Positions 1 through 64,000 of a stretch of DNA of 64,000 nucleotides are shown here, in pieces (position 1 is the stretch's first letter; each line of letters opens with the position of its first letter). The stretch covers positions 7,881,501-7,945,500 of the forward strand of contig OU015662.1 of the NCBI GenBank assembly GCA_907165275.2. Direction: 5' to 3'. This DNA comes from Zygaena filipendulae. Taxonomy: Eukaryota; Arthropoda; Insecta; Lepidoptera; Zygaenidae. A program made the translations under genes and the position numbers. Below the pieces are notes generated by a model that was not told the origin of the DNA, searched no databases, and saw only the letters and a program-made list of their open reading frames with translations.

Positions 1-1668
1 GTATTTTCTAGTACGATAGGGCTTAAATTAGCGTTTTAAAAATAATTTTAAAAACATGTGGGTTTACTAATTTTCTATTTGTTTTAGGTAAGTATAGTTT
101 TATAGATATAATATCCAAATCAAACAAAGGCATTACTTAACACCTGCTTAAATTATTATTTGGACATAGATAAGCAATAGTATGTTAACCCACACTGGAG
201 AAATTTTGAGTAAATCGTGTTTGAAAAGCAATAGCGCCATTTTTTGTCAACATTTTTTATGTTCAATAAATAATTCGTTAGTATTTAAACAATGTAATAA
301 GGTAAAAACATACCTAATTAAAAAACGTTCCATAACTCAATAAAGCGTTTTGTATCAATAACTTAATGATTTGGGTTAACATGTTATTGCTTATTGGCGT
401 CCATTTATGTATCAAGCAAAAATAAAACGGGCATAGTAAAAAATAAATATCGCGCGTGCCCGATAGAAAATTCCCGTGCACTCGACCGGAAAATAGCCGA
501 CATAAAGGTCTAGCATTCTGGTACTGACCGGGGACGTTCGCGATAAAACATTCTAGGATTCCGTCGGCGCATATTATGACGTAGCTACGTGTGTTTGTGT
601 GTCGATAAAATGTCAATGAATCACATTGGTTTCCAGAAAACGGAGTTGGAACATTTCTATTTATTTAGTAGCTTTACCTGGCGGGGTGCGTTGCAATACA
701 GTGTTTGGCTTTTTTGTTTTTCAAATCTTTCCTTGGCTTCATCTAAGTTTTACGGAACATTGATTTCCAAAAAAGGGAATAAGGGATCGAGAAGACAAAG
801 AATGAGAGGAAAAAGTAACCATCGGTTGCTGCAATTCTTTGATTTTTTGTTGTGTTGAATAAAACCTATCCCGGGGCGCGCACTTCAACCTAGCAAAGTT
901 CCGTCCCAAACGGACGAACGCGGTGGATACAGTAGGAGCGCATCGTTTTTACACCTTAATAAAAAGGTACGAGATTGAAAAATGTATTTTCGATACAAGT
1001 AAGTTTTGAAAATCACGTTATAATTTAATTAATTTGCTCACCGTCGCTCCGTTCTGAACATCGAAGCGTGAAACTCAGAGGCATAATATAGGTAAACAAA
1101 AGTACGCAACAAGGCGGCACACCGTCGTCGCGCGTCGGTCGAGCCGCATAGCGCCCTGTTGCCAGCATACAATTAATCTCAATTTCCCGCGCGCGCCAAA
1201 TCGCCGTCCTATTACGACCTCTGTTTTATTTCATTTATATACCAGCCGGATTAATGCGCCGCAAAGTTTACAAAAGCTATGAAAGAATCAGAAAAGAATG
1301 GTATTGAATGGAAAGAATTCTATGCCCCTTTCCTTTATGTTGGCTTGTGAAAAATGACTAGGTCCTTGTGCTACATATTATATATATTATATTATTCGTT
1401 GTGCATCGCTTTACACAATGAAATACCTACTGTTAATAATAACCTTTTGTGTAATTCTGGATTGACCGATTAACATTCATATTAATTTGACATCAAAACT
1501 TGGTCTATAAATCTAGGACTAGATGACGTGTTACATCGACACTGCCTTGAAGCAAAAATTACTATGGATCTATGCGATAACTTCCTTACCAACCATTACA
1601 ATATTATGTTACGAAATAAGATTTTGATTTTGGAAGTTCAGTTTTCAAATCGAGTATCGTTGTTTCAG
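1..1668. other. Flank or intron upstream of first visible cpo exon; no exon recognised
   Basis: No coding exon is supported here. The right edge is a pyrimidine-rich splice acceptor (tgtttcag, 1661-1668), so at least the right part is intron of couch potato. About 860-1250 is richer in CpG than its surroundings and could be a promoter or 5' UTR, but no TATA/initiator pair or start codon followed by a donor is visible. The upstream exons of cpo, including its start codon, must lie outside the window or be too short to recognise. Confidence 0.5.
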
Positions 1669-1746
1669 GTGCGAACATTGTTCGTGAGTGGACTACCAAT
1701 GGACGCGAAGCCTCGGGAGCTGTACTTACTATTTCGAGCATACGAG
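1669..1746 (+). CDS. cpo: cpo exon: start of RRM1
   Basis: Acceptor tgtttcag precedes 1669 and donor GTGAGC follows 1746. The exon is 78 nt, phase 0 at both ends, and encodes 26 residues starting [17 protein letters not shown] and ending FRAYE. LFVSGL is the RNP2 strand of the RRM. This is the most conserved block of the couch potato/RBPMS family. Confidence 0.95.
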
Positions 1747-4700
1747 GTGAGCAAATTGAAGTCAGTGCTATTTATTCGTCTTTGTGTTCTAAATTCAAAG
1801 CTACTGAATAAAATAAAAAAATAAAATAAAAGGTAAATCATTTCATTAGGTAAATCCATTCTAAGTACACACAAAATAGGGATGCCCAAATATTGACTAG
1901 ACGAAAATAATGTTCGATGCGAATATAGTTAAGACGATACTGTCACGTCGCTTCGGATATCCAGGTACGGATTACTACACCGTAAATATCAAATACCATG
2001 CTTCGATTCTTAATATTGGGATCGTATCGATTCTTTTTGCCGATAAGGGTGGGATTACACTCGATCCGACTGGCACGGATAGCGCCGCGCTCATAAAGGT
2101 GCCTTAAGTTGAACGAGGGTCGCAGTTTTAGCGTATCGCGTGTACCCAACCAGTGCCTGGCACCGAATTGCTCCTATTATTGGTAGATAACAGCGCTGTG
2201 TTCGAATATAATTTCATTCTTGCGTAATGACACAAATAATTGGAGTAATTTGATACGGTAAAATACTAACTACAGGATTTTGTTTAATAAATTCATAAGT
2301 GAAAAATGCGCATTGGAATGTCTTGCAAATATGGTCAAAAGCTTTGGAAAAAAAAACTCTTTTATTTTAAATACAGCATTAATTTTACAAATTAGATTAA
2401 AATAAAAAAAATTAAGGAGGTTGTAAGATTTGTCTTTTCTCTGTTCTCTTCTGTCTGTCTTTAAGGATGAAGAAAATATAAAAAAAAAATGGTTTTTTTG
2501 AACTTTTAAGATTCTTCAAAAAATTTGCATTTATTCAAAATTTGATTTTTCGTCTAAGTGATGGTTAACAATTGTAGTAGTTTTATTAATTAATGAACCT
2601 AGGGTGCGCCCAGATTACTTTTCCTTTTTTTTGTCATCGTGCATGTCAAATAAAATATTTGTTGTTTACGCAGGGCTATGAAGGATCCTTGTTAAAAGTC
2701 ACCAGCAAGAACGGGAAAACAGCTTCAGTGAGTGAAAATAATTCATTGTGTCGTTTTTTGTTATATTTGAAAGAAAGAAAGACAATGTTTATTAAATGCA
2801 ACCGTTTCCTTGCAGCCTGTGGGATTCGTAACTTTCCACACCAGAGCCGGAGCTGAGGCAGCCAAACAAGATCTTCAGGTTGGTATCATCACATGTTTAA
2901 CAATTAATGTAAAACACCCATATAATAATTACAATCCTTAATGATGCGACAAATAAAATAAATTGAGTTTGCTTCAAAATTAAGAACAAAGAATTTAAAT
3001 TTTACACGATAAATGTATACCTAATATTTTCTGCAGAAAGTAATCTTTTTAAGAGATTTGTTCCATTTAATAGAATAATCAATTTAATTAATAAGCTTGA
3101 AGCAGACTTGATCAAAGAAAGCGGAATTCAAAAGGGAATTAAAAAAATAATACAAAAAAATATAATATTAATCAATAAGATAAACGCATAACTTATACTC
3201 GTTACAAAGTAGTACTATTGAACACAGTATCTCTAACATTAGAAGGTTTTCACGTACACAAGCCTTATAAACGACAAGAATGGCTTTAAAACACTGATAT
3301 AATAAATCTCTGGAACAGACTGAGACACCTATATGGTGAAATGCATTAAATGCGCTATTGTAAATATATACGTACTAAAACATAATATATGTTAAAGCAC
3401 GGTGTTACTAAACCTCTTCTCATCACATGCCACGACACAGCCAACGAGCACTATATAGTAAATATATTCTCATTGTATGTACTCGTAGAGTTGAAATAAC
3501 ATTCTATCGACTCGAATAACCGCATCGTAGGTTATGCTAAACCCATGCACATATCTAATAAGCCACGTCGACTCGTCAAGTTAGCGCCGTTATCAGCTCT
3601 CTGACACCGGAGTGCGATCGATGATGATTTGTCACGGTGTAAATACGAGTAGACTACTGCATGTCACGGTTTGACAGGTTTTGATGTCACACCCCGAGCA
3701 CTGTGTTCCGTCACCCTCATGCAGGCGCAGGCGCGGATATCGGAGTCTTTACATATCTATTCCCACATCAATACCAAAAACCAAAGCTCGTCTGGTAACT
3801 GCGAAGACCAAAAAAACTCAAACTCGCACGAAAAGTGAAACTTTTATTTAAAAAAAGTGTTAAGTGTAACCTTGAATCACATCCCCCACGTCTAGTCGTT
3901 CGACCACAACTGCATAATGTATTTCTTACGAAATCTTGTACATATTATAAGGTAACGTAACAAAAAAAACGTGACAGCGTGCCCCAAGAAGTTTCATTTA
4001 CGTTTTAGAAGATATCGCAAGTCTAGGTCTGTTATAAAAAATATATTCGATTCATTCAATCCCCTAACTCATCGCGAATGACGACTGCCACCCTCAACGT
4101 CGCCAACGTGTGACTGGAGGTGCTGCGACGTCGCCGGAGCGTTCCATCGTCATTATATCGGAGCGCCGCACCGCTCGCGGCTGTTCACAGCAGGGTGTCC
4201 GGTTCGACCCCGACATGCCGCAAACGATTCGGCTGGAGTTCGCTAAAAGCAACACGAAGGTCAGCAAGCCGAAGCCGGCAGTTGCCACCGCCGCGCCAGC
4301 TGCACACCCCGCATTGATGCACCCACTCACTGGACGTAAGTACCGCCGACCGCACACACCGCCCGGCGCTCGCTCGATCACCATCGCTCCAAACCCAACC
4401 TCCCCCCCTCTACCCCCGCGCCGCCCGCTCCGACAGACACCACGGCCACACCGATGATCCCTACCGACTAGTGTAGGGTTGCCATCCCCTAACCAGGATT
4501 TCAAGGTGGAAATATCAGGACACTACAGCTTAAAACAGGACGCAGTATTAGAGATCATCAGTTATTTATATTATTATTATATTAGAAAACGGGGTCAATG
4601 AAACTCAATTACTTAATAGCAGTTACATTGTTTATGAAAATATCTTCCATTAACTGTATGATTGGAGGCAGAAGGGGCGCGTGAATTTTAAAACCAGGAA

Positions 4701-7700
4701 GCTTTAAAAAAAAAACCCAGAACTGACTCTACATAAGAATTATCCAGGGCGGGTGTCCTCGAGACACCTCAAACAACAGGCGAAATCCTGGGAAAACAGG
4801 ACGGTTGGCAACTCTAGACTAGTGTCTCATTACACTGGCTAGTGGCTAGTGAACACACTCACCTTTGTTTATCCTAGATTTGTGTGTCATCTTCAAACTT
4901 CACTGACGCGTGACGGGTGTCGAGCTAACGCTACGGGCAAGTATTTGTGATTGCTTACACGTACCACGCAAGGCCTAGCTCAACGAAGCTCTTGTACTCG
5001 TATTGATTGATCTTCCGGACTTTGCCACTGTCGTTATCTTTTGCATGTTTTCATGAGGATATAAAGAATTATTGGTTGTTGTTGCAAACCACGGACTTTG
5101 GTGAAAAATACAATGATTTACTAAATAATATTTATCCTCAATACAAATGCCCCATGGAAACATGTTAAAAGCACACTGTAAATAACTTGAATTCTAATTT
5201 TATAGCTGTATACTGATTTCACGATATTATAGTCTGTCAGCTATGCAATTCGATTTTAACAACAATATAAGTGCATACATAATAATACTCGTACATTTAT
5301 ATATTATCACAAAGCCTCATTATGAGGTCCTGATGTGAGTCGGCTACATGTTGTGTGATGGTCATTTATGCAGACTTAGCGAGTCCATTCTTCCCTGGCG
5401 GAGGCGCGGAGTTGTGGCACCACCCGCTGGCTTACGGCGGAGAGCTGCAGACTCTCTCCCACGGACTGGTGCACCCTGCTATCCACCCGCAGATGGCACC
5501 GGTCCGCTCCTACCTCTGACTAGCTGCCGCTGATAGGCCCCACCACGTAAGTTACTTATTTAATAACTAGCTGTCTTTAAATACCGAGGGGGACCACGGT
5601 TTCACCCTCGGTAATTTCGGAGTTCCCGCGGGAATTCCAGGATAAAATGTGATATAAACCTTCCTCGTGAATCACTCTATTTGTTGGTGAAAGCTGCATG
5701 AAAATACGTTGCGTAGTTTTAAAGATCTAAGCATACATAGGGACAGACAGACAGCGGGAAGCGACTTTGCTTTATATACGTACTACATAGTGAAGTATTC
5801 AAGTATAGGTATCTATTGCTTACTAAGTGCTTACAAAAGTATCTTAAATATTAATAATCGTACAGTGCTCTTCAAACTTGTTACTTACCCTTTGCAACCT
5901 TATTAATTAAGCAACTAGTAGTTGAATAGGTACCTACTACACGTCTACTTTAAATAAATAGTAAGCTATATATTGTATCCTGTAATAATATTATACATAC
6001 TATAAGTACGCTCATGATGACCGGATTCTCGCAGTAGGTCACTATGCCTATCCCCACTAATCAAGAGGCTCCGGGTTTGATTCCCGGTGGGGTTGGACTT
6101 TTTATGATGAACACAGGGTTCCACTTTCCTGGGCGTATTTATATAACTACTAGCTGTCCCCCGCGATTTCATCCGCGGTAATTTCGGAGTTCCCGCGGGA
6201 ATTGGGGGGAAAAGTTCTTTGTACCCCTGACAGTTGTTTACGGTGATAAGCAGTTTCCGCAATAATTCCAGAGTTCCCGCGGGAATTCCGGGATAAAAAC
6301 TATCCTATCTTTTAAGTCGGACCATATTAAAAATGGTTACAAAATTTTATCAAAATCCATTCAGTAGTTTCGGAGTCCATCGCGGACAAACAACGTGACA
6401 CGTGATTTATATATATTAAGATAGTGCAATATATTTATGTTGTAATATGTACTATGTAGTATACATATATACCACGTATTGTTTGGTTTTCACGACACAA
6501 GTTTATAGTTTAGTGTGGGATAAAGTAGATCTGTGTGTTGTGAAATGTTATTATTAATATTTATTGAGGGCCTTCCACAGTATTACTATAATAATACAAA
6601 GATACGTACTCTTATTTCAGACTTACCATACCAAACATTAGAACGGAAAGCTACAATATTATACAGAAACCGTAGGCACTTCAAGAATCCTGCTGCAATC
6701 AAATCCACTTATTATCCAATTAGCTGTTGCCTGCGGTTTCACACGCATGAGTTTAGGGATTCTCTTATGAACTCATTATTCCAGGATTCCAGACATACCT
6801 ACCTGTACAAAATATTTTATGTACTGTGTTGTTTTTTCCTCAATAAATATTGTCTACGTCTATGAAAAAATGATAGCGTCAATATATAATTTGTCATTGT
6901 ACAGACCCCCCTGACGTTGGGTGCTTGCGTGATGCCCGCGCCGGCGCTGGGCTCGCCGGGGGCGGCGGTGCCGACCCATGCGCCCGCGCCGCCGTCGCAC
7001 CCCGGGCACCCTGCGCACCCCGCGCACCCCGCACACCCCGCGCCGCCCTGCTCCACACTGTTCGTCGCTAACCTCGGACAGTTCGTCTCCGAACACGAGC
7101 TGAAGGAAATATTTAGCAGGTAGGACATTGAAGTTCTAAACACTGACATTGAAAGCTTTTGACTGGAATAATCGTTTGAAAAAAAAGTCATGATAAATGT
7201 TACCCACAGTAAATACTTACGATATAATTAGAGGCTAGATGAAGTTTCTTAAAGCTAGTATTTGACATGAGATAAAGTACATATACGCATTAAGCATTTA
7301 AATCAAAATAAAATAAAATAAATGTATTTTGCTAAAATAAAAAGATTAGTCTGTGAACTACTTCCAGTCGAAAACTGTTAAAAGCAATAAATGTCACAAA
7401 GCATGATTGCGCACTCTATGTTGGAAATCGATGAACTATGACGTACCGTATTAATTAGTAATTAATAAATTTATATTACTGGAATTAATTTAATAATGTA
7501 ATCCTGTTCTATTATATCACACAGTGCATGTAATGCTACCACAATATCGTCAATGTATCTACCTTTAGAATTGAGAAATTGACTGCTGAAAGTCTCATAC
7601 CAACTCTTTGAACTGTTTGCTTCAAATCAAACAAAACTACTCTTAACTTAATAATAATTAATAAATAATGTTTGTGTGAGATAAAAGAGCCCGCACCCGT

Positions 7701-9760
7701 TACACTAGCATGGCAGCCATATAATATTGTCACCTGTATTCACATTTTACACTTTGTTTGTACTAAGTACTTCACAAACACTATGTAGTTGTAGGCCGCA
7801 CTTCTATACTACACTTAGTATCATAAATAGACAGCATCTTCGGTCTAGTGGTCAAACTTTACTGCAGCTCCAGGTGTTGCAAGTTTGATCTCCGCGTCAG
7901 GGTGAATTCACCTGAAGAACATTTTTGTTTAAACCCAGTTTACACGGTTCCCATCCTATAACCATCCTATCCTTAATTTTTATTCAGTCCTAAACATAAT
8001 GCTTCTGTTTCCACTGTTTTCTGATGTGACCGAGTATTGCAGTGTTGCCACTTCTCTCTGTCAACTTCCACCACAGATATTCAAATATGGTATTATAGAA
8101 GTAGCAGACGGGATGGGGTGGGGTAATTTGCTTAGATTTTGGCAGAAATATATGCGAGACAAAAAGAAACAACGATTTTCGTAGTTAATAATTGTTTACT
8201 TTCTATTTTCTTTGAATAGAAAATACTAAGTAGTTTAATGAAAAACAAGATCACAATTACAATTTGGATATTTGTTTTGGAAATAGGTGACAACATCATC
8301 ACGAGATAAACAGTCAAAAATTTGGAATGCAATCGTTAATTAATCAGGCATCAATCAATGATTCCTAAAATCCCCTAATTCTAGCGACAATGCCCTTACT
8401 CGTTTTAGTCGACAATCTTTCACTCTTAACTTTATCCGACTTAGGATTCGTAAGTTCGAGGATGGAAGACTCGTCAAACATCCAATTATTAATTATAATA
8501 ATAATATATTTATAGAACCAATTGCCTTTTATAATATCTGATCTTAGACTTAGGATGGTGATGATAGAAACGTGTAAACAATCCTTTACCCTGAATCTGG
8601 ACATTTATTATGAATTAAATAACAAAAACGAATTAGGTACTTTTATTTAAGTTTTATAATATCAGTTCATACAAACTCCTACAAGTTCCATACAATTTCT
8701 ATTTAGTTAGCATTCTCCAGGTCCAAGTATTATTATAATAAATTTTATAACTGTGTCTCGTACTGCGTAATCGCACATCGAATGAAGTAATCCTTGATTT
8801 TAATATAAATGTACAGCTAAACTTCTTTTACTATTTCTTTGAAAAGATTGATACGCACTTCACCATTAATTTGAAAATAATTGGAAGTTTCTTGATGCAT
8901 TAACACCGTAAAAACATAAAATTTTAAGAATAGCGCCACTTTCACTGCTACATGAATCTCAACTCGATGTCGTTACTATCTTGTATTTAGTCGTATTTAG
9001 ATCAATGAGAGACCAAAACGGTAAAGACCAAGGAGCATTAGATACCTAGTACCTACCTAGCATACAGAACACACATATAGGAACTGCTTGCGGGTGTACA
9101 CTGTGAGGGTGTGGGCACAACTTGAGTGTGGTGGTAACAGTTGCCCGGGGTTCACTCGACTGCGGCTCCTGAGCAGTGGCAACGGCGGCAGCAGCGCTCC
9201 GGTGGCGTTCGTCGACTTCGCTAGCCCGACGGACGCGGGCGGGGCGCTCGCCCGCCTGCAGGGCGCGCTGCTCCTCAGCTCGGAGGGAGCTATACACCTC
9301 GAATACGCGAGGCACAACTTGGCACACAACGGCTGGATTCTCGCGCACGAAGTATGCACGCGCACACATTTACTGCGGTGGCGTGACACAGATTCAATCC
9401 AATCCGAAATGACTGAAAATAATATGATGAGAATCTACAAAAATCCTCAGGATTATTTTTGTCAAAAACAGTTCATCTATATAACATGTGATAAAATTAG
9501 CTGCAAATATTTTCAGAGTTGAAAGTACCGTTATAAACATGTTCATAAAATAAATGTTATTTTTCTCATATTCTGAAAAACTACCGAACTTATAATATTA
9601 TTTTTTCGCTTATCCTAGTTGATATAACCCTACTTTCAGCCCTGTAAATATTTGCAGTTAATTTTACCACATGTTATAATATCAATTCGTGTATTTTTTT
9701 TTTATAATTTGATAAAACAAAGTTTATTTTTGTATTTTTATTCAGTGTCCAAAAGGTTGA
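1669..9760 (+). CDS. cpo: couch potato / RBPMS / mec-8 type RNA-binding protein, 3' part of gene (multi-exon)
   Basis: Seven exons assemble in one frame: 1669-1746, 2674-2727, 2816-2878, 4194-4335, 5374-5546, 6905-7119 and 9141-9351, with a possible eighth at 9746. They encode RRM1 (RNP2 LFVSGL, RNP1 PVGFVTFH, ending [10 protein letters not shown]), a tail with PFFPGG and ELWHHPL, a TGA at 5517-5519, a Pro/Ala/His linker and RRM2 (RNP2 LFVANL, RNP1 PVAFVDFA). RBPMS-family proteins bind CAC-containing RNA, usually as dimers through the RRM. Drosophila couch potato is a nuclear protein of the nervous system linked to diapause variation; two RRMs are known in C. elegans MEC-8. Up to the TGA the visible part is 160 residues; beyond it 151 more codons stay open through 9351. 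The N-terminus and promoter are not in the window. Family identity is near certain; the use of RRM2 by readthrough is inference. Confidence 0.93.
1747..2673 (+). other. cpo intron, no gene seen
   Basis: This 927-bp AT-rich intron runs from GTGAGC at 1747 to tttacgcag at 2665-2673. I see no repeat with clear ends and no coding exon; open frames in it show no family motif. Confidence 0.7.
2674..2727 (+). CDS. cpo: cpo exon: RRM1 loop and strand 2
   Basis: The 54-nt exon encodes [18 protein letters not shown], phase 0 at both ends, between tttacgcag and GTGAGT. It joins FRAYE to PVGFVTFH exactly as in the RBPMS family, where this segment lies just before RNP1. Confidence 0.94.
2816..2878 (+). 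CDS. cpo: cpo exon: RRM1 RNP1 and helix 2
   Basis: The 63-nt exon encodes 21 residues, PVGFVTFH followed by [13 protein letters not shown], between acceptor ttccttgcag and donor GTTGGT. RNP1 with its two aromatic residues (GFVTF) is intact. The intron before it is only 88 bp. Confidence 0.94.
2879..4190 (+). other. cpo intron, no gene seen
   Basis: AT-rich intron of about 1.3 kb. The stretch 3540-3760 is somewhat more CpG-rich but shows no exon with family motifs. No terminal repeats or SINE boxes were recognised. Confidence 0.6.
4194..4335 (+). CDS. cpo: cpo exon: end of RRM1 and Ala/Pro linker
   Basis: The exon encodes [18 protein letters not shown] and continues [10 protein letters not shown], an Ala-rich stretch and [10 protein letters not shown]. 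It ends one base into a codon before GTAAGT. The last beta strand of RRM1 (TIRLEFAK) is here. The acceptor is a tandem CAG CAG (4188-4193), so the exon may begin at 4191 (adding Gln) or 4194; RBPMS spacing between the AEAAK helix and G-I/V-RFDP fits 4194. The next exon supplies the two bases that complete the codon (His). Confidence 0.94.
4474..4816. mobile_element. 343-bp hAT-type MITE in a cpo intron
   Basis: The element starts tagggttgcca and ends tggcaactcta (inverted copies with one mismatch). It is flanked by a perfect 8-bp direct repeat gactagtg at 4466-4473 and 4817-4824. An 8-bp duplication with short inverted ends is the mark of hAT transposases acting on a non-autonomous element. 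There is no coding capacity. A related end, tagggttgccac, occurs at 53554. Confidence 0.85.
5374..5546 (+). CDS. cpo: cpo exon with TGA-CTAG stop and open 9-codon extension to a donor
   Basis: Acceptor tttatgcag precedes 5374 and the first two bases complete a His codon. The exon reads [18 protein letters not shown], then through [16 protein letters not shown] to VRSYL and TGA at 5517-5519. The stop is followed by CTAGC. After it the same frame continues LAAADRPHH and reaches donor GTAAGT at 5547 in phase 0. No consensus GTRAG donor lies between the exon start and the TGA. So either this is the terminal coding exon of a short isoform with a 27-nt tail, or TGA is read through into the RRM2 exons. 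The amino-acid tail is family-like in both readings. Confidence 0.9.
5517..5523 (+). promoter_or_regulatory. cpo: Candidate programmed stop-codon readthrough site (UGA CUAG)
   Basis: TGA followed directly by CTAG matches the UGA-CUAG context known to give efficient readthrough in animal mRNAs. The downstream frame stays open through a phase-0 splice to exon 6905-7119, which encodes the start of a real RRM. The context and open frame are seen directly; actual readthrough is inferred. Confidence 0.7.
5566..5782 (+). repeat. CTAGCTGT/GGGAATTCC family copy
   Basis: Starts actagctgt, has the core aatttcggagttcccgcggg and ends in a purine-rich gacagacagacagc stretch before gactttgctttatatac. It lies in the cpo intron after the TGA exon. 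Confidence 0.75.
6012..6148 (+). repeat. tRNA-derived SINE fragment
   Basis: Contains a B-box-like ccgggtttgattcccggtg at about 6068-6087 with an A-box-like stretch some 50 bp before it. It runs directly into a CTAGCTGT family copy. It is not a functional tRNA: no cloverleaf closes around it. Confidence 0.5.
6149..6422 (+). repeat. CTAGCTGT family copy, core repeated twice
   Basis: Starts ctagctgtcccccgcg. The core agagttcccgcgggaatt occurs twice (near 6185 and 6270), suggesting an internal duplication or two partial copies, and it ends near the ttatatatattaagat stretch. Confidence 0.75.
6905..7119 (+). CDS. cpo: cpo exon: Pro/Ala/His linker and start of RRM2
   Basis: Acceptor cattgtacag precedes 6905. 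The frame (phase 0) reads [18 protein letters not shown], then a low-complexity linker with [17 protein letters not shown], then [18 protein letters not shown] and KEIFS. LFVANL is an RNP2 motif. It ends agcag before GTAGGA, two bases into a codon. The linker shows a short GC-rich tandem repeat. The phase fits only a join from the end of the TGA exon (5546); joining exon 4194-4335 directly would put it out of frame. Confidence 0.9.
7120..9140 (+). other. cpo intron with one SINE-like fragment
   Basis: A 2-kb intron between GTAGGA and ggtggtaacag. Apart from a tRNA-like SINE at about 7838-7975 I see no exon or element with clear ends; open frames here are AT-rich without motifs. Confidence 0.6.
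7838..7975 (+). repeat. tRNA-derived SINE
   Basis: A-box-like tctagtggtcaaa and B-box-like gttgcaagtttgatctcc about 35 bp apart, followed by the SINE body tgaattcacctgaagaac. This is the usual head of a lepidopteran tRNA-type SINE. Confidence 0.55.
9141..9351 (+). CDS. cpo: cpo exon: rest of RRM2
   Basis: The first base completes a Ser codon from the previous exon. The frame then reads [19 protein letters not shown], then [18 protein letters not shown] (RNP1 PVAFVDFA) and ends the RRM with [15 protein letters not shown] donor GTATGC follows 9351 in phase 0 (GAA|GTATGC). If it is not used, the frame runs on to a stop at 9520-9522. The GC-rich body stands out from the AT-rich intron, as expected for a constrained exon. 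Confidence 0.9.
9352..9554 (+). CDS. cpo: Alternative 3' extension of cpo RRM2 exon with polyA signal
   Basis: If the 9352 donor is skipped the frame stays open for 56 more codons to a stop at 9520-9522. AATAAA follows at 9549-9554, only 27 nt downstream. This is the layout of a composite terminal exon made by intronic polyadenylation. The added residues show no recognised motif. Confidence 0.4.
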
Positions 9761-9816
9761 TGACTGCTGAAGAAAAGCAGCGTCTTTCACTGTTTAATGC
9801 TTGTGGGTCGATATAA
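9746..9816 (+). CDS. cpo: Possible terminal exon of cpo
   Basis: A strong acceptor (long T-rich tract ending tttattcag) precedes 9746. Joined in phase 0 to 9351 it gives four residues, CPKG, and a stop at 9758. In another frame it would read [20 protein letters not shown] to a stop at 9814-9816, but no upstream donor of the required phase is visible. The 3' UTR would then run towards AATAAA at 10548-10553. Confidence 0.35.
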
Positions 9817-12800
9817 TTAAATTGAAACTGTGTTATGTCAATATTCGCAAACTTTGAATCTCACACGAATTCAATATTACGATTTACGATACATTATCGA
9901 CAAACGCAAATTGCATTCGCTGTCTGTTATTTAAAGGGTTCCGAAGCTATTTTATTTAATGTTAATAATAATTGTCACCTTGCACAGTGCACCATAGTAA
10001 TTTTTATTTTGCTTGCGTATTGTAACATTACTGTATCATCTGTTGAAAGTTTTCGTTCTAATTTTGGATTTGTTTAATTTCCCTAACAGGGAGCCAAAGG
10101 GGGAGAAGAGAGCGAACAGCATTAGTTCGCTCGTGGCTCTCGGCACTTGACAACCAGCCAACTGAGGGATGCGCAATCTTGATCCTATGTACCGCTTCGT
10201 AACAGTACCATCCGGTGATGGAGCAAACTTCTACTGCTACAACGCATGTTACAACTAAGGCGATCAAGATTATCAATATGGACAACCCGCAACCACCCGA
10301 TATTATTTAATCTGACAGGAGCGTCGGAGGCTTTCATCTTTCCAGCCTATCAAGTTTTTTTACGTCAGCAGGTGTGGTGTTTTTTTTTATACCAAATTTA
10401 CCATATATTAAGATATTTTGTATTATTATTAACATTCCAGTTTTATTGTTTACCGTTCACAACAATTAATATTATTTATAGAATTTAAAATATTGATTTA
10501 ATAATATATATTCGATTTGTTTGTTTAAAATTATTTTCGATGTAAGTAATAAAGAATTTATTTATATGTTCAATAACCTATTGTATGGGACAAGTTTGTA
10601 TATCAGTTTGTACAAGACCGATGTATACAATATAATCGTGAGGATTTGTTATGAATTATAGTAAATAACCAGAAATTAATAACATTTTAGGATAATATCA
10701 CATTCGATTAAGCTAAAAACCAAAGGTGCCCTTCATAGAAAGATTACGTTTTGTTAAATGATATTTCAAGTTAAATCATTTTAAATAAAGTTGTATGTAA
10801 TAATTACAATACTTTTGTTTTAGCCTCGATAATGTTAGCGTTTTTTAAAATGAATTTCATTAATAATTATTGAAATTATATTTACCTGATACTTTCTTAG
10901 TGATTTTTATAATGTTCAATCACTCGTTAAAGCGCTGGCACTCTAGTGTTGGTCTTACGATCCTTTCTATCTGTAAATGTAACTATTGCAATAATAATAA
11001 TTATGAAGATTTTACTGTGAGTGTGATGCGAGATGTCGGCTCGCCCCTCGGTGCCGCTTGTTGTGACGTGCAATACAATCCTGGACTGCAACGGAGACTG
11101 GTGTCGTGTGGTCCTGCAACAATCCCCACTAAACTTCGATAACTCTACATAGAAACTTTTTGTGTAACAACTAAGTATTCATTTCTATGTGCCTTGCTCG
11201 TTTCTCTTTTTCTCTCTCTTTTGCCTTATTTTAAACCCGTATTTTCTATGTTCAGATGTCACTTTATCTATCCAAATTCTTTTTAACATGTTAGAGGTAA
11301 GTAATGTATGACCGCTCGATACTGCAGTCTTCGAGAACGTTCAGTCTTGTTGCGAGAATTTAGCCTTGGCCTTATGAGAGTTAAGTAATTAAATGTAATC
11401 AATATATTAAATATTATTAGTTGTAATGAATTAAATGGCGACATGCGCGCCGACGCTGATTAGTGAATCAATTATTCTACTACATATTTGCATGCTTTGA
11501 CGAGCTTTTTGGTAATAATCTAATTTAAAACTTAGTAGTTACTTTATGTATAATCTTTAGGTAACAACATAAAAGTTAGATAAGGGTATTTATTGTAGAG
11601 AATCAGCATAGTTACATTACTATTTAATGAAAAATATATTCATACATAATAATGAAACAATGTAATGATATTTAAATTTACTGAAGTGGTAGGATTAATC
11701 GAAATTAATGAATAATAATATATTTTTTATTTTAGTTGACTATCGCATTCAAGAGTAATTAGTTACCTACTTCTTAAAATGTTTTGATGGAACGCGATCG
11801 CGTTAAAAGTACCTACACATCAGTGCGAGGTAGCAATAAACCAAATATAAAATCTTAATGTTAAATATATATTATCTAGTAACGTATTTTGCTGATGAAA
11901 TAATAAATAATATGTAAAATTTTATGAAAATGTAAAAAAAATATCCTTGCTTTAGGCTATAATAAATAAGGTTTTGATATATTTGGGTTACAATCTTGAC
12001 GCGACAGAAATCTATTGTGGTATCCACGGGGCCCGCTGTGGTCGGTGGCCAGAGTTTCCGCATGTGAATTCTTATGAAAATCTCTTAGTCAATATTATAT
12101 TTAATAGAAATAGAAATTTCGTCAATTTTTGACTTAGCAAAATTTTATACGTTATATTTTATAGTGACTGTGACATTCAAACTGAACCGAGCGATGTTGC
12201 GTAGGTACCTATATAGACCAAAGATAAAGGTTAATGATAATAATACATAATTTTTAAAAATACTAACCTCAGACAGTACCAAATTCGTAAACGTAGGCAC
12301 ACTTTGACTGGAAATAATGGTTTTTGTTACAGCACAATCAAATTGATAGGTATAAAATTGAACAAAATATCAATATCACTTACCATTCAAATAAAAATTT
12401 AATTTATTGTATGTTAACTCGACAAATCTCGGTTTTTCTTATATACCTATCTATTTATAATTCATTGTCAGTTTTAATAATTAAGCTAAGTCAATGTTTA
12501 CTTATTTATTTCTATATAAAAACTAATTCTTAGGTAGATATATAAGTGATTATGTAATAAAGTAGTGATCTCCCATACCTTCGGCGTTCGGCATCCTCGA
12601 TGTAACATGAAAAATACAACGAATTTTTTTGTTGTTTTGTCGATCGGTTCGATGACTCTAAAGAGTGATAATAAAACTATGCTCTCTTTCACAATTATCT
12701 CTACCATGATCTGAAGAAAAATAAAACTTGACTTTATAGACATCGAACAGTCTGAAGTGATTTGATTTGTTATTAGTTTAACGGTAAACATCAACAGCCA

Positions 12801-14850
12801 TTTTGTGTGCGATACACAAAATGGCGGCCACAAGGGATGCCGACGCCGCCATGATTCCGTCCAACAACCGTAGATAGCGAGTAAGAGACGTCCAGTGGCT
12901 GCGGACACGGCTACGTCACCGTTTGCGGGACTACTCGATACATATCAATGTGTAATATTAAATGTGTATTAATTAGAAATAAAGTACGGTTTCATAGAGA
13001 CGTTTATTCTGTGCTGTTTCTTATCTACTACTTGTAATGCAAACAGCTAAATGTCACGCTATTTTATATTTTACCTAACGTTGTTTAATAACGATATCGT
13101 TAAGTTTTGTTTCAGGGGTATCTATACAATCTTATATAATTTAATTTTAAGTAATGTAATATTATATCAATTTATATTTAAATTTTCAAAGTACCTACCT
13201 ATTATAGGAGGATTTCATTTTAAGCATAGATATTGATTTTCGCGAAAAAGGCGTATAACATAATAAATTAACGATCACTGTGAAATCGGATAGGTTACCT
13301 AGTGTTTGAAAGGTCGTCAATAGTAAAAGGTATGAAATTAGCCCGCATGTGATAGGGTAGTATAGGGGTAGCATCGCCTTGCAAGTTAGGTTAAGTATGC
13401 GGTATCACACAAACGCCGTACATCGGAACATATCAATTCTGTGCCCCTAAATTTAGTTAAAATAATTATCTAAGAGATACATATAAAATAGAATAAAAAA
13501 GAGAAAATAATCTTTTGGATAAACAAATAAATACTGAATGTCGATTTAAGCTGAAAAGTAAATATCGTGATTTTAAAAAATAATTTTATTAAACGAGTAG
13601 TGTCGCGCAAGTTTCCTTTTTTAATATAAAATGTTTAATAATAATTTACTAAAAACATAATTTTGAATATTAATTTTAGACTTACAGTAAATTAAAAATA
13701 TTTTATGGCTTATATTACCAAATTAATTTTAACAGTTCGCTTCGAGTTCAGTATTAAAGTACTTGTTTAAATTATATTTGAGGTGACAATTTAGTGTTAC
13801 CGTTATAATATTTATTATTTGTATATCGAGCAAAGTAAATCATACAAAAACGTAGTTAGTAATTAATTGTTAGAATTGTGTGACTTGAATCATTATAAAG
13901 CTTCTAGAGCAGACGGTAAAGTGTTATTGTGGTTTAAGATGAAAAAAAAAAACAACATAATGACATTGTAAAAATAGTGATAAATTTAGCTTAATTATCA
14001 TATTATAACTTTTATAGATGTTCATTAATTTTCTTTTCTAACTTCATGGAGTATTGTGGTATTGGAGACGTCATTGTTAATTCAAATAAATTTGAGCCCA
14101 TCCTCAAACGAAGTTTTTATTCAACTCCCTCTCCTAGAGGTCGTATTACGTAATGAAATCGTTATGGTACGTATACCTGATAATGACGAATCTTAGAACG
14201 TTGTAGCTAGTAAGAAGATAAAGTTCTACTTACAAATAATTTTTGGACACGTCGATAATTTATTGACATACCTACTTATTTGATCTTTGTTGAATGCTTG
14301 TTACAAATTGCAATTTGTTATTTTTTGCAATAGACATCAATGTTTTGTTAATATTTTGTTAATATCTATCTATAGTATTTATAAAAAGATAGTAAGTACT
14401 AAATCATAGGTGTCTAGTTTAGGATAAAAGAAAATAGATATAATTTACAGTTGAGCTTGAAACTTTGCTTTGTAGAGTTTTCTGCTTAGCACGTACATAC
14501 ATATTTTCTTGTAAGGTCAATATATACAGTTTAAACAAGTATATGCCTATTTTAACACTATGGCAACTTTAAAATTGACGTTACAATGTGGATGTGTTAC
14601 CTTACTTACCTACTTATATTAATAAAATTGCAAATAATAATTATCTAATTGTCTCCTGATTTCAATAATTAATTGATAAACTTACTGCGGTGTTGTATTT
14701 TATGTTATTATTAGTTTTAAAGCATTATAGGGTCCAAAGATTGGGAATAAACTTGTGAAAAATAATTTAACTGTTTGTTTTTTTATTTTTAAATATATTT
14801 GCTATAGGTACCCACTCAAAGTTACTGCGCGTTTACTTCAAGATATTTTT
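9817..14850. other. Gene-poor AT-rich stretch; GC-richer hairpin block near 10.1 kb
   Basis: No coding gene is supported. The block 10085-10330 is GC-richer and contains an 8-bp perfect stem gagcgaac/gttcgctc (10110-10117 with 10125-10132), itself enclosed by gagcca/tggctc. It could be a structured 3' UTR of cpo, since AATAAA occurs at 10548. The rest (10.6-14.8 kb) shows no SINE heads, no terminal repeats with duplications and no ORF with recognisable motifs. Confidence 0.5.
10548..10553 (+). promoter_or_regulatory. cpo: Candidate distal polyA signal of cpo
   Basis: AATAAA in an AT-rich context, about 790 bp downstream of the possible terminal exon. Position only; no transcript evidence. 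Confidence 0.3.
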
Positions 14851-15086
14851 CAATATGACCATAACACGGCGCGTTAAGATATCGTGCCACAAAAATTGTC
14901 TTTCCCTCGTAATCAAAGAAGTTTCATTCCAAAGAAATACATTTACAACGTTTCTTAGGGCATAAACAATAATAATTTCTGATATTTTGGCATCTAGAAC
15001 GTTTGGGAATGCGGTTTTTGAACAAACAACATGTCTCATGTCTATACATGAGACATGTTGTTTGTTGGTCATAGTGAATAAGGGCC
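14851..15086. mobile_element. MITE of the TCACTATGACC family, copy 1
   Basis: Left end atatgaccataacac and right end ggtcatagtgaataaggg are degenerate inverted copies. The interior (gcgcgttaagat, aatcaaagaagtttca, atattttggcatctag) matches copies at 24.66-24.90 kb and 48.53-48.94 kb. Near the right end it carries a perfect 19-bp hairpin (15022-15040 with 15047-15065). Confidence 0.7.
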
Positions 15087-15482
15087 CAGTTAGTTCCTCC
15101 CGAGTCCCGACGTTTCCTACCTACTGCTAGCAAGTATTGAAACGAAAGCGTAAATTATAATATTTAAAATATCTAAAATTAAAATCATAGCGAGTACGTG
15201 GGTGGCACGTGCGTGGAGCGCTGCTCCAGCTACTCGACAGCAGATGGGCTATTATGTAACTTTTATTTCTATCATTTTTCGGTTGCAATCAAAAACATGC
15301 ACGTTTTTCTGATTGAAACTGAAATATAATAGCAACAAAAGTTCCATAATAGGCTAGCAGATATCTTATGTACCTAACTCCAAGTAAGAAACTGATACGA
15401 AAGAACTAAGCGATGTGGCTCAGGCTGCTCAGGGAGCAAATCGTACCGTACATTGCCTTAAAATACGTAAATAAAATAATAC

Positions 15483-16213
15483 ATACTTTACTATTATAAA
15501 TACAAAAATGAGTTTGTTTGTTTGTTACGCTTTCACGCCTTGACGGCTCAACCGCTCATCATGAAATTTTGCATACACGTTATCAGGGATAGGGTAAAAC
15601 CCGGATAGTTGCCACACTTTTCGAAATCATTTTGTATCTCCCAGTACATAAATCAAAATATTTTATTTTTTAAACTGGCAAGTACTTTGGTTCTTTATCT
15701 ACAAATTTATTAAATGTAAAAGACATTATCTTTGAAATTTCCAGAGTATTAGCGATTTCTACGGACCTCTACTTTTTGTGACATCTATCCCATATATGGG
15801 ATAGTTGTCTAGTCCATATAAATTACATTTAGGATAGACGACTCGCCGGGAAACAAGGCATCTATCCCGAAAAATCTTTGATCGCACCTTGCGTTCCCGT
15901 GCAATCGCACAGAGACATGAGACGCGGTCCACTTAATAGTAGTTGGAAAGTCTTTTGATAGATAAATAAAATAGCACGCGATTCATCTGCGAAACTAGAG
16001 TAATTACGATCGGGGCAACTATACCCCCAGGGCAACTATCCTGGTTTTACCCTACAGAGAAGGACATACCTAGTACCCTTTTTGTGGCGGAATTCCCGCG
16101 AGAACTATGAAATTTACGCATAAAATTTTGCATATACGTAGGTACAAAGAAGGACATAGGGTACCTACTTTTTATGCCAGAATTCCTGCGGGAACTCCCT
16201 AATTACCGCGGGG
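15483..16213 (-). repeat. CTAGCTGT family copy, split by a TA-flanked element
   Basis: Reads as the reverse complement: gagtttgtttgtttgttacg at the left, aacagcta at the right. The segment 15592-16052 is foreign, and the family sequence (cacgttatcaggg ... cagagaaggacat) resumes after it. The right part repeats the ggacatagggtac / ggaattcc core twice. Confidence 0.8.
15592..16052. mobile_element. 461-bp TA-type MITE nested in a repeat
   Basis: Ends gggtaaaaccc and ggttttaccc extend to about 23-bp inverted repeats (…ggatagttgcc) with one mismatch. TA dinucleotides flank both sides (15590-15591, 16053-16054). The host repeat continues in register across it, which fixes the ends. TA duplication suggests a Tc1/mariner-like or other TA-targeting transposase. 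No ORF is present. Confidence 0.88.
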
Positions 16214-17242
16214 AACAGCTAATTTAAATATACAGTAGGCAAATATCAAAAGAATGAAAACTGTTTTGATATTTTCGCAAACCTTTTCTTTTTTAGACTT
16301 CTAAAGCTACAATAAGACTGACAGTAAAACTAGAGTGCAGATGAATACCTAATTTCTTGTAGGTACACTGAAGCGTAAAAAGACACTATTGAGCCAAGTT
16401 TCCGGTGCAAGAATCATAATTAAGGTAAGTATACCTGTAAGTATTTGCTAAACATACACCTACACTAATATGATTGTAATGTAAGTAGGTACGTAAGTGT
16501 GTTAAGCAAATCTTTCTCGTAAATTATCCTACGACCCACCTCCATTAGGGGTGGACTTCAGTTTATGTTCCCTTGAGATGGAACTTTTAAAGTACGTACG
16601 TACTCTACTTTGCAAATTGCCCATACGGCATACTTATTCAAACAACGCGCAACGTAGAATTGCTACTTTAATTAGGTACTTTATGTTCCATTGTTCTTTT
16701 ATTCGAGAGAGGCCCTTTAGTGAACGTCCGAACGAATTACCATTTTCATAGCAGTCAGTCGATTTCAATTTATTTGTGTCCCGTCTTTTGAAATTAAACA
16801 TAGGTAATTACAGAGAAAAGGAACATAATATTTACAGACATACGTAATTTTAGACAACGGGTGTTGTACGGTACGTAGAGATCGAGCAACACCACGTAAC
16901 ATCACTGAATGGTTATTCATTACGTAATTTTGATAGGTTTTTAAGCATGTGCGTACATTAGAATGTTGTAGGTATTTTTCTTTTTTGCGGTAGGTATTCC
17001 ATTTCATTAATTATTGTTGAATACAATATACATATAAGATGTGGGTAAATATTTACGGGACTAAATGTATAGATAGGTATGTTATAACAAACAGAATAAA
17101 CGAAAAAATGTATTATGTACGTATATAAATGCCGCCGCACTATCTACCTTTCGGTCATTCATATTATTATATCCTAAGTAAATGTTGCGTTTTTATTTAT
17201 ATCTTTGTAATTTATCAAAGATTTTTTTAAACTTATGTTTTC

Positions 17243-17374
17243 ACTAGCTGTTGCCCGCGGTTCCGCTCGCGTCAATTTCGGAGTTTCCGCGGGAATTCCT
17301 AGATGTACCTTCCCTGTGTCACTCAGGAACACTGTATAGCTTCAAATAAGTGAAACAATTTTCATATCTAGCAG
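17243..17374 (+). repeat. CTAGCTGT family copy, short
   Basis: Starts actagctgttgcccgcgg, core aatttcggagtttccgcggg, then a diverged tail with ttcaaataagtgaaa. Confidence 0.7.
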
Positions 17375-18281
17375 ATTATTTTTCTATTTAGGTACATTAA
17401 GCATGAATTATTATTATCAAAGGCTTCAATACGTCCTTTGTAATCACCTATAACTAAATAGAATACTCTTTGTTGCATACCGTATTAACAATAGTAAAGT
17501 GAAAGCAAAATATTAGTAAAGTATAGGAAAAATATTTAGAAAGGATTAATTTAACATTCGTTATTATTTAATACGTTATTCGTTAATACCTTTAAATACA
17601 ATTAGGTACTTTAATAAAACCGTGGTAAACTAGGGCGAGGACATCGCTTGGGATAGATAGATAGCCATTAGATAATAATAAAGCACGGAAATTAGATAAT
17701 TTGATATGGTGCCTTTGGCATAGGTAGTAGCACCTACTGTAGCATTCTGCTACTTTACCAACCTTTTTTAATATTTTTCTTTTGGAATATCATTTTTTTT
17801 TTAATTTTATTTTGAAAGCGAGGTCTCAAAAAAAGAAGGGAGAGGATTTGGACTGGTTTTGGAGATGATGAAAACGTGATTGGAATAATTACAATAATAC
17901 TACAATACTACAATAATAGATACAATAATAATAGAAACAATTTGTCTGATGTGATATTATAAACTTATACCGAAGAAAGTGCAGCAAATTGTCTTTTATT
18001 CTCTACATTTATTCTCCTGGTGAACGAATTACAACTTAAGTTCCAAAAGGGATCTATCAGAGGCGGGCATAGGATTGGATATCTGATCCAACTGTGCTAT
18101 TGAGACAAGAGTGCCAGTATTGAGAGTAACTTGATGAGGCATTCGCTACCCTACCTACTATTTAATACAGTTAAAAGACAGTAAAGTAAAGCCAAAAACT
18201 CGTTTTTTCTAGTGCCTAGTTACCAACTGCGCATTCCGAAGATAAACAAAAAGTGTGTAGATACATATAGTTTTACGATAA

Positions 18282-18484
18282 ACTAGCTGCTGTCTTCCGA
18301 GATTTCACCCGCGTTAGTTTCGGAGATCCCGCGGGAATTCCAAGATAAACTATATGTGTAAAACTTGCTCTTCAATCACTCTATCTATTGGTGAAAACCG
18401 CATGAAAATTCGTTCAGTAGTCTTTGAGTTTATCGCGAACCGACAGACAGGCACGCGGCAGAGGACTTTGTTTCACAATAGATA
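18282..18484 (+). repeat. CTAGCTGT family copy
   Basis: Starts actagctgctg, core gttagtttcggagatcccgc, and ends after gcgaaccgacagacaggcac and gactttgtttcac. Confidence 0.75.
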
Positions 18485-19005
18485 CTTAGGTATGTAAGGA
18501 TTTCTTTGTTAAAAATATTATGGTGAACACTTACAATACCTATATATTTTTACATCACAATATATTTACGACGCAGATCAGGAATCGACGGCGCGTTGAT
18601 CCTTTAAATCTAAGATCATTTCGACACATGAAAGACATATCGCAGATGTTTCTGATGTGTTCCCACATCAAAGAGAACCTGCTCATTCAATTTGTTGGGG
18701 AAATCCAAATTCCTATAAAAGTTTGCGGGCTTACGTAATAAATATAAACATTCTCTGTTTTGATACTGAGAGGTATAGCAGTGAACGGAACTAGGTACCA
18801 ACTTATGTCTAGCTAGGTGTGCTATGAAGGGTATTTTAGATTGTAATAATCTGGTATATTGTTACATTACGAGCCGTAATAATCCAACGGTAGAATGCTT
18901 GGAATGCTTGCTTGTACATTATGGCACAGCGCCACCTAGTCCCAAACTTTTACTACGGATACCAGACAACTGATATCACTATTCACTAAATACTTATTTT
19001 AAAAC

Positions 19006-19265
19006 AGTCCTCCGCTGCGTCTGTCTGTCTGTGTGTTCGCGATAAATTCAAAAATCACTGAACGGCTTTTTCATGCGATTTCAAAAATAGAGTGATTCAT
19101 GAGGAAGGTTTAGGTGTATAGGTACCTAATTTGTCAAGGTTTTTAAGTGTCGGGAAAGTTCAAGCTACGTTATGGACAAAGTATAGGCACAGGGTACTTT
19201 TATCCTGGAATTCTCGCGGGAACTTCGAAATTAAAGCGGGCGAAACCGCGGGGAACAGCTAGTAA
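19006..19265 (-). repeat. CTAGCTGT family copy
   Basis: Reverse orientation: tctgtctgtctgtgtgttcg at the left, then ggaattctcgcgggaacttc and gaaaccgcggggaacagcta at the right edge. Confidence 0.78.
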
Positions 19266-19384
19266 TACTTATATAATATGATACTTTTTGTAAATACATA
19301 ATCATAATACACATTGAGCACCCAAACTCGGAGTAAACACCAATGTTAATTATATAAAATTATAAAATTTATATTTACCTAATA

Positions 19385-19478
19385 TTAACCTCTATTTAGT
19401 AATCGAACCCGGAACACCTGGTATACCTGACCTGTTAACAGTTAGTTACTAACCACTACACCAACGGAGTTGTGTGTG
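19385..19478 (-). repeat. tRNA-derived SINE head
   Basis: On the minus strand it reads tggtgtagtggttagtaac (A-box-like) and then gttccgggttcgattac (B box) about 35 bp on. The body is short or diverged. A weaker copy with the same B box lies near 47620-47690. Confidence 0.6.
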
Positions 19479-20292
19479 CGTGTGTACCAAGCTCTTACCT
19501 ATGGATCTTTTTAAATCGATCAATTCAACGAGTAGGCACGAAGAGATCGTAGATAATATGGATATGCAAGCCTTGTTTTGTCACTTATGACGTAAATACA
19601 ACATTAGAGTCCACGACATCATTAAAGTGTTTACCTACATATTTTTCAATATAAACACTTACGGCCGCACTCAGAGACGTTCATTTAATTAATGTTAATT
19701 GGCATATTTCTTACCTAGGCTGATTGTTAAAAAAATGATGATTCAACTCTTATTTAGAAGGCAATGTTTATTTACTTATTTATGTCGGTTAACCTATGAC
19801 CTTCAGAAGCGTCAGGTCAGGACCTAAAGAAAAATATTATTCTTCTGAGGTCAGGACCTAAAGAAATCTAAGAACAAATATGTGACATTTTACTTCATTT
19901 TTTTTTTGTAATAGGTACTAGGTTTATACTAGGAACAATAAATGATTTATTCTACTAGAAGAGAATTGTTCGCACCTACACCTTTTTAATCTCCACAGGG
20001 GCTTAATATTAAAGAATGGTATTCCTTATTTGCAACTGGTTCTCCGTTGTTTATGGCTATGGCTAGTTACTCAGATATTCGGTTACTCTTTATAAATATA
20101 TACATACAAATTTCTCTTATCGAGTTACGTTATGTACATTTAAATTACTAAATCCACGTAGGTATATAATAGATTTCTCATTTTTTTATTTAGTTTAGAT
20201 GCAGCATTATGATTTGTTTGCATCAAGCAAAATCCTATTCGACCATCTCAAAAAACAAAGTTTTTAAATATGGGTATCAATTATTGTTTCAC

Positions 20293-20416
20293 CAGGCGCG
20301 GATCTACGGGGGGCGGTGGGTATTTTTAGAATAAAATGGTTCAGAGCTCTTTATATTCTTTAAATTTCGCGATGCAACCAAAATTGCCCCAAAACCATGT
20401 CCTAGATCCGCGCCTG
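20293..20416. mobile_element. 124-bp hAT-type MITE
   Basis: Starts caggcgcggatcta and ends tagatccgcgcctg (perfect 14-bp inverted ends), flanked by an 8-bp direct repeat tgtttcac at 20285-20292 and 20417-20424. The size and duplication fit a non-autonomous hAT element. The same end type (cgcgcctg) occurs in the element at 48645. Confidence 0.9.
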
Positions 20417-20855
20417 TGTTTCACACAAGAAACCAAAAAACCGCTTACTTGAAAACAGAAGAATGCGGCCTTTTAACGAGTTGAATAAAAGTAAAATACA
20501 AGAGCGCAGTAGTAACAACAAGTTACCTAACTAAACAGATAAAAAGTTTAACCCAAGAGCAGGCACATGTGTGTAGTCTGACAACTACTTTTATTAGTTT
20601 CGTATCGAGCATCGCGGTGGACATAAGACTTGTGCTGCAAGCAATATGTTTACAAGTTGCCTTCGGCTTCGTATGCACGCATATAGTATTAAACTTTTAA
20701 ACTTTTCGCCACCGAGTGTGAGATTGTTTAACCCTTGTAGCTGCGATAATATTTGAACTTCGTTGGTGCATTGCGGACTAATGTTTTATGGCAGTTACTT
20801 GTGGTATTTTTGTGTTTCTATAATGTTAGTCACTTATATTATACGTAGTTGAATC

Positions 20856-21008
20856 CTCACTAATATTATACCTAAATGCGAAAGTGAGTTTGTCTGTTTA
20901 TTACGCTTTCACACCCCAACAGCTCAACATATGGACAAACTAGGCTCAACAAGGGAGGACATAGGGTACTTTTTTCCCGGAATAGGGGAATAGGGAGGAA
21001 CAGCTAGT
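20856..21008 (-). repeat. CTAGCTGT family copy, internally deleted
   Basis: Begins with actaatattatacctaaatg, has gagtttgtctgtttattacg, and ends ggaacagctagt. The middle is shortened compared with other copies. Confidence 0.7.
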
Positions 21009-21284
21009 AACATTACAAAAAACACGCGGCCACAGCCTAGCTATTCGGTATTTTAATAAAAAATATCAACGATATTTCCATATCATTTTTAATAAAAAAT
21101 AACAAGATATTATAAATTGTGCTGTTTATATTACTACATGTACTTATTCATGTTGGAAAGATAGAGGGCATGTCACTCACAGAGAATATAGAAAAAAAAT
21201 CTAGTTTTTGTTATGAAAACCACGAAAAAAATGTCGCAGTAGTAGAAACATGAATACCGTAAAAAATGGTTATACGTATGAATG

Positions 21285-21598
21285 TATGTCGTGGTCATAT
21301 CTAACAATTGGTCAATTCATGATGTGGCCTGCGATTTCATGTAGTTGCAGCATTTCATTAAATGGCCGGCCACATCATAACCTGATATACCTATTACCAC
21401 TTGCTTGAGCATCATTCTGGGTTGGCTTAGGTTGCTGACCCAGTCGCAAATACAAATGGGCAATTATTATCATAGATATCACCATATTTTGCTTTCATAG
21501 TTCATGATGTGGCCGACCATTTCATGAAATGCCACCATTTCATAAAATGGCCGGTCACATCATGAACTGGCCAATTATTTGATGTGGCCACGACATGT
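21285..21598. mobile_element. Foldback MITE rich in catgatgtggcc motifs
   Basis: The two ends are inverted copies over about 45 bp (tatgtcgtggtcatatc ... gatgtggccacgacat). The interior repeats the motif pair catgatgtggcc / ggccacatcat and atttcatgaaatg-like palindromes several times. Related partial sequence occurs at about 22970-23075. No ORF. Confidence 0.75.
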
Positions 21599-22044
21599 AT
21601 ACAAAAAAAAAATAGAACCGCGCGCGTGTTGAATTTTTTATCGCTACTTTTGTCTTGTAAAAGAGTGTTGCCAAGATATACGAGTATACGCCTCCTTTAC
21701 ATAACGTATTGCACGCGCGGGAGGCAGCTTCCCCTAAATTTAGAGACATTTAACTTCTTCAGTTTCGACTTTGTAAATCTTTATTTGCGTGCTTTAACAA
21801 GAATAATCCGGGCCCAAGGATTGACATCACTTCCCGCCGCTGATTTAAGATGTTTCCGCGTACCAACCTAGTTACCAACTTCCCAAGTTTTATTCGGAAG
21901 CGAAGAAGTTTATCTCTTTTTTAAAATGTCAAGAAAAAATGTACGAACTTGAGAATTTTGAAGTAGCAGCAGTGACCTAGTTAATGAAATCACTGACACT
22001 CGGTTTAGGAACTGCAAATTTAATTTAAATGTATCATCTAGACA

Positions 22045-22143
22045 TCCATACTAATATTATTAATGTGAAAGTAACTTTAGGAATAAAAGAGAGCTAGATA
22101 TCTACTTTATCCCGATATGGAGTTCCCACGGAAATTCCGAAAT
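22045..22143 (-). repeat. Degenerate CTAGCTGT family fragment
   Basis: Contains actaatattattaatgtgaa and atggagttcccacggaaatt; both ends are worn. Confidence 0.45.
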
Positions 22144-24657
22144 TCATGCTTTTATGATAAAAAAAATGAGTGTGTACAAAAAAAAAAAATTCCAAGCAAA
22201 AATCCAAAATTTTGTGACCACGTGATATGCGAAACATTCCTTAGTTTTCTGTAGCGATAGCAGTGCCAACCATAAGACGTTAATAGAATTATAGCCGGAG
22301 AGCGAAATGTGTCTAATATCATCTTATTAGAACTATTTCTAAACAAGCAATCCATAATTCACGTGCTAACCTAAATAACTAGACTCGTCTAAACAAATAT
22401 AGGTTACGGGCTCGGTAGATAATGAGCAATAGATCATCTGATGAATACTTCAAAGGGACGTTTCGTAGGCGAGTTTGTTTGTAGGTTATTTTGTTAACTC
22501 ATGAAGTGGATATCAGCTGGCAGCCGTGAAAAGCTCGATTAATGCTTTCCAAATTAATTAATAAATAGAACTGGTGTTTAAAGCTTTCATATAAAAATGG
22601 TAAATCATCATCGTACTTTTTTGTTGTGAAAAAGAGTTTTGCTTTAATATAATGATACGAATCTCGTGTGATCGTGTTTTACTGAGTGGCCCCCTAGACA
22701 ATACTGGCGCCCAACGATAAAAAAAAAGTTTCGGGGACATAAACAGTGTTATGTGTTTTTTGTACGTGTGCCGCGCCGACGCGATGAATACGCGCGCAAG
22801 ACCATGTACGACGAATTTGTCTTTGACTTGGCTTTGGATAACTTCGTCTGATTGATATTCTATTTATACGTTTCGACATGTATAGTAATATTTTGAATTT
22901 TTTATAGGCACCCTACATAAATAAGACCAAACTTTGTTGCCCAATGTTACGTCGACGTGTTCGAAATCTTTAAATGATATGATCAGTTTTAGTGGTCATG
23001 TCATGAAATGGTGGCATATGGTCGGCCACATCATGATAAATATCAATTCTATGATCTGGCCCCGACATATCCATGAATCAATTTCTGGTCTTAATTTTAT
23101 TATTTATATGTGTTTTGATGTTGTCTTAATTTTGTACTCATTGCTCTACATTTATTTTGTCATCAATAACATTAAATATCATAACTAGTGATAAATCATT
23201 TCGCAATATATTTTAATAAAACGGATATCCTTATGAGATTACCTAGATTAACGGTTCCACATTTAGCGACCATCTCTCAACGACATACTTAATTAAAGTA
23301 ACGAGACAAGAGTGGAAGCTATCACAATTATCTGACTAATTTATGAGTGGATTGCAATGAATAGTTGCGGGCCTCGGAAATAAATCTGACGCCACCTACT
23401 TACACTAGTACTAACACAAAGTTGTGAATTCGAGTAACTGCGAGCGCGTCTGTTATCTGTTTTAGCTAAAGAATGTACCACAATGTAAGTTCTTAGCATT
23501 AATATAATTACTAAATATAAATAATTATATAGGTATTACAATAAATTGCCTAAAGCTGTTGTGGTTAAGTAATTATATTATAGAAATGCGGTTAGCACCA
23601 GCTCTGGTTCAAACCAATTGGTTACTTTAAGAACTTGGTTGTTTTTTATAACTCTTGCACGAGTACACAACTACCATACACACACATATATCCTTGCTTT
23701 AACATTGAATAATATTCATGAACCATAGATGCACATGCACATTAGTAATATTTATTTTTCATTAGTATTATGAGTGTATATTGTTTTATCTCCATCAGAA
23801 AAACAAATATCCCGTCCCTGATTAATTATAATTAATCAATATACCTAATCAATACAAATAATTATTTGTATCCTGTTGTTCGGTAGAAGTCTGCCATATC
23901 CCACTGCTATTTTACTAATTTAATCTATTAAATATGTGCTAGGCCACTACCAAATTCGATAAGTAACTTAAGGTATAATATTATTATGTAAGTGGTGCAA
24001 ATACATAGTTAGTGATTTATTATTTAAAGTAGCCATTAGGCTTGCTACACGGCAACGCGTATTGACTACTACATTATCCCAAACAAATTAAGCATGCCTT
24101 ATTTCCAGGAAAGCAACTGAATGGTGTTATATCGCCACTTTCGCAGATTGCAGAGTAATTAATGGTATAGGAACCGCGTTTTAGCGTATTGAGACGTGAG
24201 ATCACGTCGCAGCGTGGCCTTAGCATGCGTGTGCTCGGCGCTCCGTTTGCTCGGTGCCCTATTCTGGACATACGCATGTGTATTATTAGTTTTGAACTGG
24301 TTGTTCTACCCACTGAGAAAATATTATATTACCTAACTAGAAAGGTCGTATAGGCGGGGCAGGCATTCCGCGGTTGCAAAGAAAATCAGATCAAATGCTC
24401 TAACTTTCCCAAAATTTCCTTTGCTGGCATCCCAAGTTTACTTTCTACAATATTCCCAAAACTGAGAATTTTGGAAACCGTCACAGTGACTCAGTAAAAG
24501 CGTAACGTTAATGAATATTTTTGTTCAGGATGAATATGTTTTTGTTGTGTTGGATTATTTTCAAACCCAAGTATGAAAATAATCCGGCGACAAAGGTTTT
24601 TATCTCTTTTGACGTTATTGTTACGTACCTAAATTTAAGCTTTACTTGAAGTAAATA
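22144..24657. other. No gene seen; fragments of foldback elements
   Basis: The only structures are a partial copy of the 62.2-kb foldback element at about 22210-22270 (gtgaccacgtgat ... ccttagttttctgt) and a partial copy of the gatgtggcc foldback at 22970-23075. No convincing exon. Confidence 0.5.
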
Positions 24658-24896
24658 TATCTCCCCTGGGACTATGACCATAAGACGCCGCGTTAAGATA
24701 AGACGCCGCAAAAATTGTTTAACCCTCGCGATCAAAGAAGTTTCACTTTAATAAAATACATTTATAATGTGTGTTATGGTACACAAAATATTAATTTCTA
24801 ATATTTTGGCATCTAGGGCGGTCGGAATTGTGTTTTTAGAAAGCGCGTTATGGGCAAGGAATGTTGTTGGTCATAGAGAATAAAAACCCTGATTCG
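24658..24896. mobile_element. MITE of the TCACTATGACC family, copy 2
   Basis: Left end gactatgaccataagacg, right end ggtcatagagaataaaaacc. The interior shares gttaagata, gatcaaagaagtttcac and atattttggcatctagggcg with the copy at 14.85 kb. Confidence 0.7.
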
Positions 24897-25134
24897 ATTG
24901 TTGCCCTGCCCATTAGTATGTTCATACATGGTCTCCCATCGGTCCCGTCGATTTCATTTACATAACTATTGTTTCTATAGATCGATCAAAGTTACTTGAA
25001 AAATCTTAAAACTAACGTATTTATGAGAAGTTTTGCATTCATCGTTAACTGTGCGCATCACTTCCCTTGCACGCTGAAGTTTTGCCCTCATCATCAAGAA
25101 GATTTTTCGTTCCAGACGAAACGAGGTCGAAATA

Positions 25135-25462
25135 AGGAATATGTCCTCAACGGACTCGGCACGCCGCGGCACGCTATATGCTACGCGCCGCACGCCGCCT
25201 CGCTACTTGATATTCGTGAACGCGCCTTGCCACATTTCACCTCAAGGTGCCTCGGGCTCCGGCCGGCGCCAGCTGCCTCTATATCCTCTAACTTTGTTAT
25301 TGCACGTACGCTTTTTCTTCCCCTGCACCAACGGTAGAATTTCAAACAATTTTATTTTTTCCAAGGTCGATTCATCGAAAATTAATTTGTTATTGTTATT
25401 GTTGTAAATTGTAAATTAAGTTGTATACTTCTGGTAATAAATTTATTCTTATTCTTATTCTA
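25135..25462 (+). repeat. Possible truncated LINE 3' end with short tandem tail
   Basis: A GC-richer block (25140-25330) passes into an AT-rich 3' UTR-like stretch and ends in taataaatttattcttattc, a short (ttcttat) tandem tail typical of non-LTR elements. Its open frames show no reverse transcriptase motif, so family and coding content are unknown. Confidence 0.35.
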
Positions 25463-28386
25463 AGTTTCAATAAAGAACAACAAAACTATGTATATATATG
25501 TATCTCCAGCGTACTAACTTTGTTAAGTAGCTACCTATATAAAAAATCTAAAAATTATTAGTTGTACGAATACATGGACCGTTTAAAGTAAACAAAAAGT
25601 TCAAAAGCCTATTACAAAATTTCATCCGCAAGAAAAAGTTCGTTACTCAACGAACTGATGCGCAACAAAATAATTGAAACGTTCCATTGCAACCGCTCGC
25701 ATCAGCTCTCGACTTTTAAAAACCGAACAAACATGTAAACAAAGCGATTCAGTTAACTCTGCTTTTCGTCGGCCGCAGACTCGTATGTTTTGATCTTTTT
25801 CGTTTCCATCATGATTTATGTTGGCCGTTGTCGGCTTTTACCCTCTCTACTCTTCACTTCGACTACCTTTATCTCTTTGTGTTGGTATGTCATATCTCCA
25901 CTCACGATGAGATAAGTTAATACACAGTTACATATTTCTAAAACGTATCGATTATATTTTACTATAGGCACTAGCTGTCCCGCACGGTTTCCCCCGCGAT
26001 AATTTCGAAGTTCCCGCAGAATTGTTCCATACAAACTTTACAGGCCCTTTTCATCCCCTTAAGGGTTGAATTTTCAAAAATCCTTATCGAATGCCTACGT
26101 CATATAAAGAATACACCCTCCAAGTTTCAGGTCTCTACGATCAGCGGTTTAGGCTGTGCGTTGATTGTCAGTCAGTCATTCTAGACAAAGGATTTTACTC
26201 GTATATGTATAAGTTCTGGCCACTTATAAATGATAAATTAAATAAAACTATGTACATTGTACATACCAATGAATTGGCAAATAAAAAAAAACGTTATAGC
26301 ATACACTTCTCTTTGTGTGGAAAATGGTTTGCGAAATATTCTGTATAGGCAAATAAAATTTTCTGGTCACCCTAAAAATTAAGTAGGTTTTTGAATCAAG
26401 CAAAACTTCCAGTTTCACCGACAAATTACATTAACGACGACACAGGCTGAAACTTCCCCAAAAACGTATTATGCTTAAACTAATACTGTAGGTAAATGGT
26501 AGAAGTTTTTCATTGCCATTTAGAAACACTCCTTTTTAATCCCATTGCACCATTTAATATAATAATAAATCTTTATTTCTTTCTTACATTGGTTGTTAGA
26601 CAGAAATGTTTTTATATTTTTTTATAATAGGTATATATAGGTACTATGTACCTACTACAAATGATTCGTATTGACTGAGGTTTGCTTTGAAAACAAAAGT
26701 AGTATTCCGATGCAAAAGTCAAGAAAACTTCTCTAGTAACCTTTTTACTAGGTACTTCCTACGAATTTTTATTCCAATTACATATTTACAAGAAAGAAGG
26801 AGTTGTCTTCCAGTCTAGGCAATTCTGGAACAAAATTGTAGAATCTTCATTTTAAAGGTGTTTTGTGGAAGCTGGACTGAAAAATAATAATATTACAAAT
26901 GTTTTACAATTGTCTTGTTCTTTCACAACTGATTATTTAGTCCTAAATTATTGATATTACATGTTTTTATATAATGCTTATGAAAGAAATTGGTTGTGTG
27001 TGTATCTGTTCTGTCTGTTGTCTGACAAAGTGATAAATAAAAGCTAAAAAGCATGATTTTTAGAATTAAGATTTAGATCCGATCAAAAGATCGGACTCAA
27101 GCAGAATTGTGCGTTTTTTATTTATTAAGTATCATAATAATAATAAATGAAGCAGAACAGTAAGTTACGTTACATTATTTGGATAAGAGCTTAACAGTCA
27201 AATATTACAATTGAAATAATGTGAATTTCTCATAATAAAAATCATTTTCAAATAAAATTACTTTCAAATGAAAAATCTAAGAAACATGGGATATTATGGC
27301 AAGTTAAATAATAATAACAATAATAATCAATTATTTATTTGCATAAGACATAGCTTGTAATGATGGTACATAATATAAGAGTAAAATTGTCCTCATGTCC
27401 TGTTGTTAGGTGACATGCAAAATTATCAAATTAAATCATTAAATCAAAATATTACAATAAAAAGATAAGAAAATTAAGTGTCATTTTAGGGTGTCAATTA
27501 TTAAATTATGATAATGAAAATCCACTTAGAAATTAATTTAAGTCAATTTGAACTTCTGTTTAGGTACACTATAGAAACATTGGGATTGCAGCCATTGTCT
27601 CAGTCTTTTTGCAAGTTTTTGGGTGGGTAATTCACTAATGTCCTTCGGTATGTTGTTATGTATCTTTACACACATTGCATAACAATTATTATGATACAAT
27701 GCAGTCGGTCTAGAACAAGTCGGTTAGTTTCTCTTACTTCTTGTATAAACGTATCTTGTATTTCTTGTATAAAATAATTTAGTATTAATAAAGATTTAAC
27801 TACCGATGTATTTCGACATTATTATTAGCAAAATGGGATGTTTTTCCGATATACACACTTGTTTTTAGTGAAGTTGTTAAAAAGGCTACAAACATAAGTT
27901 TCAAGTCAAAAACATCAGACGCCCAAATTCTATTTATGTGTATTTACGCAGTTCCAGTTTTTGGAAGCGGTTCTTTAACTTGTGATAATATCTACGAGTT
28001 TAGGTATGAAGTTCGGTACCAAGTGCGCAATCGACTCCCCCTAATTACGACCAGTAAAAACTAATTGCGAACAGTCCACGCTCCGCCACGTTATGTACTC
28101 GCCTCTGCCTCCCCGCAATATCAAAATCGATTTATTTAACGCAGCTCCAAACGAAAGTTGCCGCTTATAGTTATACATGTATATGGAACTATAAGTATAT
28201 AACTAAATATATATAACTATAAATATACACTGTCATAATACATAAATTATACTTTCGCCAAAAATACATAATATTATACTTTCGACTAAAATATTGTATA
28301 CCTACTGAACCTAGATTTTCCAGTCCATAGAAACAAAAAATCCCACTGAAATGAGAAGTAATTTTTTGTTTTTTATATTTTTTTTT
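25463..28386. other. No gene seen; AT-rich
   Basis: Apart from the repeat copy at 25970-26184 the stretch is AT-rich without recognisable exons, terminal repeats or SINE heads. The open frame over 26091-26348 is partly inside that repeat and is not a gene. Confidence 0.5.
25970..26184 (+). repeat. CTAGCTGT family copy, diverged
   Basis: Starts cactagctgtcccgcacgg, core ataatttcgaagttcccgca, and ends in a gtcagtcagtcattc stretch. Confidence 0.65.
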
Positions 28387-28464
28387 ACTCGCTGTTCCCG
28401 CGGTTGAACCGCATGAATATCGGGATTCCCTCGGGAAGGCTTTGTTAAGTATCTTATTTTGCTT

Positions 28465-29284
28465 TTAAGCAGAAACCTACGCCATAATAAGCTGTGTTAA
28501 AGAAAACATCAAAAACAAAATAAAAGGAAAATTTATCTACATACTCACAAATAGCCAAGCTGCGCTAAAAGTTGTAACATCATGTAGAGTGGAGTCAAGG
28601 TTGGTGCTTGAATGCGTCCATGCTCTGAACAAATTGGGCGCCAACAACCAGGTCAGATTAATCTGGGTTCCAGGTCATGTGGGTATACAAGGCAATGAAC
28701 TTGCAGATGAACTGGCAAGGAAAGGATCAGATAAAACCTTCATTGGACCAGAGCCATTTGTTGGGATCTCTGTCAACACGGTGAAAAAGGCAATACGTGA
28801 AAACGCCCGGAAAAGACACTCACAGGAGTGGTCATCGACTACGGGCCTCAGGCATTCCAAACACTTTATCGGCGACAAAACCGATGAGAAACTATCACGC
28901 AGTATACTTCTCCTAAGTTGCAATCAGGCCCGCCTAATCACTGGTGTGCTTACAGGTCACTTCGGGACAAAGGAACACCTCACGAAAATGAAACTCGCGA
29001 GCGACTCATCCTGCAGAAAGTGCGGCGTAGAGGTGGAAACAATGGCACATCTTATGTGCGAGTGCGATGCCTTGGCTCGCAAACGTATGGACCTTCTGGG
29101 GACGGCCTACCCAGAACCAGAGGACTTTAGGCTCTTACCCCTCCACTGCACACTAGCCTTCGCCGCCGAGGTTTTCAGGGAATAGAGGGAGGAGCACAGG
29201 ATGAGGATGGTACAAAAGATCCCAAGGGTCGAAGTAGCGAGGCTTTACTTGCCCACCCCATTGTCTAAGATAAGGTAAGATAAG
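28465..29284 (+). mobile_element. 5'-truncated non-LTR retrotransposon with 14-bp target-site duplication
   Basis: The insert is bounded by the direct repeat atcttattttgctt at 28451-28464 and 29285-29298. Its 3' end is a short taagataagg-type tandem repeat, and its coding part is the RNase H domain only. This is the classic product of target-primed reverse transcription that stopped early. An RNase H domain in this position points to the I / R1 / LOA side of the non-LTR tree. Confidence 0.9.
28469..29185 (+). pseudogene. RNase H and C-terminal domain of a LINE ORF2, fragment
   Basis: The frame is open from 28469, upstream of the first possible start, because the element is truncated. It reads AETYAIISCV (the catalytic Glu region), then YILTNSQAALKV, then LIWVPGHVGIQGNELADELA (Trp-Val-Pro-Gly-His and the ADELA Asp region). 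It continues into a Cys/His stretch, CRKCGVEVETMAHLMCEC, like the end of I/R1-type ORF2. The block usually reads DSQAAL; here the Asp is Asn, so a catalytic residue is lost. The first catalytic Asp lies beyond the truncation. It cannot make an active enzyme. Confidence 0.88.
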
Positions 29285-30011
29285 ATCTTATTTTGCTTAA
29301 GAATTTCATCATTAATTGGGTAGTTTCAGAGATTACTCTCTGCAAACAAACAAACTTTTCATCTTTAGATATACACACTACCAAGCGTACATTTCCATTT
29401 ATTTTCCAAATACCTATAACCTAACCTTTTTAAAAATAAATCGTAAGTTGATTGAAATATCAAAGGGAACATTTAAGTAAGTAAGAGTAATCTTTTAGTA
29501 ATAAGTATATAAATACCTACTTATTGTTTTTCAACTATATACCTAAAAGTCAAACTCGTACAGTGAGAAAGTATATTATTTTTGCTATGGGCGGGGTAGG
29601 TTAATTTGACACCGAACGCAGGGTAATTGAATTTGTTGCGGTTGATACATAATCTAGGGGACGCGGACGGGGCGGGAAACATACCTAACTGTAATTCATA
29701 ATTCAGAAGTAAGGGTCGCACACACTGTCATGACGGTATATTACGGCCTTATGCGAACAAATATTGTTTTTATTCAAATCAAAATATAACGTAGTATTTA
29801 GTTGCCGTAAAAGACATCGAAACAACTTAATGACATTATAATAATACAGGACCTTAGTCTTGAGAATTTATTTCCCATGTCATTGTTACTAACGATCATT
29901 GATTTGGACCCCAGGACAATTTTATAAAAACACCAGCCAAGTGCGTCTCGGATCACGCATGGTCAAAGGTTCTGAAAGGAGGAAGACCTTTCCCCATTAA
30001 AATTAAGAGTT

Positions 30012-30205
30012 AATCCTACTAATATTATAAATGTGAAAGTGTGGATGTTTGGATGTTTGTTACTCAATCACGCAAAAACAGCTAAATGGATTTGGATGAA
30101 ATTTTACATGCACGTTGTACAGAGAAGGACATAGGGTACTTTTATCCCGGAATTCCCCCAGGAACTCTAAAATTACCGCGGGTGAAACCGTGGTGCACAG
30201 CTAGT
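30012..30205 (-). repeat. CTAGCTGT family copy
   Basis: Begins cctactaatattataaatg with a ggatgtttggatgtttg duplication and ends gtgcacagctagt. Near-identical in layout to the copy at 46972. Confidence 0.8.
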
Positions 30206-30553
30206 AAAAAATAAAAATAAAATAATAATATCCTATACTCCGAAAACTATTCAGTTGAAAGAATTTTTAAGTTCTAACTCCTTGAATTTGTTCAGACTTT
30301 TCCGTTCCCTAGTTATAAGTTAGAGAGACGGAACACACACATACTGATGGACAGATGCAATCTTATAAAGGTTATGAAAGTCTATAAGTGTCACTCACTG
30401 ACTCAGCACAAAATCTCTAAAAACTAAAGCTGAAATTTAGCAGGTTGTTAGGTTTAAAGAATCTTTATTTCTTATAAGAACATTATAGTTCACTTAAAAT
30501 AAGATACAAAGAAGTTGACTATAATTAAGGTTTTGACGTACATAAGAATTTTT

Positions 30554-30599
30554 AACCGACTTCCAAAAAGGAGGAGGTTCTATGTTCGATTGTATGTAT

Positions 30600-30653
<54 letters not shown>

Positions 30654-31450
30654 ATGTTCACCGATTACTCGAAGACGGTTGGACCGATTTGGAAAATTCT
30701 TTTTTTGTTTGAAAGGGTTTACTCCCAATTAGGTCCCATTGCCACCAAGTCGGGATCTGATGATGGAATCTTGGAGAAACCGAGGGAACTCTTCAAAAAT
30801 TATAGGCACACCTATAGCGATTTGGGTATTTTTTATAGTAAATCGTTGATTTGCTTTTGGAAAGCAATATTTGAAGAAGCGGAACTGATGATGAAGACCA
30901 CAGATGGTCATCGGAACTACTCAACAATAATACATATTTCACGGGTTCCCATTGGAGTGATTTCAAAAATTGTTTTTTTGTTTGAAAGGGGATACTCCCA
31001 AATTGATTCCATTGTCACCAAGTCGAGATCTGATGATGGGATCTTGGAGTAATCGAAGGAACTCTTCAAAAATTATAGGTACACCTATAGCGATTTTTAT
31101 ATTTTTATAGTAAATCGTTTATTTGCTTTCGGAAAGTAAAATTTGAAGAAGTGGAACTGATGATGAAGACCACAGATGGTTATGGGAACTACTCAATAAT
31201 AGGTATTTCACGGGTTCCGAATCGTTAACTTTAAAATGGTTTCTAAACAATTTATGCTCGTCACAATGTATATGGTGAAGTGGAACTGTTGGTGATGTAC
31301 TAGGAGAACTCCTCAATAATTAACGTCCCTGCGTCGGGAAAAGCAATATTTTGTAAAAGGCGATGAGCAGTTGACATTAGCCTATTGTAACTTAGAGTAA
31401 TTACGAACTATGTCACTTAAAAGCGAAAAATAAACAAAATTTTAACAAAA
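30554..31450 (+). repeat. AACCGACTTCCAAAAAGGAGG family repeat with T49 run and internal duplication
   Basis: Starts aaccgacttccaaaaagg, a head I recognise from many lepidopteran genomes. A run of 49 T lies at 30601-30649. Then a unit of roughly 250-275 bp occurs twice in tandem (about 30690-30968 and 30969-31218; shared blocks ccaccaagtcg.gatctgat, ttcaaaaattatagg, acctatagcgattt and gatgaagaccacagatgg). The open frame across it is repeat-encoded, not a gene. Confidence 0.7.
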
Positions 31451-31451
31451 A

Positions 31452-31861
31452 AATTAAAACCGACTTCCAAAAACACAAAACTAAAAAAGCTTAAAAATAA
31501 AAAGCTAAAAATAACAAAATACCGATTTAATCCAAAAGACAAAAACACACATAATATTATTATTGGTTTGTGCTACCACTGATCGGTATGAAGTCGGTGA
31601 CAAGCCAAATATGGAGGGGGCAGATGGGCTAAGTCGACTCCCGCCACCAGCTCTTCGTGAGCAGAATAACCCAAGTGGGCGGACACCAGCACGGCCAGCA
31701 CCGGGCTTGTCACCGAATTCAAACCGATCAGTGGTAGCACAAACCAATAATAATATTATGTGTGTTTTTGTCTTTTGGATTAAATCGGTATTTTGTTATT
31801 TTTAGCTTTTTATTTTTAAGCTTTTTTAGTTTTGTGTTTTTGGAAGTCGGTTTTAATTTCA
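31452..31861. mobile_element. 410-bp foldback element at the 3' end of a LINE
   Basis: Two arms of about 150 bp are near-perfect inverted copies (aaattaaaaccgacttcc ... ggaagtcggttttaattt) around a loop of about 100 bp. The arms run to cggtgacaagcc / gggcttgtcaccg. It overwrites the end of the minus-strand LINE ORF2, whose last ~40 codons to the stop at 31728 are foldback sequence. It begins with the same head as the repeat at 30554. Confidence 0.8.
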
Positions 31862-32825
31862 ATTTATATTTGTACGTGTTTATGTTATCACATTTTTTAA
31901 TGTCGTTAGGTAACGTATTGTACAGCTGCGCTCCCTCAAATAATATCGTTTTCTTTCCATAATTTGTCCGTGCGTTAGCAATTTCAAGTTTATATTTATT
32001 CCGAAAAGTGTATGTATGTGGTTTTTCCTGTAACTGTAGGTTGGATTGGATAGAATTTGTTGTGATATTTTTGATTAAGATAAGAGTGCAGTATGTATAA
32101 AGTTGTGAAAGATCAAGAATTTTTGTTTTTGTATATAATTGTTTGGTTGGAGTAAGAAAGTGGTAGTAAAATAATACTTTTATTATTTTATTTTGAATCC
32201 TTTGTAATGGTTTTAGATTTGTTGTCGCGGCTGATCCCCAGATTACAATCAGATATTCCAAGTGTGATTTAACCAAAGAGTTATATATAATGGTCCGTGC
32301 CTTATTTGGAATGCAATTTGATATTTTACGTACAGCTCCCAGTAATGACATTAGCTTTGTTCTGACATGCTCAATGTGTGTTTTCCAAGTTAATTTGTCA
32401 TCTATCCATAGTCCAAGATATTTTTCACAGTGTGAGCGTTGAATTACATCATTGTTTATTTTAAGTTGTTTAAAATCTGGTATGGGTTTGTTTTTTGCGG
32501 AGAAAATCATAAACGATGTTTTTGACGTGTTAATTGTGAGTAAATTAAATTTCAGCCATTCATTGAGCATGTCAAGGTCTTTTTGAGCGGTTGTAATAAT
32601 ATCATGAATAGATTTATCATAGTAGAAGAGACATGTGTCGTCCGCATACAATGTTAGATGGCCGGTCAGTCCTATTTTATTAATGTTATTTATATAAATC
32701 AGAAACATCAAGGGGCCTATAATTGATCCTTGCGGAATTCCGCATGTAACATTTTCAGGAGAAGAACCAGTGAAGGTATCCATTTTTACTACTTGACTCC
32801 GGTCTTCTAAATACGATTTGAACAT
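31728..32825 (-). pseudogene. CR1/jockey-like LINE ORF2: C-terminal half of reverse transcriptase
   Basis: Begins MFKSYLEDRSQVVKM and carries GIPQGSIIGPLMFLIYINN and the catalytic YADD in LTLYADDTCLFY, then the thumb-region pattern CEKYLGLWIDDKLTWKTHI. The reverse transcriptase copies the element RNA into DNA at a nicked target. The frame is broken upstream: after VFIDLKK a run of eight A adds one base where LKKAFDTVSHQKL is expected. The last residues come from a foldback element. Dead copy. Confidence 0.9.
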
Positions 32826-33035
32826 TTGGAGTGCTTTACCTGTGATTCCTATATTATTTAGTTTTTGTATGAGTTTTTGGTGACTTACCGTGTCAAATGC
32901 TTTTTTTTAAATCAATAAACACCCCTAAAGCGATGTTCTTTTGATCTATGTTAGTTTTAATTTTCGTGATCAGGTCTACCGCAGCTGTAAGGGTGCTTGA
33001 TTGAGGACGGAAACCATATTGCTCATCAAAATTTA

Positions 33036-33710
33036 TCAATCAAAAACTCTATTGTCAATCAAAAACTTTTTTTCGGAAAGATAAGTATTCAAGCGACTAT
33101 ATAGAACTCGCTCAAATACTTTTGATATAACAGGTAGGACTGATACCGGTCTGTAATTACTGGGATCAGTTTTACTTCCAGCTTTGTAAATAGGACTGAC
33201 CTTAGCCACTTTAAGTGTATCGGGGAAGAAACCGCGCACTAAACACATATTAATACAGTTGGTTAGCTTCTCGACAATTATGTTTTTTAAGCATTTAATT
33301 GATTTAGTGCTAATTCCATCCAAGCCAGTACTTGTATTACTATCTAAATTGTCAATAATCTTTGATATTTCATCTGTACTACATGGTGTCAGTACATCTA
33401 AAGTTATGTCATGTATATGATCGTGATCGTACATCAAAATGTTACCGGTGTTTACGTGATAGGCATTCGGTATATTGTTTGCTAATTTCGCGCCTATTGA
33501 TGAGAAGAATGAATTGAACAAATCACAAATTGCTTTACCTTCTGTAATCAATCCAGAGTCTGACATGAGTTTTGGAGGAGCGCTGCTGTCCTTGATTTTA
33601 TTTAACGCTAAACTATTAATAATTTCCCACATTTTTTTAGGGTGACTATAACTGCTGTGAAACAAATTATAATAGTAATTTTTCTTTTGTAACTTAATCA
33701 TGGTCTTCAC
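33036..33710 (-). pseudogene. CR1/jockey-like LINE ORF2: N-terminal part of reverse transcriptase
   Basis: Contains LDSNTSTGLDGISTKSIK, FFPDTLKVAKVSPIYKAGSK and SNYRPVSVLPVISKVFE, the opening blocks of a non-LTR reverse transcriptase. It stops after KKFLIDNRVFD because tttttgattga is duplicated there with a shift. Past the duplication another frame resumes with EQYGFRPQSSTLTAAVDLI. Confidence 0.9.
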
Positions 33711-33736
33711 TTTGATTCGCTCTTCATTAAATTTCT

Positions 33737-34300
33737 TCAGTAACTGATTATCTTTTGGATTAACTTTAACTTGACGCCATACGCGACGGCGTTGTTCTTG
33801 CTAAGAAGATCGATGTTGAAATCACCAAAAACCACTGCCCGCTTTCGCTGTTCTAATTGCGAGGAATAAATCTCTAAAAAACTTTGTACATTGGTCTCTC
33901 CGGGTTTATATATCACTCCGATATTTAAAGCTAGTTTATTAATATATATCCATAAATAATGGTTACCGTTCTCGAACAGCTCCTCTGTTACTTCGTAACT
34001 TATGCTATTGTGCACATAAATAGAAACTCCACCACCTTTACTATTCTGTCTATAATTGTAAATATGTTTATAGTTTGGTAGCTGATACAGTTTGGCATCG
34101 TTTTCCGAAGTAATCCATGTCTCAGAAAATATCAATAAGTGAGTAGTCTTTTTTATCGCTTTTATTATGCATTTTATCTCATCGAGCTTACCAGCTGTAC
34201 GAATACTACGCAAATTGGCATAAAAGAATCTTAACGATGATGGTCGCAACGGAATATCTTCGTAGTTTTTTATTATATGATGACTTAATCTATTGTTCAT
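33737..34300 (-). pseudogene. CR1/jockey-like LINE ORF2: AP endonuclease domain, truncated
   Basis: Reads FYANLRSIRTAGKLDEIK, LLIFSETWI, KGGGVSIYVH, LNIGVIYKPGE and VVFGDFNIDLL, the usual order of an apurinic-like endonuclease that nicks target DNA. The final SDH-type motif is missing: after GDFNIDLLSKN the frame runs into unrelated residues and stops, so an internal deletion between endonuclease and reverse transcriptase is likely. Confidence 0.88.
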
Positions 34301-34323
34301 ATTTGATTTTTGTAGTGTTCTAT

Positions 34324-35235
34324 TTAATAGTTTTTTTGGTTAATTTTATTCTCAACTATAGTGGGTACACCTTTTAAATATTTTATTGTTAAGTTCTCTT
34401 CGCCGTTTTCTATACGATTTTTTAACTGCTCCTTCAATAAATGTAGGTATCGCTTTTGTGTAAGGGTTTGATCACAGTAAATTTGAATGTTCTCTGGTAA
34501 TTTTGTTTTATTCCGTAAAAGATATTTAGGGGTATCAACATTGCCAAAATAAACTTTTATTGGTCGGCTTTTATCAGGGGTGTATTTTCCCAGTCTTATG
34601 TTTTTTATTGGTTTGGGACAATTTTCATATAGCGATGTAATCAGTTTCATAACTTCTGCATCATCGTGAGTTCGTCTGGATTTAATGTTATTATCTTTTT
34701 TTTCCATAATGCCCACAATCACGATGTTTTTCTCGCGTTCGCATCGGTCCTTTAATTCTCGTATGAGGTTTTCGTGCGCGTCAAAAGGCGATTTAAGTGA
34801 TAAGTTTCCGGTACTTTGTTGTTCCTTTAGATATGATACTTCATTTTCTATGCTACTGATTTTTTCTTGGTTAATGGTGTTGTAAGATTTAATATTTTCT
34901 ATTTCTTCCTTAATTTGAGTAAATTGTTTAGAGAAATTTTCCGTAGTACATTTTATAGCATTAACTTCTTTTTTGATATCATGCATTTCTTCTCGTATAC
35001 GAGTTAAGTTTTCATTCTGAACTTTTCCAAAATCTTCTAAGAACTTCATTATGTCTGAGCGGAAGCAATCGAAGTCGCTTTTGTAATCATATATCTCGGT
35101 GCGCTCTTTCCGTTTTCGAGGGTTAGTATTAATGTAGTCATCCTTGCCGCAACTAGATAAGTTTGGTGCAGATCCGCTTGCGCCTTCGCTTCCGCTTATC
35201 AGTGTCATATTGGGCGGAGTTCTCTGTAGACTCAT
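34324..35235 (-). CDS. LINE ORF1 protein (coiled coil plus L1-ORF1-like domain)
   Basis: A 303-residue intact frame. Residues about 60-150 are a heptad-rich coiled coil (repeated I/L with E/K, as in IKKEVNAIKC and EEIENIKSYN). The C-terminal half starts EREKNIVIVGIMEKK, has IRLGKY and VYFGNVDTPKYLLRNK, and ends near TIKYLKGVPTIVENK, resembling the RRM-like and C-terminal domains of L1-type ORF1 proteins, which bind element RNA as trimers. It lies 5' of ORF2 on the same strand, separated by 23 bp. It is the only open frame left in this element. Confidence 0.85.
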   Translation of the reverse strand: MSLQRTPPNMTLISGSEGASGSAPNLSSCGKDDYINTNPRKRKERTEIYDYKSDFDCFRSDIMKFLEDFGKVQNENLTRIREEMHDIKKEVNAIKCTTENFSKQFTQIKEEIENIKSYNTINQEKISSIENEVSYLKEQQSTGNLSLKSPFDAHENLIRELKDRCEREKNIVIVGIMEKKDNNIKSRRTHDDAEVMKLITSLYENCPKPIKNIRLGKYTPDKSRPIKVYFGNVDTPKYLLRNKTKLPENIQIYCDQTLTQKRYLHLLKEQLKNRIENGEENLTIKYLKGVPTIVENKINQKNY

Positions 35236-35440
35236 TGTGCATGCAGCCTGGGTGAAATGCTCCGTATAGGTGTGAGCGCAACGAAAAATAGCAACGGCTC
35301 TCTTTACCCGAGGAGGTGAGGGGAGCTGCGTACGCGCACGGTGGCTGGTACTGCGACTTCCGTAGGATCACAAGATCTTGAGTTGTAAATATTTTGTTTA
35401 CGGAAAAGAACTTTAACACTTATTACGTAAGAACCACTTT
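35236..35440 (-). other. Probable 5' UTR of the LINE
   Basis: Upstream of the ORF1 start on the minus strand, GC-richer than its flank. The element's 5' edge is not defined by a visible duplication; 35440 is an estimate. Confidence 0.4.
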
Positions 35441-37290
35441 CAATTGCTGACTTTATTTTTTAAATGCAATAATTTTATTATAAATTCGAATGCACGTCTG
35501 CTTGCCAGCGAACGCACTAGCGTTAGGTGTTTGTTAGGTGGAAGACGCCAGTCAAGGATGAATTTCAGAGTTCCCGCGGGAACTACCAAAGTCCATACCA
35601 CTTCTAAACGTCCACACGATATAAAAAATGTTTAACCAACGTAAAGACAAAAAATAAAAGTGTACTTAGTCTATGTTGTACGAGTATTGATTGTGATAGG
35701 GTTACTTCATACGGCCGCTAGGGTTATTTCATAGGCTGAATATGAACTAGTGAAGGGGCGAGAAACATGGGTCATAGGCTAAAACAATATTGTGCTACCG
35801 GTGGATTGTTCGTGTGACGCGATTACGCTTTGTTTGCTTAGGAGCGCAGCACGCCAGAAACGGACTTACGTATAATATACCTATATATCTATATTCTATA
35901 GCTGATACCTACCATAGGATTTAATAGGCATAGAACCACAAGAGTGAAACCTTTAACTCTGACTAAAAAAACCGGTCAAGTGCGACTCAGACTCGCGCAC
36001 GAAGGGTTCCGTACCATTATCTAAATAGAAACGGCAAAAAAAAATCTGGTCCCAGCAATACTGAAATTCTCGCTGGTGGAACCTCCGAACTATTTGGTCT
36101 ACAGTTGGAGTAGGTAAGGTCCTGGGATAGGATAGGACAGGGTACTTTTATTTATACTTTACAAGAGTTCCTGAGGACGTTCGGAAATTAACTCGGGTGA
36201 AACTGAGAGGGCAGCAGCTTGAAAGATATAATTAGATTTAAATCCAAAGTTCCTAGTTAATAAGTGAAATAAATTTAATGTATACATCCTGTAAAATGTT
36301 TAAATATGTATAGTAGGTAGGTACTTTGCGTTGGCATTAGATAGAATTAGATAAACTTAAAATAATTTTAAAAGCTATGACTGGAACTGACTATTTCAAC
36401 CGAAAGGTACTTAGTAATAAATTATAGCGGGCTCGCTTATCCTTGTTACCCGAAAATGGTCTATTACATAAATTTAATAAATTTTATCCTACGTTTATAC
36501 TTCCAATAATATTAAAGCACATTTTAATTACGTAAAACATTTTAAAATATCTAACTTATTATTTTAACCGGTAACTTAATATCGGCAATATGTTTACCGG
36601 ATTTAAAAAAAAAATTAAACAATTATTTCAACTTAGCTTGATAAACTATTTTTTTTTTAAATCTATAGTGTTGTTCGGAACCCAGCCATGCGTACTGCCG
36701 TGTAACCTACCTGTCAAAACCTAGCACGCAAATATTCTATACGCGCTACGCATTGCTACGAGCTACGCGGTGCTACGGACTGCGTGCTACGTGAAATATG
36801 ATCGTCCTAAAATCCATTTATTTTATGGACCACTGTCAAAATGCCATACTGATAGCCGAAATTTCCCCGTGACTTTCATGCGAACGCTATATCGCATGAC
36901 CCTTTCATATTAACGTTAAAACAATATCATGCCCAATAACGATAAAATCGTGGCCTAGTCGTTGCGTGTACCTTTGCTTTCAACTACGTTCGCTTTCGTG
37001 ACAGCCAACTGTTACTACGTTAAATAAAACAAAGAACTTATAATTATATAGTTATCCAAACATAGGTAACATAAATATCTCCGTCGTGAACACACGACAG
37101 AATCTACTACATAGTTAAAAAAAAGCTTAAATTCTAATTTACATACGTTATTATTTTTTCAGCAAGGGAAGTCTTTGAAGTCTTTGCTGACATTAGCTAT
37201 TTATTCATTTTAAACTTAAGTAAGTTATTTTAAACTGTTCTTTTCTTTGAAAAAATATTTTGATTTAGTAACTTGAATATTTACCTAATG
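35441..37290. other. No gene seen; diverged repeat fragments
   Basis: Contains a core fragment gagttcccgcgggaactacc at 35570 and a ggtcaagtgcgactcagactcg block at 35974-36020, a sequence I recognise as a common lepidopteran repeat. A degenerate CTAGCTGT copy follows at about 36060-36215 (-). A local run of gctacg motifs lies at 36740-36800. No exon is supported. Confidence 0.5.
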
Positions 37291-37297
37291 AAAGAAC

Positions 37298-37337
37298 TAT
37301 AATAGAAGAAGAAGAAGAAGAAGAAGAAGAAAGAAGA
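37298..37337. repeat. (GAA)n microsatellite
   Basis: Interrupted gaa repeats adjoining a dispersed repeat body. On the minus strand this reads as a (TTC)n tail, typical of a retroelement 3' end. Confidence 0.8.
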
Positions 37338-37455
37338 AGAAAATACATTTATTTCAGCACAACACGCAAGAAAAAGAAACAAACATCAACAGTGCCTAAT
37401 CTAAAGAGACATAGATAATATCTCTTGCATGCTCTGCCGAAAGGGTCACCAACAC
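37338..37455 (-). repeat. Dispersed retroelement tail, copy 1
   Basis: aaaatacatttatttcagca through catcaacagtgcctaat and ttgcatgctctgccgaaagg. The same ~120 bp, also preceded by gaa repeats, occurs at 60681-60793. Reading aataaatgtatttt plus (TTC)n on the minus strand suggests a LINE or SINE 3' end. Confidence 0.65.
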
Positions 37456-37602
37456 AGCATTAGCTAGGTGCGGGAACACCTACCGCTGGTTTTCAGTTGG
37501 CAACCCGCTGTCACGCACGGACGGGGGTAACAAAAAAGGCAAAAATGATACTCATACATATGAATACAAATACACCAACTAAACAAAAATACAGGAATAC
37601 AA

Positions 37603-37626
37603 GAATTATTTACTTGTATTTTTTAC

Positions 37627-37662
<36 letters not shown>

Positions 37663-37831
37663 ATATTATATAATAATATAATATATATTATATATAATAA
37701 TATATATTATACATATATATATTATATAATAAGTAAATAATATATATATATATATATATATTATTTACTTGTATTTTTTACTATATATATATATATATAT
37801 ATATATAGTAAAAAATACAAGTAAATAATTC
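37603..37831. repeat. 229-bp AT palindrome with (TA)n runs
   Basis: The left end gaattatttacttgtatttt (from 37603) is the exact inverse of the right end, which finishes at 37831. Between them are long (ta)n runs and one further internal copy of ttatttacttgtatttttta at about 37760. The whole can fold into a large cruciform. Confidence 0.85.
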
Positions 37832-40183
37832 TTACTCAAATAAACATTACATAATATAAAGTACCTAAACAATATAAATACTGTAAGATCTGTAATATAC
37901 AATAATTATAATACAATACTTTTAATACAATGAAACTAAATTAAGAAATAAAAATAATGGAATAATAAAATAGACAGTATTTTCTAATATTACTACGGAA
38001 CTAAATAATAGTACAGAAATATAGTAAATAAAAAAGACTGTTAACGACCACTTCGCCACAACAGCACACGCCATTGTGGTTAAAATCTCCGTCTGTATGA
38101 AGGTGAGCACATTTTGTAAACGAAAAATAAATTAATAATATAATACTTGTATATTATATAGGTACTTATATATTAAATAGGTAATTATTAATATTGTTTT
38201 TAAAAAGCTAATTACTTTATTTTACAATTTATCCGAATCTGACACTTCTATTTGCTAAACAAATTAGTACTGGCTAAAAATTATTTCCACGTTAGGTAAA
38301 AAAGTCCGTCTATATTTTGCGAGGAAAAACTTTTTAATTAGACACGTTTCCCGCGCAAGCGTGCCGTGTACAGAACTTTGTGTACTTAATTGGTATAGTG
38401 GCCAAAGTGGAATTGAATGGATAGAAGTCCGATATCGGAAATGTTTCCGACAGTTTACTTAGTTTGTTCCTCTACTTTCGTTTTAGCGAACCACAAGAGT
38501 ACGCTTGAGATGGTGCGATAGACACAAAACCAGTTTTTTTCAGCCTCGCTTGTAGTGCAGTGATCTACCTCCTTAGAAAAACTTAGGTTAATGCCAAAAT
38601 TTCTAACGGAAATCATCATTAAGGGAAGATAATGTAATATCAATTAAAATAACAAACAGACTTAGAAGTAGACGGAAAAACCAACGGGTACGTATACGTA
38701 CGATTATATTAATTAATTATGACGAAGCCAAGAAACGTAATGGAGGTATATAACTCTCACATATACCTATATTTATTTTATGTGATAATAATAAAGCACT
38801 GCAGACTACAGAAACTATAACTACTGTGGTATTATGAAAAAGTTTAAAAAGATCATTGTTAGAATGAAATCCAAAAAAGTCAACGTCACAGAATTATATT
38901 TTTTAATCGAAATTTGTGATGATATTTTATTTAAATTTCATCCCAAAAATACACCCTCTGTAGAACCTACCACTCAGTTACAGTTCATCAAATCGAATAA
39001 TGTTATTTATTCATGTGTCTCAGAAATCAGAATAGGTATACATTAATTAAATACGATATAAAAAATAACGTATCGAAAACAAATAGCGGTATATCATTGT
39101 AAATTAATAACAAAAATAATAGAGATTGTTTCGCTGTAATTAAAATAAACAAGCAATAGACAGGTAGGTACATAGTTTACAGTTGGCTGACCTCGCCCGC
39201 AGCCTGCGTCGAACATACCGATAACGCACGCAGCTGAAATGGAATGAAAGCTAACAAAAAAACGACATTCGACAAGGTAAGTATGGTATGGCCTAGACAT
39301 AAAATTTTTTTCGTTAAAGTTAAAAATATGTACAAATTTGAAATGTTATTTCGGAGATCAAATAATCAGGAATTGTACCCCGTTTCTAGTACAAAAATGT
39401 GCATTTTCCTTTCAACCATTGCGGAACTGAGTAGCTGATAGTAACTTGTTAATGATCCAAAAGCTTAAAGAAAAATGGAGAGCTATAATAAACGGAGCAA
39501 ATGAATCAGCGGGATTATTATTATCACCAGCTTTTGCGTAACAAAAACTGAGCACAGTGTTGCGAGCCGTCGGTTATTAAACAGAAGCCTGGGGTTTCCA
39601 GCGACATGCCAGAGCAAATATTGTCGCTACGTGCTCGCGCCGCGTACCCCTGTGCGGTGTATTTCGGTAAGTACTATGTACATACGTACATACATATTTT
39701 CTACCCAGCTGTATTGTACATACTACCTATAGGAAATATTCGCCGAGTTAATCATAACTTTCTGAGTGAGCACACTATTGCTGGATTAGATAGTTTAAAC
39801 TTCTTCAGCTCTTACGTTAATTTAAAAACTTCTTTAACATCTAATCTCTGTCTCTTCAGTTTATGCAGGTAAGTATACTATATTGTTACAACTTTCAAAT
39901 TAAAAATATATATTATACTGTTTTGTTTTTACCGCAGTTTTACCCGCGAGAATTTTGAGATTCCTTCTGAAACTCGATGAAACCGACGTATTTTCTTCAT
40001 AAACAAAAATTTTGTGCATGGTTAGTGAGTGAATAAAGTAAATAATTAATTATTAATCAATAGGTAAGTGATATTTCGCTTTTATTTATACCTAATATTA
40101 TTTAGATAAAAACCCAAGTTTTATTGTCACTGAAAATAACGAGGCGTATTTAAATACAAACGTAGTAAATGCTAGCTCATCTA
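37832..40183. other. No gene seen
   Basis: AT-rich sequence with several open frames of 60-90 codons but no family motif, signal peptide or matched splice sites. A small CTAGCTGT-type fragment (ttaccgcagttttacccgcg) lies at 39930-39960. Confidence 0.5.
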
Positions 40184-40377
40184 ACTAGCTAGCTATAGCT
40201 GCCCCCGCGGTTTCACAAGCGGTAATTTCGAAGTTCCCGTGGGAATTTCGGGATACCCTACGTCACTTAAGACTCGTACGTCAAAAAGATCCAGAGACTA
40301 CCGGCTACAACGTCACAAACTCACAAAACAATTCACAAACTCACAAACTTTACCCTTTATAATATTAGTACTTACCT
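40184..40377 (+). repeat. CTAGCTGT family copy
   Basis: Starts actagctagctatagctgcc, core ggtaatttcgaagttcccgt, ends with acaaactttaccctttataatattagta. Confidence 0.78.
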
Positions 40378-40451
40378 ATAGATATAAAAATGAATTCCTA
40401 TTTCCTTTGGTCACGGCATCACGCGTGATTTGCTGGACCGTTCACCATTAA

Positions 40452-40523
40452 AGACAGAACAAAGGGTATAGAAGAGGACTAGGGTACTTTTTATCCCGGA
40501 ATTCCCGCGAGAACTCCGAAATT
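40452..40523 (-). repeat. CTAGCTGT family fragment
   Basis: Only the core is left: ctttttatcccggaattccc and gagaactccgaaattg. Confidence 0.65.
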
Positions 40524-41639
40524 GTTTTTATTCATATTTTTACGTAGAATATAAACTTTAAAGTTTTATTTAAAAAACAAATAAATACTATCTAAATTGA
40601 ACTTTGATTCTGATATTATCTAGAGTCTAGAGGCACCGTCCTTTTATGAGATATCTTTAGCAAAGTGCTACGTAAGGTAATAAAATCATCGAGAACGACA
40701 CCATTGCCTCATAAAACTCCGGTGAGTTTAATATCCCGTGCAAGCTGTAGCTGCGAGTTCATGTGAATTTTAAACAACACTTTAATTTTATTAACCACCA
40801 TCACATTTGATTTCATTTAGAATTTACTTTCTTAAAAACGTGCAGTAATTACTTTTAAAAACTGCTATATAAAACACCATTGAAATATATAGCGACGTTA
40901 TTTTGTATTTAAACAAAAAAATATATAATATAATTCATACTAAACACTCAAAACACAAAATCAGCGACGTAAAAACGTCCTCAAAATATATCCACCAAAT
41001 TTAAAACGGCGTAGAATCTGTTGTTCTTTTTGATTACTTTTTTGATCATTTTGATTGAGGTTTTTCTTATAAACAGTTTATTTTGTGGGCTTCAGTCGAA
41101 TCTGTGATTACTCAATCAAAATTTGTGATACTGTAAATATATGCTACTTTTTGTAATGATGTATGTATCTGTGAATCTAGATAAAACGTTCTTTTTATGA
41201 CAACAATAATAATAGTTACTGCAATTCGATAACGTCATTTCGTAAACGTCGTACGCAACTGACCTGCCGCAGACTTTTTTTAGGCAAGAGATTCAAGTGT
41301 TCGATGCCTTAAATTTGTAAGAAATATTCGTACCTACCTATGTAGATTGTAGACACAATAATATATTATTCATGAATTCTGTGACTGGTGCAGGACCGTT
41401 TTACGACTGTTACGTTTGGAAAGTGTCTTGTTCGATTCTCCATGCAAATTCTTTGGTTTTACAGTCTCACACTAAAACCGTCCACTTCCATATTATATGT
41501 AAAAGTTTTTTTACTACGGCTGCTGCCAAAAAATACTGTGGGTACCTATACTGTTTGTATCTTAGAGTATTAACCAAAAGTGATGCCACCAATCAATCAT
41601 ACCCGGCAGTGGATTGGATTTTAATGTACAATCACTACA
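40524..41639. other. No gene seen
   Basis: AT-rich. The open frame at 41372-41647 shows no domain and overlaps the edge of a repeat. Confidence 0.5.
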
Positions 41640-41826
41640 TAGTATAAAACAAAGTCGCTTTATCTGTCCCTATATCCCTATGCTTAAATCTTTAAAACTA
41701 CGCAACGAATTTTGATGCGGTTTTCACCAATAGATAGATTCATGAGGAAAGTTTATACCTATATTTTATCCTGGAATTCCCGCGGGAACTCCGAAATTAC
41801 CGCGGGTGGAACCGCGCGGGTCAGCT
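41640..41826 (-). repeat. CTAGCTGT family copy
   Basis: caaagtcgctttatctgtcc at the left, ggaattcccgcgggaactcc core, and ends gcgggtcagctag. Confidence 0.8.
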
Positions 41827-41877
41827 AGAAAATTTATAATTTTAAGATGTTTTCTTAGTAGTAAATTTTGATGAAAA

Positions 41878-42175
41878 CTAGCTTTACGCTCGATTTCGTA
41901 ATTCCTTAGGGAACTATACGTATCGGGATGAAAAATACCCCGAGTTCTATTCTGAGACCTAAACTACTCGGAACTATATACCAAATAGCTGTTCGCCGGG
42001 TTGTTTGTTGTTACAAAACTCCCAATGGAACTCTTTGTTCCGGGATAAAAAGAATAAAAGTATCCTCGTTACTCGCAAGGTACTATAGTTATCTATTAAT
42101 GGAAGAATTTTCCGAATCGCTTCAGTAATTCCAAAGATACCCCCCCTACAAACAAACAAACTTTAGCACTATAGA
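41878..42175 (+). repeat. CTAGCTGT family copy, diverged
   Basis: Starts actagctttacgctcgattt and ends with acaaacaaacaaactttagc; it lies just after the copy in opposite orientation at 41640. The frame reading KTPSSILRPKL is repeat sequence. Confidence 0.55.
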
Positions 42176-43544
42176 ATTTTAGTTAAAGTTATTTAGTTGG
42201 ATCCACGCAGCCACGGGATAGTGCAGGACTAGTATGTATAGTATTATATATATTATCTGTGGTGCAGGTAATGTGCACGAGTGTCGTAAATTAGTGAAAC
42301 GTAGTTGACCCCACTTTGCGCTCGCGTTGGTACTTGTACTATTATGTATTCTGTGGCGTTGGCCGAGCTTATGAATTCCACGTAACTTATAGCTATAGCA
42401 AAATAGGTACACCGCCTCGACTATAAAGGCGGAATGCTCTTTTCTCTTTAAATATTTTACACACTTTCACAAGTATTATTCATCCATGTAATTTTTTATT
42501 TGCGTTACTTGTATGTTCATATAAGGCGTGCTGTAAACAAATAATGATATCCAAAAATACCATGTTTTAATAGAAATAACTATATCCTGAGAGAAAAATA
42601 GAGTTCGTGACCGAAAAGTTCCCTACCGAAGATTAGTCAACAGTTTTTCCTCTACCGGTGCTCGGTTAGGCACCATATTTGGTGAATACATTCTCCCGTA
42701 GTTTGTACGGTCACTGTGCCTGCTGGTCAATGATATTGTGTTGCCAACATGTCCTTGGGCAACAAAGGGCGACCGAAACCTCTTCAGTCTGATTGATTTC
42801 TCTCCGTGTATAACAAAAAAAACATGTATACCTATTCCTTCAATAAACTATACAAAAATTAATTTAAAGAGGAAATATATGCGTAGGTAGGTAGGTACTC
42901 AATAATAGTGAGGGGTGAGGGAATCGGTATGAAAATTGTCAGACTGAAATAGCAATGTATTTTATTCACGAGCCGCCACTAAAGCTATCAGACATGTCCA
43001 AACTTCGCTGAGAGTACCTAGCTTGCTTTATTTCCGTTTGACCTGTCTGGTTCGATGCTATTCCTGGAATACCAGAAGCCAGACATGTTCATTTCACCGA
43101 CAAGCCGAATGCAAGTCCTGACAGCACGAGCTCACTCAGGCTGCAGCGACACGGCTCTGCACTTCCGAATTTGAATATTTAAAAACAGTTTTCATAGAGT
43201 CCAACTAATTAATAAAGCAAATTGACGATTCGAGCGTTTCCCGCGAACAACCAGCTAATGGAATGGAAACGTATAGCGCCACTAGAATAAATCCAGGTAG
43301 GTACTTGGCGACGAATTTAAAATTCTAGTTGTCTATGCCATGGAGCTGTTTTATTTACGAGTGCAGTTCGGTTCCGTATTCTTAGTTTCCTATTTTATTT
43401 TACGAATTCCGAACAGGAGCGCACGTGATGGGACCCGACAAGAGTCATATACTGTTTCTCTCTCCATAAAATATTTTCTGGCTGACATTTGGCTATTTCA
43501 TTTTCTAACCATTGAATAACGTGTATGGTTTTTATATAACACCT
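42176..43544. other. No gene seen; GC-richer patches
   Basis: Two patches (about 42610-42800 and 43020-43180) are less AT-rich than the surroundings but give no frame with recognisable motifs on either strand. Confidence 0.45.
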
Positions 43545-43706
43545 ACTAGCTGTCCCCTTGCGGTTTCACCCGCATACCCAAAGTATATTATCATTCAGGA
43601 CTACCGTAGCTTCCTATAAGTGAAAGAATTTTCAAAATCGGTTCAGTAGATTCAGAGATTACCCGTCACAAACTCACAAACATTACCTCTTTATAATATT
43701 AGTATA
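43545..43706 (+). repeat. CTAGCTGT family copy, first of a tandem pair
   Basis: Starts actagctgtccccttgcgg and ends acaaacattacctctttataatattagta. A second, similar copy follows at once. Confidence 0.78.
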
Positions 43707-43707
43707 G

Positions 43708-43889
43708 AATAGCTATACCCCGCGATTTCACCCGCAGTAATTTCGGAGTGCTCTGGGAGATTCGGGATAGAAAGTAGGTACCCTATGTCACTCAGGACTA
43801 CCTTAGCTTCCTATGAGTGGAAGAATTTTCAAAATCGGTTTAGTAGTGACAAACTCACAAACTTTACTCCTTATAATATCAGCATAGAT
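43708..43889 (+). repeat. CTAGCTGT family copy, second of a tandem pair
   Basis: Starts aatagctataccccgcgatt and ends actccttataatatcagcatag. Shares the short tail form (cctatgagtggaagaatttt) with its neighbour, so the pair may come from a tandem duplication. Confidence 0.75.
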
Positions 43890-45076
43890 TTCAACAATAT
43901 TGTATTACCTATGGATTTCAATAAAAAAATATATATATATTTACACGTGCATTACTTTTATTTTTACTATCACTCATAAACATTTAAAAAGCGAAGTAGG
44001 TAGTGTGGTGCCTCGTAAAGCTTGCAAAAAAGAAATGTGAAAATTTGTGTAGAAATATGAATAACGTTTTAAAAATATGTAAAAAATTACTAAATAAAAG
44101 TCTGGATGGTTTTTTCCCTATTTTTGTGGTCCTTGACTTCTTTGTGGAAAGAGGAAAAAAAATATATTTTATTTTCTAAGTGAAACTAAAAGTAGATAGA
44201 TAGATCTATACGGCCAAATTCAATTCAACCAATGCACATCATAACTTTTTGACACCAAACCACCTTCGGTTTATTGAAAGAGATCTCTCACAAGTCACAG
44301 AAACGTTTTATTTGTAATTTCTGGTACGTATTTTTTGATTAAATAAAGTAAAAAAAAATACAGTAAATCTTTTGACGGACATAAGTTGCGTAATTCAGAA
44401 AATATTTATTGTTTCTATAAGAAATCCTAAACTACGTGATAATGTTATACTTTCAAAGGGTTTTTATAAAAAGATTTATGAGAGTATTGTTTTATTCAAT
44501 TTCCGACGCTCTCGAATGGGACATTATTTAGCAGAAACGTTGGATACGTTGTCCAGAACACAGCTCGGGTGCGCCACTAGAGGCACATACCCAACGATGG
44601 AGCCAGCTCTAACTTAAATCTAACTTAGATGTAGTGGCCCCTGGGAGTCACGCTCAAGACCCCGAGCCCACGTTAACTTGCGAAAACATATCTATTGTAA
44701 GATAAATTCTCTGAGATTTCTCTAGAAAATTCCTCTAAATTTATATTGTATAAAAAGTTGCTTATGAATTTTGGGGATTGTTGCCAAATTACTTATCATC
44801 TCCTGATGATAGTATATATACGCTTGCCGGTTTTATATTTCCTTGGGGTCTACCCACCACGCAAAGTTATTTAAACCTTACCGATATATATCGACATATC
44901 GTGCCAGACCATACAGTTTTATATGAAGTGTCATGGTAGTTTTTAAGATGACTATTTAACTATAATCCACATTATCTTCGATGGATCTAATTATCATTAG
45001 CAAATGGATGAGTGTATCAGCGTGCTACTGTGTAGGTAGTCAGGTACACGCGTATGTAAAGAAAATTTTATAAGTA
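43890..45076. other. No gene seen
   Basis: The open frame 44372-44617 and the GC-richer patch 44500-44670 show no recognised domain or matched splice signals. Confidence 0.45.
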
Positions 45077-45252
45077 ACTAGCTGTCCCCCGCGGTAATTT
45101 CGGATGTTTATCCTTGAATAATTTTATAGATGTACCTAAACCTTCCTCATGGATCACTCTATCTATTGATGAAAACCGCATGAAAATCCGTTCAGTAGTT
45201 TTCAACTTTATCGCGAACAGACAGCGGAAGCGACTTTATTTGTACTATGTAA
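45077..45252 (+). repeat. CTAGCTGT family copy
   Basis: Starts ctagctgtcccccgcggtaa; the usual gggaattcc core is deleted. Ends cgcgaacagacagcggaagc and gactttatttg. Confidence 0.72.
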
Positions 45253-46249
45253 AGAAGAAGATACTTTAACTGAAATTGAAGTTCGAACCAACGCTAGAAG
45301 TTACTAGCCGTACTGGTTAGTGCTTGAGGCTATTTAGGTACCAGACGCAAGCAACCACCATCCTCCAAAAAAACATATCTTCTGTTTTGTGTCATTTAAA
45401 ACGAAATTTTAGTTATTTTCATTATTAAAATACTAAATTGAAGTTTATTGTTGTCCAACACACATCAGCAGTAGGTACACAAGGATATTTTTAAGCAATG
45501 CGCAAAAAAATTTAGGTGGTTCAGTATCAGTAGGTAATAGAAAACATTGTGTGTTGCCCAAAACTTTTTTATATTTTTATCCGACTTTAAATCAGTAAAA
45601 TATGGACACTATTTGTAATAATATCAATGGGCGCGCGTACCGTGCGGCGTACGCGGTGAGGTTGCAGCGGGGGTGAAACTCCGTACCGGGCGGAGTAGCC
45701 ATAAAATCAATTTCAAAGTAAACATCTTCCTTTAATGATGACTTAATTTTTTTGTTACTCACTTAAGTTTAATTTGTCAAAGTTACTGCGCACTGAATAA
45801 AAAATATTCCTGTAAAACAACCTACACCGCTATCACCTCTAGGCTTACCACTAAGTTGTAGTAGGGTGTAGTGAGGTACGAAGTCAGCAGTTGACGGAGA
45901 GTGTCGCTTCTTTTCTTACTTAGATTTATAGTATTCTTTGCCGTGACTAATATAGTTGGTGTACGTTTTTAATTAATGTCATATTGAGTTCCAAGAAAAC
46001 GAGTCTTCTTATTCACTGAAATTTATTTAAAGAAGGCGATGCAGTTTATCGTCCCGCTCACTCACTAATGTGAGATAGGGAAGGGAAGTGTTTTTAATCA
46101 CAGACATCTTTTTCTGAGTAATTCATGTTAGGTGTGTCGACGTCGTTAGCGTTTGCTTATAACTGAAATGGAAAAATGGAATGCGTTCATCCATAGCAAT
46201 GTAGCTGGCAAATACCTGGTACCTGGGCGGACATTTTTAGTTAGAAAGT

Positions 46250-46480
46250 TAAGTCTATACAGATAAATAAAATTGTAGTATCTGTTTGTAATTCCAAATT
46301 AACAGCTTTTCACTAAATGCATATGAAAATATATACGCTATACTTACATAAAAAAACAATTATTTAAAAATGAAACGGCCAGACCAATTTGAACGAGCTT
46401 TCGCTAGCAGATAGCTGATGTGATAAGGAGTAACTTAGGCTACTTCTTTATCTACTTTTTGGAATAATAATATGACTGCA
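46250..46480 (-). repeat. Second interspersed family (ctgtttgtaatttcaaattaacagc), copy 1
   Basis: Contains gtaattccaaattaacagct, ttttcactaaatgcatatga, then gaaacggccagaccaatttg and tagctgatgtgataaggagt. The same order occurs at 49630-49965 and, reversed, at 56017-56185. Confidence 0.65.
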
Positions 46481-46971
46481 AATAAACCAATTGCTTTAAT
46501 GGTATATATGCGCCGCACCCTGCGCCCTTCCTCAGTAATGAACTAGCTTCCACGCCGAACCGTTATCTCATTTGTATAAACACTCCATTTAATCTTCAAT
46601 ATAATTTTTACACGTACTTAATGTGAAAAGGGTTTCCAACCCAGAAAATTTATTTTCATAAAAATAGTAAGATTAAAATTAAAGACATGTCATTTGAAAA
46701 TATCTGGTAAATTATTTTGCATGTTCTTTTGTAAGCCTACTCATTAAGTAAGCCGAAGAAAGCCTAAATATCAAGGACCGAAGCTGCAGTGGAATGAACT
46801 TACCTACACGTCAAGTATTTTATTTTATTTTGTTAAATTTCAGCACAAAACACATTGCCTGGACTTATTCTAAATGGGTCCCTACATATTATAATATAGG
46901 TAGGTATTACTCGTATTTAACAGACCTAAAAGGTGTTTCTATGCGTAGGTAGTAGGTACATACATAAATAA

Positions 46972-47188
46972 ATCCTACTAATATTATAAATGTGAAAGTG
47001 TGGATGTTTGGATGTTTAGATGTTTGGATGTTTGTTACTCAATCAAGAAAAAACCGCTGAACGGATTTGGATGAAATTTGGCATGCACGTTGTCAGGGGT
47101 ACAGAGAAAAACATAGGGTACTTTTTATCCCGGAATTCAGGCGGGAACTCCGAAATTACCGCAGGTGAAACCGCGGGGCACAGCTAGT
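46972..47188 (-). repeat. CTAGCTGT family copy
   Basis: cctactaatattataaatgt, three ggatgttt units, gaatttaggc-type core and gcggggcacagctagt. Very close to the copy at 30012, so probably of recent origin. Confidence 0.82.
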
Positions 47189-47871
47189 AAATAATAAGTA
47201 GGTACCTACATTGGTACTTCGTGCCGGCTTTGTAAACATCAAATGTCACAAGTTTCGCGCAAACTTGTCAGGAGTCGAGATAAAGTTACTTCGGCGTCGT
47301 TTGATTGGCAGACATATTAAATTTTCACCTTACTTCGGTTTGGATAATCAACCTTTCTTGTTTGTTTATCGCTGAGAAATAATTAGAAAAATATTTCTTT
47401 TGTTTATCGCATTTTTTTACATAAAAACATAAAATAAAACATACAGTAAACAGCCCGAACATGTAACCTTCTTTTTTTGAAGTCGATTAAAGATTATATA
47501 CTATCATAAAACATCGCTCTGGGTCCCAAACTGATCAGAACTCGTAGTATAGTATCAGACAACTGCAGATATGATACCTACCTATTCTTTATTATAAAAT
47601 TATTACCTATGGTACATTTCACTCGATCAGTAATCGAATCCACGACACCTGCGTAACGTACCAGTCAGGTTCAACTGTTTACTGTCAATCTAGTTTTCTA
47701 TGGGTACGTAGTTGTGTAATCTAATGCAGTTAATATTATCCTGATATTTTACGTAGACATCCTTTGTTCAAGAAAAAGAAATAAATGTAACACAACACAT
47801 TTCATTTTTTAATATTGAGATTACAGTAAGTCCAAAGTAATTTTACTCAAATCCATGCATCCACTTTCACT
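47189..47871. other. No gene seen; weak SINE remnant
   Basis: A worn reverse SINE head (gtaatcgaatccacgacacc) lies at 47629-47648. Nothing else is recognised. Confidence 0.45.
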
Positions 47872-48079
47872 TAATATTATATGTATATGCGAAAGTAACT
47901 CTTTCTGTCTGTCTATTTGTTACCTTGTCACACCTTAACTACTCAACCGATCATCATGAAAATTTGCATACACGTTTTCAGGGGTAGGTACTATAGAAAA
48001 CGGCATAGGATACTTTTGTCTTCGCATTCCCTCGAGAATTAACAAATAACAGGAGTTCCACGGGGAACAGCAATACATT
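47872..48079 (-). repeat. CTAGCTGT family copy
   Basis: ttaatattatatgtatatgc at the left, tctgtctgtctatttgttac, a diverged core, and acggggaacagc at the right. Confidence 0.75.
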
Positions 48080-48103
48080 TTTCATACCTAGGTATATATT
48101 AAA

Positions 48104-48335
48104 TACTAGTTGTGCCCCGCGGTTTCACCCGCGTTAATTTCAGAATTCCCGCGGGAATTCCGGGATAACATGTACTCTATGTGTTAATCTGATGTATAAG
48201 CTATATTATTGTAATGCTTCATTTAAATCCATCCAGTAGTTTTTGCGTGAAAGAGTAACAAACATCCATCCATCCATCCATCCATCCATCCATACATTCT
48301 TACAAACTTTCGCGTTTATAATATCAGTAGTAGGA
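48104..48335 (+). repeat. CTAGCTGT family copy with (CATC)n expansion
   Basis: Starts actagttgtgccccgcggtt, perfect core agaattcccgcgggaattcc, ends tttataatatcagtagtagg. Its tail has expanded into about eight ccat/catc units (48263-48292). Confidence 0.82.
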
Positions 48336-48527
48336 CTATTAGGGATTATCCATAAAATGCGTCACACGTTAAGGGGGAGGGGAGGGTCGATAAAGTGTGA
48401 CATTGTGTGTCCATTCACATAAATAAACTAAGTATATAGATAACTGGCACAGAAGAAAACGAAATGTAATCCCTTCAAACTATGTATATAGTCTGTTGGC
48501 CAGCAGTTGGTTAGCAGTTACCTAACG

Positions 48528-48940
48528 GACCCCTTGTTCACTATGACCATAACAGGTCGCGTTAAGATAACGCACCACGAGAATTGTTTATCCATCGTGC
48601 TCAAAATTCACCAAAAATACATTTATGTAGGTACAACGTGTGTTCATGCACGTGCACAGGGGGGAGGGGGGAGGGTCATGGGGGCCACGTACTGTAGAGT
48701 TTGTAAAAATTTTCATGAAAGAATATATAAGATAATGTATGAATAGCTTTTTATTTTCCAAAGCCTCAGAAAAAAAATACTTTTTAGCCCCCCCCCCAAA
48801 TTAAGGGCTGGGCTCGCGCCTGCGTGTGTTATGGCATTCAGAATATTATTTTATAATATTTTTGCATCTGGAGCGTTTGGTATTTTATTTTTGGGACGCG
48901 CTGGGTAAGAATTGTTGTCGGTCATAGTGAATAAGGGCCC
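48528..48940. mobile_element. MITE of the TCACTATGACC family, copy 3, with a nested hAT MITE
   Basis: Left end cccttgttcactatgacc, right end ggtcatagtgaataaggg: the best-preserved inverted ends of the three copies. The interior (gcgttaagataacgc, tttgcatctggagcg) matches the copies at 14.85 and 24.66 kb. It is interrupted at 48645-48822. Confidence 0.82.
48645..48822. mobile_element. 178-bp hAT-type MITE nested in another MITE
   Basis: Flanked by the 8-bp direct repeat cgtgtgtt (48637-48644 and 48823-48830). Starts catgcacgtgc and ends gctcgcgcctg, imperfect inverted ends related to the 20293 element. Contains a purine-rich gggggagg block and a run of C at the right. The open frame over it is not a gene. 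Confidence 0.82.
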
Positions 48941-49629
48941 TGAGCGGGTATGTGGGTGAATTCTAATATTGCATCCGCAGTTCATTCATCGGGGACCAGT
49001 GTTGCGTAAAAAAGAGCTGGCTGCGTCGATCCGGTCCGGTCGGATGGCTGCCGATGAAAACTGCGATACACGAATGTTTATTCAAACACAATGCGATATA
49101 CCCACTCGTACACCTTTCCTCTAGTATTTTATTAAACTGCGGCAACGCTGCGCTGCTGAATTCACAAAAAATCAATTAAATTTTAACGAATACTTGTTTA
49201 CTTATATGGTAGATATTTATGAATTACCACTGTGCCTTGTTCACTAAACTGGAAAGAATGAAAGAAAATAACAACATTTATTTTGAGTTGGTGACATAAA
49301 TAGACCATTAAAAACTTTAAACAATTTAATATGTAATATAAAAAGAAACATTTAAAAACTATATTTACATTTTACTTTACTAACTTCTGGAAAATCATAC
49401 TTATCTAAATGTTTATGTGGTATATGTCCTAGAGTTCCTCATAAAGAAATATCTAACGAAGTTGCTTATGTTCGTTACTTCAAATCATTGAAATTTCGGG
49501 CACTTGAATTTAAATGCTACGTTGAGTTAATTTTACATTTTATGATAGGAGTCTCGATGGAATCCCGTTAATTCATACTTCCCCTTAATTCACTTTGAAC
49601 AGTTACTTAAACTAAAGGCGGTATCTATC
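48941..49629. other. No gene seen
   Basis: The open frame 48963-49175 (-) has no recognised motif; the rest is AT-rich. Confidence 0.45.
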
Positions 49630-49965
49630 TAGTCTAGTTTAGAGATGTAAATAAAATTTAAGTGTCTGTTTGTAATTTCAAATTAACAGCTTTTCACTAA
49701 ATGCATGCGAAAGTATCTATATACGGTCTAGTATTATAGTATTATATTATCTGTGATACGGTACATACATCATAAAAACATTTTTTAATTTTTCTGTCTG
49801 TCTGTCTATCGGTCTGTCTTGTTTCGGCTAATCTCTGAAACGGCTGGACCAATTTTAACGGGACTTTCACTGGTAGATGGCTGATGTTATAAGGGGTGAC
49901 TTAGACTACTTTTTATCCCAAAATTCCCCCAGGATCTCTGAAATTAACGCGAGTGAAAAGTAAAG
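49630..49965 (-). repeat. Second interspersed family, copy 2, ending like the CTAGCTGT family
   Basis: gtctgtttgtaatttcaaat, ctgtctgtctgtctatcggt, gaaacggctggaccaatttt, gatggctgatgttataaggg, then a worn atttccccc/aattaacgcgagtgaaa core. This copy suggests the two families share one end. Confidence 0.65.
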
Positions 49966-50269
49966 ATAGTGGCAGTTTACGTTTACAGCTGTTAAGTTCC
50001 GAGTCAATAAGAGCTGTTTCTGAAGTCTTGGACCCACCTAATTTCCTCATTTTGTCGGTTCGAAACTTTTCGTAACCTACTAAAATTAAGTGATGGCAAA
50101 GTTAATTAACGGAATAATGTCCCATCTATATTAGGTTAGAGGAACAAGAACAGAAAAGTTTTTAATTGCTCTGCTGTTTTTATACGTAGGTTAAGTCTCA
50201 ATTACTTTTTAAAACATTTTATTGCAACATTTTTTGGCGTGCCTGGGACACCATATTTCAAAATGTATA

Positions 50270-50418
50270 ATCCTAATACAATATTTTAAACGCGAATGTG
50301 AGTTTGTTTTTTTGTTATACTTTCACGCCTTAACTACTTACTAGGCTGATCATCATGAATTTTGCATACACGTTGTCAAGGGTAATTAACGCGGATGAAA
50401 CCCCAGAGAACAGTTAGT
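50270..50418 (-). repeat. CTAGCTGT family copy, internally deleted
   Basis: gagtttgtttttttgttata, gatcatcatgaattttgcat, then directly to taacgcggatgaaaccccag and aacagttagt. Confidence 0.7.
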
Positions 50419-50519
50419 ATTTGTATAGAAATAAAACCGTAGGTACCTATTATATCACCTTATTCATCTTTTTTTCTGCCTGTCAAAACTCTCCAGGAAT
50501 GTTTAGAGATATCAGAATA

Positions 50520-50742
50520 CCCATACTAATCCTATAATGGTAACTCTTTCTGTCTGACTGTCTGTTTGTCTGCCTGTCTGTCTATCTGTTACCATTTCAC
50601 ACGTTAACCAGTCAGCCGATCGTCATGAAATGTTGCATACACTTTGTCAGGGGTACAGAAAAGAACATAGCGTTCTGTTTATCTCAGAATTCCCGCGGAA
50701 AGTTCGAAATTAACACGCGTGAAACCGCAGGGAACAGCTAGT
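50520..50742 (-). repeat. CTAGCTGT family copy
   Basis: ctgtctgtttgtctgcctgt, aattcccgcggaaagttcga core, and gaaaccgcagggaacagcta at the right. Confidence 0.78.
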
Positions 50743-51457
50743 ATGGGTACAATTTATGCTTACATAAACCTGATTCTTATAATATTATAAGTAGGTAATA
50801 AATATTATTGTATTAGCTAAAAAGGGATAGCCATTTAGGAACAAAATATTTCTAAAGTACAGTCGACTTGGGATTCCACCCTTTCTTGTTCCCAACAGGA
50901 AAATTCCATTTGCCACACAGAAACACTGGACTGAATAAATATCGAGAACCTAGTACGTATAAGTAAACGAAGCGCGACAAACAAATAGTAGGTAGGTATA
51001 CCTAGGTACTGTGTTCATAACAAAAACATATTTATTTTCCTATGTATGTACTTCACATTTTTTCTCTTTAGAGGTTTTATCATGCTGTTCATTTCTTACA
51101 GGTTTTTGATTATATCAATGTTTCTTACCATTTCTTACTTTAAAATTAATTTAAATAATAAAAACAAAACACTAAAATTCTGAATTCTTATTTTAATTGA
51201 CTGTCATAATTTGGAAAATTTGTAAAATACAAGTATTAATTAAAATTAACACAGAGAATGAGTTGTATCAAATAGATAGTAGGATAGGAATCTAAATAGG
51301 TACCTATTATACATTTATTTTTTATTTATGATACTTTAGTTGAATTCAAAGTTTGATAGACATATTATTAAGACTAAAATCTAATACCGTTTTACCGTAA
51401 GTAGGTAGGTAACCTAAGCCATTGTAGATTTATGTAACTTTATGAGTGTTATCACAT
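50743..51457. other. No gene seen
   Basis: AT-rich flank downstream of the first Pro/His-rich gene; no exon recognised. Confidence 0.5.
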
Positions 51458-51463
51458 TTTATT
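51458..51463 (-). promoter_or_regulatory. PolyA signal of the HGPP-repeat gene
   Basis: AATAAA on the minus strand, 21 nt past the stop codon at 51485, giving a very short 3' UTR. Confidence 0.7.
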
Positions 51464-51484
51464 GCACGCGAAGTCCCACTTAGC

Positions 51485-52657
51485 TCATCGGAAATGTGGT
51501 GGTGGGCCGTGATGATGTTGAGGCGGACCGTGATGGGGCGGGCCGTGATGGGGCGGGCCGTGATGAGGTGGGCCGTAATGGGGCGGGCCGTGATGGGGCG
51601 GGCCGTGATGAGGTGGGCCATAGTGAGGCGGATGGTGTGGTCCTGGTGGACCTGGTGGCCCCGGTGGGTGGTGTGGTGGGTGATGGGGCGGCGGAGGTGG
51701 CATCCCTGTCGAATAGATTAACATTATAATTACTTATAACTATAGTTGTTTCCCGCGCACTCAGCGTCATATAGAACTAATATACCTACTCCATATAATC
51801 ATTAAAACCTCACCACCGTAACCAAGGCTTCATTTATTCGTAATTCGTTTCATTTATGCGGATTTTTTCTTTATTTTAAACTTCAGTAGTTATCGTATTA
51901 ATTCGCATTGTATACGCCACGAAAATCCCCATAGTTATATTACCTAAAAAAGTTTCATCCCTACTATACCTACTAATAAATGCGAAAGTAATTATGTCTG
52001 TCTGTCTGTCTGTTACGCTTTCACGCCTTAATGGCTCTACCGATTATCATGAAGTTTTGTATACACATTGTTAGGGGTACAGAGAAAGACATATAGTACT
52101 TTTTATCCCGGAATTCCCGCAGGAACTCCCAACTTATCACGGGTGAAACCGTGGAGAACAGCTAGTTTAAAATAAAATTCATAGAACGCGAAGAAACTAC
52201 AACAGACCGGAAGATTAAAAAAGAGAAACCAATTGTTATTTAAACGTTTAGAAGTGGATGAAAATTAAACTGAATTAAACCCAATAAAAATAGTGTAAAA
52301 ATGTATTTACATACCAGTATTTAATATAGCTAATATAAATACAAAAATGGTCCTCGTGCAATGAATTCTGATCATATACTGTCACAATAACTAAATAATA
52401 ATTAATATAAATGCAAGTTTTGCTTATCAGAACTCTACGAAGCCGATGATAAGGATAACACGATAATATTCATACATAATATATTAGGAAATAACGATGA
52501 GTCTCAAGTGATAATATATTTATTAAGACACGACCGAAACATTCATTAAAAATAGTATTGTTTTCTCTAAAAATACTTTATGTGCAATATCAAATTCAAA
52601 AACACCCTTTGGTATTTAAAATGTACATAAATAGTACTCACCTAGTACAACACCCAT
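51485..52657 (-). CDS. Small Pro/His-rich protein, gene 1 of a cluster (two exons)
   Basis: Coding exons 52657-52642 and 51705-51485 join in frame into 78 residues. The first exon gives MGVVL and one base of a Gly codon before a GTGAGT donor. The second starts after attcgacag with two bases and ATG. The protein reads MGVVLGMPPPPPHH, a PPGPPGPPGP block, then about six units of GPPHH or GPPHY, and ends GPPPHFR. The units are encoded by a 15-bp tandem repeat. There is no signal peptide, membrane segment or cysteine, and composition predicts a disordered protein. AATAAA follows the stop closely. A weak TATA-like tttaaata lies 27 bp from a possible start at 52670. I do not recognise the family. 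Its last exon is built like those of the genes at 54436 and 56653. Confidence 0.72.
51530..51620. repeat. 15-bp coding minisatellite
   Basis: About six tandem copies of gggcgggccgtgatg with variants (gaggtgggccgta...). It encodes the GPPHH/GPPHY units on the minus strand, so unit number is likely to vary between individuals. Confidence 0.85.
51962..52166 (-). repeat. CTAGCTGT family copy inside the intron of gene 1
   Basis: ctactaataaatgcgaaagt, ctgtctgtctgtctgttacg, ggaattcccgcaggaactcc, gtgaaaccgtggagaacagc. It sits in the 936-bp intron 51706-52641. Confidence 0.8.
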
Positions 52658-53330
52658 TTTCTTTATAGTTGACTATTAAATTAGGCTACTATTTAAAATA
52701 TCTCGATGGACAAAGCAGCCGTGCACTCGTAGCACGTACAAAAACAACATGTAAAAATGTGACAACGATTATATTATATGTATATACGCTGAGTAATTGG
52801 TATTATTATTGATATACTTTCTACTAAATAAAATGTTTTCTAGATTAACTAGAGACTAAACTCGGTTTGTACTGTGCAATATTTTTTACCATACATTATT
52901 TTAAAGTAACACATAAGGTTCAGCCAGTATAAGCATCTGAAAATCGTTTTTAAAAGACTTCATTTCAAAACATCGACTTCCAAATTTTTATATTCATATA
53001 AATCTTCCGGAAATACTAATATATATAAGTTATGATGAATAATATGTATAATGTTAAAGGTAAATAAAATCGCAACAAAGCTCGTTGCGTAGGTAGTTTA
53101 GAAGAACTAAGCAGTCATATCGACAGACGAGGATATCAACTATTTTCGTACTATTTAGAGATTATTTAATCAAAAACGAAACGTTTTCTAAGGATTTGGT
53201 TTTTATTTGTGTTTTGGGCAAGTAGGTAGTCAAAATTCTACTCCGTAATAAAGAGAATCCGGTTTTGATTCCCGGTAGGGATAATTCTGTACGTATATGA
53301 TATGTTTATTTATCTAATTAATTAATTATT
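52658..53330. other. Upstream region of gene 1; no other gene
   Basis: AT-rich, with no perfect TATA/initiator pair like that of gene 2. A worn tRNA-like SINE B box (ccggttttgattcccggtag) lies at 53260-53279. Confidence 0.45.
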
Positions 53331-53495
53331 TATTACCGGCGGTAATTTCAAAGATTTTGCGGGAATTTTAGATTAAACTATACGTATAAACCTTCCTCTG
53401 TAATCACTCTACCTATTTGTGAAAACTGCATGAAAATCCGTTCACTAGTATTTGAGTTTTTGCCGACTTGGCATAGACCTTTGTTTTATGATTTA
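53331..53495 (+). repeat. CTAGCTGT family copy, 5' end missing
   Basis: Begins in the core at ccggcggtaatttcaaagat and ends after gaaaatccgttcactagtat and gacctttgttttatg. Confidence 0.7.
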
Positions 53496-53553
53496 TTTTG
53501 TAGTGATTATAAATATCATGTCAAAAAGAGACTAGCAGCAGTAGGTACGAGAT

Positions 53554-54338
53554 AGGGTTGCCACCCGTACTATATTATATAGTATCGTACTATATTTCAG
53601 TCAATTGTACAATATATATATTATAGAAAAATAATATACATAGTACGAAAAATACTATATTTTTATACATCCCTAATTCAACTGTCGCGCTTTTATATAC
53701 TAACTGTGACTGGTCTGGAACGCACCCGCAGCGCAGCACGAGGAATTTCGGAACGAAACGCATACTCGGCAATAAAACGTCATCTGTCAAACTAGCAATA
53801 ATTTGTAGATGAATGCTACCCGATACATAATGATTAAAAATAAATATGTATTATTTTTTTCCCTGCATTTTTCAAAAGTACCTACATGGCCATGTAAAGT
53901 TTGTTATATTTTGTGTGCGTATTTGATCCGTTGTTCACACTTAGAAATTGGACATTACGTACTGCGTGCGCTACCTTACCCTCCTTCCCCCCATTGTGCC
54001 TATTTTTCCTAATATGATATTTTATAGGACATTATACATGAGATTACCTTTATAGTCATTGTTACCAGTCATTTATTTGTCAATGTCTATGGTCTAATGT
54101 TTGGGTTGGTCTATGACCGACTTTAACCGTAACAGTACCTGCACGTATAAATATTGTATAGTAGGTGCTTACTTAAACTTTTGTTTATATTTTCAACTCT
54201 GGATAATTACTATAAATATTTTATATTGAGGTACTTTTAACATCAATTTACATAATATATTCATTGTTTAGTACTTATGTGATGACAGCTGTATAGGGTA
54301 AATTAAACGACAAACTTAAAAAATATTGATATCTTATA
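53554..54338. other. No gene seen; single hAT-like end
   Basis: tagggttgccacccgtacta at 53554 resembles the left end of the 4474 element, but no matching right end or duplication was found. Open frames lack motifs. Confidence 0.4.
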
Positions 54339-54344
54339 TTTATT
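54339..54344 (-). promoter_or_regulatory. PolyA signal of the GPHGP gene
   Basis: AATAAA on the minus strand 91 nt after the stop codon of the gene at 54436. Confidence 0.6.
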
Positions 54345-54435
54345 CGAGAAATAAATAAATCAAACATCATTTTGGGTACCTAATATGAAACATTGATCTT
54401 ACATTGAAATGTTTCATTTATGTACCTACATCGTT

Positions 54436-54944
54436 TTAATGCTGATGAGGTGGAGGTGGCTGGTGTGGGGGATTATGTGGACCTGGTGGACTAGGGGCAT
54501 GGGGTCCATGAGGCCCTGGGGGACCATGGGGCCCTGGTGGTGATGGGTCTCTAGGTGGTGGTGGCGGCATAACTGAAACATAATTTACTAAGTTATAGTC
54601 TAAATAAATAAAAAACGTATTCAGGACAAAACTAAATGTAATTTAATCATCATGCTAATATTATTTCCTAGTTCTAGTTAGGAATCATCACATATCATTC
54701 AAAGTTAAAATATAAAATTATTCGCAAGTAAACTTCAATTTTAGTAAAGAGCGCAATGTTTTATCCGCAATGTAGTTCAGATTTAAACGATATAATTAAT
54801 GGTAAATAATATCATATAATACAATATTATTATAATATCTGAATTTAAAATAATTTTCACAGGTACTGATGTAATACTTACTTGGAGAACTAGATAGGAA
54901 GTAATATAACTTCACTGCCTGACAAAATCTATAGTGATTTAACT
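54436..54944 (-). CDS. Small Pro/His/Gly-rich protein, gene 2 of a cluster (noncoding first exon)
   Basis: Exon 1 is 54944-54882 (63 nt, no ATG) and ends at a GTAAGT donor. After a 309-bp intron, exon 2 starts at 54572 behind gtttcag with two bases and then ATG at 54570. The protein has 44 residues: MPPPPPRDPSPPGPHGPPGP, then HGPHAPSPPGPHNPPHQ and PPPPHQH. It has no signal peptide, no cysteines, and is disordered by composition. The start MPPPPP and the two-bases-then-ATG exon opening match gene 1 and, in layout, gene 3. A TATA box and initiator sit at the expected distance upstream, which supports a real transcription unit despite the tiny frame. Function unknown. Confidence 0.7.
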
Positions 54945-54971
54945 GAAAACGAAGGCGTCTCAATATTTATA
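54941..54971 (-). promoter_or_regulatory. Core promoter of gene 2 (TATA box and initiator)
   Basis: On the minus strand TATAAATA occupies 54971-54964 and TCAGTT occupies 54946-54941. The first T of the TATA box is 27 bp upstream of the initiator A (54944). This is the standard arthropod TATA/Inr spacing. Confidence 0.75.
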
Positions 54972-56016
54972 TTCATCGGCTTGCTTTGTAATTCAGATAA
55001 GAGGCGATAATATGTGACAATATTGTGGACATAGGTGCTCCACCACTAACATCAAAATTAGTTGACATGAGATAATATTGTTTGAATTAGTCAGAAAATT
55101 GAACATGTTTTACTTTTCATGGAATACATTGTACAAACGTTTTGGATATGGGTAACATTTATAATAATGCTAAAATATTCACAAAGGTAAATTTATTATT
55201 ACTGACTCATCGATTTAAGTCACGATTCATTTGTTTCAAAGAAAAATATGACGAACAAACTTGTCTTTCGTAAGTTCAATAAATGTTTTGATAAACACTG
55301 ATAAATGATAATACGTTTGCGCATTAAGTATACTTATCTATTAAAAACCAGATTATAGATCATGCTACGGAAAAGCCCATATACATTTGATGTATATTTG
55401 AAGGACCTACGTCAGTGCAAAATGAACAAAAAGTATAAGCCAATTTTTTTTATTTATACTTTCCGAACAGACAAGAAACTAATGCATTTATTTTGATTTA
55501 AATTTTTTCCGAGAAAGCGAGAGTAATAGTTAAAAAACAGTTCATAAAACCTATTGAAAGCTTACTAAGAAGACATCTGTCTCTATATCTTTATAAGTAC
55601 GCAGATTTTTTCGAATCACATGTTTTTGTCAAATAAGTCACGCATATTTATTTTAGTCACTCCAATCGATTCCTGCAACATTGTTTTAATATAATAGTAG
55701 ATATGCTGAAATCCGGAAGATAACACGACAGAATTAGATAAATAAAATATAAAATTGTATTGAAACTTTATCAGTTACAGATAAACCTTAGCAAGTGATA
55801 CTTGTTTTAAGAGATACTAAATAGTAGTATTGTTTTATTGTTTGGCCCCTGTAAACAAAAGGTGAGCGAGTTCATTTTATGCCTTTGATAATCTCATACT
55901 AACTAATGTCTAACATATAAACGACAAATATAACAATCGATTCAATCAATTCATCAATCAATTTTCAAATAATTGATGCAATTTAACTAGCAACATAAAG
56001 TATATAATATATATGG
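54945..56016. other. Divergent intergenic region between genes 2 and 3
   Basis: About 1 kb of AT-rich sequence separating the minus-strand gene 2 from the plus-strand gene 3. Apart from the gene 2 promoter no other element is clear. Confidence 0.45.
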
Positions 56017-56091
56017 GTCCAGCCGTTTCAGTGATTAGCCGGAACGAAACCGACAGACAGACAGACAAATTAAAAAAAAAAATTCAAGTAT
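56001..56091 (+). promoter_or_regulatory. Possible promoter and noncoding first exon of gene 3
   Basis: TATATAAT at 56001 and TCAGTG with A at 56030 are spaced 29 bp, and a GTAAGT donor follows at 56092. That would give a 62-nt exon without ATG, like the 63-nt exon 1 of gene 2. From 56017 on it is sequence of the second interspersed repeat family, so the match may be chance. Confidence 0.3.
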
Positions 56092-56185
56092 GTAAGTACC
56101 ACATACTTTTTTATAAGTAAATTTAATCAAAAGCTGTTATTTTGGAATTACAAACAGACACTCCAATTTTATTTATCTGTATAGA
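56017..56185 (+). repeat. Second interspersed family, copy 3
   Basis: Reverse of the copies at 46250 and 49630: ggtccagccgtttcagtgat, gacagacagacagac, ctgttattttggaattacaa and acagacactccaattttatt. Confidence 0.65.
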
Positions 56186-56467
56186 ATCTGTTGGAATTTT
56201 AGCCGTTGACAATACCCGGTTGTTGCTAACTACTTTTGCGTACTAAAAGTTTATTATAGAGGAAGACTTTTTTTAGCGTAATCTGAGTCGCACCATATGT
56301 CTAAATGACATGTTATCGCGTGGCGAATGTTTGGTTACGACTGATTAAAATACTTATTGCTAACGCATATATAGAGGAAAAATATGCTGTATGAGCATTC
56401 GACTTGTACAGAATCTGTAATTTCTGTATAGAATATGTAGTTAATAGTTCAATAACTAAAAATTAAG

Positions 56468-56625
56468 ACAGGATGAATGAATGAATGAAAACACTCTGTT
56501 GAGCACCACAATCAGTAGAAATAAATAACTAAAAACTAATAAAAACAGAAAATTTTAAGTGGCTCCAAAGGGCGGGCTTATCACTATACAGCAATCTCTT
56601 CCAAGCTACCAGGTGGAGTATAGAA
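56468..56625. repeat. Possible retroelement tail
   Basis: A gaatgaatgaatgaa tail followed by gagcaccacaatcagtag and aaagggcgggcttatcacta. It looks like the end of a retroelement, but no second copy is in the window. Confidence 0.35.
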
Positions 56626-56652
56626 ATTATATATGATGCAATTTTATTTCAG

Positions 56653-56948
56653 TAATGTCACCACCTCCACATTCATGTGGCACCAGTTGCCGGTCAGGAC
56701 TCTGCGTCCCGCACTGCCCGTGGTACTCGCCGCCACCGCCGCCACCCGCGCATCACTATCCACCTCACCCACCTCACCACTACCCTCCCGCTCACTATCC
56801 ACCTCCACCTCCTCACTACCCGCCCCCACCTCCTCACTACCCGCCCCCACCCCCTCACTACCCGCCCCCGCCTCCTCACTACCCGCCACATCATCACTAC
56901 CCACCCTATCCTCCCCTACCTCACTATCAACATCCGTACGCACGTTAA
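56653..56948 (+). CDS. Small Pro/Tyr/His-rich protein, gene 3 of a cluster (last exon)
   Basis: Acceptor ttttatttcag precedes 56653. The exon starts with two bases and ATG at 56655 and ends at a stop at 56946-56948: 97 residues. The first part, MSPPPHSCGTSCRSGLCVPH followed by CPWYSPPPPPP, has four cysteines spaced C-x3-C-x4-C-x3-C. The rest is HYPPHPP, then four HYPPPPP-type units from a 21-bp tandem repeat, ending HYQHPYAR. There is no signal peptide. AATAAA is at 57035. If an upstream coding exon exists it must end one base into a codon. The exon layout matches gene 1 exactly, but the Cys block is unique. No known family is recognised. Confidence 0.68.
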
Positions 56949-57034
56949 CTAACCCATAGTGTTTTATGAGTTTAATTGATTTCAGTTTATGACTTTATAT
57001 TTTATTATGCTGATCGAGTTTCCTTGTGCCTACG

Positions 57035-57040
57035 AATAAA
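57035..57040 (+). promoter_or_regulatory. PolyA signal of gene 3
   Basis: AATAAA 86 nt after the stop codon of the HYPPPPP gene. Confidence 0.65.
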
Positions 57041-57524
57041 TTCACCGATTTAATTGTTACAAAATTCACGTATTTTTCATAAATACTTGTGTACTTATCT
57101 CTTATTGGAAATAATTATATTTTCTGTATATATAGATACTTAAAATATTAACATATTTTGTTTACATAATTTATTATTTAATAAAATATTATATATAATC
57201 TTTCTGTAATTAAAGAAAAACATTGTTTCACAAACACATTATGGTCTTAAAGAAGTTTTTGCAACAAAACAATAAGTAAACACGACAGAAACAAAGATCT
57301 ACCGCCAGCAAGCAATTATGAAATCGTTTTCCGTACGTATGAAAAAGGACTTAGAAATAAGTAGGAACCAAACAGCGTTCTTATTAAGAAAGTTTTTCTT
57401 ATAACAAGATTACGTACGCCAGATGTGTTGAATAGTGTTCGGTACAAATATGAACAAAATAGCGATGGCAGAACTTAATAAAAAAATAAGTTAAATCAAA
57501 TATGTTTTTTTTTTTAATACTAAC

Positions 57525-57671
57525 CTTTGTCAAAGTGTCATCGCTAAATTTATAATAAATTTTTTGCCCTGTCTGTGACTTATTTTTTTTTCTATTAGGA
57601 TTATTTATTTTAATAATTTTTGACTGATGTGTTTTATTCCAATTTTTGTGAAAAATCTGTTGTAATGACAT
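57525..57671 (-). CDS. Candidate first coding exon of an unrecognised gene
   Basis: On the minus strand ATG at 57671 opens 49 codons, MSLQQIFHKNWNKTHQSK ... KIYYKFSDDTLTK, Lys/Asn-rich. It ends in phase 0 at AAG|GTTAGT (intron from 57524). No matching second exon was found on the minus strand to the left, where gene 3 lies on the other strand. It may be chance or a transposase remnant. Confidence 0.22.
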
Positions 57672-57702
57672 AAACTTGATAATTACCTAATATTTATTTA
57701 TT

Positions 57703-57918
57703 TACTAGCTGTTCCCCGCGGTTTCACACACGTTAATTTCGGAGTTCTCGCGGGAATTCCGGGACAAAAAGTACTCTATGTCCTTCTCTGTACTCTTGAC
57801 AATGTGTGTGCAAAATTTCATGATGATCAGTTGAACCATGAAGGTGTGAAAGCGTAAGAGACAGAAAGACAGACAGATTGACAGATAAGTTACTTTCGCA
57901 TTTATAATATTAGTAAGG
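57703..57918 (+). repeat. CTAGCTGT family copy, near full length
   Basis: actagctgttccccgcggtt at the left, agttctcgcgggaattccgg, aaatttcatgatgatcagtt, then atttataatattagtaagg at the right: the best example of the family's complete order. Confidence 0.85.
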
Positions 57919-59019
57919 ATTTATTTCACCACTAGCAGCACAATTAGCTAAATCATAATAATAGTGAAATGTCAGACAGTTTATTAACAATTGAATTTGA
58001 TAGTATAAATATCTTCATGCTCATATTTTTAGCACTATAAAACTATAATGTGATTGAAAGGTACCTACTGTTTAAATTTATAGAACTAAATTATCTTCGA
58101 ATAAATTGCAAAAATAAAATGTAGGTATTGCTTGAAGTAAGTTTGGTGACCGGATTGACGCAAGTGGCCAGTCCGCAGTCATTACTATATACCGCTCTGT
58201 AAGTCACAATGTTTTCAGTAAGTGCAAACCACGGACCTGTATGCGGACTTTGTGTAATGAATCGAATATCGAGTTTTGATTTCAAGTCTGGTATTTTATG
58301 ACATTAGACGAGGCGACCCAGGAAGTGACGTCCAAAGAAAAATTTTACTTACCAACTATATAATATCTATAAAAAAGGTCTGGTTTTTGTTATAGTTTCT
58401 GAAGATGACGGTTCATAATTAAATTTTTTAGAATACTTGAAGCCATCGACATTTTTACTACGCTCAAATGGAAAAAATATCAAAATAATTCCAACTCCGA
58501 AACAATAAAATTATAATAATAATAATAATATATTTCCAACACATATAAATGGGGTTAATTTGGAAATACACCAGAATTAACGTGATTACATTATGTATGT
58601 CATGATCCAAAGAAGTGTCCTGTATTAAAACAAAACAAATAAAACTCTTAACATTAAACAAAAATTATTAAACATTCAGTACCGTTACTTTCTGCCGTAT
58701 TTGGATATCAGTTCGGTTAAGAGTTACGGTTATAGCGGTCACCTCCTGACAGTAACTTCCGGTAGACACGCCCGCCCTCCAATATCCGGCTCGATACTAA
58801 CATTTATTATTTAAGTACAAAGTATATTGAAAGACACCCCCCCCCCCCCCCCCCTTTAACTTTATTTTTTTAATAATATATAATATGTTTCCGTTAATAT
58901 GAGATGCAATTTGACTGCTTTTATTTATTTTCTACTAGCTTCATACGTATTGCCACAGATAATATAATACTATACTAGGTAATTAGCCTATTTAGGTTTC
59001 TCTTAGGAACTATTTATTT
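57919..59019. other. No gene seen; C18 run
   Basis: A run of about 18 C lies at 58837-58854. Open frames in the stretch have no motif. Confidence 0.5.
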
Positions 59020-59195
59020 CTTTACCAGCGGTTTCACCCGCGGTAATTTCGGTGGTCCTGCCGGAATTCCGCGATAAAAAATACCCCTGGCAACGTGCAT
59101 GCAAAATTTCATGATGATCGATTGAGCCGTTAAGGCGTGAAAGCGTAGCAAACAAACAAACAAACTTACTTTCATATTTATAATATTAGTAAGAA
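59020..59195 (+). repeat. CTAGCTGT family copy, 5' end worn
   Basis: ccagcggtttcacccgcggt, ggaattccgcgataaaaaat, tgatcgattgagccgttaag, then atttataatattagtaagaa. Confidence 0.8.
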
Positions 59196-60666
59196 TGTAC
59201 AGTAACCTGTTTATATTACATGACACTTTCCAGCTCGGAACTATGACAATATGTGTAAAAAATCACGTCAATTCGTTAGTCCGTACAGGAATCCAAAGAA
59301 CAAAACAACAGAATTTATATTATTTGTATTCTAAATGCAAACCTTGTTGTAGTGATGTAATATCAGACCGCATTACGGTAATAACTGGCCGCGTAAAGGT
59401 CCAACATAAGGCCACGTCACGTCACTACAGCTTTGCCAGTTGGATGTACCTACTCAGCTCCGGACCACAAATCACGGGGCGGGTCGTAAATCGAACGGGG
59501 TTAAACTGACGAACGACACGTGAGCCGTATTACATAAATTTATTATGTTACAACCCTTGTGCCTTTATAAAGAATTTTATGGAGACTTTAGTCTTACTAT
59601 ACCTACGTGAGCTTACGTTTTTATAACACCTTTTTAAACTCTACTTAAACCTCGACTGAAAGTAATTTTAAAATGTATAAGCGACATCTATAAAATCTCC
59701 AAGTATTTACGTTTATGAACTCTTATTATTCTATACTTTACCTTATATAACAAAACTCCGCTATTATATGTATTTCCATATGATTTTTGCAGATATAGAC
59801 AAACGAACAATGAGCATTTCGATATAAGTATTATATAGGTAGGTTTAAAATTGAATATAATCATTTTTATTGTAAGAGGAGACGTCGACGACGAAGAGAA
59901 GAACCCATAAGAACAGATTTGCCGGTAACGTTGTGGGTCGAGTGGGAGTGGTACCTATAGGTATATAATACTCGTAAAATGAAAGAAATACAAGCCATCC
60001 GCATCCGAGTGATATTATTATGTCATTTCAGTGCTACTAGAGGTGCTGACTTTCGAGTCTAGTTCTAGCTCCAGTGCCTGAGCAGTGAGCACCAAGTGGA
60101 CAGCACCAGCCGCCTACAGCTAACAATCTTGATGCAGCTATTTAAAGCGTAACTTTACCTGTTCGCTTCGCTGACTAGGTACCTACTCAACAAAACTTTT
60201 TTTTGTTTTACTTTGAGCAAAACTTTCAATCAGATTTATTTTATTTCTCTAGTTTATTTCTGTCTCTAGTTTATTTTTACACATTTAATGTTATTCCATG
60301 ACCCTTTTTAACTTTATTAACTGTTTGAGTAGTTTTTTATCCAGTAGGCAGTTGTTTACCAAAACTTTCAGATGAAAGTTTGAATGGAAAAATAAATTTA
60401 GCTAAGTAGTTACACATCACAGAATCCATATTCACATAATAAATATATTCTATAGTTATGTATTTAATAAAATTGTATTTAGATATATCTTTTCACTTAA
60501 GTTTATTAGCATATGTACGTATCCCAGAGGTTGCAAAGATCATATAATATGATTGAACTTTAATAACAATCTTCACGAGCAGAGAAGACAGTAATATTGT
60601 GATGACCCGAAACTCAAAGCATAGGTACTTAAAGTATTTCATAATCCAGTTGACCGGAGTGCCAGG
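59196..60666. other. No gene seen
   Basis: Open frame 59195-59509 starts in the repeat edge and has no recognised domain. The remainder is AT-rich with a GC-richer patch at 59880-60110 that gives no convincing exon. Confidence 0.45.
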
Positions 60667-60793
60667 CAAAGAAGAAAAAGAAGAAGAAAATACATTTATT
60701 TCAGCACAACACACAAGAAAAAAAAACAAACATCAACAGTGCCTAATGTAAAGAGACATAGATAATATCTCTTGCATGCTCTGCCGAAAGGGT
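60667..60793 (-). repeat. Dispersed retroelement tail, copy 2
   Basis: gaa repeats then aaaatacatttatttcagca, acatcaacagtgcctaatgt and ttgcatgctctgccgaaagg; nearly identical to 37338-37455. Confidence 0.7.
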
Positions 60794-62173
60794 AGTCTAT
60801 ATACGAGGTTAAACCAATACATACAGTTTGTAACGCTTACTTAGGTTAGGGGTTATATTTCAATGTAATACCATATTTAGTTGGGCCGCAATGTATAATT
60901 AAGGTTATTAATGGATATTAATTTACAATCAAATGAACCGACGGTATTTAAGATTTCCATTTTTACAGTTTTTACTCCCATACGTATATAGACGTAAGAC
61001 GTTTGTGTCTCGTTAAAAATTTGGAAACTTTAAAATTAACCTTCAATCTACATCATAATATAATAATAATACAAATACCATAATATTACGTAGTACCATT
61101 CTCTTTGCTTGTTCTAACGAACAATATAGGCTAGGGAAAAAACCGTTTGGTATTTCGAAGCGCACGCAAAAATCGACTTTAAATACAATGGAACTAGTGA
61201 TTTCAGCGGTGGAAAAAAGCAAAAATCACCCCGACAACGTAATCCCGCACTTAATTAAAAACTTCACAACAGGTTGCTTCCCGCTGTGTTTGTGAATAAC
61301 GGCGTATATTGTTACCACTTTTGCATGTTACACTTTGGTTACGAGATGGAGTAGGTACATGCTTGATAATATTGTACTTATAGATAAAAAATCTCACATT
61401 TCGATACTATTTGCTCATGAAGCTACATAGTTAAGCTAGTTGGTATGTGTGGTAAGATTTCACAAAATTAAAATTAAAATTTAGTGCCATTCAAACGCAT
61501 ACGATTCTCTTTCTTTAGATACATGATACATCTAAAAAGTCTCAATCTCTCTCTCCCTCTGTCTAAAAAGACTTAAAGGACAGAGATATCATTCGGTAAT
61601 GATTCATTCGGAATACATAATTCATCTACAGCAGGTTTGTAGCTTGTATGCACATCCATATTACCTAATTCACCCTTCATGTTATGTTGCTATCACTTGC
61701 TATGGTTTAATAATTGACATCGTTTTGTTCGTTTATGAAGCAAGCGCATATTATATAGCAATTGGAGTACATGCGGCAACAGTGGCCTAAATAATTATGT
61801 GACCAGCTGGATATGCAACAGATTTTAGTCTCAATCAATCAATAGTCAAGATCGAATGACGTGGTAACTTAGTTCTCGTTTCATTATTTTTTAGGGGAAA
61901 AATATTATTTCAAATGAACGAGATAAACCACATCTAAAATTCAATTTCAGTTAAGTAAACGCACTGCAAGAAACGCGTTTGTTAATTTTGTATTTCTATC
62001 AGAATGAGATTATTTTTTCATGGGAAAGGTTTCTGAGGAAATTCTAATAAAGATTATTAAAATTTCCTCGCTGAAGAAGACCCTGCCCTGCTGTCGCCTT
62101 TAAATTTTTAATAAATTCATCTTTCACGCCTCCTTCCACATCTAGCTACGTCATGCCACTTTAGCTACTAAAG
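60794..62173. other. No gene seen
   Basis: AT-rich with no repeats having clear ends and no exon. The open frame 61599-61790 has no motif. Confidence 0.45.
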
Positions 62174-62360
62174 CCCCTCTTGCCAAGTTGACAATCTATA
62201 ATCGTTATCGCATAGAACTAAGGGACGAATTGTCATGTCACGTGGTCACGTAAAATCATCCAATCATAAGTCCAGTTTTGCGTGACCACGTGACAGCACA
62301 ATTCTATTCCTTAGTTTTCTGTGCGATAACGATCATCTATTATCAACTTGGATAAGGGGG
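62174..62360. mobile_element. 187-bp foldback MITE with paired CACGTGGTCACG motifs
   Basis: Left arm cccctcttgccaagttga ... atcgttatcgca ... gtcacgtggtcacg; right arm cgtgaccacgtgac ... gcgataacgat ... tcaacttggataaggggg. The arms pair along almost the whole element, leaving a short loop near 62265. Part of the right arm recurs at 22210-22270. The exact ends are not fixed by a duplication. Confidence 0.75.
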
Positions 62361-62621
62361 CTGTTGAGTAGGGTATATACTAAGAACGGACTTATTGATT
62401 TTAACTTTGTCATAGAATGTATTATAATAACTATTAAATTATACACAAAAACTTAAAACGGACTTACGTTAGCTACATATATTTATAGGTAGTATACGTT
62501 ATACCTTTACAACAGCTGTTATTTGATAAGTGTCTTTGATAAGAGTTGTATGTTTTTTTAAATTAGGCAGTTATGAAATTAAAAATTTCCAACTTCAACT
62601 TCTAGCTCGATTTGCTATCCT

Positions 62622-62793
62622 ATAATATTGTAAATGCGAATTTGAGTTTGTTTGTTATTTGGTTTTTATTATACGCTTTCACCCTTAACTCGACTGATCA
62701 TCATGAAATTTTGCGTACACGTTGTCAGGGATACTAAAAAAGGCATAGGGAACTTCGAAATTAACGCACGTGAAACCACTGGGAATAGCTAGT
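62622..62793 (-). repeat. CTAGCTGT family copy, internally deleted
   Basis: tataatattgtaaatgcgaa, gatcatcatgaaattttgcg, then gaaccactgggaatagctagt-type right end; the gggaattcc core is missing. Confidence 0.72.
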
Positions 62794-63235
62794 ATAAAAT
62801 AAATACAACTGTCAGCTTGAACTTGGCTTAACACGCTACCGCGTGTCTAGATAAACCAGTCAGTACTAATCAGCGTTCATACGAGGTCAATTTAGTCTTT
62901 GAAAATCCAAGATTAGTTCTTATTAGTAAAAAGGCTTGAACACTGACTGTAACGTTAGGTATACTTTATCTCATTAATATTTTGCTAGAGACCCGCAGAG
63001 CACGTCCGCTCCCGGCGAACGCTCGTTGCAAATGCGAATCTAATGCCACCATAAATCGCAACGCTATCCTCCCTACATCTAAACCTTAGAATCAAGGACT
63101 TGAATTAGTAGATATCGATTAACAAATGCGAATTTCATTGTATATGCTATCTTGACACGAAACATACCACTTATCTGTGTCTATTTATATATTTGTAGGT
63201 ACCTACCTGATCTATGTTGCATTGCTACAAAAAGA

Positions 63236-63418
63236 AAATATTTTTTGTTGTTTGTTTGTTCTTTTGTAATGAATAAACTCAATAACGACTCAACCGATTT
63301 TAACATTCTTTCACTTATCTAGTGTTGCTTATGGACATAGGGTATCTACCTCCTTTTTTACCCGGAATTCTCACGGAAACTCTGAAATCAAAGCTATTGA
63401 AACCGTGGGTGATCAACT
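63236..63418 (-). repeat. CTAGCTGT family copy, diverged
   Basis: gttgtttgtttgttcttttg, cgactcaaccgattttaaca, ggaattctcacggaaactct, then gatcaactag at the right. Confidence 0.65.
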
Positions 63419-64000
63419 AGAATGTATCACATGATCGGTCTTCATAAAAAAAATGTAAAATTTAGCCCCAAACCTATGTTTTTACGTCATTTTATTATGA
63501 AAATGAAATATTTCTCTACATTGGTTCTACGCGAGATACTACAAGCTACGACTGCTACGAGCGAGTGCGCGCTACGCCACGAGTTCTTCCGCTCGCATTT
63601 GGCATACATTACTCAGACAGTGCGCTTTCTACGAAATTAAATTTTGATGGTCGCTTGGATAAAGTCGGCTAAGCAGATTTTTAATAAAAGTAAAACTTCT
63701 TAAACGGATTTTCTTTTTTCCTTTTTGAAAGAATGTACAAACAATGTTAAACAAGTATTTAAATGCAAGCAGATATAAAACGACGTTCTTTAATGTTAAA
63801 GACGTTAATTTGAAAACCCGTAAAAAGAATTCCGAAAAAGTAATAATATGCGTATGTAATATAACCACGGTAGTTTCCTCAAAGGAGATATGGAGTAACT
63901 TTAGTCTTTAAATGAGGACAACACCAGCTGTAGTTTAAGCCGGGTACACACGTGCATACTTACTTATTTGTACGTAGCCGTATTTTGTTGTTCAAACAGC
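63419..64000. other. No gene seen
   Basis: A ctacgactgctacgagcgag block at 63546-63570 echoes the gctacg-rich patch at 36740-36800. The open frames lack motifs. Confidence 0.45.

Follow-up and report, generated by a model that had tools for sequence, protein, structure and literature searches.

A candidate readthrough stop codon between two putative alternative splice donors in the couch potato gene of Zygaena filipendulae

The window analysed here, a 64,000-nucleotide stretch of Zygaena filipendulae DNA, carries on its + strand the couch potato (cpo) gene, which in insects corresponds to RBPMS and MEC-8. Between the two RRMs of this gene, the leaky stop context UGA-CUAG is found at window positions 5517–5523. 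With moderate confidence, we propose that this UGA is read through on mRNAs spliced at a strong donor downstream of it, alongside a second route in which a weak upstream donor bypasses the stop. More tentatively, at a little under an even chance, we suggest that the readthrough stop predates the split of the main insect orders and acts as a translational switch for the ratio of one- to two-RRM protein on mRNAs of the strong donor, parallel to the splice bypass and easily overlooked because an intron breaks the second frame.

In the proposed mechanism, an old, leaky UGA would lie between two 5' splice sites that compete within a single exon. Use of donor 1, with 5501 as the last exonic base, would remove VRSYL-UGA and yield a two-RRM protein without readthrough. 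Use of donor 2 (5546) would retain UGA-CUAG and yield a one-RRM protein terminating in VRSYL. Ribosomes that passed the UGA on the donor 2 mRNA would make a two-RRM protein with about 15 more linker residues.

Gene layout and the stop exon

The exons and signals of the gene are collected in Table 1. Both RRMs are recognised by the Pfam model RRM_1, with 45.4 bits upstream of the stop and 50.0 bits downstream of it (cut-off 20.7). According to the part of PMC4150794 that deals with the family of RBPMS/RBPMS2, couch potato and MEC-8, its RRM1 dimer motif is D-x-K-x-R-E-L-Y-L-L-F; this motif is present in exon 1669–1746. Downstream of the stop, the second-ranked match of RRM2 is a solved chain of MEC-8 (6dg0, E 6.3e-12), while the top match, nucleolin 9cb5 (E 1.3e-14), is a sum over several weak RRM stretches. 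Set beside the RBPMS/RBPMS2/CPO/MEC-8 proteins as treated in that part of PMC4150794, the window gene shares the RRM1 motif and has a MEC-8-like RRM2. Exon 5374–5546 has one match in a DNA search of the 366-Mb assembly.

Table 1. Exons, donors and stop of cpo in the window
Feature	Position	Strand	Remark
cpo exon, RRM1 start	1669..1746	+	further 5' exons lie outside the traced set
cpo exon, RRM1	2674..2727	+	
cpo exon, RRM1	2816..2878	+	
cpo exon, RRM1 end and start of tail	4194..4335	+	one base over, phase 1
cpo stop exon	5374..5546	+	VRSYL, TGA, nine post-stop codons
Donor 1 (putative), GTCCGC	5502..5507	+	after CCG (5499-5501); weak, phase 0; would remove VRSYL-TGA
TGA stop	5517..5519	+	followed by CTAG (5520-5523)
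Nine in-frame post-stop codons	5520..5546	+	LAAADRPHH
Donor 2, GTAAGT	5547..5552	+	after CAC; strong, phase 0; TGA retained
Linker and first half of RRM2	6905..7119	+	opens in phase 0; LFVANL
Second half of RRM2	9141..9351	+	PVAFVDFA ... LEYAR
Last coding exon, two-RRM form	10090..10125	+	GAKGGEESEQH, then TAG

The stop exon is entered at the acceptor GCAG/AC and left at the donor CAC/GTAAGT (slashes mark junctions here and below). The frame arriving from exon 4194–4335 reads VRSYL-TGA-CTAG and then continues through nine open codons (CTA GCT GCC GCT GAT AGG CCC CAC CAC) up to the GTAAGT of donor 2. The junction of donor 2 with exon 6905 is in phase 0 and places RRM2 in frame past the stop. 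UGA-CUAG is described as a readthrough trigger in the relevant text of PMC5100048, which cites Loughran 2014 for it. A sequence-only reading of the window had pointed to the stop in its CTAG context, the nine open codons and the phase-0 GTAAGT donor, all of which are confirmed in the sequence. Its further observation of a linker and a true RRM that start in phase 0 at 6905 holds as well, with a Pfam RRM_1 score of 50.0 bits for the RRM. Its argument that the phase of exon 4194–4335 forbids skipping of exon 5374–5546 also holds, as skipping that exon shifts the frame of the downstream exons.

The same reading had noted that no consensus donor lies ahead of the TGA. Taken to the letter this is correct, yet there are weak GT sites in phase 0 at 5468 and 5501, and the site at 5501 is the one used in most lepidopteran models. 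Scored with a weight matrix, the phase-0 donors reach 2.2 bits at 5468, 1.5 bits at 5501 and 8.3 bits at 5546.

Splice routes to RRM2 in relatives

A query with the joined protein against 5.8 billion proteins gave 1459 matches among 7990 scored candidates, the best 120 of which were listed; the protein set analysed here comprises 143 retrieved proteins. It contains 33 lepidopteran proteins, 30 assigned by source name and three (P0050, P0053, P0121) by similarity. The join HPQMAP/[TS]PLTL, equivalent to an exit at base 5501 and hence to donor 1, is found in 23/33 of these lepidopteran cpo proteins, which are mostly gene models and thus biased towards donor 1, as predictors cannot write an internal stop. 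Two further proteins (2/33) have a donor 1-like join with five or four additional residues: in P0008 (Choristoneura) and P0024 (Operophtera), YLNGQ or FSYQ stands between MAP and [TS]PLTL, which suggests an acceptor 12–15 bases upstream of the usual one.

The other lepidopteran proteins follow different routes. Three (P0016, P0018 and P0021, from Arctia, Mythimna and Pieris) show the join ...PHH/TPLTL, which looks like use of donor 2, with the stop missed through an apparent extra intron. The AAADRPHH of the Arctia protein P0016 is identical to that of the window, and P0018 and P0021 share PHH. Another three of the 33 (P0050, P0052, P0053) are one-RRM proteins terminating in VRSYL. The remaining two are P0040, which is without the tail, and P0121, a genomic-looking call that begins ahead of RRM2.

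The first 121 proteins also include 88 that were not assigned to the Lepidoptera. The tail is left without VRSYL at HPQ(x)P in 55 of these and at HAQ(V/L)P in 20; 12 match neither exit pattern, and one (P0066) has RSYL. Additional residues at the join are present in some of the 55 HPQ(x)P proteins, for example P0029, P0060 and P0070. The UniRef records of P0086 (Clastoptera) and P0092 (Lygus) have no contig attached, and we take both to be transcriptome entries.

Donor 1 is likely to be used despite its weak score, since the identical cut recurs in annotations across many species and submitters. For Zygaena filipendulae itself, we infer its use from the protein models of relatives (MAP/TPLTL) rather than from its own reads. 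RRM2 can thus probably be reached without passing the stop, and with donor 1 in play readthrough would not be needed for RRM2. The earlier claim that the stop is the only way to RRM2 does not stand against these 23 proteins cut at 5501 and the two of near form: another donor that keeps RRM2 in frame is found at the protein level, mostly in gene models.

These routes raise the alternative that the two 5' splice sites alone account for the data. Donor 1 would then give two RRMs, and donor 2 a single RRM followed by a 3' UTR made of the RRM2 exons; the stop would be a normal terminator, and conservation past it would reflect splicing signals. The donor 1 or near join in 25/33 lepidopteran proteins argues for this explanation, as do the one-RRM proteins that end in VRSYL (P0050, P0052, P0053). 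We consider it unlikely, albeit a serious contender, for reasons that lie in the sequence past the stop: the UGA-CUAG context in the window and, in relatives, the features described below.

In three beetle proteins (P0080, P0103, P0127), the stretch L[QH]QAGAPVHHH is conserved at the HPQVP/ join. Either the post-stop sequence of beetles or an acceptor that has been extended may account for it.

Tryptophan at the stop position and conservation past it

P0066 was found with the joined-protein query. Its junction, used as a query in turn, gave 118 candidates, of which 25 proteins reached E <= 0.1. RSYL-W occurs in 14/143 retrieved proteins, a number that reflects queries spanning the stop region (13 of the 14 came via the W-L query) and the requirement of an open frame; the next residue is L in 14/14. 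Thirteen of the 14 are unnamed genomic or transcript contigs translated into introns, and one is apparently spliced. Twelve run to V-S, which is the phase-0 reading of GTNAGY; the donor of P0125, which extends as far as V-M-S, is uncertain, and P0066 continues to the RRM2 exon.

P0066 is a 278-aa call from a 1855-base JGI contig and reads HPQVPVRSYL-W-LSADKALEPPTSAPMH/APMSLPHP. It is probably a spliced cDNA, as it has no introns where the window gene has five. At its junction, the post-stop donor is joined to RRM2 in frame.

The post-stop stretch takes several forms among the RSYL-W proteins, whose order labels were assigned by similarity. It reads WLSADKALEPPTSAPMH in three hymenopteran-like proteins, WLSGDKQESVADAPYHH in P0125, WLG[ED]EKP[EQ]E[AT]H in P0128 and P0140, and WLNP[ED]K... 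in eight dipteran-like proteins. The distance from the stop to the in-phase donor or junction is 9, 10, 11, 12, 13 or 16 codons; as translation shows phase-0 donors only, the kept phase is partly ascertained, and is supportive rather than a test.

The intronic parts of the RSYL-W calls contain 53 W and 58 C, a parity that departs from TGG-only W with p values of 6e-7, 1.5e-5 and 1.7e-4 at a G+C of 0.35, 0.40 and 0.45, respectively. Near-equal numbers of the two residues would be expected if TGA were called as W. We infer that TGA, and with it CTAG, would lie beneath W-L in other insect orders. The named hymenopteran models P0124 (Ampulex) and P0126 (Temnothorax) bypass the spot, which suggests that a stop is present there. 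No cpo DNA of other insects was found in viral_contigs or genome_contigs; seven pattern matches to cpo in viral_contigs were rejected on account of unrelated flanks.

The eight dipteran-like sequences show an identity of 1.00 in the 17 residues that precede the stop, 0.76 in the eight codons that come next after it and 0.09 in 13 post-donor residues. One hymenopteran-like pair has an identity of 1.00 post-stop and 0.38 post-donor, and the pair P0128/P0140 has 0.70 and 0.38. Open frame, phase-0 donor and conserved post-stop peptide together suggest that readthrough at this stop has a long history in insects and is subject to selection. Against the explanation by splicing alone stand the residues conserved in the RRM2 frame from the Leu right after the stop, and an open frame that leads to an in-phase donor-like site at several post-stop lengths, an argument that is partly ascertained. 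It gains, in turn, from a negative substitution test: residue changes in the eight dipteran-like stretches are no more conservative than single-base changes would produce (mean BLOSUM62 -0.12 vs -0.34, p 0.33), a result that also counts against readthrough. The stop readthrough claimed by the sequence-only reading becomes more plausible through the recurrence of the post-stop open frame, Leu, phase-0 donor and conserved residues in contigs of other insects and through the join in P0066.

A third way to obtain the same peptide would be a 23-base microexon, 5524–5546, with CTAG/ as its acceptor. Splicing from 4335 to 5524 and from 5546 to 6905 would lose 5374–5523 and require no readthrough. The phases fit, and the 17 bases ahead of the TAG are 76% pyrimidine, compared with 41–71% for the acceptors in the gene model, eight in all. 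P0016 joins G/AAADRPHH, consistent with entry at this point, and P0124 (Ampulex) enters similarly past the stop; both, however, are annotations obliged to avoid a stop. Moreover, with this acceptor the L-N-P that is conserved right after the stop in the eight dipteran-like sequences would become intronic, and P0066, an apparent spliced cDNA, retains VRSYL-W-L. We therefore regard a microexon as improbable.

The W called in the cDNA-like P0066 could also point to recoding of the UGA, either by A-to-I editing to UGG (Trp) or as selenocysteine. The W in contigs is explained by TGA called as W. As to editing, the A of the UGA has a 5' G neighbour, a context that ADAR disfavours. As to selenocysteine, an Rfam search of window 1–14000, with a collection that includes SECIS models, gave no family at the cut-off, and to our knowledge selenoprotein machinery is absent from the Lepidoptera studied. 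Recoding of either kind is thus very improbable.

Other signals were searched for in the RNA and the surrounding DNA. The spliced post-stop RNA is no more stable than its shuffles, with z scores of +0.49 for 90 bases and +0.90 for 120 bases against a baseline of approximate dinucleotide shuffles, which likewise counts against readthrough. A tRNA search of the window gave none. Intron 5547–6904 contains two AATAAA on the + strand (5953 and 6842), in a window that has 311 on both strands vs 189 expected, and these sites are not informative as poly(A) evidence.

Known systems and nearby observations

The number of RRMs differs among CPO proteins, from one in some to two, as in MEC-8, in others, a difference that is called surprising in the part of PMC4150794 concerned with it. 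The origin of the one- and two-RRM forms goes unmentioned in that part of the paper; in the window gene, a UGA with leaky surroundings lies between a putative weak donor and a strong one. C. elegans MEC-8 has two RRMs, the second of the type present in the window (6dg0). It is described with tandem RRMs, and the portion of the description that covers them mentions no stop between the two. The cpo gene has been studied for diapause and neural function, as the relevant section of PMC5012703 sets out.

Readthrough of stop codons is an established phenomenon in insects, as the relevant text of PMC5100048 makes clear. The conserved Drosophila/Anopheles readthrough described in that text has in common with the window gene UGA-CUAG and an open second frame, which here is conserved at the protein level. 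It differs in that the second frame of the window gene crosses a junction after nine codons and would add a folded domain, and in that a second splice route would also bypass the stop. Candidates were generally ascribed to alternative splicing, in the same text, if their second frame had an exon break and a non-coding score before the break. What is unusual in the case proposed here is that readthrough across an exon junction would add a whole domain while splicing bypasses the same stop. If the UGA is read through, RRM number would be set by translation as well as by splicing, possibly in many insects, and readthrough screens that interpret exon breaks as splicing could miss cases in which a domain is added. 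The first Drosophila readthrough list is reportedly that of Jungreis in 2011, and cpo may already figure in it.

Among the papers searched, none joins couch potato or cpo with readthrough, or couch potato with 'second RRM'. Neither PMC5100048 nor PMC3840789 has the word 'cpo' or 'couch' in its main text.

Two further observations concern the neighbourhood of the stop exon and the end of the gene. Skipping of exon 9141–9351, from 7119 to 10090–10150, puts the last exon into its other frame, which reads EIFSR-EPKGEKRANSISSLVALGT-stop and leaves RRM2 truncated. P0023, P0025 and P0026 terminate in much the same way, so Lepidoptera apparently read the last exon in two frames. Related stretches lie in the intron that follows the stop exon, at about 5567–5660 and 6154–6300 (ctagctgt... 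ggtaatttcggagttcccgcgggaatt...), the first of which begins about 20 bases past donor 2. Judged by eye, the two stretches look like copies of one interspersed repeat.
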